Shown piece after piece: positions 1-64,000 of a DNA stretch of 64,000 nucleotides. A program made the position numbers and the translations under genes. Under the pieces are notes generated by a model that was given only the letters and a program-made list of their open reading frames with translations, made no database searches and was not told where the DNA came from. The stretch spans positions 62,001 through 126,000 of the forward strand of contig NZ_MWQI01000008.1 in assembly GCF_002210345.1 (NCBI RefSeq), read 5' to 3'. Each line of letters starts with the position of its first letter. Position 1 is the first letter of the stretch. Origin of the DNA: Fibrobacter sp. UWB4. GTDB lineage: Bacteria; Fibrobacterota; Fibrobacteria; Fibrobacterales; Fibrobacteraceae.

Positions 1-40
1 GACGATTATTAGATGTCATAGAAATTCCAAACAATACTCA

Positions 41-64
41 AATAAAAAGGCTTGATTAAGCCTT
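41..64 (-). terminator. Terminator of the acyl carrier protein gene
   Basis: On the minus strand AAGGCTT-AATC-AAGCCTT is followed by TTTATTTG. The 7-bp stem overlaps the stop codon and last codons of the acyl carrier protein gene, so the gene ends inside its own terminator. Confidence 0.6.
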
Positions 65-301
65 GTTCTTTTCGATGAAAGCGGCGATGGTATCGATGCT
101 CTGGAAGTTTTCCTTTGCAACGCCAGTCATGGAAACGCCGAAGTTGTCATCGACGAAGGAGATGATTTCAAGGGAGTCCACGGAGTCAAGACCGATTTCT
201 TCGCCGAAAAGCGGAGTATCGTAATTCAGGACATCACCATCTACGCCGAGATCGGACATAAAGAATGCCTTGAGTTTGCTCTTGATTTCTTCGTTTGCCA
301 T
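56..301 (-). CDS. Acyl carrier protein
   Basis: Small acidic carrier protein of 81 residues that would hold acyl chains as a thioester on 4'-phosphopantetheine in the cytosol. The attachment site is Ser40 in GLDSVDSLEI, the helix II motif of the family, and the length is normal. The sequence differs from textbook AcpP (FGEEIGLDS rather than FVEDLGADS), so it could be a dedicated carrier rather than the main fatty acid ACP. It is divergent to fabD across a 252-bp gap, which fits fatty acid synthesis. An AAAGAGGA ribosome binding site precedes the ATG. The carrier assignment is firm; the pathway is inferred from context. Confidence 0.9.
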   Translation of the reverse strand: MANEEIKSKLKAFFMSDLGVDGDVLNYDTPLFGEEIGLDSVDSLEIISFVDDNFGVSMTGVAKENFQSIDTIAAFIEKNKA

Positions 302-334
302 ATTTTTGTATCCTCTTTTGATAAAATTTTAGCA

Positions 335-342
335 CAAAGATA
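335..342 (-). promoter_or_regulatory. Possible promoter -7 element of the acyl carrier protein gene
   Basis: TATCTTTG on the minus strand, about 35 bp before the start codon, matches the Bacteroidetes -7 consensus TAnnTTTG. A TTTTGG block lies 14 bp further upstream (357-362), a shorter spacing than the usual 19, so the call is tentative. The rest of 302-553 is AT-rich with no gene and should also hold the fabD promoter, which I could not place. Confidence 0.35.
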
Positions 343-553
343 GAAAATTATTCTTTCCAAAACCGCCCCTTTTTCGAAAAACGTATAAAATGCAGTTTTA
401 GCCGATAAGCGGTAATGGATATTATAAATAGGTTACAGTTAACAATAAAGCGGGAACTCGTTCGAAACTCGTATTGTAAACTTTTTCAAAAAGAAAGCAT
501 TCTGACACATTTAAATATCATTAACAGAAACATTATTTACTAAATTATGGCGC

Positions 554-1402
554 ATGATTTCATACGTATTTCCCGGTCAGGGTTCTCAGTTCCCAGGAAT
601 GGGCAAAGATTTATTCGAATCGAACGCCGACGTAAAGTCGATGTTCCTCAAGGCAAACGAAATTCTCGGCTTCAACATCACTGACGTGATGTTCAATGGC
701 ACCGCAGAAGACCTCAAGCAGACGAAAGTCACGCAGCCAGCAGTGTTCCTGCTCTCTGTTGCTATGGCTAAGGTCCAGGGTGGCAAGCCGGATATGGCCG
801 CAGGGCATTCGCTTGGCGAATTCTCCGCACTCACGGCCACGGGCGCCATCACATTTGAAGCAGGCCTCAAGCTCGTTGCAAAGCGTGCAGAAGCCATGCA
901 GAAGGCTTGCGAACTCCGCCCGGGTACGATGGCCGCTGTTCTCGGCGGTTCTGATGAACTCGTCGAAGAAGCTTGCGCACAGGTCAAGGACGCAGCCGTT
1001 GTTCCGGCAAACTTCAACAGCCCGGGACAGGTCGTTATCTCTGGCGAAAAGAAGGGCATTGACGAAGTTGCCGCTTACCTCACCGGCAAGGTGAAGCGCG
1101 TCGTTCCGCTGCAGGTCGGTGGTGCATTCCACTCCCCGCTCATGGAAAGCGCCCGTGCAGAACTTGCAAAGGCTATCGAAGAAACTGAATTTTCGACTCC
1201 GGTCTGCCCGGTCTACCAGAACGTAGACGCCAAGCCGCACACGGATCCGAACGAAATTAAGGCTAACCTTCTCACTCAGCTCACCTCCCCCGTCCGCTGG
1301 ACACAGACGGTCAAGAACATGATTGCAGACGGCGCCACAGAATTTAAGGAACTTGGCCCCGGCGAAGTTCTTACCAACCTTATCAAGCGCATTCAGAAGT
1401 AA
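554..1402 (+). CDS. fabD: Malonyl-CoA:ACP transacylase FabD
   Basis: Transfers malonyl from CoA to ACP, supplying the extender unit for type II fatty acid synthesis in the cytosol. The 282 residues are slightly shorter than the usual about 310. Visible family features are the oxyanion segment FPGQGSQ (6-12), the nucleophile elbow GHSLGE with Ser86, the catalytic His193 in GAFHSPLM, and NFNSPGQVVISG at 153-164. I see no Shine-Dalgarno before the ATG at 554; an ATG at 547 is out of frame. The carboxyltransferase gene follows after 21 bp on the same strand, so the two are probably cotranscribed. Confidence 0.96.
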   Translation: MISYVFPGQGSQFPGMGKDLFESNADVKSMFLKANEILGFNITDVMFNGTAEDLKQTKVTQPAVFLLSVAMAKVQGGKPDMAAGHSLGEFSALTATGAITFEAGLKLVAKRAEAMQKACELRPGTMAAVLGGSDELVEEACAQVKDAAVVPANFNSPGQVVISGEKKGIDEVAAYLTGKVKRVVPLQVGGAFHSPLMESARAELAKAIEETEFSTPVCPVYQNVDAKPHTDPNEIKANLLTQLTSPVRWTQTVKNMIADGATEFKELGPGEVLTNLIKRIQK

Positions 1403-1423
1403 GCGCAAACACACAGGAATACT

Positions 1424-2965
1424 ATGTGGGATAAATCGTATTTAGAAAAGTTGAGCGAACGCAACGCCAAGGCTCAGGCCGGTGGCGGCGCCGCTCGTGT
1501 AGAAAAGCAACATTCCCAGGGTAAGCTCACGGCTCGCGAACGCCTTGAAATCCTTTTTGACAAGGGCACGTTCAAGGAAATCGGTGCCATGCGCCTTTCC
1601 CAGAGCATCGAACTCCCGGAATCCAAGCGCATTTACGGTGACGGTGTCGTAACGGGTTACGGCAAGATCAATGGCCGCCCGGTTTACGCTTGCTCCCAGG
1701 ACTTCACGGTGAGCGGCGGTTCTCTCGGTTCCGCACACGCCAAAAAGATCTGCCACGTGATGGACCTCGCCCTTGATTCCATGGTGCCGTTCATCAGCAT
1801 CAACGATGGCGGTGGCGCCCGTATCGAAGAAGGCGTTAGCTCCCTCGACGGTTACAGTGGCATCTTTGCCCGTAACACTTGGGCAAGCGGCGTGATTCCG
1901 CAGATTTCCGTGATTCTCGGACCGTGCGCAGGTGGTGCTTGCTACTCCCCGGCTATCACAGACTTTATCTTCATGACCGAAAAGACGAGCCAGATGTTCA
2001 TCACAGGCCCGGCTGTCGTGAAGGCTGTGACTGCTGAAGTCGTGACCCCGGACCAGCTCGGTGGCGCAGGCGTTCATTCCTCCAAGTCCGGTGTTGCACA
2101 CTTTGTCTACAAGGACGACAAGGAATGCCTCGAAGGTGTGCGTAACTTGCTCAAGTACCTCCCGCAGAGCAACGTGGACAAGTCCGTCGCTCAGGCCGGT
2201 ACGATCGTGGACAAGTCTGCCGACATCGAAGAAATCATTCCGGACAACTTCAAGCGCGCTTACGATGTTCGCGACGTGCTCAACTGCTTTGCCGACAAGG
2301 ATTCCTTCCTCGAAATCCAGCCGGACTTTGCAAAGAACGTCGTCATCGGCTTTATCCGTCTCGACGGTAACGTGATTGGCGTTGTCGCTAACCAGCCGAA
2401 GTACCTCGCCGGTTCTTTGGACGTGGACGCTAGCGATAAGGCTGCACGCTTTGTCCGCTTCTGCGACAGCTTCAACATTCCTATCCTTACGCTCGAAGAC
2501 GTTCCGGGTTACATGCCGGGCACGAAGCAGGAACACAACGGCATTATCCGCCACGGTGCAAAGCTCCTCTTTGCATACGCCGAAGCAACAGTACCGCGCG
2601 TGACGCTCATTCTCCGCAAGGCATACGGTGGTGCTTACATCGCCATGAACAGCAAGAACCTCGGTGCTGACTGCGTGTTCGCCCTCCCGATCGCTCAGAT
2701 CGCCGTTATGGGTGCTGAAGGCGCTGTCGACATTCTCCGCAGAAAGGAAATCGCCGCTTCTGCTGAACCGGCCAAGGTCCGCGAACAGTACATCGCTCAG
2801 TACGAAGAAAAGTACTTGAACCCGTATATCGCCGCTGGCAACGGATTCATTGACGAAGTCATCGAACCGAAGAGCGTTCGCGACCGCCTTGTTTCCGCCT
2901 TCGAAAACTTGAAGAACAAGAAGAAGGCTGTGCTCTGGAAGAAGCACGGAAATATTCCGCTGTAG
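1424..2965 (+). CDS. Acyl-CoA carboxyltransferase subunit (propionyl-CoA carboxylase beta / methylmalonyl-CoA decarboxylase alpha type)
   Basis: A 513-residue biotin-dependent carboxyltransferase that moves a carboxyl group between carboxybiotin and an acyl-CoA. The N-terminal half carries DGGGARIEEGV and GPCAGGACYSPA, and the C-terminal half carries RKAYGGAYIAMNSK and the AVMGAEGAVDIL segment typical of PccB/MmdA/AccD5 proteins. No biotin carboxylase or biotin carrier gene is adjacent, so the partner subunits lie elsewhere. In a propionate- or succinate-metabolising anaerobe it could be the alpha subunit of a sodium-pumping methylmalonyl-CoA decarboxylase, but its position behind fabD also allows a role in malonyl-CoA supply; sequence alone does not decide. 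A CAGGA ribosome binding site precedes the ATG, and a strong terminator follows at 3042. Confidence 0.88.
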   Translation: MWDKSYLEKLSERNAKAQAGGGAARVEKQHSQGKLTARERLEILFDKGTFKEIGAMRLSQSIELPESKRIYGDGVVTGYGKINGRPVYACSQDFTVSGGSLGSAHAKKICHVMDLALDSMVPFISINDGGGARIEEGVSSLDGYSGIFARNTWASGVIPQISVILGPCAGGACYSPAITDFIFMTEKTSQMFITGPAVVKAVTAEVVTPDQLGGAGVHSSKSGVAHFVYKDDKECLEGVRNLLKYLPQSNVDKSVAQAGTIVDKSADIEEIIPDNFKRAYDVRDVLNCFADKDSFLEIQPDFAKNVVIGFIRLDGNVIGVVANQPKYLAGSLDVDASDKAARFVRFCDSFNIPILTLEDVPGYMPGTKQEHNGIIRHGAKLLFAYAEATVPRVTLILRKAYGGAYIAMNSKNLGADCVFALPIAQIAVMGAEGAVDILRRKEIAASAEPAKVREQYIAQYEEKYLNPYIAAGNGFIDEVIEPKSVRDRLVSAFENLKNKKKAVLWKKHGNIPL

Positions 2966-2971
2966 CCTTCG

Positions 2972-3029
2972 GCAGTAGACAGTAGGCAGTAGACAGTGGC
3001 TAGTTCATAGCTATTGGCTAATGCATAAA
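2972..3029. repeat. Heptanucleotide-period degenerate repeat array
   Basis: CAGTAGA-CAGTAGG-CAGTAGA-CAGT is followed by a second block that, read on the minus strand, is GCATTAG-CCAATAG-CTATGAA-CTAGCCA. Both step by 7 bp. The array starts 7 bp after the stop of the carboxyltransferase gene. Related arrays occur at 3991, 7476, 11890, 56575, 56661 and 59355. Confidence 0.7.
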
Positions 3030-3041
3030 GCAATTGAAATG

Positions 3042-3073
3042 TCCCGGTTCCATCGCGGAATCGGGATTTTTTT
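3042..3073 (+). terminator. Rho-independent terminator after the carboxyltransferase gene
   Basis: TCCCGGTTCC-ATCGC-GGAATCGGGA forms a 10-bp stem with one G-T pair, followed by TTTTTTT. Confidence 0.85.
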
Positions 3074-3083
3074 ATACAAGACT

Positions 3084-3138
3084 TGACTGGATCCTTCCGG
3101 CTTCGCCGTTCAGGACGACGACTCTAAAATCCAGTAAA
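3084..3138. repeat. Interspersed repeat (GGATCC...CAGGACGAC family)
   Basis: ACTGGATCCTTCCGGCTTCG continues into CCGTTCAGGACGACG and then ATCCAGTAAAG. It belongs to the family whose other orientation reads GTCATCCTGA...GAAGGATCCAGT. Copies in this window are at 7363, 10496, 10553, 11939, 20173, 53284, 62606 and 63218. Confidence 0.75.
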
Positions 3139-3145
3139 GGTTCTG

Positions 3146-3931
3146 TTACAGCAACGTTTTTACAAGCGTTTCGTGCAAAAGGCCATTGGTGAAAATGACC
3201 TGTTCGGCATCGACGAACTGCATGGGAGTACCGTCAATGTGTGTAGACTTGCCGCCCGCTTCTTCGACGAGGAGCGCGATAGCAGCAATGTCCCACGGAT
3301 AGCTCATGGTCATCACAAAACAGTCAATGCGACCGCAAGCCGTGAAACAGCCTTCAATCACAGCAGAGCCCAAGCACTTCACGCGTTCAAACGTTTCAGC
3401 TTCGCGGGCAAAGTTGTGCGAATTCTGCGCATTGATTTTTGCTGCATCGCCCACGTTGAAATCGCCATTCGAAACAATCGCATGTGCCGGGTTCGACTCG
3501 CGGCTCACATGAATTTGTTTATCATTCATGAACGCGCCCATGCCTTTAGCAGCAGTGTAGAGTTCACCGAGTTTGGGCAAATTAACAACCGCCACCAGCG
3601 GTTTGCCTTCGAAATGCAAGGCAATAGAAATTCCCCACAGCGGAATGCCACGGCTAAAGTTCACCGTTCCATCGACCGGGTCGATAATCCAACGGTAGCG
3701 CGGGTCCGAGCCTTCGATAACGCCCGCTTCTTCAGTGCGGATGGAATGCGTCGGGAACGCAGCGCGAAGCCCCTTGACAATAAGCTTTTCGCTAGAAACA
3801 TCGGCAATAGTCACAACGTCCTTGACAGTCTTGTAGCGGACATCGCCAAGGTTATTCTGGAGTGCAAGGCAAAGGTCGCCCGCCTTGCGGGCAAGGTCTT
3901 TGGCGACGTTCAAAAAATCTTCTGTATTCAT
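3146..3931 (-). CDS. Inositol monophosphatase family phosphatase
   Basis: Metal-dependent sugar or polyol phosphate monoesterase of 261 residues, cytosolic. All three family motifs are present: the metal ligand Glu67 in RTEEAG, DPVDGTVNF at 84-92 (metal ligands Asp84 and Asp87), and the late Asp214 in YPWDIAAIALLVEEAGG. Length is normal for SuhB/inositol-1-phosphatase proteins. Related enzymes dephosphorylate inositol-1-phosphate, histidinol phosphate (HisN) or 3'-phosphoadenosine phosphates, and the sequence does not discriminate. It is transcribed towards the carboxyltransferase gene and has no obvious operon partner. Confidence 0.92.
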   Translation of the reverse strand: MNTEDFLNVAKDLARKAGDLCLALQNNLGDVRYKTVKDVVTIADVSSEKLIVKGLRAAFPTHSIRTEEAGVIEGSDPRYRWIIDPVDGTVNFSRGIPLWGISIALHFEGKPLVAVVNLPKLGELYTAAKGMGAFMNDKQIHVSRESNPAHAIVSNGDFNVGDAAKINAQNSHNFAREAETFERVKCLGSAVIEGCFTACGRIDCFVMTMSYPWDIAAIALLVEEAGGKSTHIDGTPMQFVDAEQVIFTNGLLHETLVKTLL

Positions 3932-3949
3932 TTCATTCTCGTTTTTACA

Positions 3950-3981
3950 TAAAAAGGAGATTCCCGCCTACGCGGGAATGA
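3950..3981 (-). terminator. Hairpin, likely terminator, at the end of the FGE-like lipoprotein gene
   Basis: ATTCCCGC-GTAG-GCGGGAAT followed by CTCCTTTTT on the minus strand. The same hairpin core (CATTCCCGCGTAGGCGGGAAT) is a common bacterial interspersed palindrome, so it may be a repeat recruited as terminator. It lies about 56 bp past the lipoprotein stop and just before the monophosphatase start. Confidence 0.5.
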
Positions 3982-3990
3982 CAATAAATA

Positions 3991-4016
3991 ACAACTCTCG
4001 TCTCTAGTCTGTAGCC
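3991..4016. repeat. Short heptanucleotide-period repeat
   Basis: ACTCTCG-TCTCTAG-TCTGTAG steps by 7 bp between the monophosphatase gene and the 3' end of the lipoprotein gene. It is the weakest member of the family described at 2972. Confidence 0.45.
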
Positions 4017-4036
4017 GCATTGCGGCGTTTTCTCGT

Positions 4037-6400
4037 CTATTTCTTATACGCGCAACAGCGGAAACCGATCGTAGGAGACTTGTAGAATGACGCCGCTTGA
4101 CGGTAATAGGATTTTTCTCCTGTAAGGAACACAGCCTCTTTCTTTGTAGGCTTATACGTAAGTCCATTCCCAAGAGAATCAAGCCAAGCCTTGCCACCCT
4201 TCTTGTATTCGGAATAAAGCGAAAAATCCTTACCGATTACCTTTCCATTCTTATCGACGACATCGTAGAACTGGATCGTGTCCTTAAAGTCCTTTGGCGT
4301 AATCTTCTTATGCAAATTTCTCGTTGTATCGGCCGCATAAACCGTATCCACCAGAGTACCTTCACGGTAAAGGTAAACAGTATCTTGCGTATACCCAGGA
4401 CGCGTATAGTACGGGAACGCACGATTCGTGCAGTAAGCAATAGATTCACGATCAAGACCTTCATAAACCATGTAGCTCGCGCCCTTCAATACTGCGGCAG
4501 TATCTTCAGACCGTCCCATCACCCACTCCTGATACTGGCCCGGCAAATCCCTCACGCCCATCGGATTCATGCAATGCGGATCGCGTTTTCTGATATCTGC
4601 AGCAATGGTAGAATCATTGGTGCTGACATTGCAGACCTTAAACAAGTAATCAGAAGCCTTAGAATCACTTTCTTCGACAACGCCATACTGCAGAGAACCG
4701 CCCGACAGGCAGACAAGCTCCCAGTCTCGTTCACGGCAAAGAGAAATTTCAAAACCGCTCGCAGACATGGCCTCGCAAGCCGCAGCAGCCTCGGAATGCA
4801 GGACATTCGTCATGAATTTTCCATCCGCACCTCGATGTTCGAATTTTTCCATGCAAAGAGAAGTCGTATCGGAGGTTGATACTGCAATAAAGCCTTTAGG
4901 GCATTTAAGTTTATCTGCAAGTTCGCCAGGCGAAACGAAAATGGTATCCACCAGCGCCGCCGACTTATATTCTGAATTGTCAATAGAGCGGATGCGAAGG
5001 ATCAAAGTATCGCCGGGGGCAACGTATTGAATTGTATCCGACACGAAGCGGCCCGTGCCAGAATAGTCAATACTGAACCGGCCCTTTTCATCCATGCTAT
5101 AACGGTCCGTGTAGTTTTTTTCTTTGTTCGAAGAATACTTATGCCAGGACTTGTCTAATTTGTCATAATACTCGATCTCGTAGTTCGAGACATTTTTATA
5201 GCAAGTATTTTCGTTGCAGCCCCTCGGGAATACAAGAACCGAATCGACTTCAATTCCATGATCAAACTTGAGCGGATCTACGCTACGGCTCCACAAGATA
5301 CCGACCCGATTGTTGCTATCGAGCTTTGTATAGCCCGGGAATAGAGAATCTTCTGCCGTAAATATTTTCCTTGCCATCAAAGGAGCAATGGAATCTGTCG
5401 TGTTGAACTGGCGCCAAAAATCAACGGAGCTGTTGATTTCGGACCCGCTAGCATTACCAACCATATCCCAAGACGAAATTGCAATCCTATAACCAGGATC
5501 ATCTTCTCCAGATTGAGTACGGAGACCATCAACAATCAGGCGGAAATGATTTTTCGAAATGTCTTCGGAATTGTAGCCTTCACCATCGTATACAACGAGA
5601 CGGAGATAGTTCTTGTTTTTTTCGTTCACCTTTATTGCATCGACAAGAACGGAGTCGTTTCTCTTATGGATGTAGGCATTGCGCTTGTACAAGCGGGTTC
5701 CCTTATTATCGACACCAGCCGGGGACTGAATCGTCACTTCAAGCTTACCGACATCTTCATCAGGATCGTTGGAATAGATGACTACATTGTAGCCGAGAAT
5801 TTTACCAGAAACATCATTCGGCGAAAGAACCTTGGTCCTATCGGTCGGGCGGTACCATTCAAACCAGGCGCCCGTAGCCCACAGGGAATCCGACAACGGT
5901 TCCACATCGGTCGGAGGCAGGACATCTTTAAAAGGCAAAAATACGCGTTGCACAGATCCCGGATCGCCACCGTCGGAATATTCACAGAACATCACAACCT
6001 GAAGGCTATCATAACCCATCTTGACGAATTTGGCAATGGATTCCGTAAGATCAAGCGTATCGTATTCGCTACTCTTTTTCTGATATTTGCGGAAAAAAGA
6101 ATTGTCGATATTGTCATGAGCTTTTTCAATCTGCTTGTTCGAAACAGATTTCGAAGTATCGTCGATGACGGCATCGTCAAGCCAGACGCACAAGCCAGAA
6201 TAATCTTCAGTGCGTATTGGGTAATGGTAACGGATCTTATAGCAAATGCTGTCCTCGGGTGCGCCAGGACCGCAGCCTTCAATAATGGAATATTCGTAGA
6301 TTTCTCTGTCGAACTTGAATTCAGTTCCGTCGTCATCGTCGGAGCAGGCCAAGAAGAACAGAGCTAGAGCAGATAAGAGATAAAGTTTTAAATAGCGCAT
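4037..6400 (-). CDS. Large lipoprotein with C-terminal FGE-sulfatase-like domain
   Basis: A lipoprotein of 787 residues counted from the ATG at 6400 (a GTG three codons upstream is possible). Residues 1-18 form a signal peptide ending FFLA with lipobox Cys19, followed by SDDDD, so it should be lipid-anchored. Residues 25-480 look like beta-rich extracellular repeats of no family I recognise. From about residue 505 (KCPKGFIAVS) to the end the protein resembles the formylglycine-generating-enzyme fold: CMEKFE, the RERDWELVC segment, GQYQEWVMG and the terminal TIGFRCCAYKK, where family members usually end GFRC. Most bacterial members are not sulfatase activators but binding or structural proteins. 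It is monocistronic, with a probable terminator at 3950. Function unknown. Confidence 0.75.
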   Translation of the reverse strand: MRYLKLYLLSALALFFLACSDDDDGTEFKFDREIYEYSIIEGCGPGAPEDSICYKIRYHYPIRTEDYSGLCVWLDDAVIDDTSKSVSNKQIEKAHDNIDNSFFRKYQKKSSEYDTLDLTESIAKFVKMGYDSLQVVMFCEYSDGGDPGSVQRVFLPFKDVLPPTDVEPLSDSLWATGAWFEWYRPTDRTKVLSPNDVSGKILGYNVVIYSNDPDEDVGKLEVTIQSPAGVDNKGTRLYKRNAYIHKRNDSVLVDAIKVNEKNKNYLRLVVYDGEGYNSEDISKNHFRLIVDGLRTQSGEDDPGYRIAISSWDMVGNASGSEINSSVDFWRQFNTTDSIAPLMARKIFTAEDSLFPGYTKLDSNNRVGILWSRSVDPLKFDHGIEVDSVLVFPRGCNENTCYKNVSNYEIEYYDKLDKSWHKYSSNKEKNYTDRYSMDEKGRFSIDYSGTGRFVSDTIQYVAPGDTLILRIRSIDNSEYKSAALVDTIFVSPGELADKLKCPKGFIAVSTSDTTSLCMEKFEHRGADGKFMTNVLHSEAAAACEAMSASGFEISLCRERDWELVCLSGGSLQYGVVEESDSKASDYLFKVCNVSTNDSTIAADIRKRDPHCMNPMGVRDLPGQYQEWVMGRSEDTAAVLKGASYMVYEGLDRESIAYCTNRAFPYYTRPGYTQDTVYLYREGTLVDTVYAADTTRNLHKKITPKDFKDTIQFYDVVDKNGKVIGKDFSLYSEYKKGGKAWLDSLGNGLTYKPTKKEAVFLTGEKSYYRQAASFYKSPTIGFRCCAYKK

Positions 6401-6454
6401 AGAATTCACGCTATTAATTTAGAAAAAACGTAGTATGAAAATGCCATAAAAAGC

Positions 6455-6484
6455 AAAAACCGGGCGCTTTCGCGTCCGGCTTTT
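6455..6484 (-). terminator. Rho-independent terminator of rplU-rpmA
   Basis: Minus strand CCGGACGC-GAAA-GCGCCCGG followed by TTTTT. The stem has one A-C mismatch and lies 20 bp past the rpmA stop. Confidence 0.8.
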
Positions 6485-6502
6485 AAAAGCTAACCAAAGT
6501 TA

Positions 6503-6763
6503 TTAGGCTTCTTCAGGATAGACAGAGACCTTCTGGCGCTTTGCATCGAGGCGTTCGAACTTCACAGTGCCATCAACGAGGGAGAACAAGGTAAAGTCCT
6601 TGCCCATGCCGACATTGTTGCCCTTGTGGAAGTGAGAACCGCGCTGACGAACGATGATGTTGCCAGCCTTGACGGATTCGCCCGCATACTTCTTAACACC
6701 AAGGTACTTGGCGTTACTGTCGCGGCCGTTACGTACTGAACCTTGACCTTTCTTATGTGCCAT
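6503..6763 (-). CDS. rpmA: 50S ribosomal protein L27
   Basis: Large-subunit protein near the peptidyl transferase centre, 86 residues. The start [16 protein letters not shown] and the segment [20 protein letters not shown] are diagnostic. There is no cleavable N-terminal extension of the Firmicutes kind. It starts 3 bp after the rplU stop, and its ribosome binding site (AAGGAGG) lies inside the last codons of rplU, so translation is probably coupled. The order rplU-rpmA is the usual bacterial one, though obg does not follow here. Confidence 0.98.
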
Positions 6764-6766
6764 GGA

Positions 6767-7252
6767 TTAAGCCTCCTTAGCCTTACGCAGAGAGTTCTTC
6801 TTGACCTTAGCCGGCTTCGGAAGTCCCTGAGCGATCTTTTCCTTGCGAGTGAGCGGCTTGTTCTGAGCCTTCTGCTTAGCAAGGGCAGCCACGCGAGCGC
6901 GGTTGCGGGTAATAACTTGAGGGTCTACGACTGCAGATTCAGCGCCAGAGCGGAGTTCCGTGACGAGCACCTCGGTATAGCCCTGACGATGACCGTTACG
7001 ACGTTCGTAACGAGTACGACGCTTCTTCTTGAACACGATGATCGTGTCTTCCTTGCCATGGGCGAGAATTTCGACCTTGACAGAAGCATCATTCAGGACA
7101 GGGGTGCCGACTTGCACTTCTTTTCCGGAGAAAAGAAGGACGGACTTGAGCTCCAGTTCGGAACCAACAGCGGCGTCGATCAACGGGAGCTTGTAGGCCT
7201 TGCCGAGCTCGACTTTATACTGGAAACCACCTGCTTCAACAATAGAATACAT
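6767..7252 (-). CDS. rplU: 50S ribosomal protein L21 with basic C-terminal extension
   Basis: Binds 23S rRNA together with L20. Residues 1-103 are ordinary L21 (MYSIVEAGGFQYKVELGK at the start, FKKKRRTRYERRNGHRQGY near 74-92). The protein then runs on for almost 60 residues rich in Lys, Arg and Ala, giving 161 residues against about 103 in E. coli. The tail looks disordered and basic and could contact rRNA. There is no frameshift, and the tail runs up to the rpmA ribosome binding site. An AAAGGA site precedes the ATG. Confidence 0.97.
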   Translation of the reverse strand: MYSIVEAGGFQYKVELGKAYKLPLIDAAVGSELELKSVLLFSGKEVQVGTPVLNDASVKVEILAHGKEDTIIVFKKKRRTRYERRNGHRQGYTEVLVTELRSGAESAVVDPQVITRNRARVAALAKQKAQNKPLTRKEKIAQGLPKPAKVKKNSLRKAKEA

Positions 7253-7285
7253 TTTGTAATCCTTTTTAGTTTGCTATTGGGACCA

Positions 7286-7316
7286 CAAATTTAGTAATAG
7301 TGCACAGAAAATCAAA
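7286..7316 (-). promoter_or_regulatory. Promoter of rplU-rpmA, Bacteroidetes-like
   Basis: On the minus strand TTTG (7313-7316), a 19-bp spacer, then TAAATTTG (7286-7293). This fits the Bacteroidetes consensus TTTG-N19-TAnnTTTG. The predicted start lies about 25-30 nt before the rplU ATG. Confidence 0.55.
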
Positions 7317-7362
7317 GGGGCACAGAAGTGAAAAATGATAAAAAAGTGCATTTTCGAGAAAT

Positions 7363-7511
7363 AACTGGATCCTTCCGCCTTCGGCGTCAGGATGACGAGA
7401 AGGCTAGCCAGGATGACGAGAGTGAGGCAAGAACGGAATGTCAGGATGACTAGCGTGTGAAAAACGAGGTATTTTCTAATGACTAACGACAAACAACCAA
7501 GGGCTAATTTG
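7363..7511. repeat. Interspersed repeat followed by heptanucleotide array
   Basis: The 294-bp gap between rplU and the GH2 gene holds ACTGGATCCTTCCGCCTTCG with GCGTCAGGATGACG (from 7363), two degenerate CAGGATGAC echoes to 7450, and a heptamer array at 7476-7511 (CTAATGA-CTAACGA-CAAACAA-CCAAGGG). The GH2 promoter must lie in or just after it; I could not place it. Confidence 0.65.
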
Positions 7512-7546
7512 CTAAATTATCGCTGAATTTTATAAAGGATTCCCTA

Positions 7547-10378
7547 ATGAGCAAAATTATCAGCCTTGATGGCGACTGGCAGATGATCTGGGACACGGAA
7601 GACACAGGCATCTCCAATCGTTGGTATGCAACGTATCCTGAAAAAACACAGACTGTTAGCGTTCCCCACATCTGGGAAAGAGCTTTTGACAAGCTTTTGA
7701 TGGCCCAGGACTGCGCATTCTATTTCAAGAGATTCACGATTGACGACGAAAAGCAGGTCACGAAGCGCATTTTCCTCCGCTTCGAAAAGATCGCAACGCA
7801 CGCCACCATCTGGCTTAACGGTAAGCTTTTGGGCGACCACTTTGGCGCTTACACGTCCTTTGTCATTGAAACGCAGAAGGCGATCAAGCTCGGCGAAGAA
7901 AACATTCTCTGCATCCGCGTTGCAAACATGGGTGCCACAAACAGCCGCATCGACTTCGGTCGCGAAAGCAAGGAAGGCGCAAACGACCGCTATGCCCACC
8001 CGGGCGAAATGCCGGTTGGCCTCCCCTGGTCGCAGTATCCGTACGGCGGTATCTGTGGTCACGTGGACTTGATTCTCGGTAACGCTGCATTTATTTCCGA
8101 TATTCACGTCGAACCGGACATGGACCAGGAACGCGTTTCTGTCGAAGCGTTCTTCAACAATCCGCGCGGTTACCAGTCCCGCCTCCGCATCCTCATGAAG
8201 AACCCGAACGGCGACGTTTACGAATACTTCAAGGACATCAAGCTCGAAAAGGAAAACGCCACGCAGAAGTTCCTGCTAGGCATCAAGGACTGGAAGAAGG
8301 ACAAGTGCGTCTGGAGTCCGGAACGTCCGAACCTGTTTGCGATCGAAATGCAGCTTGAAATCAAGGGCGCTAAGGGCAAGGCTCCTGAATACACCTTCCC
8401 TGTCGTGAAGACTTTCGGCTTCCGCAAGTTCGACTGCCTCAAGGGCGACTACTACATCAACGACTCCATCGTGAAGCTCATGGGCGTAAGCTACAACCAG
8501 CAGTGGAGCGAAGGCGGCCTCTGGACAGACCAGAACCCGGCTCTCGAAAAAGACCTGAACGCAGTGAAGGCCGCAGGCTTCAACGTCATCCGTTCCTGTG
8601 GCGCTCCGCTCAGCAGCACGGCTCTCGACATCTGCGACAAGATTGGTTTGTTCGTTTTCCAGGAATTCCCGATCCACACGATGCGTTCTACCGCCCAGGG
8701 CCTCGAAATCACGAAGAAGCTCATCAACGACATGGTGCGTGACCAGCACAACCATCCGTGTATCGCCGCCTGGATTCTCGGTTCCGAAAACGGAACGTTC
8801 ATGCTCCAGAACGGCAACAAGCTCTTGAACGCGATCAGCCCAATCGACACCTGCCGCCCGGCTATCAGCAACTTCAACAGCATTTACCTCGACAACGAAG
8901 CAAACTTCCACAAGGATACGGGCAAGATCATCCCGGTCTCCATCGACCGCATTTCTCAGTACGCCACGATGCGCGTGAACCCGCGTTTAAACCCGAGCGC
9001 CGCCTACACGCACTACCTCGCCCACATGCTGGACAAGGAAGACGTGGAACTCATGGTGCCGGATACGGGTCTTGGCGACAGCCACTTCCAGGATGAAGAA
9101 GAACCGATTTTGAACGACATCGAAAACAAGGTCCTGGTGACGCTCAAGAACAACACGCTCTTCCCGAAGCGCGCAACCACCATTGCCGGTCCTCGCAGCG
9201 TCAAGAGCCAGAAGGCGATCAAGAACGAATTCAAGTCCGTGGAAACATTCGTCGCCGACAACAAGCTCTCCATTTGGCCGAACTTCGAATCGTTCAACGC
9301 CGATGTCTACCGCATCGCCCTCAAGAGCAAATACGACCAGATTACCGCATTCCAGAGCAACCCGCAGATTGCAGGTTTCTTCATTGACCAGTGGGCCGAC
9401 AACGGAACTGACTTCAGCGGTTTCACCGATGAAAACAGAAAGTCCAAGGGCATCCAGAATTTTGCCCGCGAAATCACGGCTCCGAGCCGTGTGCTCATCA
9501 GCGAACTGGAACACGTTGTCACTCCGCAGAGCGAAGTCAGCTTCCAGCTTACGCTTTTGAACAACAGCCGTCTGGAAGACGTGGAAATCGAAGTTTCGCT
9601 CCTCGATGCTAAGGACAAAGTCATCAATACGCAAAAGGTCATGCCCGAAGAACCGGCTGACAAGAAGACGCTCACGCAGCTTGGCATTTGCACATTGATG
9701 GCCCCGCGCGCCACCGGTTTGTACAAGATAAAGCTTACGCTCAAGGATTGCGGCAAGGAAGTCCACTCCAGCTACGAAGACTTGATCGTGATCGACCAGG
9801 CCGACGTGAAGGACGCCATGAGCAAGGTTTGCTTCCTCGACAACTACGATGAATCAAGCGATGTGCTCGCCGCCCTCGACGGTTCTGAACAAATTATCTT
9901 TACTGCAAACTTGAGTTCTTGGCCGGATGAAATCTTGGAAAAGATTATCGATGTCACGAAGAATGGCGGCAAGACGCTGTTGCTCTCCGACATGACGACT
10001 GAAGATATCGACCTCTTGAACCAGAGCCACAACTTTGAAAACAAGATCGAAGCCCACTGGACCACAGGCGCAAATGAATTCAGCTTGCACTACTTGCCGA
10101 AGGATTCCCCGCTCCTTGCTGTGTTCGGCGGCAACGGCGTTCTCGACCACAACTCCGCATCGGCAATGCCGGGCATTTCGTTGAACGAACTCGCTGGCGC
10201 TAAGGTTTACGCACGTTCCGTGACGCTCAAGGATGGCGAAATCAAGACGGGTGTGGACTTGCAGCTCGTGCCGTTTGGCAAGGGCCAGATCATGTTCAAC
10301 CAGTTCAGCGTGATTGAAGGTTTGGAAACGAACGCCCTTTCGGATGCGCTGTTCACGGCCATCGTGAACTTGCTGTAA
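7547..10378 (+). CDS. Glycoside hydrolase family 2 protein, cytoplasmic
   Basis: A 943-residue enzyme with the GH2 domain order: N-terminal jelly roll (about 1-185, starting SLDGDWQMIWD), Ig-like domain (about 190-300), and TIM barrel (about 300-640, entered by NDSIVKLMGVSYNQQWSEGG). Beyond about 640 there are further beta-rich domains. The candidate acid/base is Glu414 in WILGSENG, where most GH2 enzymes have GNE; the nucleophile may lie in GFFIDQWADNG near 610, but I cannot fix it. No signal peptide is visible, so it probably acts on imported oligosaccharides. Beta-galactosidase, mannosidase or glucuronidase activity cannot be told apart. AAAGGA precedes the ATG, and a terminator follows at 10465. 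Confidence 0.85.
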   Translation: MSKIISLDGDWQMIWDTEDTGISNRWYATYPEKTQTVSVPHIWERAFDKLLMAQDCAFYFKRFTIDDEKQVTKRIFLRFEKIATHATIWLNGKLLGDHFGAYTSFVIETQKAIKLGEENILCIRVANMGATNSRIDFGRESKEGANDRYAHPGEMPVGLPWSQYPYGGICGHVDLILGNAAFISDIHVEPDMDQERVSVEAFFNNPRGYQSRLRILMKNPNGDVYEYFKDIKLEKENATQKFLLGIKDWKKDKCVWSPERPNLFAIEMQLEIKGAKGKAPEYTFPVVKTFGFRKFDCLKGDYYINDSIVKLMGVSYNQQWSEGGLWTDQNPALEKDLNAVKAAGFNVIRSCGAPLSSTALDICDKIGLFVFQEFPIHTMRSTAQGLEITKKLINDMVRDQHNHPCIAAWILGSENGTFMLQNGNKLLNAISPIDTCRPAISNFNSIYLDNEANFHKDTGKIIPVSIDRISQYATMRVNPRLNPSAAYTHYLAHMLDKEDVELMVPDTGLGDSHFQDEEEPILNDIENKVLVTLKNNTLFPKRATTIAGPRSVKSQKAIKNEFKSVETFVADNKLSIWPNFESFNADVYRIALKSKYDQITAFQSNPQIAGFFIDQWADNGTDFSGFTDENRKSKGIQNFAREITAPSRVLISELEHVVTPQSEVSFQLTLLNNSRLEDVEIEVSLLDAKDKVINTQKVMPEEPADKKTLTQLGICTLMAPRATGLYKIKLTLKDCGKEVHSSYEDLIVIDQADVKDAMSKVCFLDNYDESSDVLAALDGSEQIIFTANLSSWPDEILEKIIDVTKNGGKTLLLSDMTTEDIDLLNQSHNFENKIEAHWTTGANEFSLHYLPKDSPLLAVFGGNGVLDHNSASAMPGISLNELAGAKVYARSVTLKDGEIKTGVDLQLVPFGKGQIMFNQFSVIEGLETNALSDALFTAIVNLL

Positions 10379-10394
10379 TTGGTTCGGCAGGCTC

Positions 10395-10438
10395 TTCTTC
10401 ATGTTGAGAGGCTCTGCCTCGAAACATCCAGTAAAGTC
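10395..10438. repeat. Interspersed repeat fragment (CATGTTGAGAGGCTCTGCCT variant)
   Basis: CTTCATGTTGAGAGGCTCTG continues into CCTCGAAACATCCAGTAAAG. The variant recurs inverted at about 63465-63500 (ACTGGATGTTTCGAGG, AGCCTCTCAACATGACG). Confidence 0.6.
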
Positions 10439-10464
10439 TAGCCGACAAGCTTTGAATTTTCAAG

Positions 10465-10489
10465 AGTCCCGCCCTGCGCGGGACTTTTT
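10465..10489 (+). terminator. Terminator of the GH2 gene
   Basis: AGTCCCGC-CCTGC-GCGGGACT forms an 8-bp perfect stem followed by TTTT. Confidence 0.8.
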
Positions 10490-10495
10490 CGTTAC

Positions 10496-10595
10496 AATAC
10501 GTCATCCTGAGGACCGAAGGGACGAAGGATCCAGTGCAATACTTTTACAATCCGTCATCCTGAGGGCGACAGCCCGAAGGATCCAGTGCAATACA
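10496..10595. repeat. Tandem pair of interspersed repeats, about 51 bp each
   Basis: Two copies of TTACAAT(ac/cc)GTCATCCTGAGG, a variable middle, then GAAGGATCCAGTGCAATAC lie head to tail, starting at about 10496 and 10547. The variable middles (ACCGAAGGGAC against GCGACAGCC) each form the short stem seen elsewhere in the family. They sit just upstream of the proA promoter. Confidence 0.75.
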
Positions 10596-10606
10596 TATTA
10601 AATTTC

Positions 10607-10614
10607 TATATTTG
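10607..10614 (+). promoter_or_regulatory. Possible -7 promoter element of proA
   Basis: TATATTTG ends 6 bp before the proA ATG. If used, the mRNA would be leaderless or nearly so; no TTTG is found 19 bp upstream, so the assignment is weak. No ribosome binding site is visible before this ATG, which agrees with a leaderless start. Confidence 0.3.
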
Positions 10615-10619
10615 CTTTT

Positions 10620-11891
10620 ATGACACAGAATAACGTTAATTTGGAAAAATACTCTGACGAGCTCGCCAACAACGCAAAGAACGCGAGCAAGAAAATTCGC
10701 ACATTGAGCGCCGAAAAGCGCGCAGCCGTGCTCGCACGTGTTGCAGAAATTCTCCGTGCAAAGAAGCCGGAAATTCTCGCCGCCAACAAGCTTGACCTCG
10801 AAGCTGCCGCCGGCAAGCTCGACGATTCCAAGATGGATCGCCTGACTTTGAATGATGCCCGCATCGAATCGATGGCCAAGGGCGCCGAAGAAATCGCTGC
10901 ATTTACCGACCCGCTCGGCCGCATTCTCGAATCCCGTGAACTCAAGAACGGCATCAAGATAAGCCGTGTCGCTGTGCCGATAGGTTCTGTGTTCTTTATT
11001 TTTGAAAGCCGCCCGAACGTGACGATTGATGGAGCTTGCCTTTGCTTCAAGGCGGGCAATGCCGTGATTCTCCGTGGCGGTAAGGAATCGCTCAACTCCG
11101 CAAAGTGCCTCGCCGGGATTTTCCACCAGGCGCTTGAAGAAAATGGCGTTGACAAGGATGCCGTGCAGCTCGTGACCGAAACGAGCCATGACCTCGTGGG
11201 CATGCTCTTGCAGCGCAACGATTGCCTCGACCTCGTGATTCCCCGCGGTGGCGAACGCTTGATCCGCGCCGTCGTAGAACAGAGCAAGATTCCTGTCATC
11301 AAGCACTTCAACGGCATCTGCCATGTGTATGTGGACAAGTCCGCCGACATGGAAAAGGCAGTGAACATTCTCATTAACGCGAAGACGCAGCGTACCGGCG
11401 TATGCAACGCCATGGAATGCGTGATTATCGACCGACATATCGATGATGCAAACGTCAAGAAGCTCATTGATTGCCTCGCCGACCGCGGTGTGGAACTCTT
11501 TGGCAACAAGGACGCCCAATCACACGACAGCCGCATCAAGGACATCGGCGACGACAGCAACTACCATCACGAATACCTCGCCCTCAAGGCAAGCGTCAAG
11601 TTCGTCGATAACGTCGAAGAAGCCTGCGACCACATCGAAAAGAACAGCAGCCGCCACACGGAAGCCGTCGTTGCAGAAGATGCCGCCGTGCAAGATTACT
11701 TTGTCGCAAACGTTGATAGCAGCAGCGTCATGGTGAACGCCAGCACACGCTTTGCAGACGGTGGCGAATACGGTCTCGGTGCCGAAGTAGGCATTTCTAC
11801 GGACAAGCTCCATGCTCGTGGCCCGATGGGTGTCGAAAGCCTCTGCAGCTACAAGTGGATTCTCCGTGGCAATGGACAGGTAAGAGGATAG
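10620..11891 (+). CDS. proA: Gamma-glutamyl phosphate reductase
   Basis: Second step of proline synthesis: reduces gamma-glutamyl phosphate with NADPH to glutamate semialdehyde in the cytosol. The 423 residues match the family length. The signature FESRPNVTIDGA and the following KAGNAVILRGGKESLNS are clear, and the catalytic Cys262 lies in TGVCNAMEC. The C-terminus holds FADGGEYGLGAEVGISTDKLHARGP, here named only by its start and end residues FADGG and ARGP, which is typical of ProA. No proB is adjacent. hisI follows after 78 bp with a repeat between. Confidence 0.96.
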   Translation: MTQNNVNLEKYSDELANNAKNASKKIRTLSAEKRAAVLARVAEILRAKKPEILAANKLDLEAAAGKLDDSKMDRLTLNDARIESMAKGAEEIAAFTDPLGRILESRELKNGIKISRVAVPIGSVFFIFESRPNVTIDGACLCFKAGNAVILRGGKESLNSAKCLAGIFHQALEENGVDKDAVQLVTETSHDLVGMLLQRNDCLDLVIPRGGERLIRAVVEQSKIPVIKHFNGICHVYVDKSADMEKAVNILINAKTQRTGVCNAMECVIIDRHIDDANVKKLIDCLADRGVELFGNKDAQSHDSRIKDIGDDSNYHHEYLALKASVKFVDNVEEACDHIEKNSSRHTEAVVAEDAAVQDYFVANVDSSSVMVNASTRFADGGEYGLGAEVGISTDKLHARGPMGVESLCSYKWILRGNGQVRG

Positions 11892-11926
11892 TCGGAAGTA
11901 GGAAGTAGACGGTAGACAGTAGGAAG
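11890..11926. repeat. Heptanucleotide-period repeat array behind proA
   Basis: GTCGGAA-GTAGGAA-GTAGACG-GTAGACA-GTAGGAA steps by 7 bp and begins at the proA stop codon. Confidence 0.7.
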
Positions 11927-11938
11927 CGACACGAATGT

Positions 11939-11965
11939 GTCATCCTGAGCGAAGTCGAAGGATCT
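11939..11965 (+). repeat. Interspersed repeat supplying the hisI ribosome binding site
   Basis: GTCATCCTGAGCGAAGTCGA then AGGATCT is a copy of the family, ending 4 bp before the hisI ATG. Its AAGGA (11958-11962) stands 7 nt before the ATG, an ideal Shine-Dalgarno position. Confidence 0.7.
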
Positions 11966-11969
11966 AAAA

Positions 11970-12320
11970 ATGAAGTTTGAAGATTTGATCAAAGAAGTAA
12001 AGTTCGAAGTGGAATTCGGTGGCGTGAAGCTCGCACCGGCAATCGTCCAGGACGCCGATAAGGGCGACGTGCTGATGATGGCATGGATGAACGAAGAAGC
12101 CCTCCGCCGTACGCACGAATGCGGTGAAATGGTTTTCTGGAGCCGCAGCCGCAAGGAATACTGGCACAAGGGCGACACGAGCGGAAACGTGATGACGGTC
12201 GTCGAATGGGCTGCCGACTGCGATTCCGACGCGTTGCTTTTCAAGGTGCGCATGCAAGGCCCGCAAGTCGCTTGCCACACAGGCGCCCGTAGCTGCTTCT
12301 TCAAGAAGTGCGAAAAGTAA
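11970..12320 (+). CDS. hisI: Phosphoribosyl-AMP cyclohydrolase
   Basis: Opens the adenine ring of phosphoribosyl-AMP, the third step of histidine synthesis, as a zinc enzyme in the cytosol. The 116 residues correspond to the HisI domain alone; no HisE domain is fused. Visible signatures are MAWMNEEAL, the zinc- and magnesium-binding DCDSDALL, and [11 protein letters not shown] with the zinc cysteines. WSRSR and WHKGDTSGN complete the active site. It stands apart from other his genes. The start is set by AAGGA 7 nt upstream, which belongs to an interspersed repeat, and a strong terminator follows. Confidence 0.96.
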
Positions 12321-12361
12321 ATTAAGTCGCCCCCCCCTCGCTGAACGATCACATAAAATTT

Positions 12362-12395
12362 GCCTAGTTTGCATACGCAAGCTAGGCTTTTTTTT
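12362..12395 (+). terminator. Terminator of hisI
   Basis: GCCTAGTTTGC-ATAC-GCAAGCTAGGC is an 11-bp stem with one G-T pair, followed by eight T. A C8 run lies just before it (12330-12337). Confidence 0.88.
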
Positions 12396-12420
12396 CAAGC
12401 AAATTACGCGTTACACAGGA

Positions 12421-12479
12421 GCGGCAAGGCGGTTACGGCTGCGCGGGTGGCAGCTGTTGGTGTCACCGAGAATCAGCAA
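12421..12479. pseudogene. Chimeric 59-bp fragment of the wbjD epimerase gene
   Basis: 12421-12457 is identical to 15005-15041 and 12449-12479 is identical to 15444-15474; the two pieces overlap at the shared 9-mer GGCAGCTGT. The result equals wbjD with 411 bp removed between two 9-bp direct repeats, trimmed at both ends. Orientation is the same as the intact gene, 2.5 kb away. It carries no reading frame of its own. Confidence 0.85.
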
Positions 12480-12530
12480 TGAATAAGAGAACTTTGGGAA
12501 TATTCAAACAGCGGATTTAAGGTTGATTCT

Positions 12531-13448
12531 TTATTTGCTGTTTTTGGGGTGTAAGTCTTCTTTACGAACTTTGAAGAGTTCGGCCGCTTTTTCTGGCGTC
12601 AAAATGCCGGAATCAACCATGAGCTGTGCAGATTCAAGAATTCCATCGCCTTTCCCTTGCAAGTAAGACCCTTGTTTCTCGTAAAGCAAATCCGTCATTC
12701 CGTCAACCTCGTTCAAAAGCGTTTCGTCAGTGTACCCAGTCAAAGATACATCCTTGGCAAAGTCCTTGTCAAGCAGTCTCTTCAGTTTTTCGGCAGGAAT
12801 CTCCTTTTCTTCAAGAACGGCTCGAAAAATACGAAGCATTTCAGCCCGGTTTGTTTTTTCTCGCTTTTCAGGCTCGGTTCGGTCATCGATGGCGAAAAAC
12901 TTTTCCACCTCCACAAAGTAAACATCCAATTTTTCGTAAAAGAAATGCCGATTACGCGCAAGCTGCGAATGATGCAGGTAAGTATTTCTCTCCAATGGAA
13001 ACTGATTTTCTGTCAAAAGCGAAAGCACGTAGATGTGAGGCAAATTGTAATCTTGCGATTTTTTAACGGTTCGCGAAATTACGCGGGATGTGTAGTAGAT
13101 AAGCCTATCAACGAACAGGGTGTTGAAATTCTGCTGAACTTCGATAAGAACTGGGTTGCCAGCTTCTGTAGTTCCGTAAATGTCGAAAATTGCGGTCTTG
13201 TCATTAAGAACCCCAGGATTCTCTGGAACACCAAAGGTAAAGGATTTGATGGCGTTTTCTCCGTTCAAATCTAGCATGGCGTTTAGGAATTTTACGGTGC
13301 GTTCGGGCTTCGCTTCGTTTGCCATAAGCATCTTGAAAATGCCGTCGCTGAAGGGGTAAACGTTAGTGTAGTTTTTTCGATATTCTGCCAAATGTTCAGG
13401 ATGTTCGTGAAGATCCTTGACCATGGCGAAAAATTCATCTCGAGTCAC
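12531..13448 (-). CDS. Rpn family / PD-(D/E)XK nuclease-like protein
   Basis: A 305-residue member of the recombination-promoting nuclease / transposase_31-like group, which occurs in many copies in genomes such as Fibrobacter. The nuclease core is visible: Asp89 in IFDIYGTT and Glu103-x-Gln105 in VLIEVQQNFN, preceded by YPFSDGIFKMLM. The C-terminal part (205-300) is charged and helical and includes LQGKGDGILESAQ. Family members can promote RecA-independent recombination; whether this one is mobile or domestic cannot be seen, and no terminal repeats flank it. It lies between the wbjD fragment and the rhuM remnant in the border zone of the polysaccharide locus. GGAGGT lies upstream of the start. 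Confidence 0.82.
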   Translation of the reverse strand: MTRDEFFAMVKDLHEHPEHLAEYRKNYTNVYPFSDGIFKMLMANEAKPERTVKFLNAMLDLNGENAIKSFTFGVPENPGVLNDKTAIFDIYGTTEAGNPVLIEVQQNFNTLFVDRLIYYTSRVISRTVKKSQDYNLPHIYVLSLLTENQFPLERNTYLHHSQLARNRHFFYEKLDVYFVEVEKFFAIDDRTEPEKREKTNRAEMLRIFRAVLEEKEIPAEKLKRLLDKDFAKDVSLTGYTDETLLNEVDGMTDLLYEKQGSYLQGKGDGILESAQLMVDSGILTPEKAAELFKVRKEDLHPKNSK

Positions 13449-13578
13449 AATTATACCTCCATTAAGTTTAGAGGATATAATCTACAACAAAGAATTTTCG
13501 AAAAGCGCAACCTTGTAAATTTTGCAAACAACCGTTAGCAAACAACATTATTTAGCAAACACATGTTGACACGTACTT

Positions 13579-13971
13579 TTACCTTTTCTCAGAAGAATTC
13601 TTTTCTGGGTCCTTTTCCAAGGCATACATACGGATTATATACTTGGAATAATAAGCATAATTCCTGAGGCATCCAAACATATCCAGCCAATTATTGAGCT
13701 TTTTGCAATGAACCGAATTTTCGTCTTTTACAAAATACGAATTCGCAATCCAGTAAATGTCAGAATTGTAATCACCAAAGGAGTCTTCCGTCAGGCCCGT
13801 TCTTTTTTTCAATTTTTCGAAAAAGGCTTTTTTACATCGGCACTTACTTTTGACGAAGTCGCCGTAGAATCCCTGAAAAGGGATACAGCCTTTGTGCAAA
13901 AAGCAGACCACAAATTTTCTTTTCCCCCCCTGAATTTTTCTCTTTGGTCCGCACTTTTTCTTTGGAATCAT
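13579..13971 (-). CDS. Hypothetical basic, cysteine-containing protein
   Basis: I do not recognise this 130-residue protein. It begins with a very basic stretch (KKKCGPKRKIQGGKRK) and has five or six cysteines in the first half (CFLHKGC, KCRCKK), so metal binding is possible, followed by a YNSDIYWIANSYF segment. A G7 run (13925-13931) lies in codons 20-22; a one-base slip would join its C-terminal part to an alternative frame starting MATVKIKCND about 22 bp upstream. The gene is AT-rich and sits in the debris zone beside the polysaccharide locus. Confidence 0.5.
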   Translation of the reverse strand: MIPKKKCGPKRKIQGGKRKFVVCFLHKGCIPFQGFYGDFVKSKCRCKKAFFEKLKKRTGLTEDSFGDYNSDIYWIANSYFVKDENSVHCKKLNNWLDMFGCLRNYAYYSKYIIRMYALEKDPEKNSSEKR

Positions 13972-13998
13972 TGCATTTTATTTTTACGGTGGCCATTT

Positions 13999-14085
13999 TT
14001 ATACAATACACCCAACAAAGTGACCAAAGAAATAGAGAACCGCCGCTACCGCCAAAGAGACACCGATAGCTTCGGCAATGTTCAT
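13999..14085 (-). CDS. Possible 28-residue hydrophobic peptide
   Basis: ATG at 14085 opens MNIAEAIGVSLAVAAVLYFF and ends GHFVGCIV, a single predicted membrane helix. GAGTGG lies immediately upstream, closer than ideal. It precedes the hypothetical gene at 13971 on the same strand. It may be a chance frame or a small membrane protein; there is no independent support. Confidence 0.25.
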   Translation of the reverse strand: MNIAEAIGVSLAVAAVLYFFGHFVGCIV

Positions 14086-14113
14086 TCCACTCAAAAAGCT
14101 TTTCAGACATTCG

Positions 14114-14533
14114 CTAATTTGTCATGCCAACGAAAGGTTTTTCGCTATCGACGCGTTCATATACAAGTTCCGCTGCGGTGTGCTCGTGGACTGCGTAATG
14201 CAATTTGTTCTGGACAGTAGCAAAGAAATCCTTCGTAATCTTTTTGCGGGGATCGTAGTCTACGGATGTTGCGTAGATATCCGTGACTTGCTGGTAAAAA
14301 TTACGCTCAGACGAGCGAATGTCGCGAATTCGCTGCAAAAGTTCCTTGAAATAGCGATTCCGACCGTTTTTCAGCCTTTCATCGTCAAGAGCAAACCCCT
14401 TCTGAATGAATTCGTGCAACCTAGCCGTGGCCCACCGTCTAAACCTTGTGGCTACAGGTGATTGAACACGGTAGCCAATAGCGATGATGACATCGAGATT
14501 GTAATGAGCAATCTTTCGATGGACCTGCGTCAC
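14114..14533 (-). pseudogene. Fragment of a RhuM-family protein
   Basis: The 139 codons match the middle of RhuM-type proteins (normally over 300 residues): HYNLDVIIAIGYRVQS, FALDDERLKNG, IRDIRSSERNFYQQVTDIYA, YDPRKKITKDFF and the end of the domain ERVDSEKPFVGMTN. The N-terminal DNA-binding part is missing, and the frame runs back into the terminator of the polysaccharide operon, so it has no proper start; the C-terminus is also cut. RhuM genes are typical accessory, mobile-island genes, so this remnant marks past turnover here. Confidence 0.75.
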
Positions 14534-14540
14534 CCAACAA

Positions 14541-14570
14541 ACAAAAAGTCGGCCTCTTTTGAAGCCGACT
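14541..14570 (-). terminator. Terminator of the wbjBCD segment
   Basis: Minus strand AGTCGGC-N10-GCCGACT followed by TTTTTGTTT, 35 bp past the wbjD stop. It marks the left end of the polysaccharide locus. Confidence 0.8.
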
Positions 14571-14604
14571 CAAGCGAAAAACGAGTATAAGATTCCTACC
14601 GCTC

Positions 14605-15789
14605 TTACCCCTTCCTCCACACCATCTTGTTGACGATGCCGGTGTTGCTCTGGATAATCTTCACGACTTTGGTCGAGACGTTTTCTTCGATGTAGTCAGG
14701 CACGGGGATGCCGTAGTCGCCGTTAGCGTTCATCGTGACGGCCGTATCGACCGCCTGCAAGAGCGACTTTTCGTCGATGCCCGCGATGAAGAAGCAGGCC
14801 TTGTCAAGAGCTTCGGGGCGTTCCGTGCTGGTGCGAATGCAGATTGCCGGGAACGGATGGCCGATGCTTGTGAAGAAGGAGCTTTCTTCGGGGAGCGTGC
14901 CGCTGTCACTCACGACGGCGAAAGCGTTCATCTGCAAGCAATTGTAATCGTGGAATCCGAGCGGTTCGTGCTGAATCACGCGCTTGTCGAGCTTGAAGCC
15001 CGAGGCGGCAAGGCGGTTACGGCTGCGCGGGTGGCAGCTGTACAGAATCGGCATGTCGTACTTTTCGGCCATCTTGTTGATGGCGGTAAAGAGGCTCGTA
15101 AAGTTCTTCTCGGTATCGATATTCTCTTCGCGATGGGCGCTGAGCAGAATGTACTTACCTTTTTCGAGGCCAAGACGTTTGTGAATGTCGCTAGCTTCGA
15201 TTTGCGCGAGGTTCTTGTGCAGAACTTCGGCCATGGGGCTGCCGGTCACGTACGTGCGTTCCTTGGGCAGGCCGCAGTCAGCGAGGTAGCGGCGAGCGTG
15301 TTCGGAGTAGGCCATGTTCACATCGCTGATGATGTCCACGATGCGGCGGTTGGTCTCTTCGGGCAGGCATTCGTCCTTGCAGCGGTTGCCCGCTTCCATG
15401 TGGAAAATCGGGATGTGCAGGCGCTTAGCGGCGATGGCAGAAAGGCAGCTGTTGGTGTCACCGAGAATCAGCAAAGCATCCGGTTTGCAAGCGACCATGA
15501 GCTTGTAACTGCAGTTGATGATGTTTCCCACAGTTGCACCGAGATCGTCACCCACGGCATCCATGTAAACTTCGGGATCCTTGAGGCTTAAGTCCTTGAA
15601 GAACACGCCGTTCAAGTTGTAATCGTAGTTCTGGCCAGTGTGCGCGAGAACGCAATCAAAGTACTTGCGGCACTTGTCGATGACTGCCGCAAGGCGGATG
15701 ATTTCCGGGCGCGTACCCACGATAATCAAGAGTTTCAGCTTGCCGTTATCGGCAAACTTTACGTCAGTGTAGTCTGTTTTAATGTTCAT
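14605..15789 (-). CDS. wbjD: WbjD/FnlC-type UDP-N-acetyl sugar 2-epimerase (UDP-L-FucNAc synthesis)
   Basis: Non-hydrolysing 2-epimerase of 394 residues (GT-B fold, cytosolic). The N-terminal IVGTRPEIIRLAA and the active-site stretch HMEAGNRCKDECLPEETNRR match the WbjD/Cap5G/FnlC group, where AGNRC replaces the AGLRT of WecB. With wbjB and wbjC in the same segment, the inferred reaction is the last step to UDP-N-acetyl-L-fucosamine. The start overlaps the stop of the upstream acyltransferase gene (ATGA). Base composition is clearly richer in GC than its upstream neighbours and resembles wbjB and wbjC. Two pieces of this gene recur as a scar at 12421-12479. Confidence 0.88.
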   Translation of the reverse strand: MNIKTDYTDVKFADNGKLKLLIIVGTRPEIIRLAAVIDKCRKYFDCVLAHTGQNYDYNLNGVFFKDLSLKDPEVYMDAVGDDLGATVGNIINCSYKLMVACKPDALLILGDTNSCLSAIAAKRLHIPIFHMEAGNRCKDECLPEETNRRIVDIISDVNMAYSEHARRYLADCGLPKERTYVTGSPMAEVLHKNLAQIEASDIHKRLGLEKGKYILLSAHREENIDTEKNFTSLFTAINKMAEKYDMPILYSCHPRSRNRLAASGFKLDKRVIQHEPLGFHDYNCLQMNAFAVVSDSGTLPEESSFFTSIGHPFPAICIRTSTERPEALDKACFFIAGIDEKSLLQAVDTAVTMNANGDYGIPVPDYIEENVSTKVVKIIQSNTGIVNKMVWRKG

Positions 15790-16868
15790 ATTTTTTTCTC
15801 AAAAACCGGATTTTTTAAACCAACACACTTCATTATGTTACACCCCCAAGAATAACGTTGCAAAAATGCGCTAGCAACATACACCAATAAAACCATTATA
15901 ATCAAGCCCAAAAAAGGTTTAATCAACTGGGTTAAGCAAAACCTCGGCAAACGATTTAGAAGAAACGGAACGATTTGGATGTGGTAAAGGTAGATTATCA
16001 ACGAATTACAACCAACAAAAGCCACAATTCTTCTTTGCATAAATTTTAGCTTAAGTACATCTTTTATCAACCCATAAATCAGAATCAAAAAAGACACTTG
16101 CGTAAAAGGAGTAAGCAAAGTAAAATACGATAGTTTATTCAAATGATATCTAACAACAATGAAAAAAAGAAAAGCAACAAAAGAAGCTATCATGACCCAA
16201 TTATTCACTTTTTTTTCCATTCTATACTTTTTTATCAAAACACCAAATGCAAAATATCCAGCCCAATTAAAAATATTCAGATATTTTGTCATACCAAAGC
16301 CACCATAATCACCCCAAAAATGTACCTGTTCTAAAAATAACGAGCCAAACATTATAACGATTAAAGTCAATAAATATGGAGTTTTTCTGACAAATTTAAA
16401 TATAACAAGCATACTCAAATAAATGGTCATATAATAATGAATAGATCCAAGACCAATAAACCATTTAAAATAACCTACAACAGTTAAAGGATCTCCACAG
16501 ACAACAGCACCAAAGTAAGTAACAATAGATGCAATCACCCAAGGAATTATCACCGAATGCAGTTTTTTTTGCCAAAAAATTTTGCTATCATTTTCATCTC
16601 TATGATAATAATAACCACCAATTATAAAAAAAGCCGGAACACCAAATTGCGCAAAAACAGCCCATACATGAGTAATCAAACTTGACAAGTAATTACTATT
16701 ATCCATAATATTAACATGAGCTGCAACAACCGCTAAAATAGCAATACATCGAATAACATATACCAATTGGCTAATCTGTCTATCAGAAAGATCTCCACTA
16801 TCTAATTTTCCAGGCATTGTATAAGTATCCGATAAAGTCATCATATTTTTTTCAAAGTGTAAATACAT
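15786..16868 (-). CDS. Acyltransferase 3 family membrane protein
   Basis: A 360-residue integral membrane O-acyltransferase of the OafA/WecH/NodX type, with about ten hydrophobic segments. The family motif RCIAILAVVAAHV holds the essential His, followed by the FGVPAFFIIGGYYY segment. It probably adds acetyl or a similar group to the glycan on the periplasmic side or on the lipid-linked intermediate. The reading frame is complete, unlike three other acyltransferase genes of the locus. AT-rich. Its stop overlaps the wbjD start, so it was inserted cleanly into the operon between wbjC and wbjD. Confidence 0.85.
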   Translation of the reverse strand: MYLHFEKNMMTLSDTYTMPGKLDSGDLSDRQISQLVYVIRCIAILAVVAAHVNIMDNSNYLSSLITHVWAVFAQFGVPAFFIIGGYYYHRDENDSKIFWQKKLHSVIIPWVIASIVTYFGAVVCGDPLTVVGYFKWFIGLGSIHYYMTIYLSMLVIFKFVRKTPYLLTLIVIMFGSLFLEQVHFWGDYGGFGMTKYLNIFNWAGYFAFGVLIKKYRMEKKVNNWVMIASFVAFLFFIVVRYHLNKLSYFTLLTPFTQVSFLILIYGLIKDVLKLKFMQRRIVAFVGCNSLIIYLYHIQIVPFLLNRLPRFCLTQLIKPFLGLIIMVLLVYVASAFLQRYSWGCNIMKCVGLKNPVFEKKI

Positions 16869-16871
16869 TTA

Positions 16872-17819
16872 TTATATTAACTTATTTTTCAACCAATTGA
16901 AGAATACTCTAACAATTGGGAAATGTCTACTAGGCAAATTCAACAGCGAATAGATTTTCTTTTCTTCGGGAAATTTCTTGTGCTTAACATAGTATTTATA
17001 CAACAACATCATTCCATATTCTTTTTCGCCCGGCAAATGTAGAAAAACCATCTTATCATAGTAATAATCAGTGCTTACCAAATAAAACCGATGTGTCCAA
17101 TAAACATTCATATAGGGTCTTCCATCGACAATAGGAACTCCAGACTTTATTGCGGCAATTGAAGTAATAAATTCATCGCCCAATAAATTATCATTGCAAT
17201 AATTTTTCTCTTTTATTTTTTCGTATAAATTCAAACAATAATCAAAGAATCTCAGCAATTTATCCTTACTGCCACAAATAAGACCAGAGCCATATTTTAC
17301 GATTACAGGTTCATCTTCATATAGCAATTTATAAGCATTCAAAAATTGCGTTCTAATTGGATGATTAAAAGTAAAAGGGCCAGAAAGCATTACAACAGAT
17401 TTCTTTGATTCTTCTATCAAATCAGACAAGTCACCATTGCATACGACATCGCAATCTAATTGAATATAATAGTCATATTCTAGATTTCTTATTGCCCAAT
17501 TATATGAAGACAATTTAAAAAACGCTAAAGACCATTGATTTTCTTTTGGAAAAAGAAATTCATCAAAAGGAGCACGATAAACTCTTATGCCCTCTGATTC
17601 AAACAGAGCAATGGTTTCAGAATCTACACTAGCGTTTGTGACAATTCCGACGTTGATTTCAGGATTATGTTTTTTGGTGGTTTTCAAAGCAACAAAAGCA
17701 TTACATAAATATGTATGTAGCGAATTGTTAGTATCTTTGATATTAACCGAACCAACAAAGCCATCTTTTGATGCGATAGCACAAAAGACGAAGGCTTGAC
17801 TTTTTGATTTATTTGTCAT
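16872..17819 (-). CDS. Glycosyltransferase, GT-A fold (GT8-like)
   Basis: A 315-residue soluble or membrane-associated glycosyltransferase. The DxD-type motif is DCD at 122-124 in YIQLDCDVVCNGDL, and GDEFITSIAAI may be the second substrate site. It resembles GT8-like enzymes of capsule loci, but I cannot name donor or acceptor. The ATG overlaps the TGA of a leftover wbjC 3' end (17816-17872), so it once directly followed a different wbjC allele. AT-rich. Confidence 0.7.
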   Translation of the reverse strand: MTNKSKSQAFVFCAIASKDGFVGSVNIKDTNNSLHTYLCNAFVALKTTKKHNPEINVGIVTNASVDSETIALFESEGIRVYRAPFDEFLFPKENQWSLAFFKLSSYNWAIRNLEYDYYIQLDCDVVCNGDLSDLIEESKKSVVMLSGPFTFNHPIRTQFLNAYKLLYEDEPVIVKYGSGLICGSKDKLLRFFDYCLNLYEKIKEKNYCNDNLLGDEFITSIAAIKSGVPIVDGRPYMNVYWTHRFYLVSTDYYYDKMVFLHLPGEKEYGMMLLYKYYVKHKKFPEEKKIYSLLNLPSRHFPIVRVFFNWLKNKLI

Positions 17820-17872
17820 TTTACCACATTCTCCCCAAAGGTATCCGGGTGATTCGGGTCAAAGGATTCGTT
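17816..17872 (-). pseudogene. Remnant of a second wbjC 3' end
   Basis: Read on the minus strand this encodes NESFDPNHPDTFGENVVK and a stop, against NEQFNPNHPDTFGEKVVK at the end of the intact wbjC (18927-18986). About 48 of 57 nucleotides agree by eye, so it comes from a diverged allele. In both places the TGA overlaps the ATG of the next glycosyltransferase. The remnant begins abruptly after an A10 run (17874-17883). Confidence 0.85.
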
Positions 17873-17898
17873 CAAAAAAAAAACACAAAAAAAGCTAC

Positions 17899-18930
17899 CT
17901 ATTTTACAATGAGCCTATAAATAAAACACGTAAATATAAAAACAAATTTATGTCTAAAATTATACGTTAGCCAAGTTTTGAATTTATATTTAAACGAATC
18001 CCCATAAGGACGCTTAAACTTATTATCATCTAAAGAAACGCCTTCATCTTTTAATTCTGCAATAGCCTTTAGAGGCGACTTTTTATAAATCACGCAACTC
18101 CAAAGTATTTCTTGCATTACAGCAGAAATAGAGTTATAGTATAAACCGTCAAAAGGTATTTGATTTTTGAGCGTAAAACGTTTTATGTCACCAACCACAA
18201 ACAGCAAACTATTATAATAACGTCTCCAAGCAGAATCTTCTCTTAAGCGAATCTTTGCTGTCGTCGAATCATCATGCGTTCGAACATAATACAAGCCCTG
18301 TGCTGTAGCAGCCACCTCGCTATTTGTCAACTGTATGTATTTATAGTTAAATAAAAAATCTTCATTAAATTTCACACCAACGCTAAATCTCAAATTGTAT
18401 CTTTGAATTATTTCAGTTAAGAATAAATATCTCCAAACAGCCATTTTACAGGACTTTTCTTTTGACTGTATATAATATTCTCCATTAAAAGATTCAAGTT
18501 TATCTTGATTTAGTGTCGTTCCAAAATAAAAACATTTAAAATTCTTTTTTTCTACAAGACTGACAACACTTAAGTATAAATTATCGGTCAAATAATCATC
18601 CGAATCAACGAATGCAATATATTTACCGCAAGCCGAATCGAGTCCCTTATTTCTCGCAGCAGACACTCCTTGATTCTTTTGATTCAACAAATGAAAATTG
18701 TGATATTTTTCGCAATATGATAACGCAATTTCCGCAGATTTATCCGTTGATCCATCATTTACAATAAGAACTTCATATTCTTTATCGTTAAGTCCCTGTC
18801 TGGTCAAAGAGCTTAAACATTCGTCAAGATATTTCTCACAATTATATACGGGTACAATCACAGACAAAAGAATACCACTATTCTTTTTAACAAGACCACC
18901 ACTATTATTTTCTGTTGATACAGTATTCAT
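17899..18930 (-). CDS. Glycosyltransferase family 2
   Basis: A 343-residue GT-A enzyme that transfers a sugar from a nucleotide donor at the cytoplasmic membrane face. Motifs are SVIVPVYN (23-30), VNDGSTD (58-63 region) and the metal-binding DSDD at 109-112. Acceptor and donor are unknown. The C-terminus has a hydrophobic basic tail (HKFVFIFTCFIYRLIVK). Its start overlaps the wbjC stop (ATGA). AT-rich, unlike wbjC; together with the remnant downstream it looks like an inserted cassette. Confidence 0.88.
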   Translation of the reverse strand: MNTVSTENNSGGLVKKNSGILLSVIVPVYNCEKYLDECLSSLTRQGLNDKEYEVLIVNDGSTDKSAEIALSYCEKYHNFHLLNQKNQGVSAARNKGLDSACGKYIAFVDSDDYLTDNLYLSVVSLVEKKNFKCFYFGTTLNQDKLESFNGEYYIQSKEKSCKMAVWRYLFLTEIIQRYNLRFSVGVKFNEDFLFNYKYIQLTNSEVAATAQGLYYVRTHDDSTTAKIRLREDSAWRRYYNSLLFVVGDIKRFTLKNQIPFDGLYYNSISAVMQEILWSCVIYKKSPLKAIAELKDEGVSLDDNKFKRPYGDSFKYKFKTWLTYNFRHKFVFIFTCFIYRLIVK

Positions 18931-20144
18931 TTTACCACCTTCTCCCCAAAAGTATCGGGATGGTTCGGGTTAAATTGTTCGTTCGCCCACATGAGCGTCA
19001 CCAGGTTTTCGGTCTGCGAAAGATTGATAATGTTGTGCGTATAGCCCGGGAGCATATGCACAGCCTCGATCTTGTCGCCACTCACTTCGAATTTCATCAC
19101 TTCGTCCGTTCCAATCTTGCGTTCCTGAATCAGAGCACGACCGCTCACCACAATGAAGAATTCCCACTTGCTGTGGTGCCAGTGTTCACCCTTGGTGATT
19201 CCCGGCTTGGACACATTCACGCTGAACTGGCCGCAATTTACCGTCTTCAAAAGTTCGGTAAAGCTACCGCGGGCATCCACGTTCATCTTGAGCGGGAACG
19301 AGACCTTTTCCTTGGGCAAGTAGCTCAAGTAGGTGGAGTATAGCTTTTTCTCGAAACTGTTGTTCGGGATTTCCGGCATCACGAGCGTATTCGGCTGGTC
19401 GTGGAACTTGTTGAGCAAATCCACAATGGCACCGAGCTTGATTTTATGGACCGTCGGCACATGGCAATAGACACTTTCGGCGGAGTCCCGTTCGCAAGGC
19501 ACAACATTAATTCCGTCAAATGCGCAATAGTGTTCCCCACCTTGCAAAGCGGCAATCATTTCTTCAACAAGGTCATCGATGTAGAGGAGTTCCATATCGA
19601 CATTCGGGTCGTTCACCTGAATCGGCAAGTCGTTCGCGATGTTATTGCAGAAAGTCGCCACCGCGCTGTTGTAGTTCGGGCGGCACCACTTACCGAACAA
19701 GTTCGGGAAACGGTACACCAAAACCTTCGCGCTAGTTTCACGGCTGTATTCAAAGAACAGCTCCTCGCCCGCTTTTTTACTGCGGCCATATTCGCTATTG
19801 CCAAAACGGCCCGCAAGCGTCGCCTGGATGCTACTGCTGAGCATCACCGGACACAAATTTTTGTGGCGCTTGAGCGTTTCCAGAAGGTCGCTAGCAAAAC
19901 CGAAGTTACCCGCCATAAACTCGCTGTTATCCTTCGGACGGTTCACTCCAGCAAGGTTGAACACAAAGTCCGCATGCATGCAGGCTTCATCAAGCTCTGC
20001 CAAGGTCGAATCGATATCGTATTCGTAGATATCGCCAATGACCAAATCACCACGCGTGCGGTCCTTGCCATCACGGATATTCTTGAGCGCAGCCACCAAG
20101 TTGCGGCCCACAAAGCCCTTTGCGCCAGTCACCAATATATTCAT
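18927..20144 (-). CDS. wbjC: WbjC/FnlB-type bifunctional reductase-epimerase (UDP-L-FucNAc synthesis)
   Basis: A 405-residue two-domain enzyme like Cap5F/WbjC/FnlB. Residues 1-280 are an SDR domain (MNILVTGAKGFVGRNL, YGRSKKAGEELF with YxxxK-type residues). Residues about 290-405 are a cupin (KGEHWHHSKWEFFIVVSGRA, PGYTHNI). The cupin epimerises and the SDR reduces the 4-keto intermediate made by WbjB, giving the UDP-L-PneNAc/L-talose type product that WbjD then converts to UDP-L-FucNAc. AAAGG precedes the ATG. GC content is high relative to the genes downstream. An interspersed repeat separates it from wbjB. Confidence 0.92.
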   Translation of the reverse strand: MNILVTGAKGFVGRNLVAALKNIRDGKDRTRGDLVIGDIYEYDIDSTLAELDEACMHADFVFNLAGVNRPKDNSEFMAGNFGFASDLLETLKRHKNLCPVMLSSSIQATLAGRFGNSEYGRSKKAGEELFFEYSRETSAKVLVYRFPNLFGKWCRPNYNSAVATFCNNIANDLPIQVNDPNVDMELLYIDDLVEEMIAALQGGEHYCAFDGINVVPCERDSAESVYCHVPTVHKIKLGAIVDLLNKFHDQPNTLVMPEIPNNSFEKKLYSTYLSYLPKEKVSFPLKMNVDARGSFTELLKTVNCGQFSVNVSKPGITKGEHWHHSKWEFFIVVSGRALIQERKIGTDEVMKFEVSGDKIEAVHMLPGYTHNIINLSQTENLVTLMWANEQFNPNHPDTFGEKVVK

Positions 20145-20172
20145 AATAAACCTTTTTTAGTTCAACACCGTT

Positions 20173-20214
20173 ACTGGATCCTTCGACTCCGCTTGCGCTT
20201 CGCTCAGGATGACG
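20173..20214. repeat. Interspersed repeat between wbjB and wbjC
   Basis: ACTGGATCCTTCGACTCCGC continues into TTGCGCTTCGCTCAGGATGACG, a full member of the family. It is the last copy before a 33 kb stretch without any. Confidence 0.8.
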
Positions 20215-20223
20215 TTGGAGGGA

Positions 20224-21276
20224 TTATTTCTCCGCCTTGGCGAGTTCTTCGCGGATGTACTGGAGCGAGAGTAGTTTTTCCTTAACTTGTTCAACATTCA
20301 AGAGCTTGGTATTGCTGGAGTTGAATTCAGTGAGCGTGTTGCGTTCCGTATCGCCCTTGCTGAAGTACTTGTCGTAGTTCAGGCCACGCTTGTCGCAGGG
20401 CACACGGTAGAAGTTTCCGAGGTCAATCGCATGGGCACATTCTTCGTTCGTGAGGAGCGTTTCGTACATCTTTTCGCCGTGACGGATACCGATGACCTTG
20501 ATGGCATTCTTGTCGCCACCGAAAAGCTCACACACAGCTTCTGCCTGAGTCTGGATTGTGCAAGCCGGAGCCTTTTGCACCAAGATATCGCCCGAGACGC
20601 CGTTTTCAAAAGCGAACAGCACCAAGTCCACCGCTTCGTCAAGACTCATGATAAAGCGCGTCATAGAACCTTCGGTTATGGTAATCGGCTGGCCATTGCG
20701 AATCTGGTCGATCCACAGCGGAATCACGGAACCACGGCTGCACATCACGTTACCATAACGTGTGCAACAAATTTTTGTCTTTTCCGGGCTCACCGTGCGG
20801 GACTTGGCCACAATGACCTTTTCCATCATTGCCTTGCTCGTACCCATCGCATTTACCGGATAAGCGGCCTTGTCCGTGCTCAAGCAAACCACATTTTTGA
20901 CTCCTTCTTCGATGGCGGCGGTCAACACGTTGTCCGTACCGAACACGTTGGTCTTAACAGCTTCGAGCGGGAAAAATTCGCAGCTCGGCACCTGCTTGAG
21001 GGCCGCCGCGTGGAAAATGTAGTCCACCCCGTGCATGGCATTCTTGACACTCTGGAGGTCGCGCACGTCACCAATGTAAAACTTGATTTTGTCTGCTACT
21101 TCCGACATTTTCGCCTGAAACTCGTGACGCATGTCATCCTGTTTTTTTTCATCACGGCTGAAAATACGGATTTCCCCAATATCGGTCTGGAGGAAGCGGT
21201 TAAGAACGGCATTGCCGAAACTACCTGTACCACCAGTAATCAAGAGCGTCTTACCACAGAAGATGGAATTTGACAT
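20224..21276 (-). CDS. wbjB: WbjB/FnlA/CapE-type UDP-GlcNAc 4,6-dehydratase 5-epimerase
   Basis: First committed enzyme of UDP-L-FucNAc synthesis, converting UDP-GlcNAc to the L-arabino 4-keto-6-deoxy sugar. An extended SDR of 350 residues: GGTGSFGNAV (15-24) binds NAD(P), AAALKQVPSCEFFP (91-103) is the family signature, and STDKAAYP holds Asp135-Lys136. The usual SDR tyrosine is replaced by Met144 in MGTSK, the MxxxK arrangement of CapE-type enzymes. AAGGA precedes the ATG. Nothing is cotranscribed upstream (the next genes are on the plus strand), so a promoter must lie in 21277-21522, which is AT-rich and otherwise empty. Confidence 0.92.
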   Translation of the reverse strand: MSNSIFCGKTLLITGGTGSFGNAVLNRFLQTDIGEIRIFSRDEKKQDDMRHEFQAKMSEVADKIKFYIGDVRDLQSVKNAMHGVDYIFHAAALKQVPSCEFFPLEAVKTNVFGTDNVLTAAIEEGVKNVVCLSTDKAAYPVNAMGTSKAMMEKVIVAKSRTVSPEKTKICCTRYGNVMCSRGSVIPLWIDQIRNGQPITITEGSMTRFIMSLDEAVDLVLFAFENGVSGDILVQKAPACTIQTQAEAVCELFGGDKNAIKVIGIRHGEKMYETLLTNEECAHAIDLGNFYRVPCDKRGLNYDKYFSKGDTERNTLTEFNSSNTKLLNVEQVKEKLLSLQYIREELAKAEK

Positions 21277-21522
21277 AAAAAGTCCTTCTTATAATTTTTG
21301 CAAGAAAAATGTAGTAAAAATAAGAGGAGTTTTAGAAAAATAATCAAAGCATCTTAAGTAACCAAGAGGTTTACGCCCCAAACCAACCCATAAACAGTAT
21401 CTTACACTTCAGACCTTCGAGGTCAGTCTTATCTAAAAAAACAAAAGCACCTCTTTACATTTTTACTAAAAAAAAATACCTTTTTATTACAAAACTTACA
21501 TCAAAAAACTTAAAATGCAAAA

Positions 21523-21816
21523 ATGAACATCGCTTTTCTCATATCAGTATATAAAGATCCCGCTCAGCTAAAAAGACTTATTAACGCACTACAAGGGGAC
21601 GGTTCACATTTTTTCATTCATGTTGATAAAAAAGTAGATATAAGTTCTTTTTTACAAATTTGCCCCGAATTCCATGCTGACAACCAATCTTTAACGTACC
21701 TAGAAAAGAGATTCCCTGTATATTGGGGTGGTTTTAGTCAATTTAAGTTAATTGCAAGGAAATTCGCATCAAACAAATCAGAGAAATTAATCGAAAAATT
21801 GCAAAAACAGTGGTAA
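21523..21816 (+). pseudogene. Truncated core-2/I-branching type glycosyltransferase (GT14-like)
   Basis: The first about 78 codons match the N-terminus of bacterial GT14 proteins: MNIAFLISVYKDPAQLKRLI, HFFIHVDKK and RFPVYWGGFSQ. The family usually has about 300 residues; here homology stops after GGFSQ, and an unrelated lysine-rich tail ends at 97. The next gene starts 47 bp later. The fragment is on the plus strand, opposite to almost the whole locus, and marks a rearrangement point. Confidence 0.7.
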
Positions 21817-21863
21817 AGATTAAGTGAGAAAGAACTACCTTCAAAAAAAAACAAGGACAAAAG

Positions 21864-22910
21864 ATGGAAAGACAATCAAATTTTGAATTATTGAGAATTA
21901 TACTAATAATATTCGTAATAGCTTTACATTACAATTCTAGCATAGCATTTTCATTTATTAACGAAGCGTCCTTCATAAACAAAGCTTTTCTATACAGCAT
22001 TGAATCCTTTTCATTATGCGCTGTTAATGCGTTCGTATGTTTATCAGGATTTTTCTTATCCGGCAAAAGTAAAATAAACATTAGCAAGATTATCCATTTA
22101 TTCCTTATATTTTTTGCATTTAGAATATTTGTTTATATACCAACTTCTATAGTTCATCATAATTTTCAAATAAAAGAAGTAATACTATGTTTCTTTCCCA
22201 ACAACTATTACGCCAATTTATATAGTGTAGTCTTCCTACTTTCTCCTTTTTTAAACCTAATCACAAACAATCTAACACAGAAAAAAAATAGGACATTTCT
22301 CATATTACTAATATTCCTATTTTCAATACTCCCAACTATTACAGATTACATATATCCAACACTTTTCAACAACAACCAGCCAACATCAATATCAGCAATT
22401 TCAAAATTTGGGAATGGACGAGGATTCACCCTAATAAACTTCATTTTACTTTATTACATAGGAAGTTATATAGCAAGAATGAAATACAAATCGATTAACA
22501 AGCCACTATTCATTTACCTTTTTTCATCCCTATCAATATTTTTATTAATGTTCATAAACCGTCCCGCTGTAATTTCATACTGCAACATATTTGTAATATT
22601 ACAAGCAGCATCATTAATCATTCTTTTTTCTAATATTAATCTTCAAAGCAAAGCTGTCAATTTTATAGCCAAAAGTGTTTGGGGTATATACGTCATACAC
22701 ATTTCATTTATCGAAATCTATTGTAAATATTTCCGATTTAACATAAATGATAGTTTATCATCTCTATCAATACACTTTTCGACCTGCATAATTTCTGTTT
22801 TTATTTGTTCCCTGTTATGGGATAAAATATGTACAATCATTTTAAAGCCAATAGAACAACTCTTTAGCAAAATCAAATTATTCAACAGATTCATTAGCGT
22901 AAAAGAGTAA
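21864..22910 (+). CDS. Acyltransferase 3 family membrane protein, plus strand
   Basis: A 348-residue, very hydrophobic, very AT-rich protein with about ten membrane segments. RQSNFELLRIILIIFVIALH is the N-terminal family pattern with the conserved His, followed by VNAFVCLSGFFLSGK. It is a likely O-acetyltransferase for the surface glycan. AAGGA precedes the ATG. The frame is intact. It is one of only two frames in the locus on the plus strand. Confidence 0.82.
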   Translation: MERQSNFELLRIILIIFVIALHYNSSIAFSFINEASFINKAFLYSIESFSLCAVNAFVCLSGFFLSGKSKINISKIIHLFLIFFAFRIFVYIPTSIVHHNFQIKEVILCFFPNNYYANLYSVVFLLSPFLNLITNNLTQKKNRTFLILLIFLFSILPTITDYIYPTLFNNNQPTSISAISKFGNGRGFTLINFILLYYIGSYIARMKYKSINKPLFIYLFSSLSIFLLMFINRPAVISYCNIFVILQAASLIILFSNINLQSKAVNFIAKSVWGIYVIHISFIEIYCKYFRFNINDSLSSLSIHFSTCIISVFICSLLWDKICTIILKPIEQLFSKIKLFNRFISVKE

Positions 22911-23066
22911 TCAAGATGTTTAAAGCAACGTTCCATTTCAGCATAAACACAATCAAAAAAAAACACACTTATGTAAACAAGTATGTTTCGCCATCGGAGT
23001 AGAAAAATGAATTAAGCAAACATCCATCACTATAAATGACGTAATCAATAAAATAACAATCATTTT

Positions 23067-24058
23067 TCACCATTTCCTTAAAAACAGCCTTTTGGGTACT
23101 AGCAACACTTTTTTCATTTCTTTATCTACAAAATCAGAAAAACAAAGAAATATAACAAATAAAGGCACCAGAACAGCATACGAAACATATCCATACCAGC
23201 AATGCATAAAAGGTCTCAAAAAGCACCAACATACAGGGAATACAATCGACATATGTAGTAGGTAAACATTCATTGTTCGAGTTCCATACTGAGTGAACCA
23301 ATATTTTTTATTTGGCATAATTGCAATTAAAGAAACAGACATCACCGTAGTCAAAGCATAATTAGTCCACCTCATTCCAAAAACAAGCAAATTAAATCCA
23401 TGTGTTTCAGTAAAACCCGTGCCGTACGAAAAACCATAAAATTTCAACGAAATAAAAAAATAAGCAAGCAAACAAAAAAACATTAACACATAGCCCATTT
23501 TTCTATCTATACGTAAATTATTTTTTTCAAAAAGATTCCTAAAGTAAAAAACACATAAAAAGATACAACGCGACAGCTATCCAAAATATTATTTGAAATA
23601 AATTTAAAGCCACAAATAAATGTCATCGCCATGGCGATAAAAATCAATTTTTTTTCATCATATTTTTTCAAAAAAACAGGCGTAATGATGTTATATATAA
23701 ACAAAGCCCATAAGTACCACATCGCGAATCCAGATTTTGGAGATATTCCATTTGGATACGCTCCCGAAAGTATTCCTACTAAATAATTTACAATTGAGAA
23801 GATAATGCAAGGATACAAAAAACGTTCTATTAAATAGCTGATAGATCTTTCTTTATAAAAGTAACCTGAAATCAGCGTAAACAAAGGCATTGTAAACGTC
23901 ATTATAAAAATCCACAAGAACTGAATCCAATATTCCATTTGAAGCTGATACACGTTAACGCAATGGGTTATTACAACCATTACCATCAATACCACTTTCA
24001 GATTATCCCAAAGATAAATCCTTGACCCTTGTTCCATACTAATTATAACACACTCCAT
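23067..24058 (-). pseudogene. Acyltransferase (fucose 4-O-acetylase-like) split by a frameshift in an A7 run
   Basis: Two minus-strand frames form one gene. The first (24058 to 23507, 183 codons) starts with the acyltransferase pattern YLWDNLKVVLMVMVVITHC and ends FFTLGIFLKKIIYV. The second (ATG at 23498, to 23067, 143 codons) holds the C-terminal membrane segments. At the A7 run 23521-23527 one extra A would give LKKNNLRIDRKMGY and join them into about 328 residues, normal for the family. An internal start at 24037 (MEQGSRIYLWDN) is possible. Either a phase-off gene, a recent pseudogene or a sequencing error. Confidence 0.75.
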
Positions 24059-24189
24059 CCATCACAAATACTTGTCCTACAATTTTATTCGCTGCGTCCT
24101 GAAACAAATACTTTATTCCGACAAAACGACTGCTTGGGTTTACATAAGAAACATATAGTGTTAAAATCTATGATAAAAAATTTTTAAAT

Positions 24190-25173
24190 TCAAGAACACA
24201 AATGCAATCTTTCCAGCACTTTTCTCGTGAAAACACATCTTCCCTTTTTATTCAAGAAGAAGGAATTAAAATACAATTCATCTTTTTGAAAAGTTTCTTC
24301 TTTGCTATAATCTAATAAGGGAATATCGCGTCCAACAGAACGAAGATATCCATATATATACGTTTCTTCAAATCTTGGGGTGTAGTATTGAGACAAATGC
24401 TTTGTTACAGGAGGAATCACATAAACAGGTTTATAAGTTCTTTCTATGCAAAAGTCTATCAATTCACGCATTAGTTTGATTCGGTATTCGCGACCTACCT
24501 GATTATCTTCTGTTAGAGGTGCCTCAAAATCGTCAATGGAAAATTGTTTTTTCCATCCGTCAATCCAACGTTTGGCATCAGCTTCTAATTGAGTGCCTGA
24601 CATGGGATTTTTTTCCAAATTTTCTTTTGACTTTGAATTTGATGCAATGTGTTCTTTACCTAGCCAATGCTTGATAACGGATTTAATTGCAGGCTTGCCC
24701 ATTAAAATAGGATATTGAGTATATAGGCGAGCCTTTTTTATTTCAACTGGTTGAATGGGGTCTTGTGCGTCAATCTTTAAATATTTCATGGCATCTCTAA
24801 CGCCTGTCGTTTTGTTTAATCCTGTAAACGGCATTATTGTGATAAGAACAATTCCGCCTTTTTTCAGGATAGAATGATAGTTGCGCAGCAGATTAAAGTC
24901 TTCTAAAAGTGTTTGGGGTTGCTGAGCCCAATTCATGGCTTTGATGTTAAATCCAGAGTAATCAAAAGCCCATTTACCTCCGCTACTACCTAGATTGATT
25001 AAGTCAAAATTACGTTCTTCATGTTTACGATACCAGTTGTTGTCTGGGTATGTTTCGCCGTCGATTCCTACAAAGAACCCTTTATACCATTCCGTTGCGT
25101 AAATAGGTTTGCTGAGTATTTTTAATGGAATCAATGCAATATGTTTTAATTTACGAAAAATCTTTCTTATCAT
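24190..25173 (-). CDS. Unrecognised SGNH-like protein of the polysaccharide locus
   Basis: A 327-residue protein from the ATG at 25173, chosen because the longer frame would overlap the upstream gene by 50 bp. NLGSSGGKWAFDYSG resembles the block I of SGNH/DltD-like esterases with a candidate Ser, and the end DELYFNSFFLNKKGRCVFT may correspond to the late block; I cannot point to the Asp-x-x-His dyad. No signal peptide, but residues 1-25 are basic and hydrophobic and may anchor it. By context it could modify or esterify the glycan. It is the last complete gene of the long operon segment. Confidence 0.5.
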   Translation of the reverse strand: MIRKIFRKLKHIALIPLKILSKPIYATEWYKGFFVGIDGETYPDNNWYRKHEERNFDLINLGSSGGKWAFDYSGFNIKAMNWAQQPQTLLEDFNLLRNYHSILKKGGIVLITIMPFTGLNKTTGVRDAMKYLKIDAQDPIQPVEIKKARLYTQYPILMGKPAIKSVIKHWLGKEHIASNSKSKENLEKNPMSGTQLEADAKRWIDGWKKQFSIDDFEAPLTEDNQVGREYRIKLMRELIDFCIERTYKPVYVIPPVTKHLSQYYTPRFEETYIYGYLRSVGRDIPLLDYSKEETFQKDELYFNSFFLNKKGRCVFTRKVLERLHLCS

Positions 25174-25174
25174 A

Positions 25175-26011
25175 TTAAAATCCTGGGCAACTAGCCGATT
25201 CAAGATGATACTTGTAATCTTCATCCATGGAATTAATCAGCTCCATGTCGGTTTCGGTTAATTCAAAATCCCAAATGTTAAAATTTTCCGCAAGGCGTTC
25301 TGGCTTTGTAGACTTAAAACAAGGTATACTCTGGTGCTGGTAATGCCATCGCAAAATAATTTGGCCTACTGTTTTATTGAGCCTCTTTGCAATCCTATTT
25401 AAAATAGGAGATTCCTTTATTTTAGGAATCATGCGACATAAAGGAGAATATGCTTGTATTGCAATATTGTGTTTTTGGCAAAAATCAAGAATGTCTTGGG
25501 CAACACGCATGGGATGATGCTCAAATTGTACGCAATGCGGAACGATTTCTATTCCTGCCTCAAACAGCTTGTTGAAGTGACGGACGTGATAATTTGCCAT
25601 TCCAATCGCATGAACTTTTCCAGTTTTATAAACTTTTTCCATCTTATGGTAAGTGTCGATAAAAAAATTTGGGTAAGGCCAATGCATCATCCAGCAATCC
25701 ACATAATCCGTTTGCAAGTTTTTCAGGGATATTTCAAGTTGTTCCTCTATATTTCCAAGACGTTGTTGGCTATTGCCAATTTTCGTTGTGATAAAAATTT
25801 CACTACGATCAATATTTTGTTCTGCAAGACATTCTTTTAAAACACGACCCACAATATGCTCGTTATGGTAATCACGTGCAGTATCAAAGGCTCTAAAGCC
25901 AATTTTTAGGCCCGCAGTTACAACCTTTTTCATAGTTGGGTAATCCATCCAATTGGTGGACATGATAATTGGTGGATATTCAATACCATTATGAAATTTT
26001 ATGTTATGCAT
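25175..26011 (-). CDS. Aldo/keto reductase
   Basis: NAD(P)H-dependent oxidoreductase, 278 residues from the ATG at 26011, preceded by GGAAAAG. The catalytic tetrad is visible: Asp and Tyr in FDTARDYHNE, Lys in ITTKIG, His in MMHWPYPN. The C-terminal PERLAENFNIWDFELTE corresponds to the cofactor phosphate site. In this operon it may reduce a keto intermediate of a glycan substituent, perhaps that of the ACP module upstream. The stop is one base before the next start. Confidence 0.88.
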   Translation of the reverse strand: MHNIKFHNGIEYPPIIMSTNWMDYPTMKKVVTAGLKIGFRAFDTARDYHNEHIVGRVLKECLAEQNIDRSEIFITTKIGNSQQRLGNIEEQLEISLKNLQTDYVDCWMMHWPYPNFFIDTYHKMEKVYKTGKVHAIGMANYHVRHFNKLFEAGIEIVPHCVQFEHHPMRVAQDILDFCQKHNIAIQAYSPLCRMIPKIKESPILNRIAKRLNKTVGQIILRWHYQHQSIPCFKSTKPERLAENFNIWDFELTETDMELINSMDEDYKYHLESASCPGF

Positions 26012-27542
26012 TTCTTTTCCAAAGCCTTTCAACAAGTTTTTCTTTCATCATTATTCGAGCATTTTTTGATAAGCCAAGATAATACACACATAAACCGGTT
26101 GAAAAAACACTGAATATTGTAGTGAAACAAAGTCTAAGCCAACCTTCCTCCATATTTTTTATAATAACATATGGGAAAACCGTCGCAAGTAACGAAATCG
26201 CTATAGAATGAACATGGACATTAAGAAAATATTTCCACATGTTAAATTGAATGTTCTTGTATAAAGCTCTCGTTTCCAAATATGTACACACTATTCCATT
26301 AAAAGCTTGGACAACAAAACAAGTCCAAACAGGAAAACTCATTTTGTACAACAAATATGTCATAGGTAAAAAAGTCAATGCAGAGTAAACTCCGCTTGTC
26401 AAATTCAATGTTTTTATGTTACCTGTTGCGTGTACGCCATTTATTAGTGGGCGCACCAATATTCTAAATAATGTTATTGCTATAATACATCTCAAAAAAA
26501 GTACTGTATATTCAGGAACTTCAACCAACCAGATTGATAGAATAAATTTAGCTTCTAAAAAAACAGGAAGAGATAGCATAAACAATAAATAATATGCAAA
26601 TTTTCCAGATTCAAAAATCAACTGAAAAAAACGTTTATAATCTTCTTGGGCATAAGCTTTTACTATTTGAGGATTTACCGCTGCTAAAAAATTACCACTG
26701 AAAGTCGTTAACGCATTTTCAACCTGATACGCTACAGTTCTTGCCGCATTTAAAGTCACACCAAAGAACATATTGACAAGAATGTTGACGCCTTGACCAT
26801 TTCCTCTCGCACAAAACTGTCCTACAAAATCCCACATTGAGTACGAAAGCATACTCTTGTAAATAGATTTATCTCTACATATTCCAAGATGACTTTCTGG
26901 AAATCGCTTATAACAATAAAAACGATAAAAAATTTGCAAACCAATCCCCCACGCAGCAACAATTATTCCAAAAGCAATCAAATTATCTTTAAATGGAACA
27001 TAGAGTAATACAAAAAGCAAAGCAAGCTTAAACACGACTTCAAATATACCGATATAAGCATAGATTTTCATTTTTTCATGCGCTACAATTAACGCATTAT
27101 ATGGGACCTGCGTCAAGCCAAACATGCACGAAATAATAGACAAGTGAAAAATTACATTTGCAGCAAATTCACGTCCTTCGGGGATTTGCATCCGATTATT
27201 TAAAAACCATAATCCTATTGTTTCTAGCAGGATAAATAAAGCGACAGCCATTGCAACATGCATCGCAAATGCTGCGCTAAAGGTCTTTTTTAACTTTTCG
27301 TCATCACCTTTGCCTAATTCAAATGTTAGAAAGCGACTTGTTCCAACAGCAAGCGTATTATTGATAATGGAAAACATCGTCACAATGCTACCAATAGCAC
27401 CATAAAGTCCATAATCGTCAACACCAAGAGCCTGTAAAATTATCCGTGACGAGAATATCGAAATCGCCATTGTTAATAGCGATCTAGAATATAGGAATAT
27501 CGTATTCTTGGCTATTCTCTTATTTGCACTTTCTTCAGCCAT
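26004..27542 (-). CDS. Wzx-type polysaccharide flippase
   Basis: A 512-residue MATE/PST-like protein with 12-14 membrane segments that would flip the lipid-linked repeat unit across the inner membrane. N-terminal KNTIFLYSRSLLTMAISIFS and RIILQALGVDDYGLYGAIGS are typical of this flippase group. It is the only flippase in the locus and, with the Wzy at 44947, indicates a Wzx/Wzy-dependent O-antigen or capsule. Confidence 0.88.
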   Translation of the reverse strand: MAEESANKRIAKNTIFLYSRSLLTMAISIFSSRIILQALGVDDYGLYGAIGSIVTMFSIINNTLAVGTSRFLTFELGKGDDEKLKKTFSAAFAMHVAMAVALFILLETIGLWFLNNRMQIPEGREFAANVIFHLSIISCMFGLTQVPYNALIVAHEKMKIYAYIGIFEVVFKLALLFVLLYVPFKDNLIAFGIIVAAWGIGLQIFYRFYCYKRFPESHLGICRDKSIYKSMLSYSMWDFVGQFCARGNGQGVNILVNMFFGVTLNAARTVAYQVENALTTFSGNFLAAVNPQIVKAYAQEDYKRFFQLIFESGKFAYYLLFMLSLPVFLEAKFILSIWLVEVPEYTVLFLRCIIAITLFRILVRPLINGVHATGNIKTLNLTSGVYSALTFLPMTYLLYKMSFPVWTCFVVQAFNGIVCTYLETRALYKNIQFNMWKYFLNVHVHSIAISLLATVFPYVIIKNMEEGWLRLCFTTIFSVFSTGLCVYYLGLSKNARIMMKEKLVERLWKRNA

Positions 27543-27548
27543 TCGGTT

Positions 27549-29354
27549 CTACGGTCTCCAATAAATATTTTCTGCAACAACCTTAGCAGGGTTTCCTGCG
27601 ACAATTGAATGTGCAGGAACATTGCTTGTCACAACACTATTCGCTGAAATCACAGCACCATCACCGATTGTCACGCCCTTCATAATTTGAGAGCCAGAAC
27701 AAATCCAAACATAATTGCCAATAATAACAGGTGCCTTGTCCTTGTATCCGACCTGAATAATCTTGTGCCCACCGTTATTATCACGAATCCAGACATCACG
27801 ACCAATGCGGGTGTGGTCTCCTATCCAAATTTTTTCGGAACAGACAATTTTTAAACCCATATTGGTCGCACCAGGTCCAAACCTCAAAAGTGCATTTTTG
27901 AAAATTTGTATATCGCTTGTTGTCTTGATGAAGTTTTTACCATCGATTTGGAGCGTTCCGCCATCTTCAATCAGAAGAGCCGTTTCTTCTTTTGTCTTGA
28001 AGTTCCGTTTCTCGCCGAATGTAAACGCGCCTTTGTTCACTACAATCTTTGCCGAACCGCGTAAATCAATGGCACAATGGCTCTTGACTGTGAAAATATC
28101 GCCATTTAAAATATTCGCCTTGACATGCTTATTAAGGAAACAATAATGCAAAGTTCTTAATACATCAAACGGCTTTTTCTTGTTGTGATATAAAAATCTA
28201 AGTAAGTTTTTAATTTTAGACTTGAAAGTCACCTTGTGCGTATGCCCTGGAAAATACTTGTTTGCAACTTCATCAAAGGGCATTGTATCCATATCTTTGA
28301 ACAGAGCATTTCGGTCTATTGGAGGATACTTGACCGGCTCAAGAAGAGCAGAACGATTACCTGGCAAAATATCATTTACAGTAAACTCGCGACAAACGAG
28401 TTTACTTCTTATCTTTTCAAAAAACGCTTCTCCTTTTGGAGTATTGAGCATCACCATCGATGTACCAAGATTCTGCTCCAAGTCGGGAGCCACCTTCTCA
28501 ACGCCCCAAAAATCGCCAAGTGTGATGTCTGAATTACGCGGAATTTCCTTAAATTTACAATCATAGCAAGATGGGCGTTCAAACATGTTCCAATGATAGC
28601 CGCGACGGTAATGGTCATCGTGGCCTTCACCGTAATATTCCTTGCCATTGTCAAAAACCACTTTACGCGCTAGACTATGCCAACCATGTTCTTTGTTCTT
28701 TGCCTTGACATAGACAACCTTGCCGCCATATTGCTTTTCAAGCATATCCATGTATTTACGGTATGCCTTAGGTGAATTCGTCGCGCGACAAAGGAAATCA
28801 ACAACAATCAGATTTTCATAATCTTTTCCGAGATAGCTGCGCAAAGCACCCATTTGGCAAGGCGAACCACAAGCCAAAACCTTTTCACCAGCAACAAGGA
28901 GTCTTTTGATTTCTTTATAAAGGCCGATTGCGGAACTTTGAACATATTTGCTGCTGCGTAAACGTGCCAAATCGCTTTTGTCATTTGATATAAAGTTGCA
29001 TACAGTCAAGTCTTCGTTTTGGACAGCGCCACTTACATATCCGCCATCTTTGTACATTGCGTTGGCTAGTGCCGAAAAAATTCCACCGGAAGTGCTATCG
29101 AAGCGGATTGCAATGTTTTTATGGAATCCACCAACAACTTTGGGCGGATTCAGTTTTTCTGCGGATTTAACTTTGTCCATATTCTGGAGCGGGCAAACAT
29201 TGTTGCACATGCCGCAGTTTACGCACTTTTCCAAATCGACTTTCGGATACCAGAATCCTTCTTCATCTTGTAGGAATGAAATTGCCCCCTTGGGGCAAAT
29301 ATCACCACAAGCATTGCAACCGCAGCATTGTTCTTTATTGGTTATCTGAATCAT
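27549..29354 (-). CDS. FrhB-like iron-sulfur protein fused to a hexapeptide-repeat acyltransferase
   Basis: A 601-residue fusion. Residues 1-60 hold two 4Fe-4S motifs (CCGCNACGDICPKG, CVNCGMCNNVCP). Residues about 70-390 match the coenzyme F420 hydrogenase beta subunit-like family (FDSTSGGIFSALA, ACGSPCQMGALR, CYDCKF), found in many polysaccharide loci near pyruvyl transferases. Residues about 410-601 are a left-handed beta-helix acetyltransferase (IGDHTRIGRDVWIRD, MKGVTIGDGAVISANSVV, IVAGNPAKVV). The ATG overlaps the AMP-ligase stop (ATGA). Inferred role: redox change of, and transfer of, a group activated by the adjacent ligase and ACP. Confidence 0.85.
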   Translation of the reverse strand: MIQITNKEQCCGCNACGDICPKGAISFLQDEEGFWYPKVDLEKCVNCGMCNNVCPLQNMDKVKSAEKLNPPKVVGGFHKNIAIRFDSTSGGIFSALANAMYKDGGYVSGAVQNEDLTVCNFISNDKSDLARLRSSKYVQSSAIGLYKEIKRLLVAGEKVLACGSPCQMGALRSYLGKDYENLIVVDFLCRATNSPKAYRKYMDMLEKQYGGKVVYVKAKNKEHGWHSLARKVVFDNGKEYYGEGHDDHYRRGYHWNMFERPSCYDCKFKEIPRNSDITLGDFWGVEKVAPDLEQNLGTSMVMLNTPKGEAFFEKIRSKLVCREFTVNDILPGNRSALLEPVKYPPIDRNALFKDMDTMPFDEVANKYFPGHTHKVTFKSKIKNLLRFLYHNKKKPFDVLRTLHYCFLNKHVKANILNGDIFTVKSHCAIDLRGSAKIVVNKGAFTFGEKRNFKTKEETALLIEDGGTLQIDGKNFIKTTSDIQIFKNALLRFGPGATNMGLKIVCSEKIWIGDHTRIGRDVWIRDNNGGHKIIQVGYKDKAPVIIGNYVWICSGSQIMKGVTIGDGAVISANSVVTSNVPAHSIVAGNPAKVVAENIYWRP

Positions 29355-30802
29355 TTAAGCAACCCGCGTTGAACTTTTCCGCTAGATGTTTTGGGGATTT
29401 CGTCAACCCACTCATAAACGGTCGGAATCTTATAACCTTCCAGTTTTCCCAACAGAGCAGAAGCTATTACTTCAAACGTTGGGCGCACTACATTCGGTTT
29501 AGCCACAAGACATGCTTTCACGACCTCGCCAAGAACTTCACCCGGATCAGGTACAGCAATGCAGGCAGATTCAGCAATTTCGGGAATCAAGGCTAGCTGC
29601 TCTTCAACCTCAATAGGGCTTACTTTTTTCCCACCTACGTTGATGAGTTCCTTTTTGCGACTTTTCAGAAATATGTAACCATCAGAGTTTTTGGTTCCCC
29701 AGTCACCGGTTCTAAAGTAATCTCCGAAGAAAACATCGCTGTTTGGATGGTTGAGATAGCCCAGCGTTACATGCTCACCGTTAACGCAAATCTCACCTTC
29801 TTCTCCTAATGGCAGCATATTGCCTGATTCGTCAAAGACTTGAATATCCGTGTTTGGAGAGGCCTTGCCAACACTGTTTAAAGCATTTGCATCTTCGTGA
29901 AATTCCATAAATGCGGAACGAGAAGCCTCGGTAAGACCATAGTGCATGGTTACGCGGGTGTTTGGTAAAAGCGAAGCTAGTTCTTTTTTGTCACTTTCGG
30001 AAAAATAGGCACTGCCCATTTCTATGTACTTGAGTTGGGACGCATAATTGCCTAGCTGGTTGCCACTCATCTTTTGCAGGAATTTCCAGCTTGAAGGTAC
30101 CATCGTAAAACCTGTTACGCCATCTTCTTCAAAGCTTTTGTAAATACGTTTGACGTTCACAAAACTTCCGAGCAAAATCAATGTTTGCCCATTGGACAAA
30201 CAACAACGAACGCGTCCGAGTCCAAAGGAATGACTGATGGGAAGTGCTAGCAACTCAACATCATCGGTTTTATTGCGAATGAAATCATTGATATTTCGAG
30301 CTGCTGCCGCTTCGTTTTTAAACGTCAGGGGAACTCCTTTGGGTGTTCCCGTTGTACCTGTCGTAAAAAGAATGTCAGCCACAGAGTCCATATCGGGGAA
30401 AGCAACCTCCGATTGAAGTCCGCTTTCTTGGAAGGAAAAATCCTTGAGAGATTTATTTACCCAAGGTCCTCGAATTTTATCAAAACCGATGACAACAAAA
30501 GGATTTAGTGTTTGGGCAATAAAATCAAAGCGGGTCGGATTTGTTTCTGGGTCAATGGGGGCTACTTTAAGTCCTGCCAAATGTGCTCCGAAATAAGCGT
30601 ATGCAAATTCAACCTGTTTTCCTGCAGCCAAGATAACGCATGAGCCATTTTGATAATTTGGCATGCCCTCAAAATATTTTTTTGCATCGAGGCAATGATT
30701 TACCAATTCACCATACGATACTGTTGTTTTACCGCTTTTTAAAGCGATTTTTTGAGGATTTTGCTTGGCAAACTCAAATATGGACTGCTCAACCGAAATC
30801 AT
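29351..30802 (-). CDS. AMP-dependent acyl/aryl ligase
   Basis: An ANL-superfamily adenylating enzyme of 483 residues that activates a carboxylic acid with ATP. The phosphate loop is FTTGTTGTPKGVPLTFKN, then MHYGLTEASRS, the hinge GDYFRTGDWGTK and the C-terminal catalytic Lys in TSSGKVQRG. The substrate is unknown. It overlaps the upstream ACP by 4 bp and the downstream FrhB-LbH fusion by 4 bp, which ties the three into one unit. It most likely loads the acid onto that ACP. Confidence 0.9.
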   Translation of the reverse strand: MISVEQSIFEFAKQNPQKIALKSGKTTVSYGELVNHCLDAKKYFEGMPNYQNGSCVILAAGKQVEFAYAYFGAHLAGLKVAPIDPETNPTRFDFIAQTLNPFVVIGFDKIRGPWVNKSLKDFSFQESGLQSEVAFPDMDSVADILFTTGTTGTPKGVPLTFKNEAAAARNINDFIRNKTDDVELLALPISHSFGLGRVRCCLSNGQTLILLGSFVNVKRIYKSFEEDGVTGFTMVPSSWKFLQKMSGNQLGNYASQLKYIEMGSAYFSESDKKELASLLPNTRVTMHYGLTEASRSAFMEFHEDANALNSVGKASPNTDIQVFDESGNMLPLGEEGEICVNGEHVTLGYLNHPNSDVFFGDYFRTGDWGTKNSDGYIFLKSRKKELINVGGKKVSPIEVEEQLALIPEIAESACIAVPDPGEVLGEVVKACLVAKPNVVRPTFEVIASALLGKLEGYKIPTVYEWVDEIPKTSSGKVQRGLLK

Positions 30803-31029
30803 TTTGAGGCGAGTTTTTGGGTGAGGGTGACAAGATCGGAAATATCTTCTAAATCCATGATGTCGGACTGACTGAACTTAATGGAAAACTCTTTTTCAAG
30901 GTTTGCAATGATATTCAAGTGATTCATTGAAGTCCATTCTGGCATATCACCAATGCCACAATCGAGTTCTATAGAGGACGGTTCAACTTCAAGAACTTTA
31001 GCAATGACGTTAATAATCTGTTCTTCCAT
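30799..31029 (-). CDS. Dedicated acyl carrier protein of the polysaccharide locus
   Basis: A 76-residue carrier from the ATG at 31029 (a TTG five codons upstream is less likely; GGGTAG lies about 10 bp before the ATG). The phosphopantetheine Ser is in PEWTSMNHLNI, the WxSxxH form of carriers that partner with stand-alone ligases rather than fatty acid synthase. Its stop overlaps the ligase start. It differs from the housekeeping-side ACP at 56-301. Confidence 0.88.
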   Translation of the reverse strand: MEEQIINVIAKVLEVEPSSIELDCGIGDMPEWTSMNHLNIIANLEKEFSIKFSQSDIMDLEDISDLVTLTQKLASK

Positions 31030-31133
31030 AATGATACTACCCAAATAGGCTTTAGACTAAAACCAGCAACAAAAAAAATAACAAAATAAAAATAGAATTT
31101 TAACGTTTAAGATATTTTTTATCAATGGTTACT

Positions 31134-32089
31134 TTATTTTACCAAAAAAAGTTTAATTTTTCGTACAGCGCACGCAAAAAAGACATCCAACAACAGAACC
31201 AAAGCTACTATTATCGATGTTGATGAGTACGATTTATCAAAAGCCAAGTTATCCATAACTAGATAAATTGGAATATACTGGATAATGAACATTTCTAGAG
31301 ATATTTGACTGAAGAAACTTACAATGGTACTCATACGAGCACCCCCCCCCCCTCCCTATATGGCAAAATAAACATCAACATAAACATGATTGATGAATAT
31401 AAATAGGGATCAAGCCCATGTCCTAAGGGCAAATTCATAATGCACAATAGAATACCAACACCAGCAAAAGCGTGCCATCTGACATATTTTTCTTTTATCG
31501 AGCTATTAGCCAATGCAAATACCATTCCAACAATAAATGCAGGGCATTTATCATACCTCCAGTGAGCAAATCCAACATAAGGAGCTATAACACAATAGGC
31601 AATCACTAAAGCCGATAAAAAAAATACCTTTATAATTGTACTTGATTTCACATATTTGAATACTATGAAAAAGAAAACATAAAATAGAGCCAATATGTAG
31701 ATAAACCAGGATGTCGGTATGAACGCAAGAAGTCCCACAGATTTCAATAGCTCAATTTGGTCAATTCCTTCAATGAATCTATAAATCACAAATAAAATGA
31801 AAGTAATCAAATATGGTATAAATAGCTTTGGAATAGAACGCTTCAGAAAGCCATTAATATAGTCAGATTTCTTGATGTACGATATAACAAGTCCATAACC
31901 AGACATGGCAAAAAAAAGATACATCACCCAAATTCCAATCCAACTAAATATACCTATACCAGGAAGATGATATTTTTCTAAATGATGAATGATAATAAGG
32001 AAAGGGAATGCAGCTTTTAATATATTAGTCTTTTGCTTGTCATAGTCGTATAAAGGATGGTTCAAAAAAGCATTTACAGAATCAAGCAT
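31134..32089 (-). pseudogene. Acyltransferase 3 family gene interrupted at a G11 tract (phase-variable candidate)
   Basis: The main frame (32089 to 31331, 252 codons) has an N-terminal family pattern LKAAFPFLIIIHHLEKYHL and eight or so membrane segments, then runs into the G11 run and stops as YREGGGVLV. The following frame (31334 to 31134) supplies MSTIVSFFSQISLEMFIIQY and the last membrane segment. Twelve or nine G residues would join them. So the current state is truncated (off) and a one-base gain restores about 320 residues. The start overlaps the pyruvyl transferase stop by 8 bp. Confidence 0.82.
31342..31352. repeat. Homopolymer tract G11 (C11 on the plus strand)
   Basis: Eleven consecutive C on the plus strand, inside the acyltransferase reading frame at the point where the frame is lost. 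It is the longest G/C run in the window and stands in AT-rich surroundings. Confidence 0.95.
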
Positions 32090-33146
32090 TAAGGGCTCCT
32101 TTTAACCAATTCAATGATTTTTGCCGTTCGTTTGCTAAAGTCGCATTAATTTCGCTCCAATCAAAGGATTCTTGATCTTTGGAAATTCCAAGCAACTCAA
32201 AAAGTGATTCAAAGCGAGCGTTCCCACGGAATTCGTTAAGGAATAGTTTTACAGGCTTGTTAAATATCAATGAAAAAACAAAACCATGGTAGGAGTCGGT
32301 TACAATAAACTTGGCATCATTAAAATTGCGAAGCCATTGCTCTATTGATATTTCGTGCAAACCGGTGATAAAAGACTTCATATTTCGCGAATTTGCTTCT
32401 CGCTCAATAAAGTCCATTTTTTCTTGCGTAGAATCCAATATGTAGCAGAACATTTCTCCATCCATAGGAGTTGTATCTGCATTTTTTATCACATCCAGAT
32501 AGTCTTCTTTTTTTAAGAGTAATGTGGAATCAACAAGCCATTCAGCCTTTGGGCTTGTCCAACCATAACTATCCAACACATTCAAAGCAGACTTTTCGCG
32601 AACAGATACCGCAGAAAATTGATTATAGTATTTCCTTAGTGATTCTGCTTCTGCTTTATCCAATTCGAGGTCACTATTGCCCAAAGAAGCTGCATAGGCA
32701 ATTTTTTTTTCAGTTGAAGGTAAATAATCCCATAGGAACATTTTTAAAGGAAACGGCTGTACAATTTGTTTTCTCCAAACCTGATCGGATCCTACAATGT
32801 AGGCATCAAAGAAATTGTATTGTTTTAGGACATTACAGTCATTTACTGGTTCTGTATGTTTTATGTATCTGTCATAGAAGGGCTTAATTCGCTTGTAGTT
32901 AGAGATGTTTTGTTTTTGAGCATACAATTCAGCAAAAACACGCACCTTCTTCCGAAACACAAAACGCAGAATTAATCTTTTAATAGTAAATTTAATAAAA
33001 TCCGTTTTCGAAAGACTAAAATTACGCATCGTCAATAAATGCGTTACCTCATGCCCCATATTTTTTAATACCTTAACAAGAGCAAATCTTTGCAGATTGC
33101 CGCCATAGTTGTCATCTATAGGCAAATTTAGCAGAGCTATTTTCAT
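32082..33146 (-). CDS. Polysaccharide pyruvyl transferase family protein
   Basis: A 354-residue member of the CsaB/PssM-like family that adds a pyruvate ketal from phosphoenolpyruvate to a sugar. Visible: NYGGNLQRFALVKVLKNMGH at the start, VGSDQVWRKQ, AYAASLGNSDL and the late TDSYHGFVFSLIF with the family His. Such genes often accompany FrhB-like proteins, as here. The ATG overlaps the next upstream gene by 4 bp. Confidence 0.9.
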   Translation of the reverse strand: MKIALLNLPIDDNYGGNLQRFALVKVLKNMGHEVTHLLTMRNFSLSKTDFIKFTIKRLILRFVFRKKVRVFAELYAQKQNISNYKRIKPFYDRYIKHTEPVNDCNVLKQYNFFDAYIVGSDQVWRKQIVQPFPLKMFLWDYLPSTEKKIAYAASLGNSDLELDKAEAESLRKYYNQFSAVSVREKSALNVLDSYGWTSPKAEWLVDSTLLLKKEDYLDVIKNADTTPMDGEMFCYILDSTQEKMDFIEREANSRNMKSFITGLHEISIEQWLRNFNDAKFIVTDSYHGFVFSLIFNKPVKLFLNEFRGNARFESLFELLGISKDQESFDWSEINATLANERQKSLNWLKGALNA

Positions 33147-34390
33147 TTCAAGCCTAATACCTTATCATAAATTTCAAGTCTATTTTTTCTCAAAGCTTCC
33201 ATTGAATATTTTTCTTTGACTATAGTATTAGCTTTTTGCGCAAAATTTTCACGTAAGGATTTGTCTTTCAATTTTAAAATAGATTCAACAAATGCTTCAG
33301 GAGTATTGCTCAAAAAACAATCCTTACCACTTTCAAACGGTAGCCCTTCTGCGCCAACAGTTGTACTAACAAAAGGAATTCCTAAGCTTGATGCTTCTAG
33401 AATTTTCATTCGAATTCCACTACCCACAGTAATAGGAACGATCATTATCGTATTGTTCAGGGCATCAGCAAGATTAGGAACAAAACCTAGAAATTCAACA
33501 TTCTTATATTTCTGTAAAATTTCATTCCTTTTGTCCTCTGACCAATCGCCAATAATTCTTAAAGTATAAGAAGGATCCTTTTCTAACAAATCATTCCAAC
33601 AATTTTCAAGAAACCACTTAATACCTATATAATTGGGGGAATGTGTTGACGGTCCCACAAATGACAAAATGTTGCTGCTTTTATAAGAATTTCTTATATT
33701 ATTTTCTGTATTTACTACAGCGACAGAAGAATAAATAGGAACCTCAACTCCTTCTTGCTCTAGTTTCTTTTTATCAATATCTGATAGTGTAATTATTGCA
33801 TCACATTTATTTAGTAGACCAATCTCTTGTATTTTTGACATTTCTGCAACAGCATGCCGATAAGGAGTAACACCAAGTGTTTGAAGCTTTAATTCATCAA
33901 CAACAAATTTAATTTCATGATGTACAAAAATTTTTTTCACATTTGCAGGCAATGCAAGAACAAAAGGCAAACACGAACACATTTCCATTTGCACAACATC
34001 AATATTGTATTTCTTTATACAAGCATTTATAAATTGGATGTATTGATTTTTCGACGAGTCCAAAGAAAAAACATTTACTATGCTAGAATATGCATAATCA
34101 ACACCTTCATATTTTAAGCGAATTTGTTTAATGATTCTATATATCTTTCTTTTCAGAAAAACATACAACCTTTTCCCAAAACTAATTTTTTGAGGAATGA
34201 GGAAAATATGATCTAAACCAGCTTCTTTTGCTTTTTTTTCAAAAAAAGTTTTATTACGAAAGGGTTCTTGATATATGTAAAAAGCTTCAACATCTTTTTT
34301 TACAGACATCAAGCCGTTGTACATCGCCTGATCACCTCCTGAAAAAAGAGGGAATGGAAAAGACGGTAATATAAACAAAACTTTTTTCAT
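33143..34390 (-). CDS. Glycosyltransferase family 4
   Basis: A GT-B retaining glycosyltransferase of 415 residues from the ATG at 34390 (a TTG three codons upstream is also possible). N-terminal FILPSFPFPLFSGGDQAMYN and the C-terminal donor site VPITVGSGIRMKILEASSLG are typical; in the latter GSGIRMKxxE carries the catalytic-region Glu. Sugar and acceptor unknown. AT-rich. Confidence 0.87.
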   Translation of the reverse strand: MKKVLFILPSFPFPLFSGGDQAMYNGLMSVKKDVEAFYIYQEPFRNKTFFEKKAKEAGLDHIFLIPQKISFGKRLYVFLKRKIYRIIKQIRLKYEGVDYAYSSIVNVFSLDSSKNQYIQFINACIKKYNIDVVQMEMCSCLPFVLALPANVKKIFVHHEIKFVVDELKLQTLGVTPYRHAVAEMSKIQEIGLLNKCDAIITLSDIDKKKLEQEGVEVPIYSSVAVVNTENNIRNSYKSSNILSFVGPSTHSPNYIGIKWFLENCWNDLLEKDPSYTLRIIGDWSEDKRNEILQKYKNVEFLGFVPNLADALNNTIMIVPITVGSGIRMKILEASSLGIPFVSTTVGAEGLPFESGKDCFLSNTPEAFVESILKLKDKSLRENFAQKANTIVKEKYSMEALRKNRLEIYDKVLGLK

Positions 34391-34395
34391 AATTT

Positions 34396-35496
34396 TCAAG
34401 CCCTAGTATTTTTCCCAAAAACCTTTCCAGCCTCTTCTATGTATGCCCTCCCAAAGCGAGAATCTGGCTCCATATAATTTCCCTCCCCCCACTCATTCCA
34501 TGCTTTAACGAAAATCATTTTATCATTATCACAAGCATTTGATTCAACTAGTTTTTTTGTTTTGCAACACAATTCACCCCATAGTATAGGATTATTTTTA
34601 TCAAGAATAAGACCTCGACCATTACTTCTCGGCGAATGATCAAACATAGGGCATATACAAGGCGTTACACCAGACATTTCCTTAAATCTTTTTAATGCAA
34701 AATGAACATAACTCGAATATGTTATCAAATACTGAGGTTTATGCATTAATTGATTAATTTTCTGTTTTAACCATTTAAATGAAAACCTTTTCCCCTCTTC
34801 AAAAGAATCTTTCAAGGCGTCTAAAACAACCCGATCATAGCACATTGGTTTTACAAAATCTAAAGTTTTCTTCGCAAACGTATACGCAAAAAATTCAAAT
34901 CCGTTCAAACCATTTTCTTCAGCAAGAGAATTCCATATTTTTTTAAAATTTTTAAAATCTTTAAAATATTTTGGAGCGAATATTCCAAACACGAGTTTAC
35001 CCTCTGAATTTCGAATATAACGTGAATCCTTAAAAGCTGGCAATAATTCTTTAAAGTGAGCTATATAATCTTCATCCCCCGGATACGTTTGCTCAACAAG
35101 AATTTTATCCGGAGCATCCGCAACCCATGTTTTTTTATACCAACTATGATTAGCCCAACAAAGACAGAATGGAAAATCTGGCTTGCCACTTTCAACAACT
35201 TCACGGAAAACACGATCAAGAAGTCTCTTGCCATTACCAAACCAATAATGCCAATAGCAAAAGCCGTACAATCCTGCTTCACGAGCTAATTCAGCCTGAC
35301 GCTCTCGTGTTTCAGGAACCCGCAAATCATAAAAAGATAATTCCCGAGGAATTCGTGGTTGGTAATGCCCTTTGAAGAGTGGCTTTGCTCGCGCAACATT
35401 AGTCCATTCAGTAAAACCAGGTTCCCACCATTCATCATTTTCTGGAGTAGGATAAAATTGAGGTAGATAAAAAGCTATAACTTTTGAATTTGACAT
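34396..35496 (-). CDS. wbsX: WbsX-like protein (GH99-like domain)
   Basis: A 366-residue protein matching the WbsX family of O-antigen loci: IAFYLPQFYPTPENDEWW, GFTEWTNVARAKPLFKGHYQ, GFCYWHYWFGNGKRLLDR, CWANHSWYKKTW and FVKAWNEWGEGNYMEPD. The fold is that of GH99/GH71-like enzymes and it is annotated variously as glycosyltransferase or hydrolase; its actual reaction is not established. No signal peptide, so it is probably cytoplasmic. Confidence 0.85.
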   Translation of the reverse strand: MSNSKVIAFYLPQFYPTPENDEWWEPGFTEWTNVARAKPLFKGHYQPRIPRELSFYDLRVPETRERQAELAREAGLYGFCYWHYWFGNGKRLLDRVFREVVESGKPDFPFCLCWANHSWYKKTWVADAPDKILVEQTYPGDEDYIAHFKELLPAFKDSRYIRNSEGKLVFGIFAPKYFKDFKNFKKIWNSLAEENGLNGFEFFAYTFAKKTLDFVKPMCYDRVVLDALKDSFEEGKRFSFKWLKQKINQLMHKPQYLITYSSYVHFALKRFKEMSGVTPCICPMFDHSPRSNGRGLILDKNNPILWGELCCKTKKLVESNACDNDKMIFVKAWNEWGEGNYMEPDSRFGRAYIEEAGKVFGKNTRA

Positions 35497-35548
35497 ACTT
35501 AGACCCTATATATCTTTTTGATTATAAAAATGTTAACAGAAAAAAAAA

Positions 35549-36554
35549 TCATTTTACCTTCCAATACCTATATAGCCAAGCCATAAAAACAGTAACAATT
35601 AAAGACACCATCATAAATAGCAACGGATTTTCCACTGTAAACATTTTTTTTACTCAGCAAAATCATAGGTATTCTTTGATAAATGTATAACGGAAACAAA
35701 TTAATTCCTAACCAGCATAAAATACTGTTAGAAATTTTGATTTTCATCGTTATTTGAACAACAATAAAAGCAAATAATACTGATAAAATATTGTACTTTA
35801 GCGATATACAATCTGATTTGAAAGGAAATAACACACAGAAAAATAGAACGAAAGTAAATAAAATACTCCAATAGTGTTTTTTCCATAAGCAAACAATCAT
35901 TTGCTTATTCCTCGAAAATAAAATTCCTGCGGGATAAGATAATATAGTGTTATACCAGCATTCAGCCTTTCCTGAAAATTTTAGAATTGCAGCAACAACA
36001 ATGATTAAAAATAATCCCCAAAAATATTTTTCTTTCCTTATAAACAAATATGTTATTGTATAACAAATTAGAATTACAAAAATATACCAGTTGCTATTTC
36101 CAACACTAACCCATCCAATAAAACTCAATAAGACTTGAGTAGAATTTATGGGGATATCTAATAACAAATCAACTATAATGAAACAAAGAACTGCTATATC
36201 AAAATTTAACAGAGTTGGCAAAATACGATTTCTTGGCATTTTTGCTATGTAAACATCACCCTTGTTTTTGATAGCTTCCATAACTCCATAACCAGAATAA
36301 AAAAGAAACAAAACTACAATAAGCTGACCTAGCTCCCAATTTATGGAAAGAACTGTTGAATCACCGAATGAATTAAATTTATAACCACTTTTTACAACAT
36401 ACTGCAATGAATGTCGTAAAAAAACTAAAAGAATAAACAAACCCTTTATAGAATTTGTCTGCTCTCTTTCAAGAAAATCATCAAAATATCTGTTATTTGC
36501 TATTTTGATCTTGTACAAGCATAAAGCAGCAATCAGTAAAAGAAAGACAATCAT
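35549..36554 (-). pseudogene. Acyltransferase family gene frameshifted at an A8 run near its 3' end
   Basis: A 328-codon frame (36554 to 35568) with ten or so membrane segments and the SIKGLFILLVFLRH pattern. It ends with a non-hydrophobic tail (SGKSVAIYDGVFNCYC) that does not fit the family. At the A8 run 35644-35651 (codons LLSKKN) removal of one A gives MFTVENPLLFMMVSLIVTVF and WLYRYWKVK, a normal last membrane helix, with a stop at 35549-35551. So the present protein has a swapped C-terminus. Probably switchable, decaying, or a sequencing error. Confidence 0.75.
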
Positions 36555-37850
36555 TTACCTATCTCCAAAGAAAAAGTTTTTTATTCTTTCACAAGAATTT
36601 CCATCAAGATACCTTATAAAAAGCTCTTGCAAAAATTTTCTTTTTGGGGCATAAGGGTCTTTTCCTTCGTTTAAATCAGAAATTGCAGAACACAATTCGC
36701 TTAAAGTGTATGTTATATGTCCAGCACAGATACTTTCTATCGGTTCTATAAAGAATCCCCGTGTTGCACGGTACTCCTCAATATCATAGAAATAATAAAT
36801 TATAGGACGATTTGTGTACAAGAAATCATAAACTGTTGTTGTATAATCTGTAATGATGGCATCGGATACTGCAAGCAAAGGATTGAGACTCGTTTTCACC
36901 TTTTTTACTAAATCACTATAATAAAGAATATGCTTTGATTCATCTTTTGAGATAACCTGAGACTTAGCTTGTTGTACAGGATGAACCTTCGCTATGATAA
37001 GAGTATTTGTGTCTTCCAATTTTTTTTCTAAACTAGCCAATTCATCTTTGCCCACATGTCCCCAAATTGAACGCATTTTCGTTTTAGAAGCATCATAAAG
37101 AGCTCTTCCTGGACATTCATAATCTCGATGAGTTGGTACATACGTTATAATTTTTTCAACATTAAAACCGACAATTTCCTTTATTTGTTTTCGTAATTTT
37201 GAATTATCTTTAAAAAAGATATCATTACGAGGAAATCCGAGAGATATAAAACGAGGGTAATAATGGCAATTATCTAATGCGATAAATTTTGAACAAATAT
37301 CAGAAATAGAAAGATGATAATCAAAAAGTCTATACGTTTCCTTCTGTTCTGCAATCATCGTTTTGAAACCACCAAAGTTTATCCATCGATAAAACTCACC
37401 TTTAATAAGCCCCCCAAAATAATTAAGACAAATAATTCTTTGCGACTTCACCCTATACTGAATTCGAATGTAATCGTTATCTGTGAAGATAGTATAACTG
37501 TTATATACTGCATTCCGAACAGAAGATTCGTCATCAATAAAAACAAAATTGACTTTTCTATTAGAATTCTGTTGGATGTACGTCAAATACGACTGTAATC
37601 GCTCTCGGTGATAATAAACAACAAACAGCTCATAATCCTTAAATTTTTCATCATTCAATATACTATTGAATAAACAAAGAACATTTGACGATTCTCCGTT
37701 TAAAATGTCATATCCATCGTACCTACAATTTCCATGAGGATAAAACATAATTGATTTCTTATTTTTCGTCTTTAATTGATTACACATTAAAAAGAGAGCG
37801 TTGCTGCTAACACGAAACAGCTTTCTCATAATTCGAATAAACATTCTCAA
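36555..37850 (-). CDS. CDP-glycerol glycerophosphotransferase (TagB/TagF) family protein
   Basis: A 431-residue enzyme of the group that transfers a polyol phosphate from a CDP donor. Typical segments are YVPTHRDYECPGRALYD, AKVHPVQ, SDAIITDYTTTVYDFLYTNR and YYFYDIEEYRATRGFF; the CDP-binding His lies in AKVHP. In Gram-negative capsule loci such proteins add glycerol phosphate or related non-sugar phosphates. The cytidylyltransferase fusion at 39613 could make its donor. Confidence 0.85.
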   Translation of the reverse strand: MRMFIRIMRKLFRVSSNALFLMCNQLKTKNKKSIMFYPHGNCRYDGYDILNGESSNVLCLFNSILNDEKFKDYELFVVYYHRERLQSYLTYIQQNSNRKVNFVFIDDESSVRNAVYNSYTIFTDNDYIRIQYRVKSQRIICLNYFGGLIKGEFYRWINFGGFKTMIAEQKETYRLFDYHLSISDICSKFIALDNCHYYPRFISLGFPRNDIFFKDNSKLRKQIKEIVGFNVEKIITYVPTHRDYECPGRALYDASKTKMRSIWGHVGKDELASLEKKLEDTNTLIIAKVHPVQQAKSQVISKDESKHILYYSDLVKKVKTSLNPLLAVSDAIITDYTTTVYDFLYTNRPIIYYFYDIEEYRATRGFFIEPIESICAGHITYTLSELCSAISDLNEGKDPYAPKRKFLQELFIRYLDGNSCERIKNFFFGDR

Positions 37851-37900
37851 CCTCTCACTTTAATTTCTACTAATTCAACAAGTTCCAACACAAAAATCCC

Positions 37901-38524
37901 TTAAGAACGACACCTTTTCAGCATACAACCGAATAAGGTAAATGAGCCATCTTCTTTCTTCGTCAAATGAGTTTTCAAATAAGATATCGCATATTTTATT
38001 TTACAATATAAACCATTCTGCCAGATTGATGGTTGCAAATACATTCTAAAAACATAGGAGTAATAATTTGTTGTAGGAAAACTGGTCAAGCCAATAATTT
38101 TATACCCCTGTTTTAAATGATATTTTACAGAGCTTTTTGCGCCAACAGCTGTTGTGCATTCCATATATTTACAACCTGAATTTTGAGCCACACATACCAT
38201 CTCTCGCTGTAATTTAGAGCCAATTCCACAACGTTTAACTTTGGGTGAAATTGACAAATCTTGAATAAAAGCATATTTATCTTGATTTTGGTTTTCTTCC
38301 TTTATAGAAACAACGCCAAACCCAAGAAATGAATCATCTTCCAAATTTATTGCAACAAATATTGCAGAATGTTCAGTGCATTTTTTAAATTCATCAACAG
38401 TCATAGACGAGCATTTGAAATTTAGCCCTTGTTGCAAACGCTCCTCAAAAGCATCATGCATTAAGTTTACAATTTGATCGTAAGTAATATCGGTTTCTTC
38501 ACGTTTTTTTACAACGACGTTCAT
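37901..38524 (-). CDS. GNAT-family N-acetyltransferase
   Basis: A 207-residue acetyl-CoA dependent acyltransferase. Motif A is IQDLSISPKVKRCGIGSKLQ with the (R/Q)xxGxG pyrophosphate loop KRCGIG; AKSSVKYHLKQGYKIIG is the motif B region. Directly abuts the aminotransferase gene (TAGATG), so it probably acetylates the amino group formed there. The C-terminal 50 residues are a basic extension. Confidence 0.85.
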   Translation of the reverse strand: MNVVVKKREETDITYDQIVNLMHDAFEERLQQGLNFKCSSMTVDEFKKCTEHSAIFVAINLEDDSFLGFGVVSIKEENQNQDKYAFIQDLSISPKVKRCGIGSKLQREMVCVAQNSGCKYMECTTAVGAKSSVKYHLKQGYKIIGLTSFPTTNYYSYVFRMYLQPSIWQNGLYCKIKYAISYLKTHLTKKEDGSFTLFGCMLKRCRS

Positions 38525-39598
38525 CTATATTAAACCTTTTTTTTTAAGATCAACAAAAGCATCAATAAGTTTATCATAATCAGATTTTGTAAGGCATCCT
38601 ATATGTCCCACGCGGAAAACAGAATCCTTCATGTCACCGCCGTTCGGACAAATCCACATGCCGTATTCATCTTTGATTTTTAGGAAGATATCGTAAGCGG
38701 ATGCTGTCGTCGGGTGGAGCGGGGTGACAGCATTCGAAAGCGACTCGGAGTAAATTTCAAACGGCAAGCCCTTGATTTTTTTGCGGAAATATTCAGCCAA
38801 ACCAGCAGTCCGCTTAATTTCAGCATTGACGCCCCCATTCGCATCAATTTCTTTCAAACGCACATTGATTTGACGCAAGATGCTGACTGCGGGAGTCCAA
38901 GGAGTCTGTCCGCGTTCCGCATTTTTCAAAGCGATTTTCAAATCAAGATACTGGCAGCAGCATTTAGTACTTTCTATACGGTTCAAAGCCTTTGGCGACA
39001 GAGCCATCACCGAGATGCCCGGCGGGCAGGCTAGAGCCTTCTGGGAACCCGTAATCATCACGTCGGCACCGAGAGCGGTCATATCAAACGGATCTGCCAA
39101 AAAAGTACTGATGCAATCAACAATCTGGAACAGATTGTTCCTCTTGCAGAAGTCGCTAATAAGCTGCATATCGTAGTGAACACCGGTGGAAGTTTCGTGC
39201 TTGTTCACAATAAAAGTTGTATACCCCTTGCCTTCGTAAACGGCAAGATGTTCTGCCTTGAGAGCCTTGCCCGGCTGGAGCTTGATTTCATCGAAAGGAA
39301 TTCCGTGAAGCTCGCAAAGTTCCACAAAACGGTGACCGAAACTGCCCCCGTTCACCACGATAGCCTTGTCCTTCGGAGTGAGCGTGTTCATGATAGCGGT
39401 TTCCATTCCAGCAGATCCCGAACCTGTAATGAACACAACTCGAGAATCCTCGGTCGCATTTGCAAATTTTTTTATCAAGCGTTCGTTCTCAAACATCAAC
39501 TCCGAAAATTCAGCTGTACGGAAATACGGAACCTGCTCCGCACCAATAGCGCGGACAGCATCGCTAGATTGCACCGGACCTACGGTAAAGTTAATCAT
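38525..39598 (-). CDS. Class V PLP-dependent aminotransferase
   Basis: A 357-residue fold type I aminotransferase of the alanine-glyoxylate / 2-aminoethylphosphonate group. The start at 39598 ([12 protein letters not shown]) is chosen because GGAG lies about 10 nt upstream; a longer start at 39616 overlaps the previous gene. Lys187 in [12 protein letters not shown] binds PLP, with Asp161 in [12 protein letters not shown] and the phosphate site SGSAGMETA. The amino acceptor is unknown. Between a cytidylyltransferase fusion and a GNAT, it probably builds an amino-substituted non-sugar component. Confidence 0.88.
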
Positions 39599-39612
39599 AT
39601 ACGCATCTCCAA

Positions 39613-40959
39613 TCAAATTTTAAAGTAATTTTTGCATTCCCTAAATTGTTGCATGATTTCTGCCATGCAGATACTTTCACGACGGCGTAGCCTTGCCGAC
39701 GAGAATCGCTTGTTGACTATGCAACTCATAAATTCTTGAATCTCGTAGCGCAGTCCGTAACCGTCCCACTTATAAAAGAATTTTTTGTTTTCATTCTGGT
39801 CTTCGTAGCGCAGCTCAAAATAATCAGTCTTCCACCAAGGCGAGGGAACATAGGCATAGCCTTTCGTTCCCGAAATAACCAGGTCACCTTCAGTTTTCAC
39901 ATCCAGACCGACTTTAAAAGAGCTAACAGCGTCAGGATATTTAATAAGTCCCTTCGTATAAACGTCAACGCCATTTTCAATCCGGGGGAAAAATTCAATC
40001 TTTTCGTAATTGACGCCCAAAAGCTTTAAAATAGGCAGCAATGGGTACGAACCCTGTTCGAACATGGCTCCGCCAGCTTGTTCCGAGTCAAATTCGCGGC
40101 CTGACTTATCGAGCAGCTGCGAAAGAGAAGCCTCCACATCAACAACTTTGCCGATGACGCCGGACTTTATCATGACCATTAGATGATTGAACGCTGGGCA
40201 ATGGGCAGTCTTGTTGGCCTCCATCAAGACATCGCCTTGAGTTTCGGCCAATTTATAAAGTTCCTTCGCTTCACTTCCATCAAGAACCATCGGCGTTTCA
40301 CAAAGCACATGCTTTTTGGCAAGTAGCGATTCTTTGATGCAGCGGTAATGAGCCAGATGCGGAGTCGCCACATAAACAGCATCGACAGCGTCGTAGAAGT
40401 CGCTTAGTGAGTCAAACATCTTTATTGAGTTTCCATTTTCATCAATTATGGATGAAGCAGCCTTCGCATCAATATCATAGGCAGCACACACATCCACGCC
40501 ACTCACAACAGACGCTTCTGACGGGAATCTTCTTGCAACGCGACCACAGCCCAAAATTCCAACTTTGACGGTTTCTTGGGAGTTATCTCGCAGCATCGTA
40601 GAGCTTATTCCCTCCGTTCGCGGGAGGTACACCACCTTGCAGAACTCATTCAGGTAATCAAATTTTCCTTCCCAGTCACTGCCAATTGCAAAAATATCAA
40701 CATTATATTTTTGAATGTCATCAATTTTTTGTCCGACATAATCTTCAATAATAACTTTATCCGCAAAACCAGTTGCTTTGACAGCATCCACTCGTTCTAG
40801 CACATTATTGCGAACATTCAACTTACCACGATCTCGGTCAAAATTATCGTTAGTAACTCCGACAATCAAGTAATCGCCCAACGCTTTTGCTCGTTTAAGC
40901 AAATTGATGTGTCCTTGATGCAAAAGGTCGTATGTACCGTATGTGATAACACGAGTCAT
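39613..40959 (-). CDS. Cytidylyltransferase fused to a Gfo/Idh/MocA oxidoreductase
   Basis: A 448-residue fusion from the ATG at 40959 (preceded by GAGTGGA; a GTG four codons upstream is less likely). Residues 1-125 are TagD-like: [15 protein letters not shown] with the HxGH motif and [11 protein letters not shown]. Residues 131-448 are an NAD(P)-dependent Gfo/Idh/MocA domain ([11 protein letters not shown]), where the usual EKP motif reads E221-T222-P223, so the canonical catalytic Lys is missing. Inferred: makes and CDP-activates a small alcohol phosphate, later used by the TagF-like or LicD protein. Confidence 0.88.
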
Positions 40960-40975
40960 AGAATTGTCCACTCAA

Positions 40976-42007
40976 TTAAAATCCGTTTGTATTTTCTTTT
41001 TCAACAAATGTTCCATAAAACAACAGAACCAATGTCAACAGAATAGAACTTTTGATTTTATAGGCCCAATAGATAAATTTTCCAAACTTACCGATGCAAT
41101 ACACCTTGTTATTCAAAACCGTGTTTGAATAATTAGAATCGTTGAGCATTTGTTTAGATATCTGCACTTTTTTTCTAAAATTCAACCCGTTCTTTCGCGC
41201 AATGTTTCTCACAGCAATCATGTGAAGATAGTCCAGTCGAGAAAGCTCCAGATACTTTTTATACTGGTCATATAAGCCCTTGTCTATAAGCATTTTCTCT
41301 TGAGTTTCATAAAGAAATTCTGCAATATCATATAATTCCAACCGCGGCTTTTTGCTTGACGAATTTTTCACTAATCGACAATGGTAAAAAGGTTTATCAA
41401 CCGTAGCTAATATACTTGTGCTTAACAAAACCGACGAAACAATAAATCGATCTTCCATCGTTCTTACGCATTTTGTGCAATAACGATTCATATTATCAAC
41501 AAGAAGATCTCTTTTAAACAATTTGTCCCAGCGTGCTTGAGATATGCAGTTACTCAAACTTGGGAACACCATGCGATATATTTCCTCCATATCTTTGCCA
41601 GCATACAAGGGTTTTAGCTTTATACTCGAAGTATTTTCGGAAAACCTGTCAAAAATCGTCCTACCGCACATTACAACATCTGCTTCATACTGTTGCTGAG
41701 CCGCCAGCATTTCCTGATACATTTCAGGTTCAATAAAATCGTCGCTATCGACAAATCCAATAAATTCGCCAGTGCTTTCCTTAACCCCTAAAATCCAGGC
41801 AGACATTTGCCCACCATTTTCTTTAGTAAAAACTTTTACCCTTTGATCCGCTGTTTGATATTTTCTACAAATCGTTAAAGAAGAATCCGTCGAACCGTCA
41901 TCCACAAGAATCAATTCAAAATCTTTATAGGTTTGTTTTAAAATAGAATCGATACATTCCGACAGATATCTTTCTGCATTATAAAGAGGAACAATTATAC
42001 TAATCAT
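40976..42007 (-). CDS. Glycosyltransferase family 2
   Basis: A 343-residue GT-A enzyme: MISIIVPLYN (1-10), LVDDGSTD (34-41), metal-binding DSDD at 87-90, and the acceptor-side segment TMEDRFI. A hydrophobic tail SILLTLVLLFYGTFV may sit in the membrane. Paralogous to the next upstream gene (same spacing of all motifs), suggesting duplication. The start overlaps that gene by 4 bp. Confidence 0.88.
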   Translation of the reverse strand: MISIIVPLYNAERYLSECIDSILKQTYKDFELILVDDGSTDSSLTICRKYQTADQRVKVFTKENGGQMSAWILGVKESTGEFIGFVDSDDFIEPEMYQEMLAAQQQYEADVVMCGRTIFDRFSENTSSIKLKPLYAGKDMEEIYRMVFPSLSNCISQARWDKLFKRDLLVDNMNRYCTKCVRTMEDRFIVSSVLLSTSILATVDKPFYHCRLVKNSSSKKPRLELYDIAEFLYETQEKMLIDKGLYDQYKKYLELSRLDYLHMIAVRNIARKNGLNFRKKVQISKQMLNDSNYSNTVLNNKVYCIGKFGKFIYWAYKIKSSILLTLVLLFYGTFVEKENTNGF

Positions 42008-43026
42008 CCAGCAGCCCTCTTTTTCTTCAAATTCAAAAGATGATTCGCGAATAAAAACAAAAAATACATTTTAAAACGAATCATTAACTTATACGCATAA
42101 GCCATTTTCCCATCTTGATGACGAATTAAGGCAGAGGATGTTTTATACGCCTTATCAGCAGTCAGTCGTTTTAGCTGAGATATTTTTTGTCTTAGGCTTA
42201 ATGTTGAATTCGCCACATAGATGGACCAAAGTACACCATAAAAATTACGAAGACCACAAATTTCCCATTCTAATTTTTTTTCAAGATTAAAATCTTTTAT
42301 ACATTGCAAAAGATTAGACAATAAGATTTCATAAGCATTCAAAATATTTTCCCTAAAAACCTTGCTAACACTCTTTTCTCTATTAATGTAATAATATAGG
42401 GGTTTGTCTACATAGCAAAAACGTTCACATTTCAGCAAACATGGAACGAACATATTGACATCGTCAGCACTAAAAATTCTATCGTCTGTATATTTTAAAC
42501 AACTTTGAAGCAATTCCTTCTTAATAAGCTTATTACATCTAGACGGTGAGATATAATCTTTCCCAAGAAGAGGTAAAGTATTTTTTTTTATTATCGCCAA
42601 TTTTTCACTAGTATAAAAACCTTCTTTTATAGGATTTCGATGAAGAATTTTTGAAGTTCCATTTTCATTAACATAATAATGATTGCAAAGAACTATTTCT
42701 GCATCATATTTAAAAGCAGCATTCACCAGTTCTTCGTACATCGTAGGAGCAATACAATCATCGCTATCAACAAAACCGATATAATTTCCATTCGCTTTTT
42801 CTAGTCCCAACTTACACGCAGAGGTTGGTCCACCATTCTGCTTATGAAATACTCTAAAACGCGACTTGCCCTTACAATACTCTTCTACAATTTTTTCACT
42901 ACCATCGTTTGATCCATCGTCTACTACAATAACCTCATAATCTTTGTAAGTTTGGTTGTTAATGCTGTCTAAGCAATTAACAACATAATTTTTTACATTA
43001 TAAACAGGGACAATTATCGAAATCAT
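42004..43026 (-). CDS. Glycosyltransferase family 2
   Basis: A 340-residue GT-A enzyme: MISIIVPVYN, VVDDGSND, DSDD at 87-90 and FSADDVNMFVPCLLKCE as the acceptor-side region. Motif positions coincide with those of the gene at 40976, so the pair probably arose by duplication, though the C-terminal halves differ. Donor and acceptor unknown. Confidence 0.88.
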   Translation of the reverse strand: MISIIVPVYNVKNYVVNCLDSINNQTYKDYEVIVVDDGSNDGSEKIVEEYCKGKSRFRVFHKQNGGPTSACKLGLEKANGNYIGFVDSDDCIAPTMYEELVNAAFKYDAEIVLCNHYYVNENGTSKILHRNPIKEGFYTSEKLAIIKKNTLPLLGKDYISPSRCNKLIKKELLQSCLKYTDDRIFSADDVNMFVPCLLKCERFCYVDKPLYYYINREKSVSKVFRENILNAYEILLSNLLQCIKDFNLEKKLEWEICGLRNFYGVLWSIYVANSTLSLRQKISQLKRLTADKAYKTSSALIRHQDGKMAYAYKLMIRFKMYFLFLFANHLLNLKKKRAAG

Positions 43027-43031
43027 AGACT

Positions 43032-44084
43032 TTACTCCTTCAAATCAGGCATCATGCGTTCAAACATTTCTTTCAAGTTGTACTTCGCGTTCCAACCCAG
43101 CGAATTCATTTTAGCAGAACTCAGCTTAAGCTTTGTTTGTGGCGCATATCCAAATTCATTCCCTTCCGGAATATCAAAGACAACCTTCGACTTTCCATCC
43201 GAAAAATTTTCCGCTACCATGCTTGCCATATCGTAAATAGACCGTGAAGTTTCTTCATTGACTATCGTATACGCGTCGCCGTTTTTCCCGGCTTTCAGCA
43301 GCAAAAAGATAGCCCGAATCACATCCGTTGTATAGCAATAATTGCCGCAAGAGAGACCATTCGTATGTAATACAATATCTTCCCCCTTTATCGCCGATTT
43401 TGCAAATTGTGCAAAGACTCGATTCTCCGTACTTGGCACACCCGCTCCAAAAGTCTGTGCCAAGCGCGCCACCTTCACAGGCAAGCCGTATTCATGTGCA
43501 TAAGAGGCAGCCAAGCATTCGACTAAACGTTTTCCTTCGGAGTAGCAACTGCGAACATTCTGCAAATCAATATATCCAAGGTCGTTTTCGCCGACTCTTT
43601 TTTCTTCAAATACCTGACCAAAAACTTCCATAGAAGAAAGATAAACTATACCTTTTGCATTAGATTTTCGAGCAAATTCAAATACATTCTTTGAACCGGT
43701 ATATATGCTATCAATAACTTCTACGGGATTTGTCATAAAAAATTTAGAAGTCGTTGAATTCGCCGTATGTATAACAAAATCACATTTGACAGTTTCAGGA
43801 ATCGATTTTTCAATATCCTGATATAAGAAACTCACATTCGGAACAAGTCCGTTTGCATCAAGTTCTTCTTGAAAAACAGAATTGACTTTTTCAGGATTTC
43901 TCGCAAGCCCTATGCAAAAAATCTTTTCATCATTTTCTTTATTGTATTCAACGATACCTTTTATTATTATCGAACCAATTAGCCCAGTAGCACCAGTAAC
44001 CATTATGGTTGAACCGGAAAACTGTTTTTCCTTTAAATAAGCCGATATGACACACAAATCTTCCTGAAACGCAACAGATTTCAT
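43032..44084 (-). CDS. NAD-dependent epimerase/dehydratase (SDR)
   Basis: An extended SDR of 350 residues from the ATG at 44084 (GAGGA upstream). NAD site MVTGATGLIGSIIIKG, catalytic Tyr and Lys in CYSEGKRLVE, and YLSSMEVFG as the Ser region. Acts on a nucleotide sugar or related CDP compound; the product cannot be named. Placed between LicD and GT2 genes, it could supply either a sugar donor or the LicD substrate. Confidence 0.85.
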   Translation of the reverse strand: MKSVAFQEDLCVISAYLKEKQFSGSTIMVTGATGLIGSIIIKGIVEYNKENDEKIFCIGLARNPEKVNSVFQEELDANGLVPNVSFLYQDIEKSIPETVKCDFVIHTANSTTSKFFMTNPVEVIDSIYTGSKNVFEFARKSNAKGIVYLSSMEVFGQVFEEKRVGENDLGYIDLQNVRSCYSEGKRLVECLAASYAHEYGLPVKVARLAQTFGAGVPSTENRVFAQFAKSAIKGEDIVLHTNGLSCGNYCYTTDVIRAIFLLLKAGKNGDAYTIVNEETSRSIYDMASMVAENFSDGKSKVVFDIPEGNEFGYAPQTKLKLSSAKMNSLGWNAKYNLKEMFERMMPDLKE

Positions 44085-44106
44085 ATTATTCCTCATATAC
44101 CAATGT

Positions 44107-44934
44107 TCATCTCCATGTTACAACAATATCATGTACACCTTGTTTCTCTGGAGGAGGCGGTGTCATATAATCATCGCCATATAATACCCTTAACCATTCA
44201 TCATAGCCTTTAGGGCCATAAAATTTTTTGTCTTCAAAATCCATCAAAATTCTCTCATCAAAGCAATTCCGATGGCAAATGCGATTAAATTCTCCATTAA
44301 CAAGAGTATTCGCAAACTCGCAAGATTCTAAAGGATGTCTCTTAGCATACCATTTGATAAATTTTTGCTGTAACCTGTACGGCTTATTTTTATCTTTTAC
44401 AAATACTCCGGCAATAGTCGCAATCCACTTTTTCAAGCCCTTTTTCTTTTCTTTCCAATACGGAATCGAGTGCTTATTAAACCAAAGCAGCAAGCCCAAA
44501 AGTTCCGTTATCTTACAAACCATTTTAGTTTTGAAAGAAAGATCTTTTAGCCCATCCTTAGGGAAAACGTCTATGTATATATAGTTTTCTTCAGGCCAGG
44601 AATCTGGATACTCAATAAGTTTTGTTCTCGTATCACTCAGCTTACTAAAACAAAAAAGAGAATTTTCAGGGCGCTCCAGAATGATATGATCGTTAAGTTT
44701 GTATTGACGCTCACGAAGAATCTCTACCATGCGATCATAATCTGGACGCATCAAGCAAATATCCATATCATTATCCCACGGGATAAAACCTTTATGGCGA
44801 ACAGCGCCGAGCAATGTACCCGCATCTAAATAATACTTAAGTCCATTTTCTTCGCAAAAAGAGGCAAACGCTTGGAGAATTTCCAGCATAATCTGTTTAT
44901 GTTCTGCAAGAGTTATTGGTGTACCAGACTTCAT
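44107..44934 (-). CDS. LicD family phosphotransferase
   Basis: A 275-residue protein of the family that transfers phosphocholine, ribitol phosphate or similar groups from CDP donors to glycans. The nucleotidyltransferase-fold signature is clear: GTLLGAVRHKGFIPWDND (39-56) with Asp54, Asp56 and Asp58 as metal ligands. The C-terminus GPKGYDEWLRVLYGDDYM is typical. Together with the TagF-like gene it shows that CDP-activated non-sugar groups are used in this glycan. Confidence 0.9.
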   Translation of the reverse strand: MKSGTPITLAEHKQIMLEILQAFASFCEENGLKYYLDAGTLLGAVRHKGFIPWDNDMDICLMRPDYDRMVEILRERQYKLNDHIILERPENSLFCFSKLSDTRTKLIEYPDSWPEENYIYIDVFPKDGLKDLSFKTKMVCKITELLGLLLWFNKHSIPYWKEKKKGLKKWIATIAGVFVKDKNKPYRLQQKFIKWYAKRHPLESCEFANTLVNGEFNRICHRNCFDERILMDFEDKKFYGPKGYDEWLRVLYGDDYMTPPPPEKQGVHDIVVTWR

Positions 44935-44946
44935 ATAGCGATTACC

Positions 44947-46125
44947 TCATTTTTTTGTGATGATTTGAACTATACTTTCCCTACTATTAATTTGTAGAAG
45001 AATTCCCCACATTAGCCACAATATATAACATCTCGAACCAGGGCCAAACGGAGCTTGCTCTTCAAACAAACTTATAAAAAACATCGAAAAGGCAAGTATG
45101 AAGAAGCATAAATCTTCTTTTTTACCTTTTTTTAAATTAGTGCAAGCCCATATTACAGGCAATAAAGCCATCGCAATTAATGGCCAAGCCAACAATCCGT
45201 AATTAGCTAAAGCTGATACATAAAAACAATCCACAGTGCTCATCCTCCCCAAACCAAATAAAGGAGAATTCCTAAACAGCTTTAATCCCATTGAAACTTC
45301 CACATCTCTTCCCGAAGACAAATCTGAAATATCAGAAGCATCTCTGCCTGCATAAACAATTTGATTTAGAAACGTATCAAAAGAATCGGGATTTGCAAAG
45401 AAATACACAGTTACCGCAAAAAGGCCTAATATGACAGTAATTCGAAGTTTTTGAGTCATCCTGTTTGAATATATCGAAAGTGTTCCCAAAAGAAAAATTA
45501 CTCCTAAAAAAGATGACCTACACCTTAAATACAGAATATCAGTAAGCAAAAAAAGAATCGACACAATTTTAAATACTCTTTTTAATCTATTATCGGGTTC
45601 ATACAAAATAGAACCAATAATCAAAGAACTCACAAGCATAACAGCTATTTCATTTTTCCCAAAAACATAGCCATAAACACTTGAACTTAAATCGCTACCT
45701 CTAAGATAAAAGGCAAACAAAAGAATTGCCATTATGGACGTGGTAATATAATACGAAACACAAATTCGTTTCAAGTCTACCGTTTTAAAATTCAGTCCAT
45801 ACCTTATTGCTACAATCAAAATGATTGTTGATATTGTTACAACCGGAAAGAAATGATTATAGAAAGCATTAACGTCATTTACAACACTTGTTATTACGGT
45901 ATTTAAAGTAACTATAAAATATAAAAGCAGATGAGCATGAAAGAACGAACTACTGGCAAAACAAACACCTCGGAAAAGAAGTGTTATTGCTAAAAAAATC
46001 CAAATAGCAATTGCAAAAATTCTACCCATGCCACTGCTAACTAAAGCTGGGTAATAAGATACATTGGAAAGAACACAAGCTATACAAAGAAAAAGGGTTT
46101 CTTTACTAAGCACTTCTTTTCTCAT
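44947..46125 (-). CDS. O-antigen polymerase / ligase-like membrane protein (Wzy candidate)
   Basis: A 392-residue protein with about eleven membrane segments and a large periplasmic loop. CRSSFLGVIFLLG and SSGRDVEVSMGLKLFRNSPL, followed by FGLG, match the Wzy_C/O-antigen ligase pattern. As the only such protein near wzx it is the probable polymerase of the repeat unit. GGAG precedes the ATG, which lies 20 bp inside the YdjC gene. Confidence 0.85.
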   Translation of the reverse strand: MRKEVLSKETLFLCIACVLSNVSYYPALVSSGMGRIFAIAIWIFLAITLLFRGVCFASSSFFHAHLLLYFIVTLNTVITSVVNDVNAFYNHFFPVVTISTIILIVAIRYGLNFKTVDLKRICVSYYITTSIMAILLFAFYLRGSDLSSSVYGYVFGKNEIAVMLVSSLIIGSILYEPDNRLKRVFKIVSILFLLTDILYLRCRSSFLGVIFLLGTLSIYSNRMTQKLRITVILGLFAVTVYFFANPDSFDTFLNQIVYAGRDASDISDLSSGRDVEVSMGLKLFRNSPLFGLGRMSTVDCFYVSALANYGLLAWPLIAMALLPVIWACTNLKKGKKEDLCFFILAFSMFFISLFEEQAPFGPGSRCYILWLMWGILLQINSRESIVQIITKK

Positions 46126-46861
46126 TTATTTTCTCCAGCAAATCTTTCAACGTTATTCCAAACGGGCCATCATAAGGAGTTTCTCCGCATCTATCAACAA
46201 GGCGTCCTTGAATATCATAATCTGGATGACACATTATTTCTACTAAACCAGATTTACCCTCTATCTTCGTCTCAAAGAAATCGTCAAAGCTACCAAAAAA
46301 ATCAGAATATGAGTTAGTTTTTCCGATGAGAAATTTATTAAAAAAACATTTTGCAACATTTTTTTTTACCGACATCGTTCCAATATTTCTTGAAATACGA
46401 ATTTTCTTGATTCCATACGCATCCATAACCTTTTTGAAAATCGGATAAATAAACGGAGCCGTATGAATGTGGTGATGAGAATCCACATGATGAATATTTA
46501 AACCAGTTTTAACAAAACGGTTAAGTTGAGTTTTCAACTCTTCATACACACATTTTTTTTGCTTACTACTTAATGGTCTATAACGGTTAACATGCATATG
46601 AAAAGCTCCATTTGAACCGCAGAAAAATGGATCTTTTCTTATCTCAGAAGTAAGGGGGTACCCCTCCGTCAAATCAAAATGGATTCCAACAAAATCTTTT
46701 AATCCGCTCTCTTTTACTAATTTAACAGCATCGTCAAAAAAAGCACCCGTACTCATCATCGTTGTAGTCGTGATGTATTTTTTTTCATAAGCTTCAAGAA
46801 TGGCCAAAGAGCAAGATTTATCCCATCCAAAATCATCGGCATTAACAACAATATCGAGCAT
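46106..46861 (-). CDS. YdjC/ChbG-like carbohydrate deacetylase
   Basis: A 251-residue metal-dependent deacetylase. NADDFGW gives the metal-binding Asp pair, HFDLTEG and DSHHHIH give further ligands, and MCHPD is the terminal motif. It would remove an N-acetyl from a sugar of the glycan or precursor. An A9 run (plus strand T9, 46349-46357) lies in frame in VKKNV; loss or gain of one base would truncate it, so it is a potential switch now in the on state. Confidence 0.88.
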   Translation of the reverse strand: MLDIVVNADDFGWDKSCSLAILEAYEKKYITTTTMMSTGAFFDDAVKLVKESGLKDFVGIHFDLTEGYPLTSEIRKDPFFCGSNGAFHMHVNRYRPLSSKQKKCVYEELKTQLNRFVKTGLNIHHVDSHHHIHTAPFIYPIFKKVMDAYGIKKIRISRNIGTMSVKKNVAKCFFNKFLIGKTNSYSDFFGSFDDFFETKIEGKSGLVEIMCHPDYDIQGRLVDRCGETPYDGPFGITLKDLLEKINEKRSA

Positions 46862-46875
46862 ACTTCACACCCTCA

Positions 46876-47997
46876 TCAAAACATTTTTATCAGCTTACTA
46901 AATATATTCAAATGAACCTTAGCCATATTTTCTATTGTATACTTTGATATCTTTTTCAAACTAGATTCCGAGAATTTTTTCAATAAAGATTTGTCATTAT
47001 ACAATAATTGAATATCTTTCGATGCTTGCAAAAAATCTTCTGGATTAACGATAAAACCATTATTATCATCAACAAGTTCCAATCCAGCAACACATTTATC
47101 AGATGATATTATGGGAAGACCATATGACATAGCTTCATTAATGACCAATCCCCAAACATCACCACGAGTCATCAATATAAACAAATCGGACATTCTATAA
47201 TAATCAGCTAATTCACTTTTAGATTTAAAGCCAATGTAATAAACATTGTCAAGTCCATTTTTTTCTTTTAATTCTACAAATTCACGGGTAGGCTCGTCCC
47301 CAACAATAACAAAAGCGATATCCAAATTTTTCAAGACAGAAGCTATTTTCAAAAGAACATCAAAGCCCTTTCCATATCCCCGATCATACGAAAAACGACC
47401 TACAGAAAGAACAACAAACCGCTCTTTTACATTTAATTTTTTTCTAAGATTATCTTTATTAGCTTCGTTTAATGGATTTTCAATATCAGCATTTTTTATA
47501 GAAGAAAAAGGATACTCGTACACTTGATCTCGTTTTGCACCATAATGAACAAGATAATTTGTTGTCACAGAACCAGAACTAAGCCAAGCCGACGCAGCAC
47601 CGATGAAATGTCCTTTTACCTTCCTTTTCGACCAAGAATCTTGCGAAATTCTCCCACCATCAGCATTCAATACAAATGGGATTTTTTTTAACCTCATATA
47701 TTCAATGCAAATCATGGATGTAAAAGTAGAATACCCCCCGATTACAATCAAATCGAAATTTTTTTTCTTTATATACTTTATAGCATCTAACGCCAAAGAA
47801 CTTTCATTACCAATTTTTATGCTCTTTAAATAATTTTCTTGGAATAGAATCTTTTCGTCAGAACGCCATTTTTCATCTCTATCTTGAGCATTATTTCTTT
47901 CAAATAACACCGTAACATCAATCCCGCAACGAACAAGTTCATTAAAAAACTCTACGCGATAAGGCGATGGTAAGTTTGTCAAATAAAGAATTTTCAT
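46876..47997 (-). CDS. Glycosyltransferase family 4
   Basis: A 373-residue GT-B enzyme. YLTNLPSPYRVEFFNEL is the N-terminal acceptor side, VVLSVGRFSYDRGYGKGFDV starts the donor domain, and LTRGDVWGLVINEAMSYGLP holds the conserved E-x7-E region. Overlaps the upstream GT4 by 4 bp. Specificity unknown. Confidence 0.88.
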   Translation of the reverse strand: MKILYLTNLPSPYRVEFFNELVRCGIDVTVLFERNNAQDRDEKWRSDEKILFQENYLKSIKIGNESSLALDAIKYIKKKNFDLIVIGGYSTFTSMICIEYMRLKKIPFVLNADGGRISQDSWSKRKVKGHFIGAASAWLSSGSVTTNYLVHYGAKRDQVYEYPFSSIKNADIENPLNEANKDNLRKKLNVKERFVVLSVGRFSYDRGYGKGFDVLLKIASVLKNLDIAFVIVGDEPTREFVELKEKNGLDNVYYIGFKSKSELADYYRMSDLFILMTRGDVWGLVINEAMSYGLPIISSDKCVAGLELVDDNNGFIVNPEDFLQASKDIQLLYNDKSLLKKFSESSLKKISKYTIENMAKVHLNIFSKLIKMF

Positions 47998-49154
47998 TTA
48001 ATGACATCCTTATAAAGTTCAACATAGCACTGTGATGCTTTTTGTTTATCCATTATGTTATTCGATAAATTCGGATGAACATAAAGAACATCCTTATACC
48101 TACCCTGTTCAACAACGTTACCATCAGGAACAGATTCCATACTACCGCCTGTTTTGTAAGTGATAACAGGTGTTCCACAGGCTTGAGCTTCAAGGTTTAC
48201 AGTAGGGTAATTATCTTCGTAAGTCGGATTAAAAAAAACATCTGCAGCCGTGTAAATTTCAGCCAGTTCTCGAACATTATTTGTTCTTGTAATTTTTAGA
48301 ATATTTGAAGGCAATTCTTTTTTTTGCGGTTCCGTAAGTCCAACAAGAACAATTTTATAACTATCGTCAAGAATCTTTGATAGTTCAACAAAATCTTTCA
48401 CCCCCTTACGAGCTTCCCATGTACTTGCAACTCCCAGGATAACAATTTTACCGACAAGCCCATTTTTTTCCTTGAAATCACTGGAAGTCGGTTTAAAAAC
48501 ATTCAAATCAATTCCATTAGGTATCACCTTTACAGGATATTTGTTCAAAAAAGATTGATTAACCTCGTTTGCAAGCCAATTTGAAGGAGTTACAAGAGTC
48601 ATTTTTTTTACACTTGTGAACAAAGCTTTCTTTTTTAGCCAATTCTGCTTTGAAGCATCCCACAAGCAACTTGACGGATAACGTTTCTTTTGCGGGCAAT
48701 TAAAACATCCCGTTTTCCATTTATCACACTTTACATAGCTATAATACGCACAATGCCCAGTAAACGCCCAGCAATCATGCAACGTCCAAACAACAGGCTT
48801 ATCGGCTTTGGCTAGATAATTGAACAAGACTTCGATATTAATGTAATAGCCATGGATATTATGTAAGTGAATCAAATCGGGGTTATATTCTTTAACCCAT
48901 TCAATAAACTTTTCAGTATCACGCCTAGAACTAAAACCGGCATTGTCAAAGATTCTGCTCTGCAATGCATGGAGTTTCACATCAAAATCGCTACCAATGT
49001 GGATCGCATACTTCCGATATTTTTCAGGGACAGTTTCACGACCATACGCGATTTTACATTCGTGCCCATTCTGCTCCATAATCTCGGCTAAATCGGTACA
49101 AATCCTTCCCGTACTGCGAATTCCGCAAACACTGTTTATCTGGAGAATTTTCAT
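47994..49154 (-). CDS. Glycosyltransferase family 4
   Basis: A 386-residue GT-B enzyme: ILQINSVCGIRSTGRICTDL at the start, HLHNIHGYYINIEVLF and WTLHDCWAFTGHC as acceptor-domain hallmarks of the WcaC/colanic-type group, and FFNPTYEDNYPTVNLEAQAC in the donor domain. A KTGCFNCPQKKRYPSSC segment with cysteines is common in this group. Overlaps neighbours by 4 bp on both sides. Confidence 0.88.
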   Translation of the reverse strand: MKILQINSVCGIRSTGRICTDLAEIMEQNGHECKIAYGRETVPEKYRKYAIHIGSDFDVKLHALQSRIFDNAGFSSRRDTEKFIEWVKEYNPDLIHLHNIHGYYINIEVLFNYLAKADKPVVWTLHDCWAFTGHCAYYSYVKCDKWKTGCFNCPQKKRYPSSCLWDASKQNWLKKKALFTSVKKMTLVTPSNWLANEVNQSFLNKYPVKVIPNGIDLNVFKPTSSDFKEKNGLVGKIVILGVASTWEARKGVKDFVELSKILDDSYKIVLVGLTEPQKKELPSNILKITRTNNVRELAEIYTAADVFFNPTYEDNYPTVNLEAQACGTPVITYKTGGSMESVPDGNVVEQGRYKDVLYVHPNLSNNIMDKQKASQCYVELYKDVIK

Positions 49155-50371
49155 GCTGTCCTCACATGCGACAAAATAGCACGATATGTTCTATCAATCT
49201 GATAATTCTCCAACAGATACTGATATCCCGCATTGCCCATAACCTCACGATTACTTGCAAGCATTCTGTCAACGCATGCAACAAATGCTTTTACATCATT
49301 ACTTTCGCACCAATAACCGTAGCCATTTTCTTGAGCGATAAAACCAATATCTGTATTCGGGTCAGTCGCTGCAATTATTGGCATTTTTGCGGCAAGGTAT
49401 GAAAGCAAACGCGACGGATAATTAGGTATAGTAAAGCGATGATCTAAAAATATCAAGCCGACATCACAATTTTGAGCAAGCGTTTCATAATCGTCTCTCG
49501 GCAAGCGATTAAATAGCGTTACATTTTTCGGGTTAGCAGAATCTATCCAATTCTGAATTTTGCCAAATTCAGTTCCATCGCCTGCGATAGCAAAATAGAC
49601 CTCATTTCGATTTTTGAGTGCATCCAGACAATCTATTAAGAATGGTATTCCTTGAGGTTTTCCAAGGTTTCCGCCATAAATAAATATTGGTCTGTCTAAA
49701 GGAAGTTTGTACTTTTCACGAATAGCCGTTCGTTCCCGTACAATCTCTTCAGGACTTCTAGTTTCCGGCACAACATCAATAGAATTCGGAGCAACTTCGA
49801 CACGTCTCGGGTCAACAAAGTCGTTGTGATCCAGCACGAACTTAACATTCGCAGGCGACATACAGCCGATATAGTCGCTGTTCTTGTAGAGTTCAATTTC
49901 TTTCTTGCGGAACATCTTGTAGAATAAACTATTCTTGCCAAACATTCCGATATCAACCGCATTCTGCGGAAATATATCCTTCAGCAATAGGTACGAAATG
50001 ATATGGGGATTTTCTTTTTTAAGGAATTTAATGACCTTGGTAAAAGTGATGGGAGGCGTTGAATAAAGTACCAGATCAAATTTTACACCTTTTAGGTACT
50101 TTTTTATTGCAGACTTATACTGCGATTCTATAAGGAGTGTTCCAATTCCCTTTTCAACGACATTGGTCTTTTGGATGTTCAACGTTTTAACACCCAAAAT
50201 TTTCACGCCACCCGATTCAATCAATTCTGTTTTTTTACCAAATCGCCGTTCGAGAGGCGTTACAATATACACCGAATGTCCCTCATCACGGAACTTGCGC
50301 ATGAGGTCTGTGTAGATGCCATGCTCAACAGGATTTAAGATTTTTACAAGGGTAAGAAAAAGTATATTCAT
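49151..50371 (-). CDS. Glycosyltransferase family 4, WbuB-like
   Basis: A 406-residue GT-B enzyme, start at 50371 set by AAAGGG five bases upstream. YSTPPITFTKVIKFLKKENP and LLLKDIFPQNAVDIGM match the WbuB group, whose E. coli member is regarded as an L-fucosamine transferase. That fits the UDP-L-FucNAc genes of this locus, so it is the best candidate for the FucNAc transferase. The donor domain holds IYGGNLGKPQG and NYPSRLLSYLAAKMPIIAA. Confidence 0.85.
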   Translation of the reverse strand: MNILFLTLVKILNPVEHGIYTDLMRKFRDEGHSVYIVTPLERRFGKKTELIESGGVKILGVKTLNIQKTNVVEKGIGTLLIESQYKSAIKKYLKGVKFDLVLYSTPPITFTKVIKFLKKENPHIISYLLLKDIFPQNAVDIGMFGKNSLFYKMFRKKEIELYKNSDYIGCMSPANVKFVLDHNDFVDPRRVEVAPNSIDVVPETRSPEEIVRERTAIREKYKLPLDRPIFIYGGNLGKPQGIPFLIDCLDALKNRNEVYFAIAGDGTEFGKIQNWIDSANPKNVTLFNRLPRDDYETLAQNCDVGLIFLDHRFTIPNYPSRLLSYLAAKMPIIAATDPNTDIGFIAQENGYGYWCESNDVKAFVACVDRMLASNREVMGNAGYQYLLENYQIDRTYRAILSHVRTA

Positions 50372-50380
50372 CATCACCCT

Positions 50381-51967
50381 TTACTTCGAATACAATCCGT
50401 CACCATTCATAAAACAGATCGATTTCATGCCCAATTCACGCGGAGCAATAAAATCTTTTTTCGGATTATCACCAACATATACCATTTGTTCAAACGGGAC
50501 ATTCAACCTTTTTTGCATAATCCGGAAAGCGATATCGCAAGGTTTACGGAATTGGGCGCCCCCCAACTCATCGGTGATTATAAATTCATCGACCAAATTT
50601 TCAAGGCCCAATGCTGCAATTTTAGCCCGTTGACCTTCAGGGCGACCATCGGTAATTACACCGATTTTGATGTTTCTTTCACGAAGTTTCTTGATTAGCG
50701 ATTCTGCGCTGTCATAAAAATGAATGTTCGGAGCATGATTTCGGTAGATAGCCAAACATTCCTTTTTCAATGCATCATTATCGCCAAAGACTTCATCAAA
50801 AGCCGGCTTGCCATTTTCAAAGGCGTTCCACAATTTTTCATCCAAATTCTCTATTTCAGGGTATTTTGCTGCCACGGCTTCAAATCCGCTTTTGATATAT
50901 TCCTTCTCGCCGTACAAGGTGTCATCTAAATCGAATATAACAGCTTGTATTCCCGCCAAACGGGATTCAACCTCGTTCAAGGAATTAACGACTACCGGAG
51001 CATTGTCTTCACTTACACAAATGCTTTGATCAAAGCGACTGTAAACAGCGTTGTCCTTGGCCGCCTTGGGCTGATATTCAACCTTTTTACCCATTAAAAG
51101 TTCAATACATGCCTTTGCGCTATCTGCGCCCGCCTTAATACTTAGCGGCGCACCACCACCAAAACGGGGGTTGATTTCGATGTAGTAATTGTCACCAGTC
51201 GAATTCTGCTTAATAAGCTGAACTGTAATTGCCCCACTCGGCCTGTAATCGGCAAGTAGGTGCTTGCATTCCGCAATCATTACATTATCCTGGGCAATGC
51301 GGGTCTTCAAAACTTCGCCACTGCGCACAGCAACTCGTTCACGGGGGGTAATAAATATCGGATTTCCCTTAAAATCGCAGAATGCGTCAATCGTGAATTC
51401 AGTTCCCTCAATAAAAGGCTGGATGATGTAATCGTCAATCATTGAAGCGTAGGACTTTAGTTCTTCCGCATTGTGAACCTTGTAGGCGTTAATGCTACTG
51501 CTACCGTCCTTGGGCTTGATAAAGGCAGGAAAACCACCTTTATATTGAGTATAATCGTCAATCGGCTTGGGTGATTTTAGACCACATTTGATAAAATAAT
51601 CTGCCGTAAAGCGTTTGTCGCGACAAAGTTGAACCTTATCTTCGGCAGCAATTAAGACTTCTGTACCGATGGCCGTAAATTTTGCTTTGTTTTTAGCCAA
51701 AAGCAAAAGATCAGTGTCTATTGTCGGAATCAGCGCGTTAATTTTCTCTTGTTCGCATATGCGCAAAAGTTCGGGAATGTATTCGGGAGCCTTAATTCGC
51801 GGAACAATAATCTTCTTGTCGCAATAAAAAAGTGCAGGTGCGTTGTCAACAATGTCAGCGCCATAAATCACGACATCGGCGTTCAAATCCGTAGCAGCCT
51901 TCTTAAAGGCCTGCATTAACTCTACTCGGCGACCAACGCTTGTAAAAAGAATACGAATCTGACTCAT
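50381..51967 (-). CDS. ATP-grasp ligase fused to a HAD hydrolase
   Basis: A 528-residue fusion. Residues 1-310 are a carbamoyl-phosphate-synthase-like ATP-grasp domain (FTSVGRRVELMQAF, FIKPKDGSSSINAYKV as the ATP loop, YIEINPRFGGGAP as metal site). Residues 341-528 are a HAD hydrolase with VIFDLDDTLYGEK (nucleophile Asp346 region), GVITDGRPEGQ and YVGDNPKKDF. Such pairs occur in surface glycan loci; a possible job is forming an amide or ester with a small acid and removing a phosphate. Neither substrate can be read from sequence. Confidence 0.85.
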   Translation of the reverse strand: MSQIRILFTSVGRRVELMQAFKKAATDLNADVVIYGADIVDNAPALFYCDKKIIVPRIKAPEYIPELLRICEQEKINALIPTIDTDLLLLAKNKAKFTAIGTEVLIAAEDKVQLCRDKRFTADYFIKCGLKSPKPIDDYTQYKGGFPAFIKPKDGSSSINAYKVHNAEELKSYASMIDDYIIQPFIEGTEFTIDAFCDFKGNPIFITPRERVAVRSGEVLKTRIAQDNVMIAECKHLLADYRPSGAITVQLIKQNSTGDNYYIEINPRFGGGAPLSIKAGADSAKACIELLMGKKVEYQPKAAKDNAVYSRFDQSICVSEDNAPVVVNSLNEVESRLAGIQAVIFDLDDTLYGEKEYIKSGFEAVAAKYPEIENLDEKLWNAFENGKPAFDEVFGDNDALKKECLAIYRNHAPNIHFYDSAESLIKKLRERNIKIGVITDGRPEGQRAKIAALGLENLVDEFIITDELGGAQFRKPCDIAFRIMQKRLNVPFEQMVYVGDNPKKDFIAPRELGMKSICFMNGDGLYSK

Positions 51968-52569
51968 TTAGACCCCATGAATACTTCCATCGTGGCTTCG
52001 CCTTGCTGGCTTATACCTTCTCGTTTTACCGTTTTCAAAAGCGTCATGAGGATGATTTTTACATCACCCATGAAGGTCACGTTGTTCACGTATTCTACGT
52101 CGTATTTGAATTTCTGTTCCCAGGTGATGGCGTTGCGACCGTTTACCTGCGCAAGTCCGCTGAGGCCTGGGCGCACATCGTGACGATGTTTCTGCTCGGA
52201 ATTGTAACGCGGCAGATATTCAACCAAAAGTGGTCTCGGTCCAATCACAGCCATATCACCCTTGAGAATATTGAACAGTTCCGGGAGTTCATCGAGGCTG
52301 GTGGAGCGGAGAAACTTGCCGTAAGCGTTCAGGCGCTTGTCGTCAGAGAGCAAGTTTCCGTTGGCGTCCTTTTCGTTCGTCATCGTGCGGAATTTGACGA
52401 GCTTGAAGATTTTCTCGTTGAGGCCCGGGCGCGGTTGCGTAAAGAACGGGTTGCCCTTCATCTTGATTGCGCCGAGGACGGTGAGCACGACGAGGACCGG
52501 ACTCAGGCAGATGATGGCAGCCAAAGCACAGAAGAAATCGAGAGGGCGCTTGAAAAAACGAGCGTACAT
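51964..52569 (-). CDS. Initiating phosphoglycosyl transferase (monotopic, PglC/WcaJ type)
   Basis: Transfers the first sugar phosphate from a UDP sugar to undecaprenyl phosphate. 201 residues from the ATG at 52569, chosen because GGAGG lies 7 nt upstream and the Abi stop overlaps it (TAATG). A single re-entrant membrane helix (DFFCALAAIICLSPVLVVL), VKFRTMTNEKD, and RSTSLDELPELFNILKGDMA with the catalytic Asp-Glu, then VIGPRPLL. The small size places it in the PglC class. With the DegT aminotransferase it suggests an amino-deoxy sugar (bacillosamine or QuiNAc4N type) at the reducing end. Confidence 0.92.
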   Translation of the reverse strand: MYARFFKRPLDFFCALAAIICLSPVLVVLTVLGAIKMKGNPFFTQPRPGLNEKIFKLVKFRTMTNEKDANGNLLSDDKRLNAYGKFLRSTSLDELPELFNILKGDMAVIGPRPLLVEYLPRYNSEQKHRHDVRPGLSGLAQVNGRNAITWEQKFKYDVEYVNNVTFMGDVKIILMTLLKTVKREGISQQGEATMEVFMGSK

Positions 52570-53162
52570 TAAGCGACCTCCGCAAAAAACGGTGTTTTTT
52601 TCCAATCTTCGGGGAACCCCATTTCACAAAGCGGAACGTTTGGATAGCTCTCGAGAAGTTTAAGCAGACGTTTTTTCGACTTGTTTTTAGGGTATAGAAC
52701 AGGCGTTACGCCCAATACACGATTCCAAACGCGCTCATGGTGAGCACAAATATTGCGGACCACGTTTAACGACTTCATCCATGAAATGAACGCACCTTTC
52801 TGTTGCGAGAACGCCATCGAGATTTCATTCTGCAAGTTTTTATGCATACCTTCATAAAACTTGAGCATAGAACCAAAAGTCATAAGCTCTATAGCCATCC
52901 ATAAAGGCAGACTTTCTTCACTATCACCGTATTTTGTTTTAAAAGCAACAACACAATAGCGTTCCCAAACCTGATCAAGATTCGTCCCCTCGACAAAGTC
53001 ATCAGAATCAGGTTTTCGAAAAGGGAAAAGGTATCCAGACAAACGATAATAATTTATCCAATTCAGGCGTTCTATCAAAGTATCACGATTGCAAACAAGC
53101 CCCCGCCGTATCAGCAAGTCAGCCTGTTCTTCAACTGTCTTGTAGGTCTTTGTATACAACAT
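52569..53162 (-). CDS. Abi_2 (AbiD/AbiF) family abortive-infection protein, internally shortened
   Basis: 197 residues from the ATG at 53162 (GAGGGG upstream). The N-terminus KTYKTVEEQADLLIRRGL and INYYRLSGYLFPFRKPD and the C-terminus NVVRNICAHHERVWNRVLG (HEPN-like RNxxxH) match Abi_2 proteins, which usually have about 300 residues. Between VWERYC and KYGDSEESLPLWMAIELM some 80-90 residues of the central helical core appear to be missing without loss of frame. It may be inactive. It sits inside the polysaccharide operon between the first two biosynthetic genes, an odd place for a phage defence gene. Confidence 0.8.
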   Translation of the reverse strand: MLYTKTYKTVEEQADLLIRRGLVCNRDTLIERLNWINYYRLSGYLFPFRKPDSDDFVEGTNLDQVWERYCVVAFKTKYGDSEESLPLWMAIELMTFGSMLKFYEGMHKNLQNEISMAFSQQKGAFISWMKSLNVVRNICAHHERVWNRVLGVTPVLYPKNKSKKRLLKLLESYPNVPLCEMGFPEDWKKTPFFAEVA

Positions 53163-53283
53163 CACGCCCCTCACAAACCTACAAACAAAAAAACTCACCG
53201 AAGTAAGCTATGCGTTGCCGCATTGAAGCCCGGTGAGTATGACATATATAATATAACAAATTATCCACAGAAAAACAAGCCTT

Positions 53284-53427
53284 CTGCAAAGAAACACCCT
53301 GGAGTTCCCCAATCAAAGCAGGAATGACACGGATAAAGCCGCGGACAGCCCAGATTATTCGGCTTCGCTCAGGACGACGAAGTGATGCATGGATTGCTTC
53401 GCTTTGCTCGCAATGACGTATTGTGTT
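53284..53427. repeat. Interspersed repeat cluster between the aminotransferase and abi genes
   Basis: The 270-bp gap holds CAAAGCAGGAATGACACGGA, then CGGCTTCGCTCAGGACGACG and GCATGGATTGCTTCGCTTTG continuing into CTCGCAATGACG. These are three variants of short palindromic repeats. An 85-codon frame across it is repeat-derived and not a gene. Confidence 0.75.
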
Positions 53428-53432
53428 CATAA

Positions 53433-54695
53433 TCATTCAAAGCATTCCTTGATGGTCTGGATGATGGAGTCTTGCTGTTCGGGGGTCATCTTGTTGTCGC
53501 TCGGGAGGCAGAGTCCACGGGCAAAGATGTCGGCGCCGTTGTCCTGGCACTCGCCTGCGATGTAGGCGTTGGTGCGGGCGCGTCCGTTTCCGTTCGCGGT
53601 GATGAACGCGTGGCTCATGTACATGGGCTGCATGTGCATCGGTTTCCAGATGGGGCGGCCTTCGGCGTTCATGGCGGCAATGCGCTCGAGAATCTCCGTC
53701 GGGCAGCTCTTGCCTTTTTCGTGGATGTACAAGGCTTCGGTTTCGCCGCGCACCTGCTTGCACATGGCGTTCTTGTCGATGATCAGGCAACTGAGCCAGA
53801 AGTTCGGTTCACTGTGTTCGGCGTCGTAGGGGTTCATCTGCACCGGGAGTCCCTTCAGGCCTTCCTTGTAGCGCATGTAGATGGCCTTTTTCTGGGCGAT
53901 GTGTTCTTCGAGGTAGGGCATCTGGCCGCGCACCACGCCCGCGATCACGTTGCTCATTCGGTAGTTGTAGCCGATTTCTTCGTGCTGATACCACGGGGCG
54001 GCCTCACGGCTCTGAGTGCTCCACTTGCGCACCTTCTCGGCGTCTTCCTTGCTGTCGGTGAGGAACATGCCGCCACTAGAACCGGTGATGATCTTGTTGC
54101 CGTTAAAGCTGATGGCGCTGTAGTCGCCAAAGTTGCCGGTCTGCTTGCCCTTGTAGCTTGCGCCGAAGCTTTCAGCGGCGTCTTCGATGAGGAGGGCGTT
54201 ATGCTTTTTGCAGATGGCGCGGATTTCGTCAACGCGAGCCGGGGTTCCGTAGAGGTGCACGAGTACCACCAGGCGCACGTCCGGATAAATTTCGAAGGCT
54301 TTCTCGAGGGCGACCGGGTCCATGTTCCAGGTTTTGTATTCGGTGTCGATGAACACGGCCTCGCCATTCTCGTAGGCGATGGGGTTCACGGTGGCATCGA
54401 ACGTCATGTCGCTGCAGAACACCTTGTGATTCTGGAGCGCTCCGGTGCCGGCCTTGGGCATGCCGTAGAGCGCTTCGCCAGCGAGCTTAGTGCAGAGGTG
54501 GAGCGCGGCCGTGCCTGCGGAGAGAGCGACGGCGTACTTGCAGCCGACCTTCTCGGCGGCGAGGCGTTCGACCTCGTTGATGTTCGCGCCGACGGTGCTC
54601 ATCCAGTTGGTTTCGTAAGCCTCGGTGACGTACCTAATTTCGTCGCCGTGCATCGTGGGGCTAGAGAGCCAGACCTTCTTCTCGAAACGCGTCAT
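53433..54695 (-). CDS. DegT/DnrJ/EryC1/StrS-family sugar aminotransferase
   Basis: A 420-residue PLP enzyme that aminates a 4-keto nucleotide sugar, of the PglE/EpsN kind. VWLSSPTMHGDEIRYVTEAY at the start, SAGTAALHLCTKLAG for phosphate binding, IEDAAESFGASYKG with the cofactor Asp, and SFNGNKIITGSSGG with the PLP Lys. A 4,6-dehydratase for its substrate is not seen nearby other than wbjB. It is the first gene of the long operon and much richer in GC than what follows, so it belongs to the conserved head of the locus. It has a structured leader of about 88 nt. Confidence 0.92.
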   Translation of the reverse strand: MTRFEKKVWLSSPTMHGDEIRYVTEAYETNWMSTVGANINEVERLAAEKVGCKYAVALSAGTAALHLCTKLAGEALYGMPKAGTGALQNHKVFCSDMTFDATVNPIAYENGEAVFIDTEYKTWNMDPVALEKAFEIYPDVRLVVLVHLYGTPARVDEIRAICKKHNALLIEDAAESFGASYKGKQTGNFGDYSAISFNGNKIITGSSGGMFLTDSKEDAEKVRKWSTQSREAAPWYQHEEIGYNYRMSNVIAGVVRGQMPYLEEHIAQKKAIYMRYKEGLKGLPVQMNPYDAEHSEPNFWLSCLIIDKNAMCKQVRGETEALYIHEKGKSCPTEILERIAAMNAEGRPIWKPMHMQPMYMSHAFITANGNGRARTNAYIAGECQDNGADIFARGLCLPSDNKMTPEQQDSIIQTIKECFE

Positions 54696-54736
54696 GGATT
54701 ACCGCAACCTCGGGATATTCCGGCCAACATTTGTGT

Positions 54737-54770
54737 ATAGCGACCACCGCTATCCCTTGTCCGGCCGGAC
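54737..54770 (-). promoter_or_regulatory. Structured 5' leader of the polysaccharide operon
   Basis: On the minus strand the leader holds the perfect palindrome GTCCGGCCGGAC (54759-54770) and then a hairpin ATAGCG-GTGGT-CGCTAT (54737-54753), with AGCGGTGGTC that loosely resembles ops-type antitermination sites (GGCGGTAGC). No NusG-like gene lies in the window. Confidence 0.4.
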
Positions 54771-54789
54771 GTGGAACTATTTGCAGCAA

Positions 54790-54817
54790 ATTATAGTAAT
54801 ATTATTGTAATTTTGAA
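54790..54817 (-). promoter_or_regulatory. Predicted promoter of the polysaccharide operon
   Basis: Minus strand TTCAAA (54812-54817), a 16-bp spacer, TATAAT (54790-54795), then TTTG after one base. The predicted start is about 54783, 88 nt before the aminotransferase ATG. Confidence 0.45.
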
Positions 54818-54872
54818 GGTTTACTACCAATTTAATGACAGAAATCTTACTTTTTTGAGTTGCGGGAGGAGA

Positions 54873-55937
54873 TTACTCCCCCAATATCCATTCGCCAAAG
54901 AACGGATCTTCGAGTCCATAGCCAGTTGTCTTGATGACATATCCCTGCTTCAGCAGGCGCTTGATGGAGCTGAACAAGGTACTGGACGCCACCGACCGGT
55001 CTGCCATAGGGTTACTCCTATTGGCAAGTGCGATCATCACCTTGCGGTCGGTGCGATTCATATTCGCCCACAGGCGCTCATAGTCCAGAGAATGTTCCTC
55101 CACCTGCTTCTTTATGGCATACGCCACTGGATTTTCCTTTATCTTGCCATACTCGATAGCGTTATAGACCGCAGCCGAGAGCTGCTGCGTGTAGTAAGGG
55201 TGCACATCCGTAAACTTCAGAATTTCTTCGGTAATGGAGGCCTTCTGTGGAGCGGGCATATCAGGCAAGCGGCTTTCAATGTAGGCATAGAAGTCCCCAT
55301 ACGGGATTTTTTTCAGGTTCATACGTTCACCAAAATGGAAAAACGGGGACTTTTTCTTTTCGAAGATTTCTTCCATCATAGATTCCTGGCTACCCATAAA
55401 AATGTAGTTCAGCCCCTTTTGCCGTTGCATAATGGCACGCAGCTGTCTTGCCAAGGTCTTGTCGATGGAGTTCACTTCCTGGAATTCATCGAACACAACA
55501 ATAAGCCGGTTCTTCACAGAAGACACCTTCTCCAACAGATCCAAAGAATCCTCCAGCATGGCGGAAGACTTGCCCACCGAAGGGACAAAACTCACATCCA
55601 TACCTTCAGTCATCGGGTTATAAGAGAGCGTAGGCACAACACGGAAAAACTTCATAAGATGCTTGATTTTTTCGAACTTATGTATCCGGAACACCTGACG
55701 CAAGATCTGAGAGGCCAAGTCCTCCACATTTAGCACTTTCATGAAATCGATGGTTATGGACGGGCGACCAATCTGCTGTAGAGCCTTAGCCACCAAGCTG
55801 CTCTTACCAAACCTACGGGGAGATATCAAAACTAGGTGGTTTTCGCTATCCAGCATCTGCTTGATTTGTTCCAGCTCATTCACGCGATCCGTGAAATATT
55901 CGTCTTCGACGATGGTACCAAACTTAAACGGGTTCAT
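54873..55937 (-). CDS. AAA/archaeal-ATPase-like protein
   Basis: A 354-residue P-loop ATPase from the ATG at 55937, where AAGGAG lies 8 nt upstream; a longer frame to 56000 would begin inside the operator. N-terminal FKFGTIVEDEYFTDRVNELE and the P-loop SPRRFGKSSL, Walker B LIVVFDEFQEV, sensor-like MGSQESMM, and a C-terminal winged-helix-like part (LFSSIKRLLKQGYVIKTTG). Members of this family are common in Bacteroidetes and Fibrobacter; their job is unclear. It is preceded by a strong promoter with two adjacent palindromes, which suggests autoregulation. Confidence 0.82.
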   Translation of the reverse strand: MNPFKFGTIVEDEYFTDRVNELEQIKQMLDSENHLVLISPRRFGKSSLVAKALQQIGRPSITIDFMKVLNVEDLASQILRQVFRIHKFEKIKHLMKFFRVVPTLSYNPMTEGMDVSFVPSVGKSSAMLEDSLDLLEKVSSVKNRLIVVFDEFQEVNSIDKTLARQLRAIMQRQKGLNYIFMGSQESMMEEIFEKKKSPFFHFGERMNLKKIPYGDFYAYIESRLPDMPAPQKASITEEILKFTDVHPYYTQQLSAAVYNAIEYGKIKENPVAYAIKKQVEEHSLDYERLWANMNRTDRKVMIALANRSNPMADRSVASSTLFSSIKRLLKQGYVIKTTGYGLEDPFFGEWILGE

Positions 55938-55967
55938 AAGCTGCTCCTTAAAATTCAATTCCACTCT

Positions 55968-56000
55968 ATGCGAAAATTTTCGATGCGAAAAATTTCGCAT
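55968..56000. promoter_or_regulatory. Tandem palindromic operator before the ATPase gene
   Basis: ATGCGAAAAATTTCGCAT (55983-56000, perfect arms ATGCGAAA/TTTCGCAT) adjoins CGAAAATTTTCG (55971-55982, perfect 12-mer), and a further ATG precedes the second, so two ATGCGAAAA-type half-sites repeat. It covers about +2 to +35 of the predicted transcript, a typical repressor position. Confidence 0.6.
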
Positions 56001-56008
56001 TACAAGTT

Positions 56009-56037
56009 AATATAGTTTAAACAACTATTTTATGCAA
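56009..56037 (-). promoter_or_regulatory. Predicted promoter of the ATPase gene
   Basis: Minus strand TTGCAT (56032-56037), a 17-bp spacer, TATATT (56009-56014). The expected start is about 56002, directly at the palindromes. Confidence 0.55.
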
Positions 56038-56292
56038 CATACACACACCCAAAAGTGTAAAGAATGGGCTGCAGCAAAGAACGCAGTTTCATTTTTAAAC
56101 ATTCGAGTTTCATTTCAATACACTACACCCAAAAATCACCCTTGATTTGCGTTCTTGCGCGGGGAAACCGGTTTTGGCACGGAAATTGCTTTAAAAGGGT
56201 CGAACAAGAAAATGGTCCAATTTGGAACAGCTCCAACAATCAATTGGGCCAAGCAATTTAACTGGGCAAAAGCCCAAAAGAGGATAAAAATA

Positions 56293-56574
56293 ATGATCAA
56301 GCCTTTAGCAGATCGAATCGTTGTCAAGCCGGCTGAAGCCGAACAGAAGACCTCCTCCGGTCTCTTCATTCCGGATAATGCAAAAGAAAAGCCGATGCAG
56401 GGTAAGGTCGTGGCCGTAGGTCCGGGTCGCAAGAACGACAAGGGCGAAGTCGTCGCTATGGAAGTCAAGGTTGGCGACGTGGTGCTTTACGGCAAATATA
56501 GCGGTACTGAAGTTACCGTCGACGGAGAAAACTTCCTCATCGTCAAGGAATCCGACGTTATCGCTACTTTGTAG
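56293..56574 (+). CDS. groES: Co-chaperonin GroES
   Basis: Forms the heptameric lid of GroEL. 93 residues from the ATG at 56293, supported by AGAGGA 7 nt upstream; the frame is open further upstream, but the preceding codons have no GroES similarity. [20 protein letters not shown], the mobile loop [15 protein letters not shown] and YGKYSGTEV are diagnostic. I see no CIRCE element (TTAGCACTC-N9-GAGTGCTAA) upstream. Confidence 0.97.
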
Positions 56575-58355
<1,781 letters not shown>

Positions 58356-58429
58356 TCAACCGCAGAATGCGCGCAAATGTCAAACGACAAGTGCGCGCGA
58401 CCTAGAATTTCATATTCTAACTCCACTGA

Positions 58430-58463
58430 AATCCCGACTCTCACGAGTTCGGGATTTTTTTTT
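58430..58463 (+). terminator. Terminator of groES-groEL
   Basis: ATCCCGACTC-TCAC-GAGTTCGGGAT with a long T run after it. Confidence 0.85.
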
Positions 58464-58479
58464 CGATTAATTCATTCGC

Positions 58480-59271
58480 TTAGTTCAAATAAAAACTTAA
58501 TCCGCCTGTAAAGCCATAACTAGCAATACTACCTTCAACAAGCGACATTACGAAACCAGCACTCACTTCAACCCAATAGAACCTATACCCCATCGTAAAA
58601 TAGTTCGAATGAATTCCAGAAAGGTCCGGACTCCCCCCTTCAATTTCGGGACTTGGCGCATAGATGCTCAGGCTATAGTTTAAAAAGAAATCGCCAAATA
58701 TCAAACCGGCAAATCCACCACCAAATAAAGACGTGCTAAGGCCGTGACTTTCATTTGAAAAAGAATCACATTTATCATCGCTAAATAAAACAACTTCGCA
58801 ATGCTCCCCCACATAATCGGCATCGAAGTTTTGGAGGTAAACCCCAATGAAAAATCCAAATTCAACGTGTGAAAAGTTGCCACCAAATGAGAAGTGGTGG
58901 TATATGCCGTTGTTGTACCCTAAGCCTGTCCCCCAAAAGGCACTATTAGCCTTGTAAAAGAAGTCAGCCTTGCCCGTAAATTCGACACCGCCCATTTTAT
59001 AAAGCCAATCCGGTTCCACACTCTCTTTTGACTTATTTTTTGAATTTGACGTTTCTGGAGTAATCTTTACATCTCTTCGCGTATTACTATTAATTTTACC
59101 CGTAACACGCCAAGAAGCGGAATGTGGTTGTTGATAAGTATTTGCCCCATGGACTTCGGGCGCTTCAGAAGCCGTCATATGCAGCTTTTGAAAATGCGTA
59201 TTGATACACCCCGTAGAGACTAGAGCAAACAAAGAGCAAAATACCGGAAAAAGAGCACGCTTTAAATTCAT
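58480..59271 (-). CDS. Hypothetical lipoprotein with beta-barrel-like C-terminal half
   Basis: I do not recognise this family. 263 residues from the ATG at 59271, chosen because the signal peptide MNLKRALFPVFCSLFALVST with lipobox Cys22 (VSTGC) then starts correctly. Residues 25-90 are polar and probably disordered. Residues 95-263 alternate aromatic and glycine residues (GTGLGYNNGIYHHFSFGGNF, GYRFYWVEVSAGFVMS) and end GFTGGLSFYLN with a terminal aromatic-rich strand, as in outer membrane proteins. Convergent with groEL. Confidence 0.65.
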   Translation of the reverse strand: MNLKRALFPVFCSLFALVSTGCINTHFQKLHMTASEAPEVHGANTYQQPHSASWRVTGKINSNTRRDVKITPETSNSKNKSKESVEPDWLYKMGGVEFTGKADFFYKANSAFWGTGLGYNNGIYHHFSFGGNFSHVEFGFFIGVYLQNFDADYVGEHCEVVLFSDDKCDSFSNESHGLSTSLFGGGFAGLIFGDFFLNYSLSIYAPSPEIEGGSPDLSGIHSNYFTMGYRFYWVEVSAGFVMSLVEGSIASYGFTGGLSFYLN

Positions 59272-59316
59272 ACTTACAAAATAAGTAAAAAGCGAAGCAA
59301 AGAAAAACAATTATAC

Positions 59317-59345
59317 GCAAAAAAGGAGCCCGCGCAGGCTCCTTT
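59317..59345 (-). terminator. Terminator of the class A PBP gene
   Basis: Minus strand AGGAGCC-TGCGC-GGCTCCT followed by TTTTTT. Confidence 0.8.
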
Positions 59346-59354
59346 AAATTTCAT

Positions 59355-59396
59355 CTAATAGCCAATGACTAACGACCAATAGCCAATCGCTAGAAC
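59355..59396. repeat. Heptanucleotide array overlapping the PBP stop codon
   Basis: CTAATAG-CCAATGA-CTAACGA-CCAATAG-CCAATCG-CTAGAAC, six units of 7 bp. The PBP stop (59390-59392) lies in the last unit. Confidence 0.7.
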
Positions 59397-61780
59397 ATCT
59401 TTCTCGTGTTGCGCTTGGGAGCAGGGGCCGCGTCATTGCCCTTCCCTTTCTTCTTGGGCTGCGGGGCTTCGTAGCGGTTGTTTTCGACAACGCTTTTGTT
59501 GCTAAACAGCGTTGCGTTATCAGCAGACTTTGTCTGCGACGAGAAGTGGTTGCCATCGCAACGTTCCGTCGGGCCGTAGCCCGCCGTGTAGAGGCAGTAA
59601 GTCTTTTCAGAGCAGAACTCACCTGCGATAAGACCCGTGTGGTTGCAGATGCCACGGCTAATCACTCCAGGCGGAACCGGGAACGGGAGCTTCGGCAAAT
59701 CCTTGTGCAACTTAGTCATCGTGGCCATCCAAATCGGGAGAGCGTCTTCGGTACCCGTATGACCGGCACCCATGGTCCCCGGCGTATCGGAACCGACCCA
59801 CACGCCCATCGTGTACTGCTTCGTAAAGCCGATGTACCACGTATCCGTGTAATCGTTCGTCGTTCCCGTCTTACCACCGCTCGGGTGGCGGAAACCGGAG
59901 TTCCAGACGCGGGCAGCCGTACCACGAACGTTCACGTCCTTGAGCATATCGACCATCAGGTATGCCGAAGCCGGGCGCAAGACTTCATGTTCGACCTTAG
60001 AATTCTTTTCGACAATTTCGCCATTGCGGTCCACGATGGATTCAATCATGTACGGTTCGATGCGGTTACCACCGTTCGGGAACACGGTGTAAGCAGACGT
60101 CATTTCCATAAGCGTTGCACCCACGGAACCAAGCGCCAAGCTCGGGACCGCCTGCAACGGAGCACGCTTGATGCCGAACTTGCGAGCGTAGTTCACCACG
60201 TTGCTGAGACCGTACTTCATACCGGTCAAAATGGCAGGAAGGTTCTTGGACTTGTACAGAGCGCGACGAAGCGTCATCATGCCTTCGAAGTCATGTTCGA
60301 AGTTACCCGGGCGCCAGACCTTGTTCGGGTTCTTGTCATCCGGATCCGGAATCGTCACCGGCTGGTCGTTCACGGAGTCGCAGGGGCTAGCGCCGTTGTC
60401 CATTGCGGTCGAATAGACAATCGGCTTGAACGAAGAACCCGGCTGGCGTAAGGACTGCACGGCACGGTTCCACTTGGACTTGTTGAAGTCGCTACCGCCC
60501 ACCATGGCACGGATTGCACCAGTCTCATTCTCAATTATAATTGCGGCTACTTCTGCGTGATGATAACGGATACTGTCCGGGAAACGGGCATACTGGCCAC
60601 GCTTGTTGCGGACAGTATCAGCCGCGAGATATTCCTTCTTGAAGAGCGTATAGACGCTATCGAAGTGCGCAACGACGCTGTCTTCAGGCATGTCATACTT
60701 CTTGGTGAGCTGGAGTCTGCGAGTAGCGCGGTACTTGATGCGGCGACGGACACGTTCAACCTGTGCATAGGCGACACTGTCAAGGAACGCCTGGATTTCC
60801 GGATCAATCGTACTATAGACGGACACGCCATCGGCATAGAGCGAATTTTCACCGTACTTCTTTTCCATGTACTTGCGTATTTCTTCGAAGAAATAAAGGC
60901 CCGTTCCGGTCACGTCTTCTTTCTTGGCGAGCACAATCGGCTCTTCAATATACTTGCGGTATTCCTCGTTCGTGATGTAGCCGGCATCGCGCATGGCATA
61001 GAGCACAGTGTTACGGCGGCGCTTGGAAGCCTTCGGATGACGGTCGGGGCGGTACGTTTCGGGGCGCTGCAACATGCCCGCGAGCACAGCGTATTCCGGG
61101 ATAGAAAGGCTATCGAGCGGCTTGCCGAAGTAGAACTTGCCTGCCGCCTGGAAACCGTAGTTACCGCCAGCGAGGTAAACTTCGTTCATGTAGAATTCGA
61201 GAATTTCTTCCTTCGTGTAGGTCTGTTCGATGCGGATAGCCGTCATCATTTCCTTGATCTTACGGGAAAGCGAGCGTTCCGGCGTGAGGAAGAGGAGCTT
61301 GGTGAGCTGCTGCGTCAAGGTCGATGCACCGCGGAGCTTGTTGCCCGAGACGGCACTTTCGATAAGCGCAGACGGAATCGCCCAAACGTTCATGCCCCAG
61401 TGCTTGTAGAACGCACGGTCTTCGGTCGCCATCACGGCATGGATCGCATTCACCGGAATCGAGTCGATGGAAGTCCATTCGCGACGTTCCACGAAGTATT
61501 CGTGCGCAATTTGGCCATCCTTGTCGTAAATGTTCGTCACGAGTCGCGGATTAATCTGCTCGAGCTGCGAAAGCGACGGCAGTTCCGGCGAATAATGAAT
61601 GTAGACGGCCAGCGCAGCGATAAACGCCACGAAAATCGGGCACATGAAAATAAAGAACCAACGGAAAATCTTGTTGGCAAAGGCAATCTTCACCACGCTC
61701 CAAATTTTCTGCCAAACGAGGGAACCATACTTGACGATGGCCGCACCTAAAATCTTCATGAATGATTTGAACTTATCCAT
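59390..61780 (-). CDS. Class A penicillin-binding protein (PBP1a type)
   Basis: Bifunctional peptidoglycan glycosyltransferase and transpeptidase, 796 residues, anchored by one helix (about 41-61). The GT51 domain holds ATEDRAFYKHWG with Glu120 and RGASTLTQQL (150-159). The transpeptidase domain holds S449-S-F-K in RQPGSSFKPIVY, SKN at 511-513 and KTGT at 637-640. The C-terminus (about 730-796) is low complexity, rich in Lys, Pro and Asn. A -7 like element TATTTTTG lies at 61809-61816 on the minus strand. Confidence 0.95.
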   Translation of the reverse strand: MDKFKSFMKILGAAIVKYGSLVWQKIWSVVKIAFANKIFRWFFIFMCPIFVAFIAALAVYIHYSPELPSLSQLEQINPRLVTNIYDKDGQIAHEYFVERREWTSIDSIPVNAIHAVMATEDRAFYKHWGMNVWAIPSALIESAVSGNKLRGASTLTQQLTKLLFLTPERSLSRKIKEMMTAIRIEQTYTKEEILEFYMNEVYLAGGNYGFQAAGKFYFGKPLDSLSIPEYAVLAGMLQRPETYRPDRHPKASKRRRNTVLYAMRDAGYITNEEYRKYIEEPIVLAKKEDVTGTGLYFFEEIRKYMEKKYGENSLYADGVSVYSTIDPEIQAFLDSVAYAQVERVRRRIKYRATRRLQLTKKYDMPEDSVVAHFDSVYTLFKKEYLAADTVRNKRGQYARFPDSIRYHHAEVAAIIIENETGAIRAMVGGSDFNKSKWNRAVQSLRQPGSSFKPIVYSTAMDNGASPCDSVNDQPVTIPDPDDKNPNKVWRPGNFEHDFEGMMTLRRALYKSKNLPAILTGMKYGLSNVVNYARKFGIKRAPLQAVPSLALGSVGATLMEMTSAYTVFPNGGNRIEPYMIESIVDRNGEIVEKNSKVEHEVLRPASAYLMVDMLKDVNVRGTAARVWNSGFRHPSGGKTGTTNDYTDTWYIGFTKQYTMGVWVGSDTPGTMGAGHTGTEDALPIWMATMTKLHKDLPKLPFPVPPGVISRGICNHTGLIAGEFCSEKTYCLYTAGYGPTERCDGNHFSSQTKSADNATLFSNKSVVENNRYEAPQPKKKGKGNDAAPAPKRNTRKMF

Positions 61781-61808
61781 TTTAAGTCACACTAAAAAAG
61801 TTTGGGGA

Positions 61809-61816
61809 CAAAAATA
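61809..61816 (-). promoter_or_regulatory. Possible -7 element of the PBP gene
   Basis: TATTTTTG on the minus strand, 29 bp before the start codon, fits TAnnTTTG. No TTTG stands 19 bp upstream. Tentative. Confidence 0.3.
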
Positions 61817-61893
61817 GCTAATCCGGGCGACCTATTAGTTATACGGGAGCGCAATTAGGGGTTAAATAGGGGTTAATTCGGACATACATACAA

Positions 61894-61977
61894 TCAAAAC
61901 GGGAATGCAAGTAGTCAAAACAAGAACAAAAATGGTCAAAACAGGAATAAAAGCCGCAAAAACAGGAGTGCGCGGGA
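61894..61977. repeat. Four degenerate 21-bp tandem repeats
   Basis: Units begin TCAAAACGGGAATGCAAGTA, TCAAAACAAGAACAAAAATG, TCAAAACAGGAATAAAAGCC and CAAAAACAGGAGTGCGCGGG at 61894, 61915, 61936 and 61957. The period is exactly 21 bp, two helical turns. They lie in the 310-bp gap between the divergent PBP and tRNA-Arg genes, which otherwise holds only the two promoters. Confidence 0.7.
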
Positions 61978-62026
61978 AGTACGCGAAAAATTTTTCAAAA
62001 AAAATCATTTTTTTTGCACTTTACCC

Positions 62027-62056
62027 TTGACATTATTTTCGATTATTCTATATTTG
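62027..62056 (+). promoter_or_regulatory. Promoter of tRNA-Arg
   Basis: TTGACA (62027-62032), a 16-bp spacer and TATATTTG (62049-62056). Counted from TTG to TA the spacing is 19, so it fits both the sigma-70 and the Bacteroidetes pattern. The expected start is about 62061. Confidence 0.7.
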
Positions 62057-62090
62057 GACCCGTCAACGAGAGAAGACAACAAAACAAAAC

Positions 62091-62164
<74 letters not shown>

Positions 62165-62167
62165 GAA

Positions 62168-62206
62168 GAAAAGGTTAGTCGCAAGACTAGCCTTTTCTGT
62201 TTTTGT
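62168..62206 (+). terminator. Terminator of tRNA-Arg
   Basis: GAAAAGGTTAGTC-GCAA-GACTAGCCTTTTC followed by TGTTTTTG. Confidence 0.85.
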
Positions 62207-62232
62207 TTACTAAGAAAATGCGCGACGCACTC

Positions 62233-62289
62233 GTGATTCCGGCCTCCGAGCCGGAATCACAACAAAAAGCCCCGGAACAAAGTCCGGGG
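62233..62289 (-). terminator. Terminator of rnhB, with a second perfect hairpin beyond it
   Basis: Minus strand CCCCGGA-CTTTGT-TCCGGGG then CTTTTTG (62264-62289) terminates rnhB. Just beyond lies GTGATTCCGGC-N6-GCCGGAATCAC (62233-62260), a perfect 11-bp hairpin that resembles an interspersed palindrome. Confidence 0.75.
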
Positions 62290-62311
62290 TGACTGCATTA
62301 AGATAAAAGCC

Positions 62312-63151
62312 TCACAAGCTTTTTGGGTGGAAGCTTTTGCGGTGGGCAGGCGTGAAGCCTTGGCGGCGGATGGCGTCGAGGTGAGCCTTGGTGCCGTAAC
62401 CGGCGTGCTTGTCAAAACCGTAACCCGGATAAAGTTCTTCTAATTTATCCATATAACGGTCACGGAAGACTTTCGCAAGAATCGAGGCGGCCGAGATGCT
62501 TGCGATGCGACCATCGCCTTTGACGATGGGCATCTGTTTTTCGGCAGGAACGCCGCGAATCTTGAGATTACCATCGACAGCAATGAGGATGTTAGGGAAA
62601 CCGTTACTGGATCCTTCATTTCGCTGCGCTTCATTCAGGATGACATTTGCGGCGTCTTTCAAAGAACCTTTGACTTCGATGGGGATTTCAGGAGCAGTTT
62701 CGTTGAGACCTGGGAATCCGAGCGCTTGCAATGCACGACGCATCGCCAAGAAGTCCGCTTCAAGAATGTTGATTTCGTCAATTTCTTCGACGCTAGCACT
62801 TGCAATCGCATAGCATGCACAAGCGTCCTTGACCGCATCAAACATCGCTTCGCGCTTGGGGCGAGAAAGCTTTTTGGAATCGTTCAGCGTCAAGAGCGCA
62901 TCGGGCGACTTGAGCACGGCAGCACAAGCGACAACAGGACCCGCGAGCGGTCCACGCCCAACTTCGTCAATGCCCACGACAATCGCGGAATTTTCCGACG
63001 CGTTTCCAGAAAGCGCTCCATTCGCACCCGCAGAAAACAAGTCCAAGTCACCGCCAAAGGCGAGAGGATTAGCCGCGAACCTGCGCAGCGCCACCTCCCC
63101 TTCTACCGGGGATTCAATGTTTTCCAAAAATGCGGGCAGTTTAAATTTCAT
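62312..63151 (-). CDS. rnhB: Ribonuclease HII with an in-frame repeat insertion
   Basis: Cleaves RNA in RNA-DNA hybrids and at embedded ribonucleotides. 279 residues from the ATG at 63151 (MKFKLPAFLENIESP), longer than the usual 200-ish. The core is complete: GIDEVGRGPLAGPVVACA with the Asp-Glu pair, LNDSKKLSRPKRE, AVDGN with the third Asp, SAASILAKVFRDRYM and YGFDKHAGYGTKAHLDAI. The N-terminus has a 55-residue extension. An insertion of about 35 residues (GSLKDAANVILNEAQRNEGS region) lies before ILIAVDGN and contains the translated interspersed repeat 62606-62644. Confidence 0.93.
   Translation of the reverse strand: MKFKLPAFLENIESPVEGEVALRRFAANPLAFGGDLDLFSAGANGALSGNASENSAIVVGIDEVGRGPLAGPVVACAAVLKSPDALLTLNDSKKLSRPKREAMFDAVKDACACYAIASASVEEIDEINILEADFLAMRRALQALGFPGLNETAPEIPIEVKGSLKDAANVILNEAQRNEGSSNGFPNILIAVDGNLKIRGVPAEKQMPIVKGDGRIASISAASILAKVFRDRYMDKLEELYPGYGFDKHAGYGTKAHLDAIRRQGFTPAHRKSFHPKSL
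62606..62644. repeat. Interspersed repeat inside the rnhB coding sequence
   Basis: ACTGGATCCTTCATTTCGCT continues into GCGCTTCATTCAGGATGAC. It aligns closely with the intergenic copy at 20173. Read in the rnhB frame it gives NVILNEAQRNEGSS. Its 39 bp are a multiple of three and contain no stop in this frame. Confidence 0.85.
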
Positions 63152-63217
63152 AAGCCAAAAATTAGATAATGTAGGAGCAACACAAAACGCTTCATCGTCA
63201 TTTTCTGCGATTAGCAT

Positions 63218-63525
63218 TCGTCATTCTGAGCATCTCGCACTCGTCACCCTGAGCATAGCGAAGGGGCCAGTTACATTCCGCTTCTCTGTCATTTCGAACG
63301 AAGTGAGAAATCCAGTCATTTTTCGTTTCGCAATACAAGACTTCACTGGATGGGGCTATGCCCCAACTCTTTGGCTCGGTTATGCCCATGCAAGCATGGT
63401 CGCAACACTCGCCTTCTGAGTTGTCTTCCGCCTTCGGCGTCAGAATGACGCAGTACAAGACTTCACTGGATGTTTCGAGGCTTAGCCTCTCAACATGACG
63501 CGGTTCAAGAAGCTCTCAGGATGAC
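63218..63525. repeat. Cluster of interspersed repeats between rnhB and purN
   Basis: At least five partial copies: TCGTCATTCTGAGCATCTCG, TCACCCTGAGCATAGCGAAG, GTCATTTCGAACGAAGTGAG with AAATCCAGT, CTTCACTGGATGGGGCTATG, GCCTTCGGCGTCAGAATGAC, and CTTCACTGGATGTTTCGAGG continuing to CAACATGACG. No gene is seen. Frames across it are repeat-derived. Confidence 0.75.
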
Positions 63526-63526
63526 G

Positions 63527-64000
63527 TTAGTGCAAACCCAGCGACTTGGCGTAGTCGCGAATAGTCCTCCAGTACAAAGCGTGTTCTTGCACGAGGACGC
63601 GGGCGGCAAGCGTATCAGCAGTGTCGTCTGGCATCACAGGAACTTTGGTCTGCGCCAAGATGCGACCGCGGTCAATTTCTTCACTGACGAGATGCACCGT
63701 CGGGCCAGATTCCGTTTCGTGCGCGGCAAGCACAGCTTCGTGAACGTGATGGCCAAAGAAACCTTTACCGCCAAACTTCGGCAACAGCGACGGATGAATG
63801 TTCAAAATGCGATCCGGCATGCGCTTGAGCATGCAAAGCGGGAGCGCCTTCATGTAACCCGCCAAAATCAAAAGGTCTACATCGTACTTGTCGAGAACTT
63901 CGAGCATCGCGGCTTCGAACACAGCCTGATCCGGATGAGTCTTACCCGAAATGTGGCGAACCGGGATTCCGAATTCTTCGGCATGATGCACTGCACCACA
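63527..64000 (-). CDS. purN: Phosphoribosylglycinamide formyltransferase, N-terminus beyond the window
   Basis: Adds the formyl group from 10-formyltetrahydrofolate to GAR in purine synthesis. The visible 157 residues are the C-terminal three quarters; the frame is open to the window end, so the start lies outside. ILNIHPSLLPKFGGKGFFG holds the catalytic Asn and His, SEEIDRGRILAQ the Asp. VHEAVLAAHETESGPTVHLV is typical of the folate side. Confidence 0.93.
   Translation of the reverse strand, partial: CGAVHHAEEFGIPVRHISGKTHPDQAVFEAAMLEVLDKYDVDLLILAGYMKALPLCMLKRMPDRILNIHPSLLPKFGGKGFFGHHVHEAVLAAHETESGPTVHLVSEEIDRGRILAQTKVPVMPDDTADTLAARVLVQEHALYWRTIRDYAKSLGLH

Follow-up and report, generated by a model that had tools for sequence, protein, structure and literature searches.

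A G11 tract in an AT3 acyltransferase gene of a Fibrobacter surface-polysaccharide locus: a probable slipped-strand contingency gene

In an AT-rich surface-polysaccharide locus of this Fibrobacter genome, the reading frame of a membrane acyltransferase of the AT3 family breaks at a run of eleven G. Is this run a switch, or the mark of a gene that is being lost? Judging from the structure of the gene and from related genes in the genus, we consider it likely that the gene is a slipped-strand contingency (phase-variable) gene. The window referred to below is the whole 64-kb stretch of DNA that was analysed.

The G11 tract and the two frames of the acyltransferase gene

The elements of the gene are the following:

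31331-32089, minus strand: AT3 membrane acyltransferase, main frame of 252 amino acids (PF01757, 48.2 bits, profile positions 6-250)
31342-31352, minus strand (C11 on the plus strand): G11 tract at the frame transition
31331-31334, minus strand: ATGA, in which the main-frame stop overlaps the ATG of a 66-amino-acid tail, 7 nt past the G tract
31134-31341, minus strand: acyltransferase C-terminus, read in the next frame and bearing the last strong hydrophobic helix (gain in PF01757 score when joined; aligned to intact homologues)

The stop codon of the main ORF ends 11 bases beyond the tract, and the next frame is free of stops from the tract down to 31134. Joining the two frames, with X at the tract, raised the PF01757 score to 63.0 bits and extended the match to profile positions 6-314. 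The control, in which the main ORF was joined to the wrong frame, scored 48.1 bits and thus showed no gain. The curated cut-off of PF01757 (31) was exceeded both by the main ORF alone and by the joined protein. BLAST aligned the protein with intact homologues of 357-369 amino acids from the genus and the family, and several of these alignments extend across the tract. Because the profile score rises only with the right frame and homologues align across the tract, the two frames belong to one gene.

The closest homologues have no Gly run at the tract site, and the tract therefore looks like a small Gly insertion between membrane segments. Apart from the tract we found no break in the gene, and its coding capacity is intact on both sides. 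The first membrane helix has a His close to its end, a residue generally regarded as catalytic, and six to eight other AT3 sequences have a His aligned with it. The tail encoded in the next frame contains one strong hydrophobic helix (residues 291-309 of the joined protein) and a conserved segment ahead of it.

The first-pass annotation had described a gene spanning 31134-32089 whose main frame stops right after eleven G, and both the span and the position of the stop were confirmed. Its frame arithmetic, by which twelve or nine G would restore a full protein, is correct. It had equated the next frame with the missing last membrane helix; the helix is there, but the tail is slightly more than that, since it includes the conserved segment. 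It had also called the gene switched off. The frame is indeed truncated, but the off state is uncertain given the ATG that overlaps the stop.

The tract is unusual for its surroundings. The gene has 32% GC, a composition that leads one to expect about 2.3e-5 G-runs this long in it; for the surrounding 5 kb a first-order Markov model predicts 2.4e-4. The second-longest G-run in the gene is 3, and no other G or C run in the window reaches a length of 9. The 3.58-Mb genome, a draft of 18 contigs, contains six G/C tracts of at least 9, G11 included. By a rough estimate, six such tracts are not unusual genome-wide at about 50% GC, whereas G11 within a 32% GC gene stands out.

None of the other five genomic tracts looks like a switch of a surface gene: four are apparently intergenic, and the fifth is within a dinD-like gene that is broken elsewhere. 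This last tract (L022, contig C7, near position 109841) is a C11 run in the coding strand of the gene, which was recognized by eye.

The polysaccharide locus and its second frame-broken AT3 gene

The Pfam matches around the gene define the following context:

14605-53198, minus strand (boundaries approximate), about 38 kb: AT-rich surface-polysaccharide locus
21864-22910, plus strand: one of the four AT3 genes of the locus
29351-30802, minus strand: AMP-forming acyl/amino-acid ligase (PF00501 and PF13193), a possible supplier of the activated group
30799-31029, minus strand: acyl-carrier-like protein (PP-binding; PF00550, 27.8 bits), downstream of the AT3 gene
32082-33146, minus strand: polysaccharide pyruvyl transferase (PF04230, 107.8 bits), sharing its last bases with the start of the AT3 gene

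Besides its four AT3 genes the locus contains, by Pfam, glycosyltransferases, a Wzy-like protein, LicD and an initiating sugar transferase. Acylation of a glycan is the natural reading of the AT3 gene, because it adjoins the carrier and ligase genes within a polysaccharide locus. From this context, the enzyme probably acylates the glycan made by the locus. The GC content of the gene and the Pfam content of the locus also agree with the first-pass description of a G11 run in an AT-rich gene of a surface glycan locus.

Another AT3 gene of the same locus appears to be broken as well:

35568-36554, minus strand: second AT3 gene, annotated frame with a poor C-terminus and the last helix lost (PF01757, 34.1 bits)
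35644-35651, minus strand: A8 run at the likely frame transition (sequence and homologue comparison)

When the second gene was read into the other frame the PF01757 score was 37.4 bits, and the match reached profile position 324. The tail in this other frame matches homologues of 44-46% identity to their ends. At eight bases the A run falls below the minimum of 10 set for poly-A/T in Campylobacter (PMC6321876) and is too short for a typical poly-A switch. Decay is one possible cause of the break; slow switching and slippage of the transcript are others. A second frame-broken AT3 gene in the locus slightly weakens the case for a switch at G11. Of the earlier label, a classic slipped-strand contingency gene, the structural signs that can be read from the sequence stand, and the A8-broken AT3 gene nearby leaves room for gene decay.

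Poly-G tracts in other Fibrobacter genomes

G runs of at least 9 were present in all of the genomes sampled in the genus (61/61). The surroundings of 118 tracts were inspected in 26 genomes representing 26 species. The sample comprised all tracts of at least 9 from six genomes, all tracts of at least 10 from 16, and some from four more, each full set being complete except for one tract at a contig end. Tracts were assigned to genes by ORF geometry and Pfam, partly by eye. Codon usage proved unusable for recognizing tracts flanked by coding sequence, as it gave no reliable result on AT-rich genes and overlooked the index AT3 gene.

The majority of the poly-G tracts in the genus are intergenic. 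Among the in-gene tracts with family support, glycan acyl/acetyltransferases stand out with five cases: the index gene and the following four, all in polysaccharide loci.

L069 (G003): AT3 gene, G10 in frame
L202 (G092): AT3 gene, G10 in frame
L081 (G074): hexapeptide acetyltransferase, G10 in frame
L206 (G029): hexapeptide acetyltransferase, broken exactly at G10

All five genes have a pyruvyl transferase and other glycan genes nearby. With the index gene excluded, the probability of finding four acyl/acetyltransferases among about 20 in-gene tracts is about 1e-5; for this figure each genome was assumed to have 2,900 genes, of which about 7.6 are AT3 genes (mean of 18 genomes) and 14 are hexapeptide genes. 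The three AT3 tracts lie at different residues of the protein (247, 155 and 201), and were therefore probably gained independently. We rejected the possibility that AT3 genes carry such tracts in general, since thirty other congeneric AT3 loci contained no G or C run of at least 8; the feature is sparse.

Tracts were also found in genes of other families:

L082 and L097: Fib_succ_major lipoproteins, tract in the gene
L200 (G009), near position 2500: UDP-glucose-dehydrogenase-like gene (by eye), C10 at a frame break
L216: eCIS-core protein, tract in the gene
L091: GH9 enzyme, tract in the gene
L062: large ORF with an in-gene tract and a weak, sub-cut-off peptidase match only

Counting L179 and L191 with L082 and L097, poly-G tracts lie inside or beside Fib_succ_major (FISUMP) lipoprotein genes in several species. 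It is conceivable that this genus of fibre-degrading gut bacteria has a scattered poly-G switch system, which would have entered glycan acyl/acetyltransferase genes repeatedly and independently, and Fib_succ_major lipoprotein genes as well. Surface acylation would then flip randomly in an organism that is no pathogen, and phages may be the selective pressure. We rate the chances of this wider proposal as about even.

Two genomes share the flanks of an intergenic tract that is G13 in one (L174) and G11 in the other (L101); a G10 tract (L070) has a similar flank. Other intergenic pairs with near-identical flanks are of equal length in different species (L194/L199, L178/L197 and L193/L195). For the index gene, the 80 congeners and 168 genomes of the phylum yielded no orthologue above 36% identity in which another tract length could be read, and the same locus was not found in another strain among the genome contigs searched. 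The orthologues of the tract genes L069 and L081 were too divergent for a comparison of tracts.

Slippage, its alternatives and known systems

In the mechanism that we propose, slippage of DNA polymerase in the G11 tract would alter the tract length, presumably in a reversible manner, and only one length class in three would leave the C-terminal membrane part readable. Some cells of the population would then produce the full AT3 acyltransferase, and the others a truncated, probably inactive enzyme. The enzyme would acylate the polysaccharide of the locus, either with acetyl or with a group that the adjacent ligase and carrier protein activate. Switching would thus alter the acylation of the surface glycan, and the benefit may perhaps be escape from phages or other glycan binders. 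Several features of a contingency gene are present: the repeat lies within the ORF, has a length sufficient for slippage and exceeds chance expectation, its length decides between a full and a truncated product, and the locus, by its Pfam content, points to a surface function. Campylobacter genes are switched by runs of at least eight G (PMC6321876). The case for a switch is strengthened by the recurrence of G10 tracts in glycan acyl/acetyltransferase genes of congeners, one of which is broken at the tract.

The same break could have arisen by ordinary gene loss, in which a single indel in a long G tract inactivated the gene in this strain and decay would follow; the tract would be slippery but not selected as a switch. 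The broken second AT3 gene of the locus fits this explanation, as do the fast turnover of glycan loci, visible in the lack of a close orthologue in the 80 congeners, and the pneumococcal gene wciG, in which homopolymer frameshifts define serotypes (PMC11934437). However, the gene is otherwise intact on either side of the tract, and gene loss explains neither why so improbable a run as G11 stands in this gene nor why AT3 and acetyltransferase genes of other species repeatedly have G10 in frame. We regard it as unlikely. The length of the run might also have been miscalled, in assembly or sequencing, in a gene that is actually intact. Long G runs are hard to call, and the genome is a draft, but of 66 coding homopolymers in the window, 64, each 7-9 bases long, are in long ORFs that look unbroken. 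This count speaks against homopolymer miscalling in general, which is unlikely, and an error at this particular run is, in our estimate, very improbable. Whatever the exact count, a G run of about this length must be present, and a miscount would still be compatible with a switch.

A similarly slight chance is given to repair of the frame with the DNA unchanged. The transcript could slip on G11, or translation could re-initiate at the ATGA, with the tract as ribosome-binding site, to give a two-piece enzyme. The overlap of stop and ATG and the G-rich stretch 7 nt ahead of the ATG are consistent with this, and in congeners tracts occur just before start codons, at 5 nt in L065 and at 6 nt in L096. 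Against it, the homologues are single proteins, and the AT3 tracts of congeners are in frame, where repair is needless. As an observation apart, G runs of 9-12 shortly upstream of start codons or of lipoprotein or glycan genes (L065, L096, L076, L193 and L195) could affect the start of translation.

The preferred reading, a length switch in the G11 tract, has parallels in several known systems. One is oafA of Haemophilus influenzae, a phase-variable AT3 gene for O-acetylation of the LOS (reviewed in PMC9558356). There too an AT3 enzyme acts on a surface glycan and a simple sequence repeat lies in the gene, but the repeat is a tetranucleotide, switching was shown experimentally and the organism is a host-associated pathogen, whereas the repeat described here is poly-G and is known from sequence. 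The poly-G contingency genes of Campylobacter resemble it in the repeat, with G runs of about 8-11 within ORFs of surface-structure genes and switching of the frame (PMC6321876). They number dozens per genome, are mostly within ORFs and have shown variability, whereas Fibrobacter has few in-gene tracts per genome, read from sequence. In wciG of pneumococcus (33G/33H, 35B/35D), homopolymer frameshifts in a capsule acetyltransferase gene likewise change O-acetylation (PMC11934437), but the homopolymers are short and lie at several sites, the loss variants are fixed as serotypes, and there is no dedicated tract. Acetylation of the O-antigen by the AT3 enzyme OafB of Salmonella Typhi is also phase-variable (PMC9558356); control of oafB is epigenetic and acts upstream of the gene, which has no in-gene repeat.

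No report of phase variation in Fibrobacter was found in the literature searched, most subscription papers being outside its coverage. As far as we could find, phase variation of AT3 genes, poly-G contingency and homopolymer frameshifts in acetyltransferase genes, each a known feature, would be combined here in a genus for which no such report was found. To our knowledge, phase-variable acylation of glycans is known mainly from pathogens. If the switch reading is true, the repeated independent gain of poly-G tracts by acyl/acetyltransferase genes in a commensal, fibre-degrading genus would mean that selection favours the same bet-hedging in the absence of infection. Cells with particular tract lengths would then be expected to be selected by phages and other glycan-binding agents.

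The longest runs seen in the genus, G17 at L182 (G25, contig C14) and G15 at L213 (G068, contig C3), are apparently intergenic.
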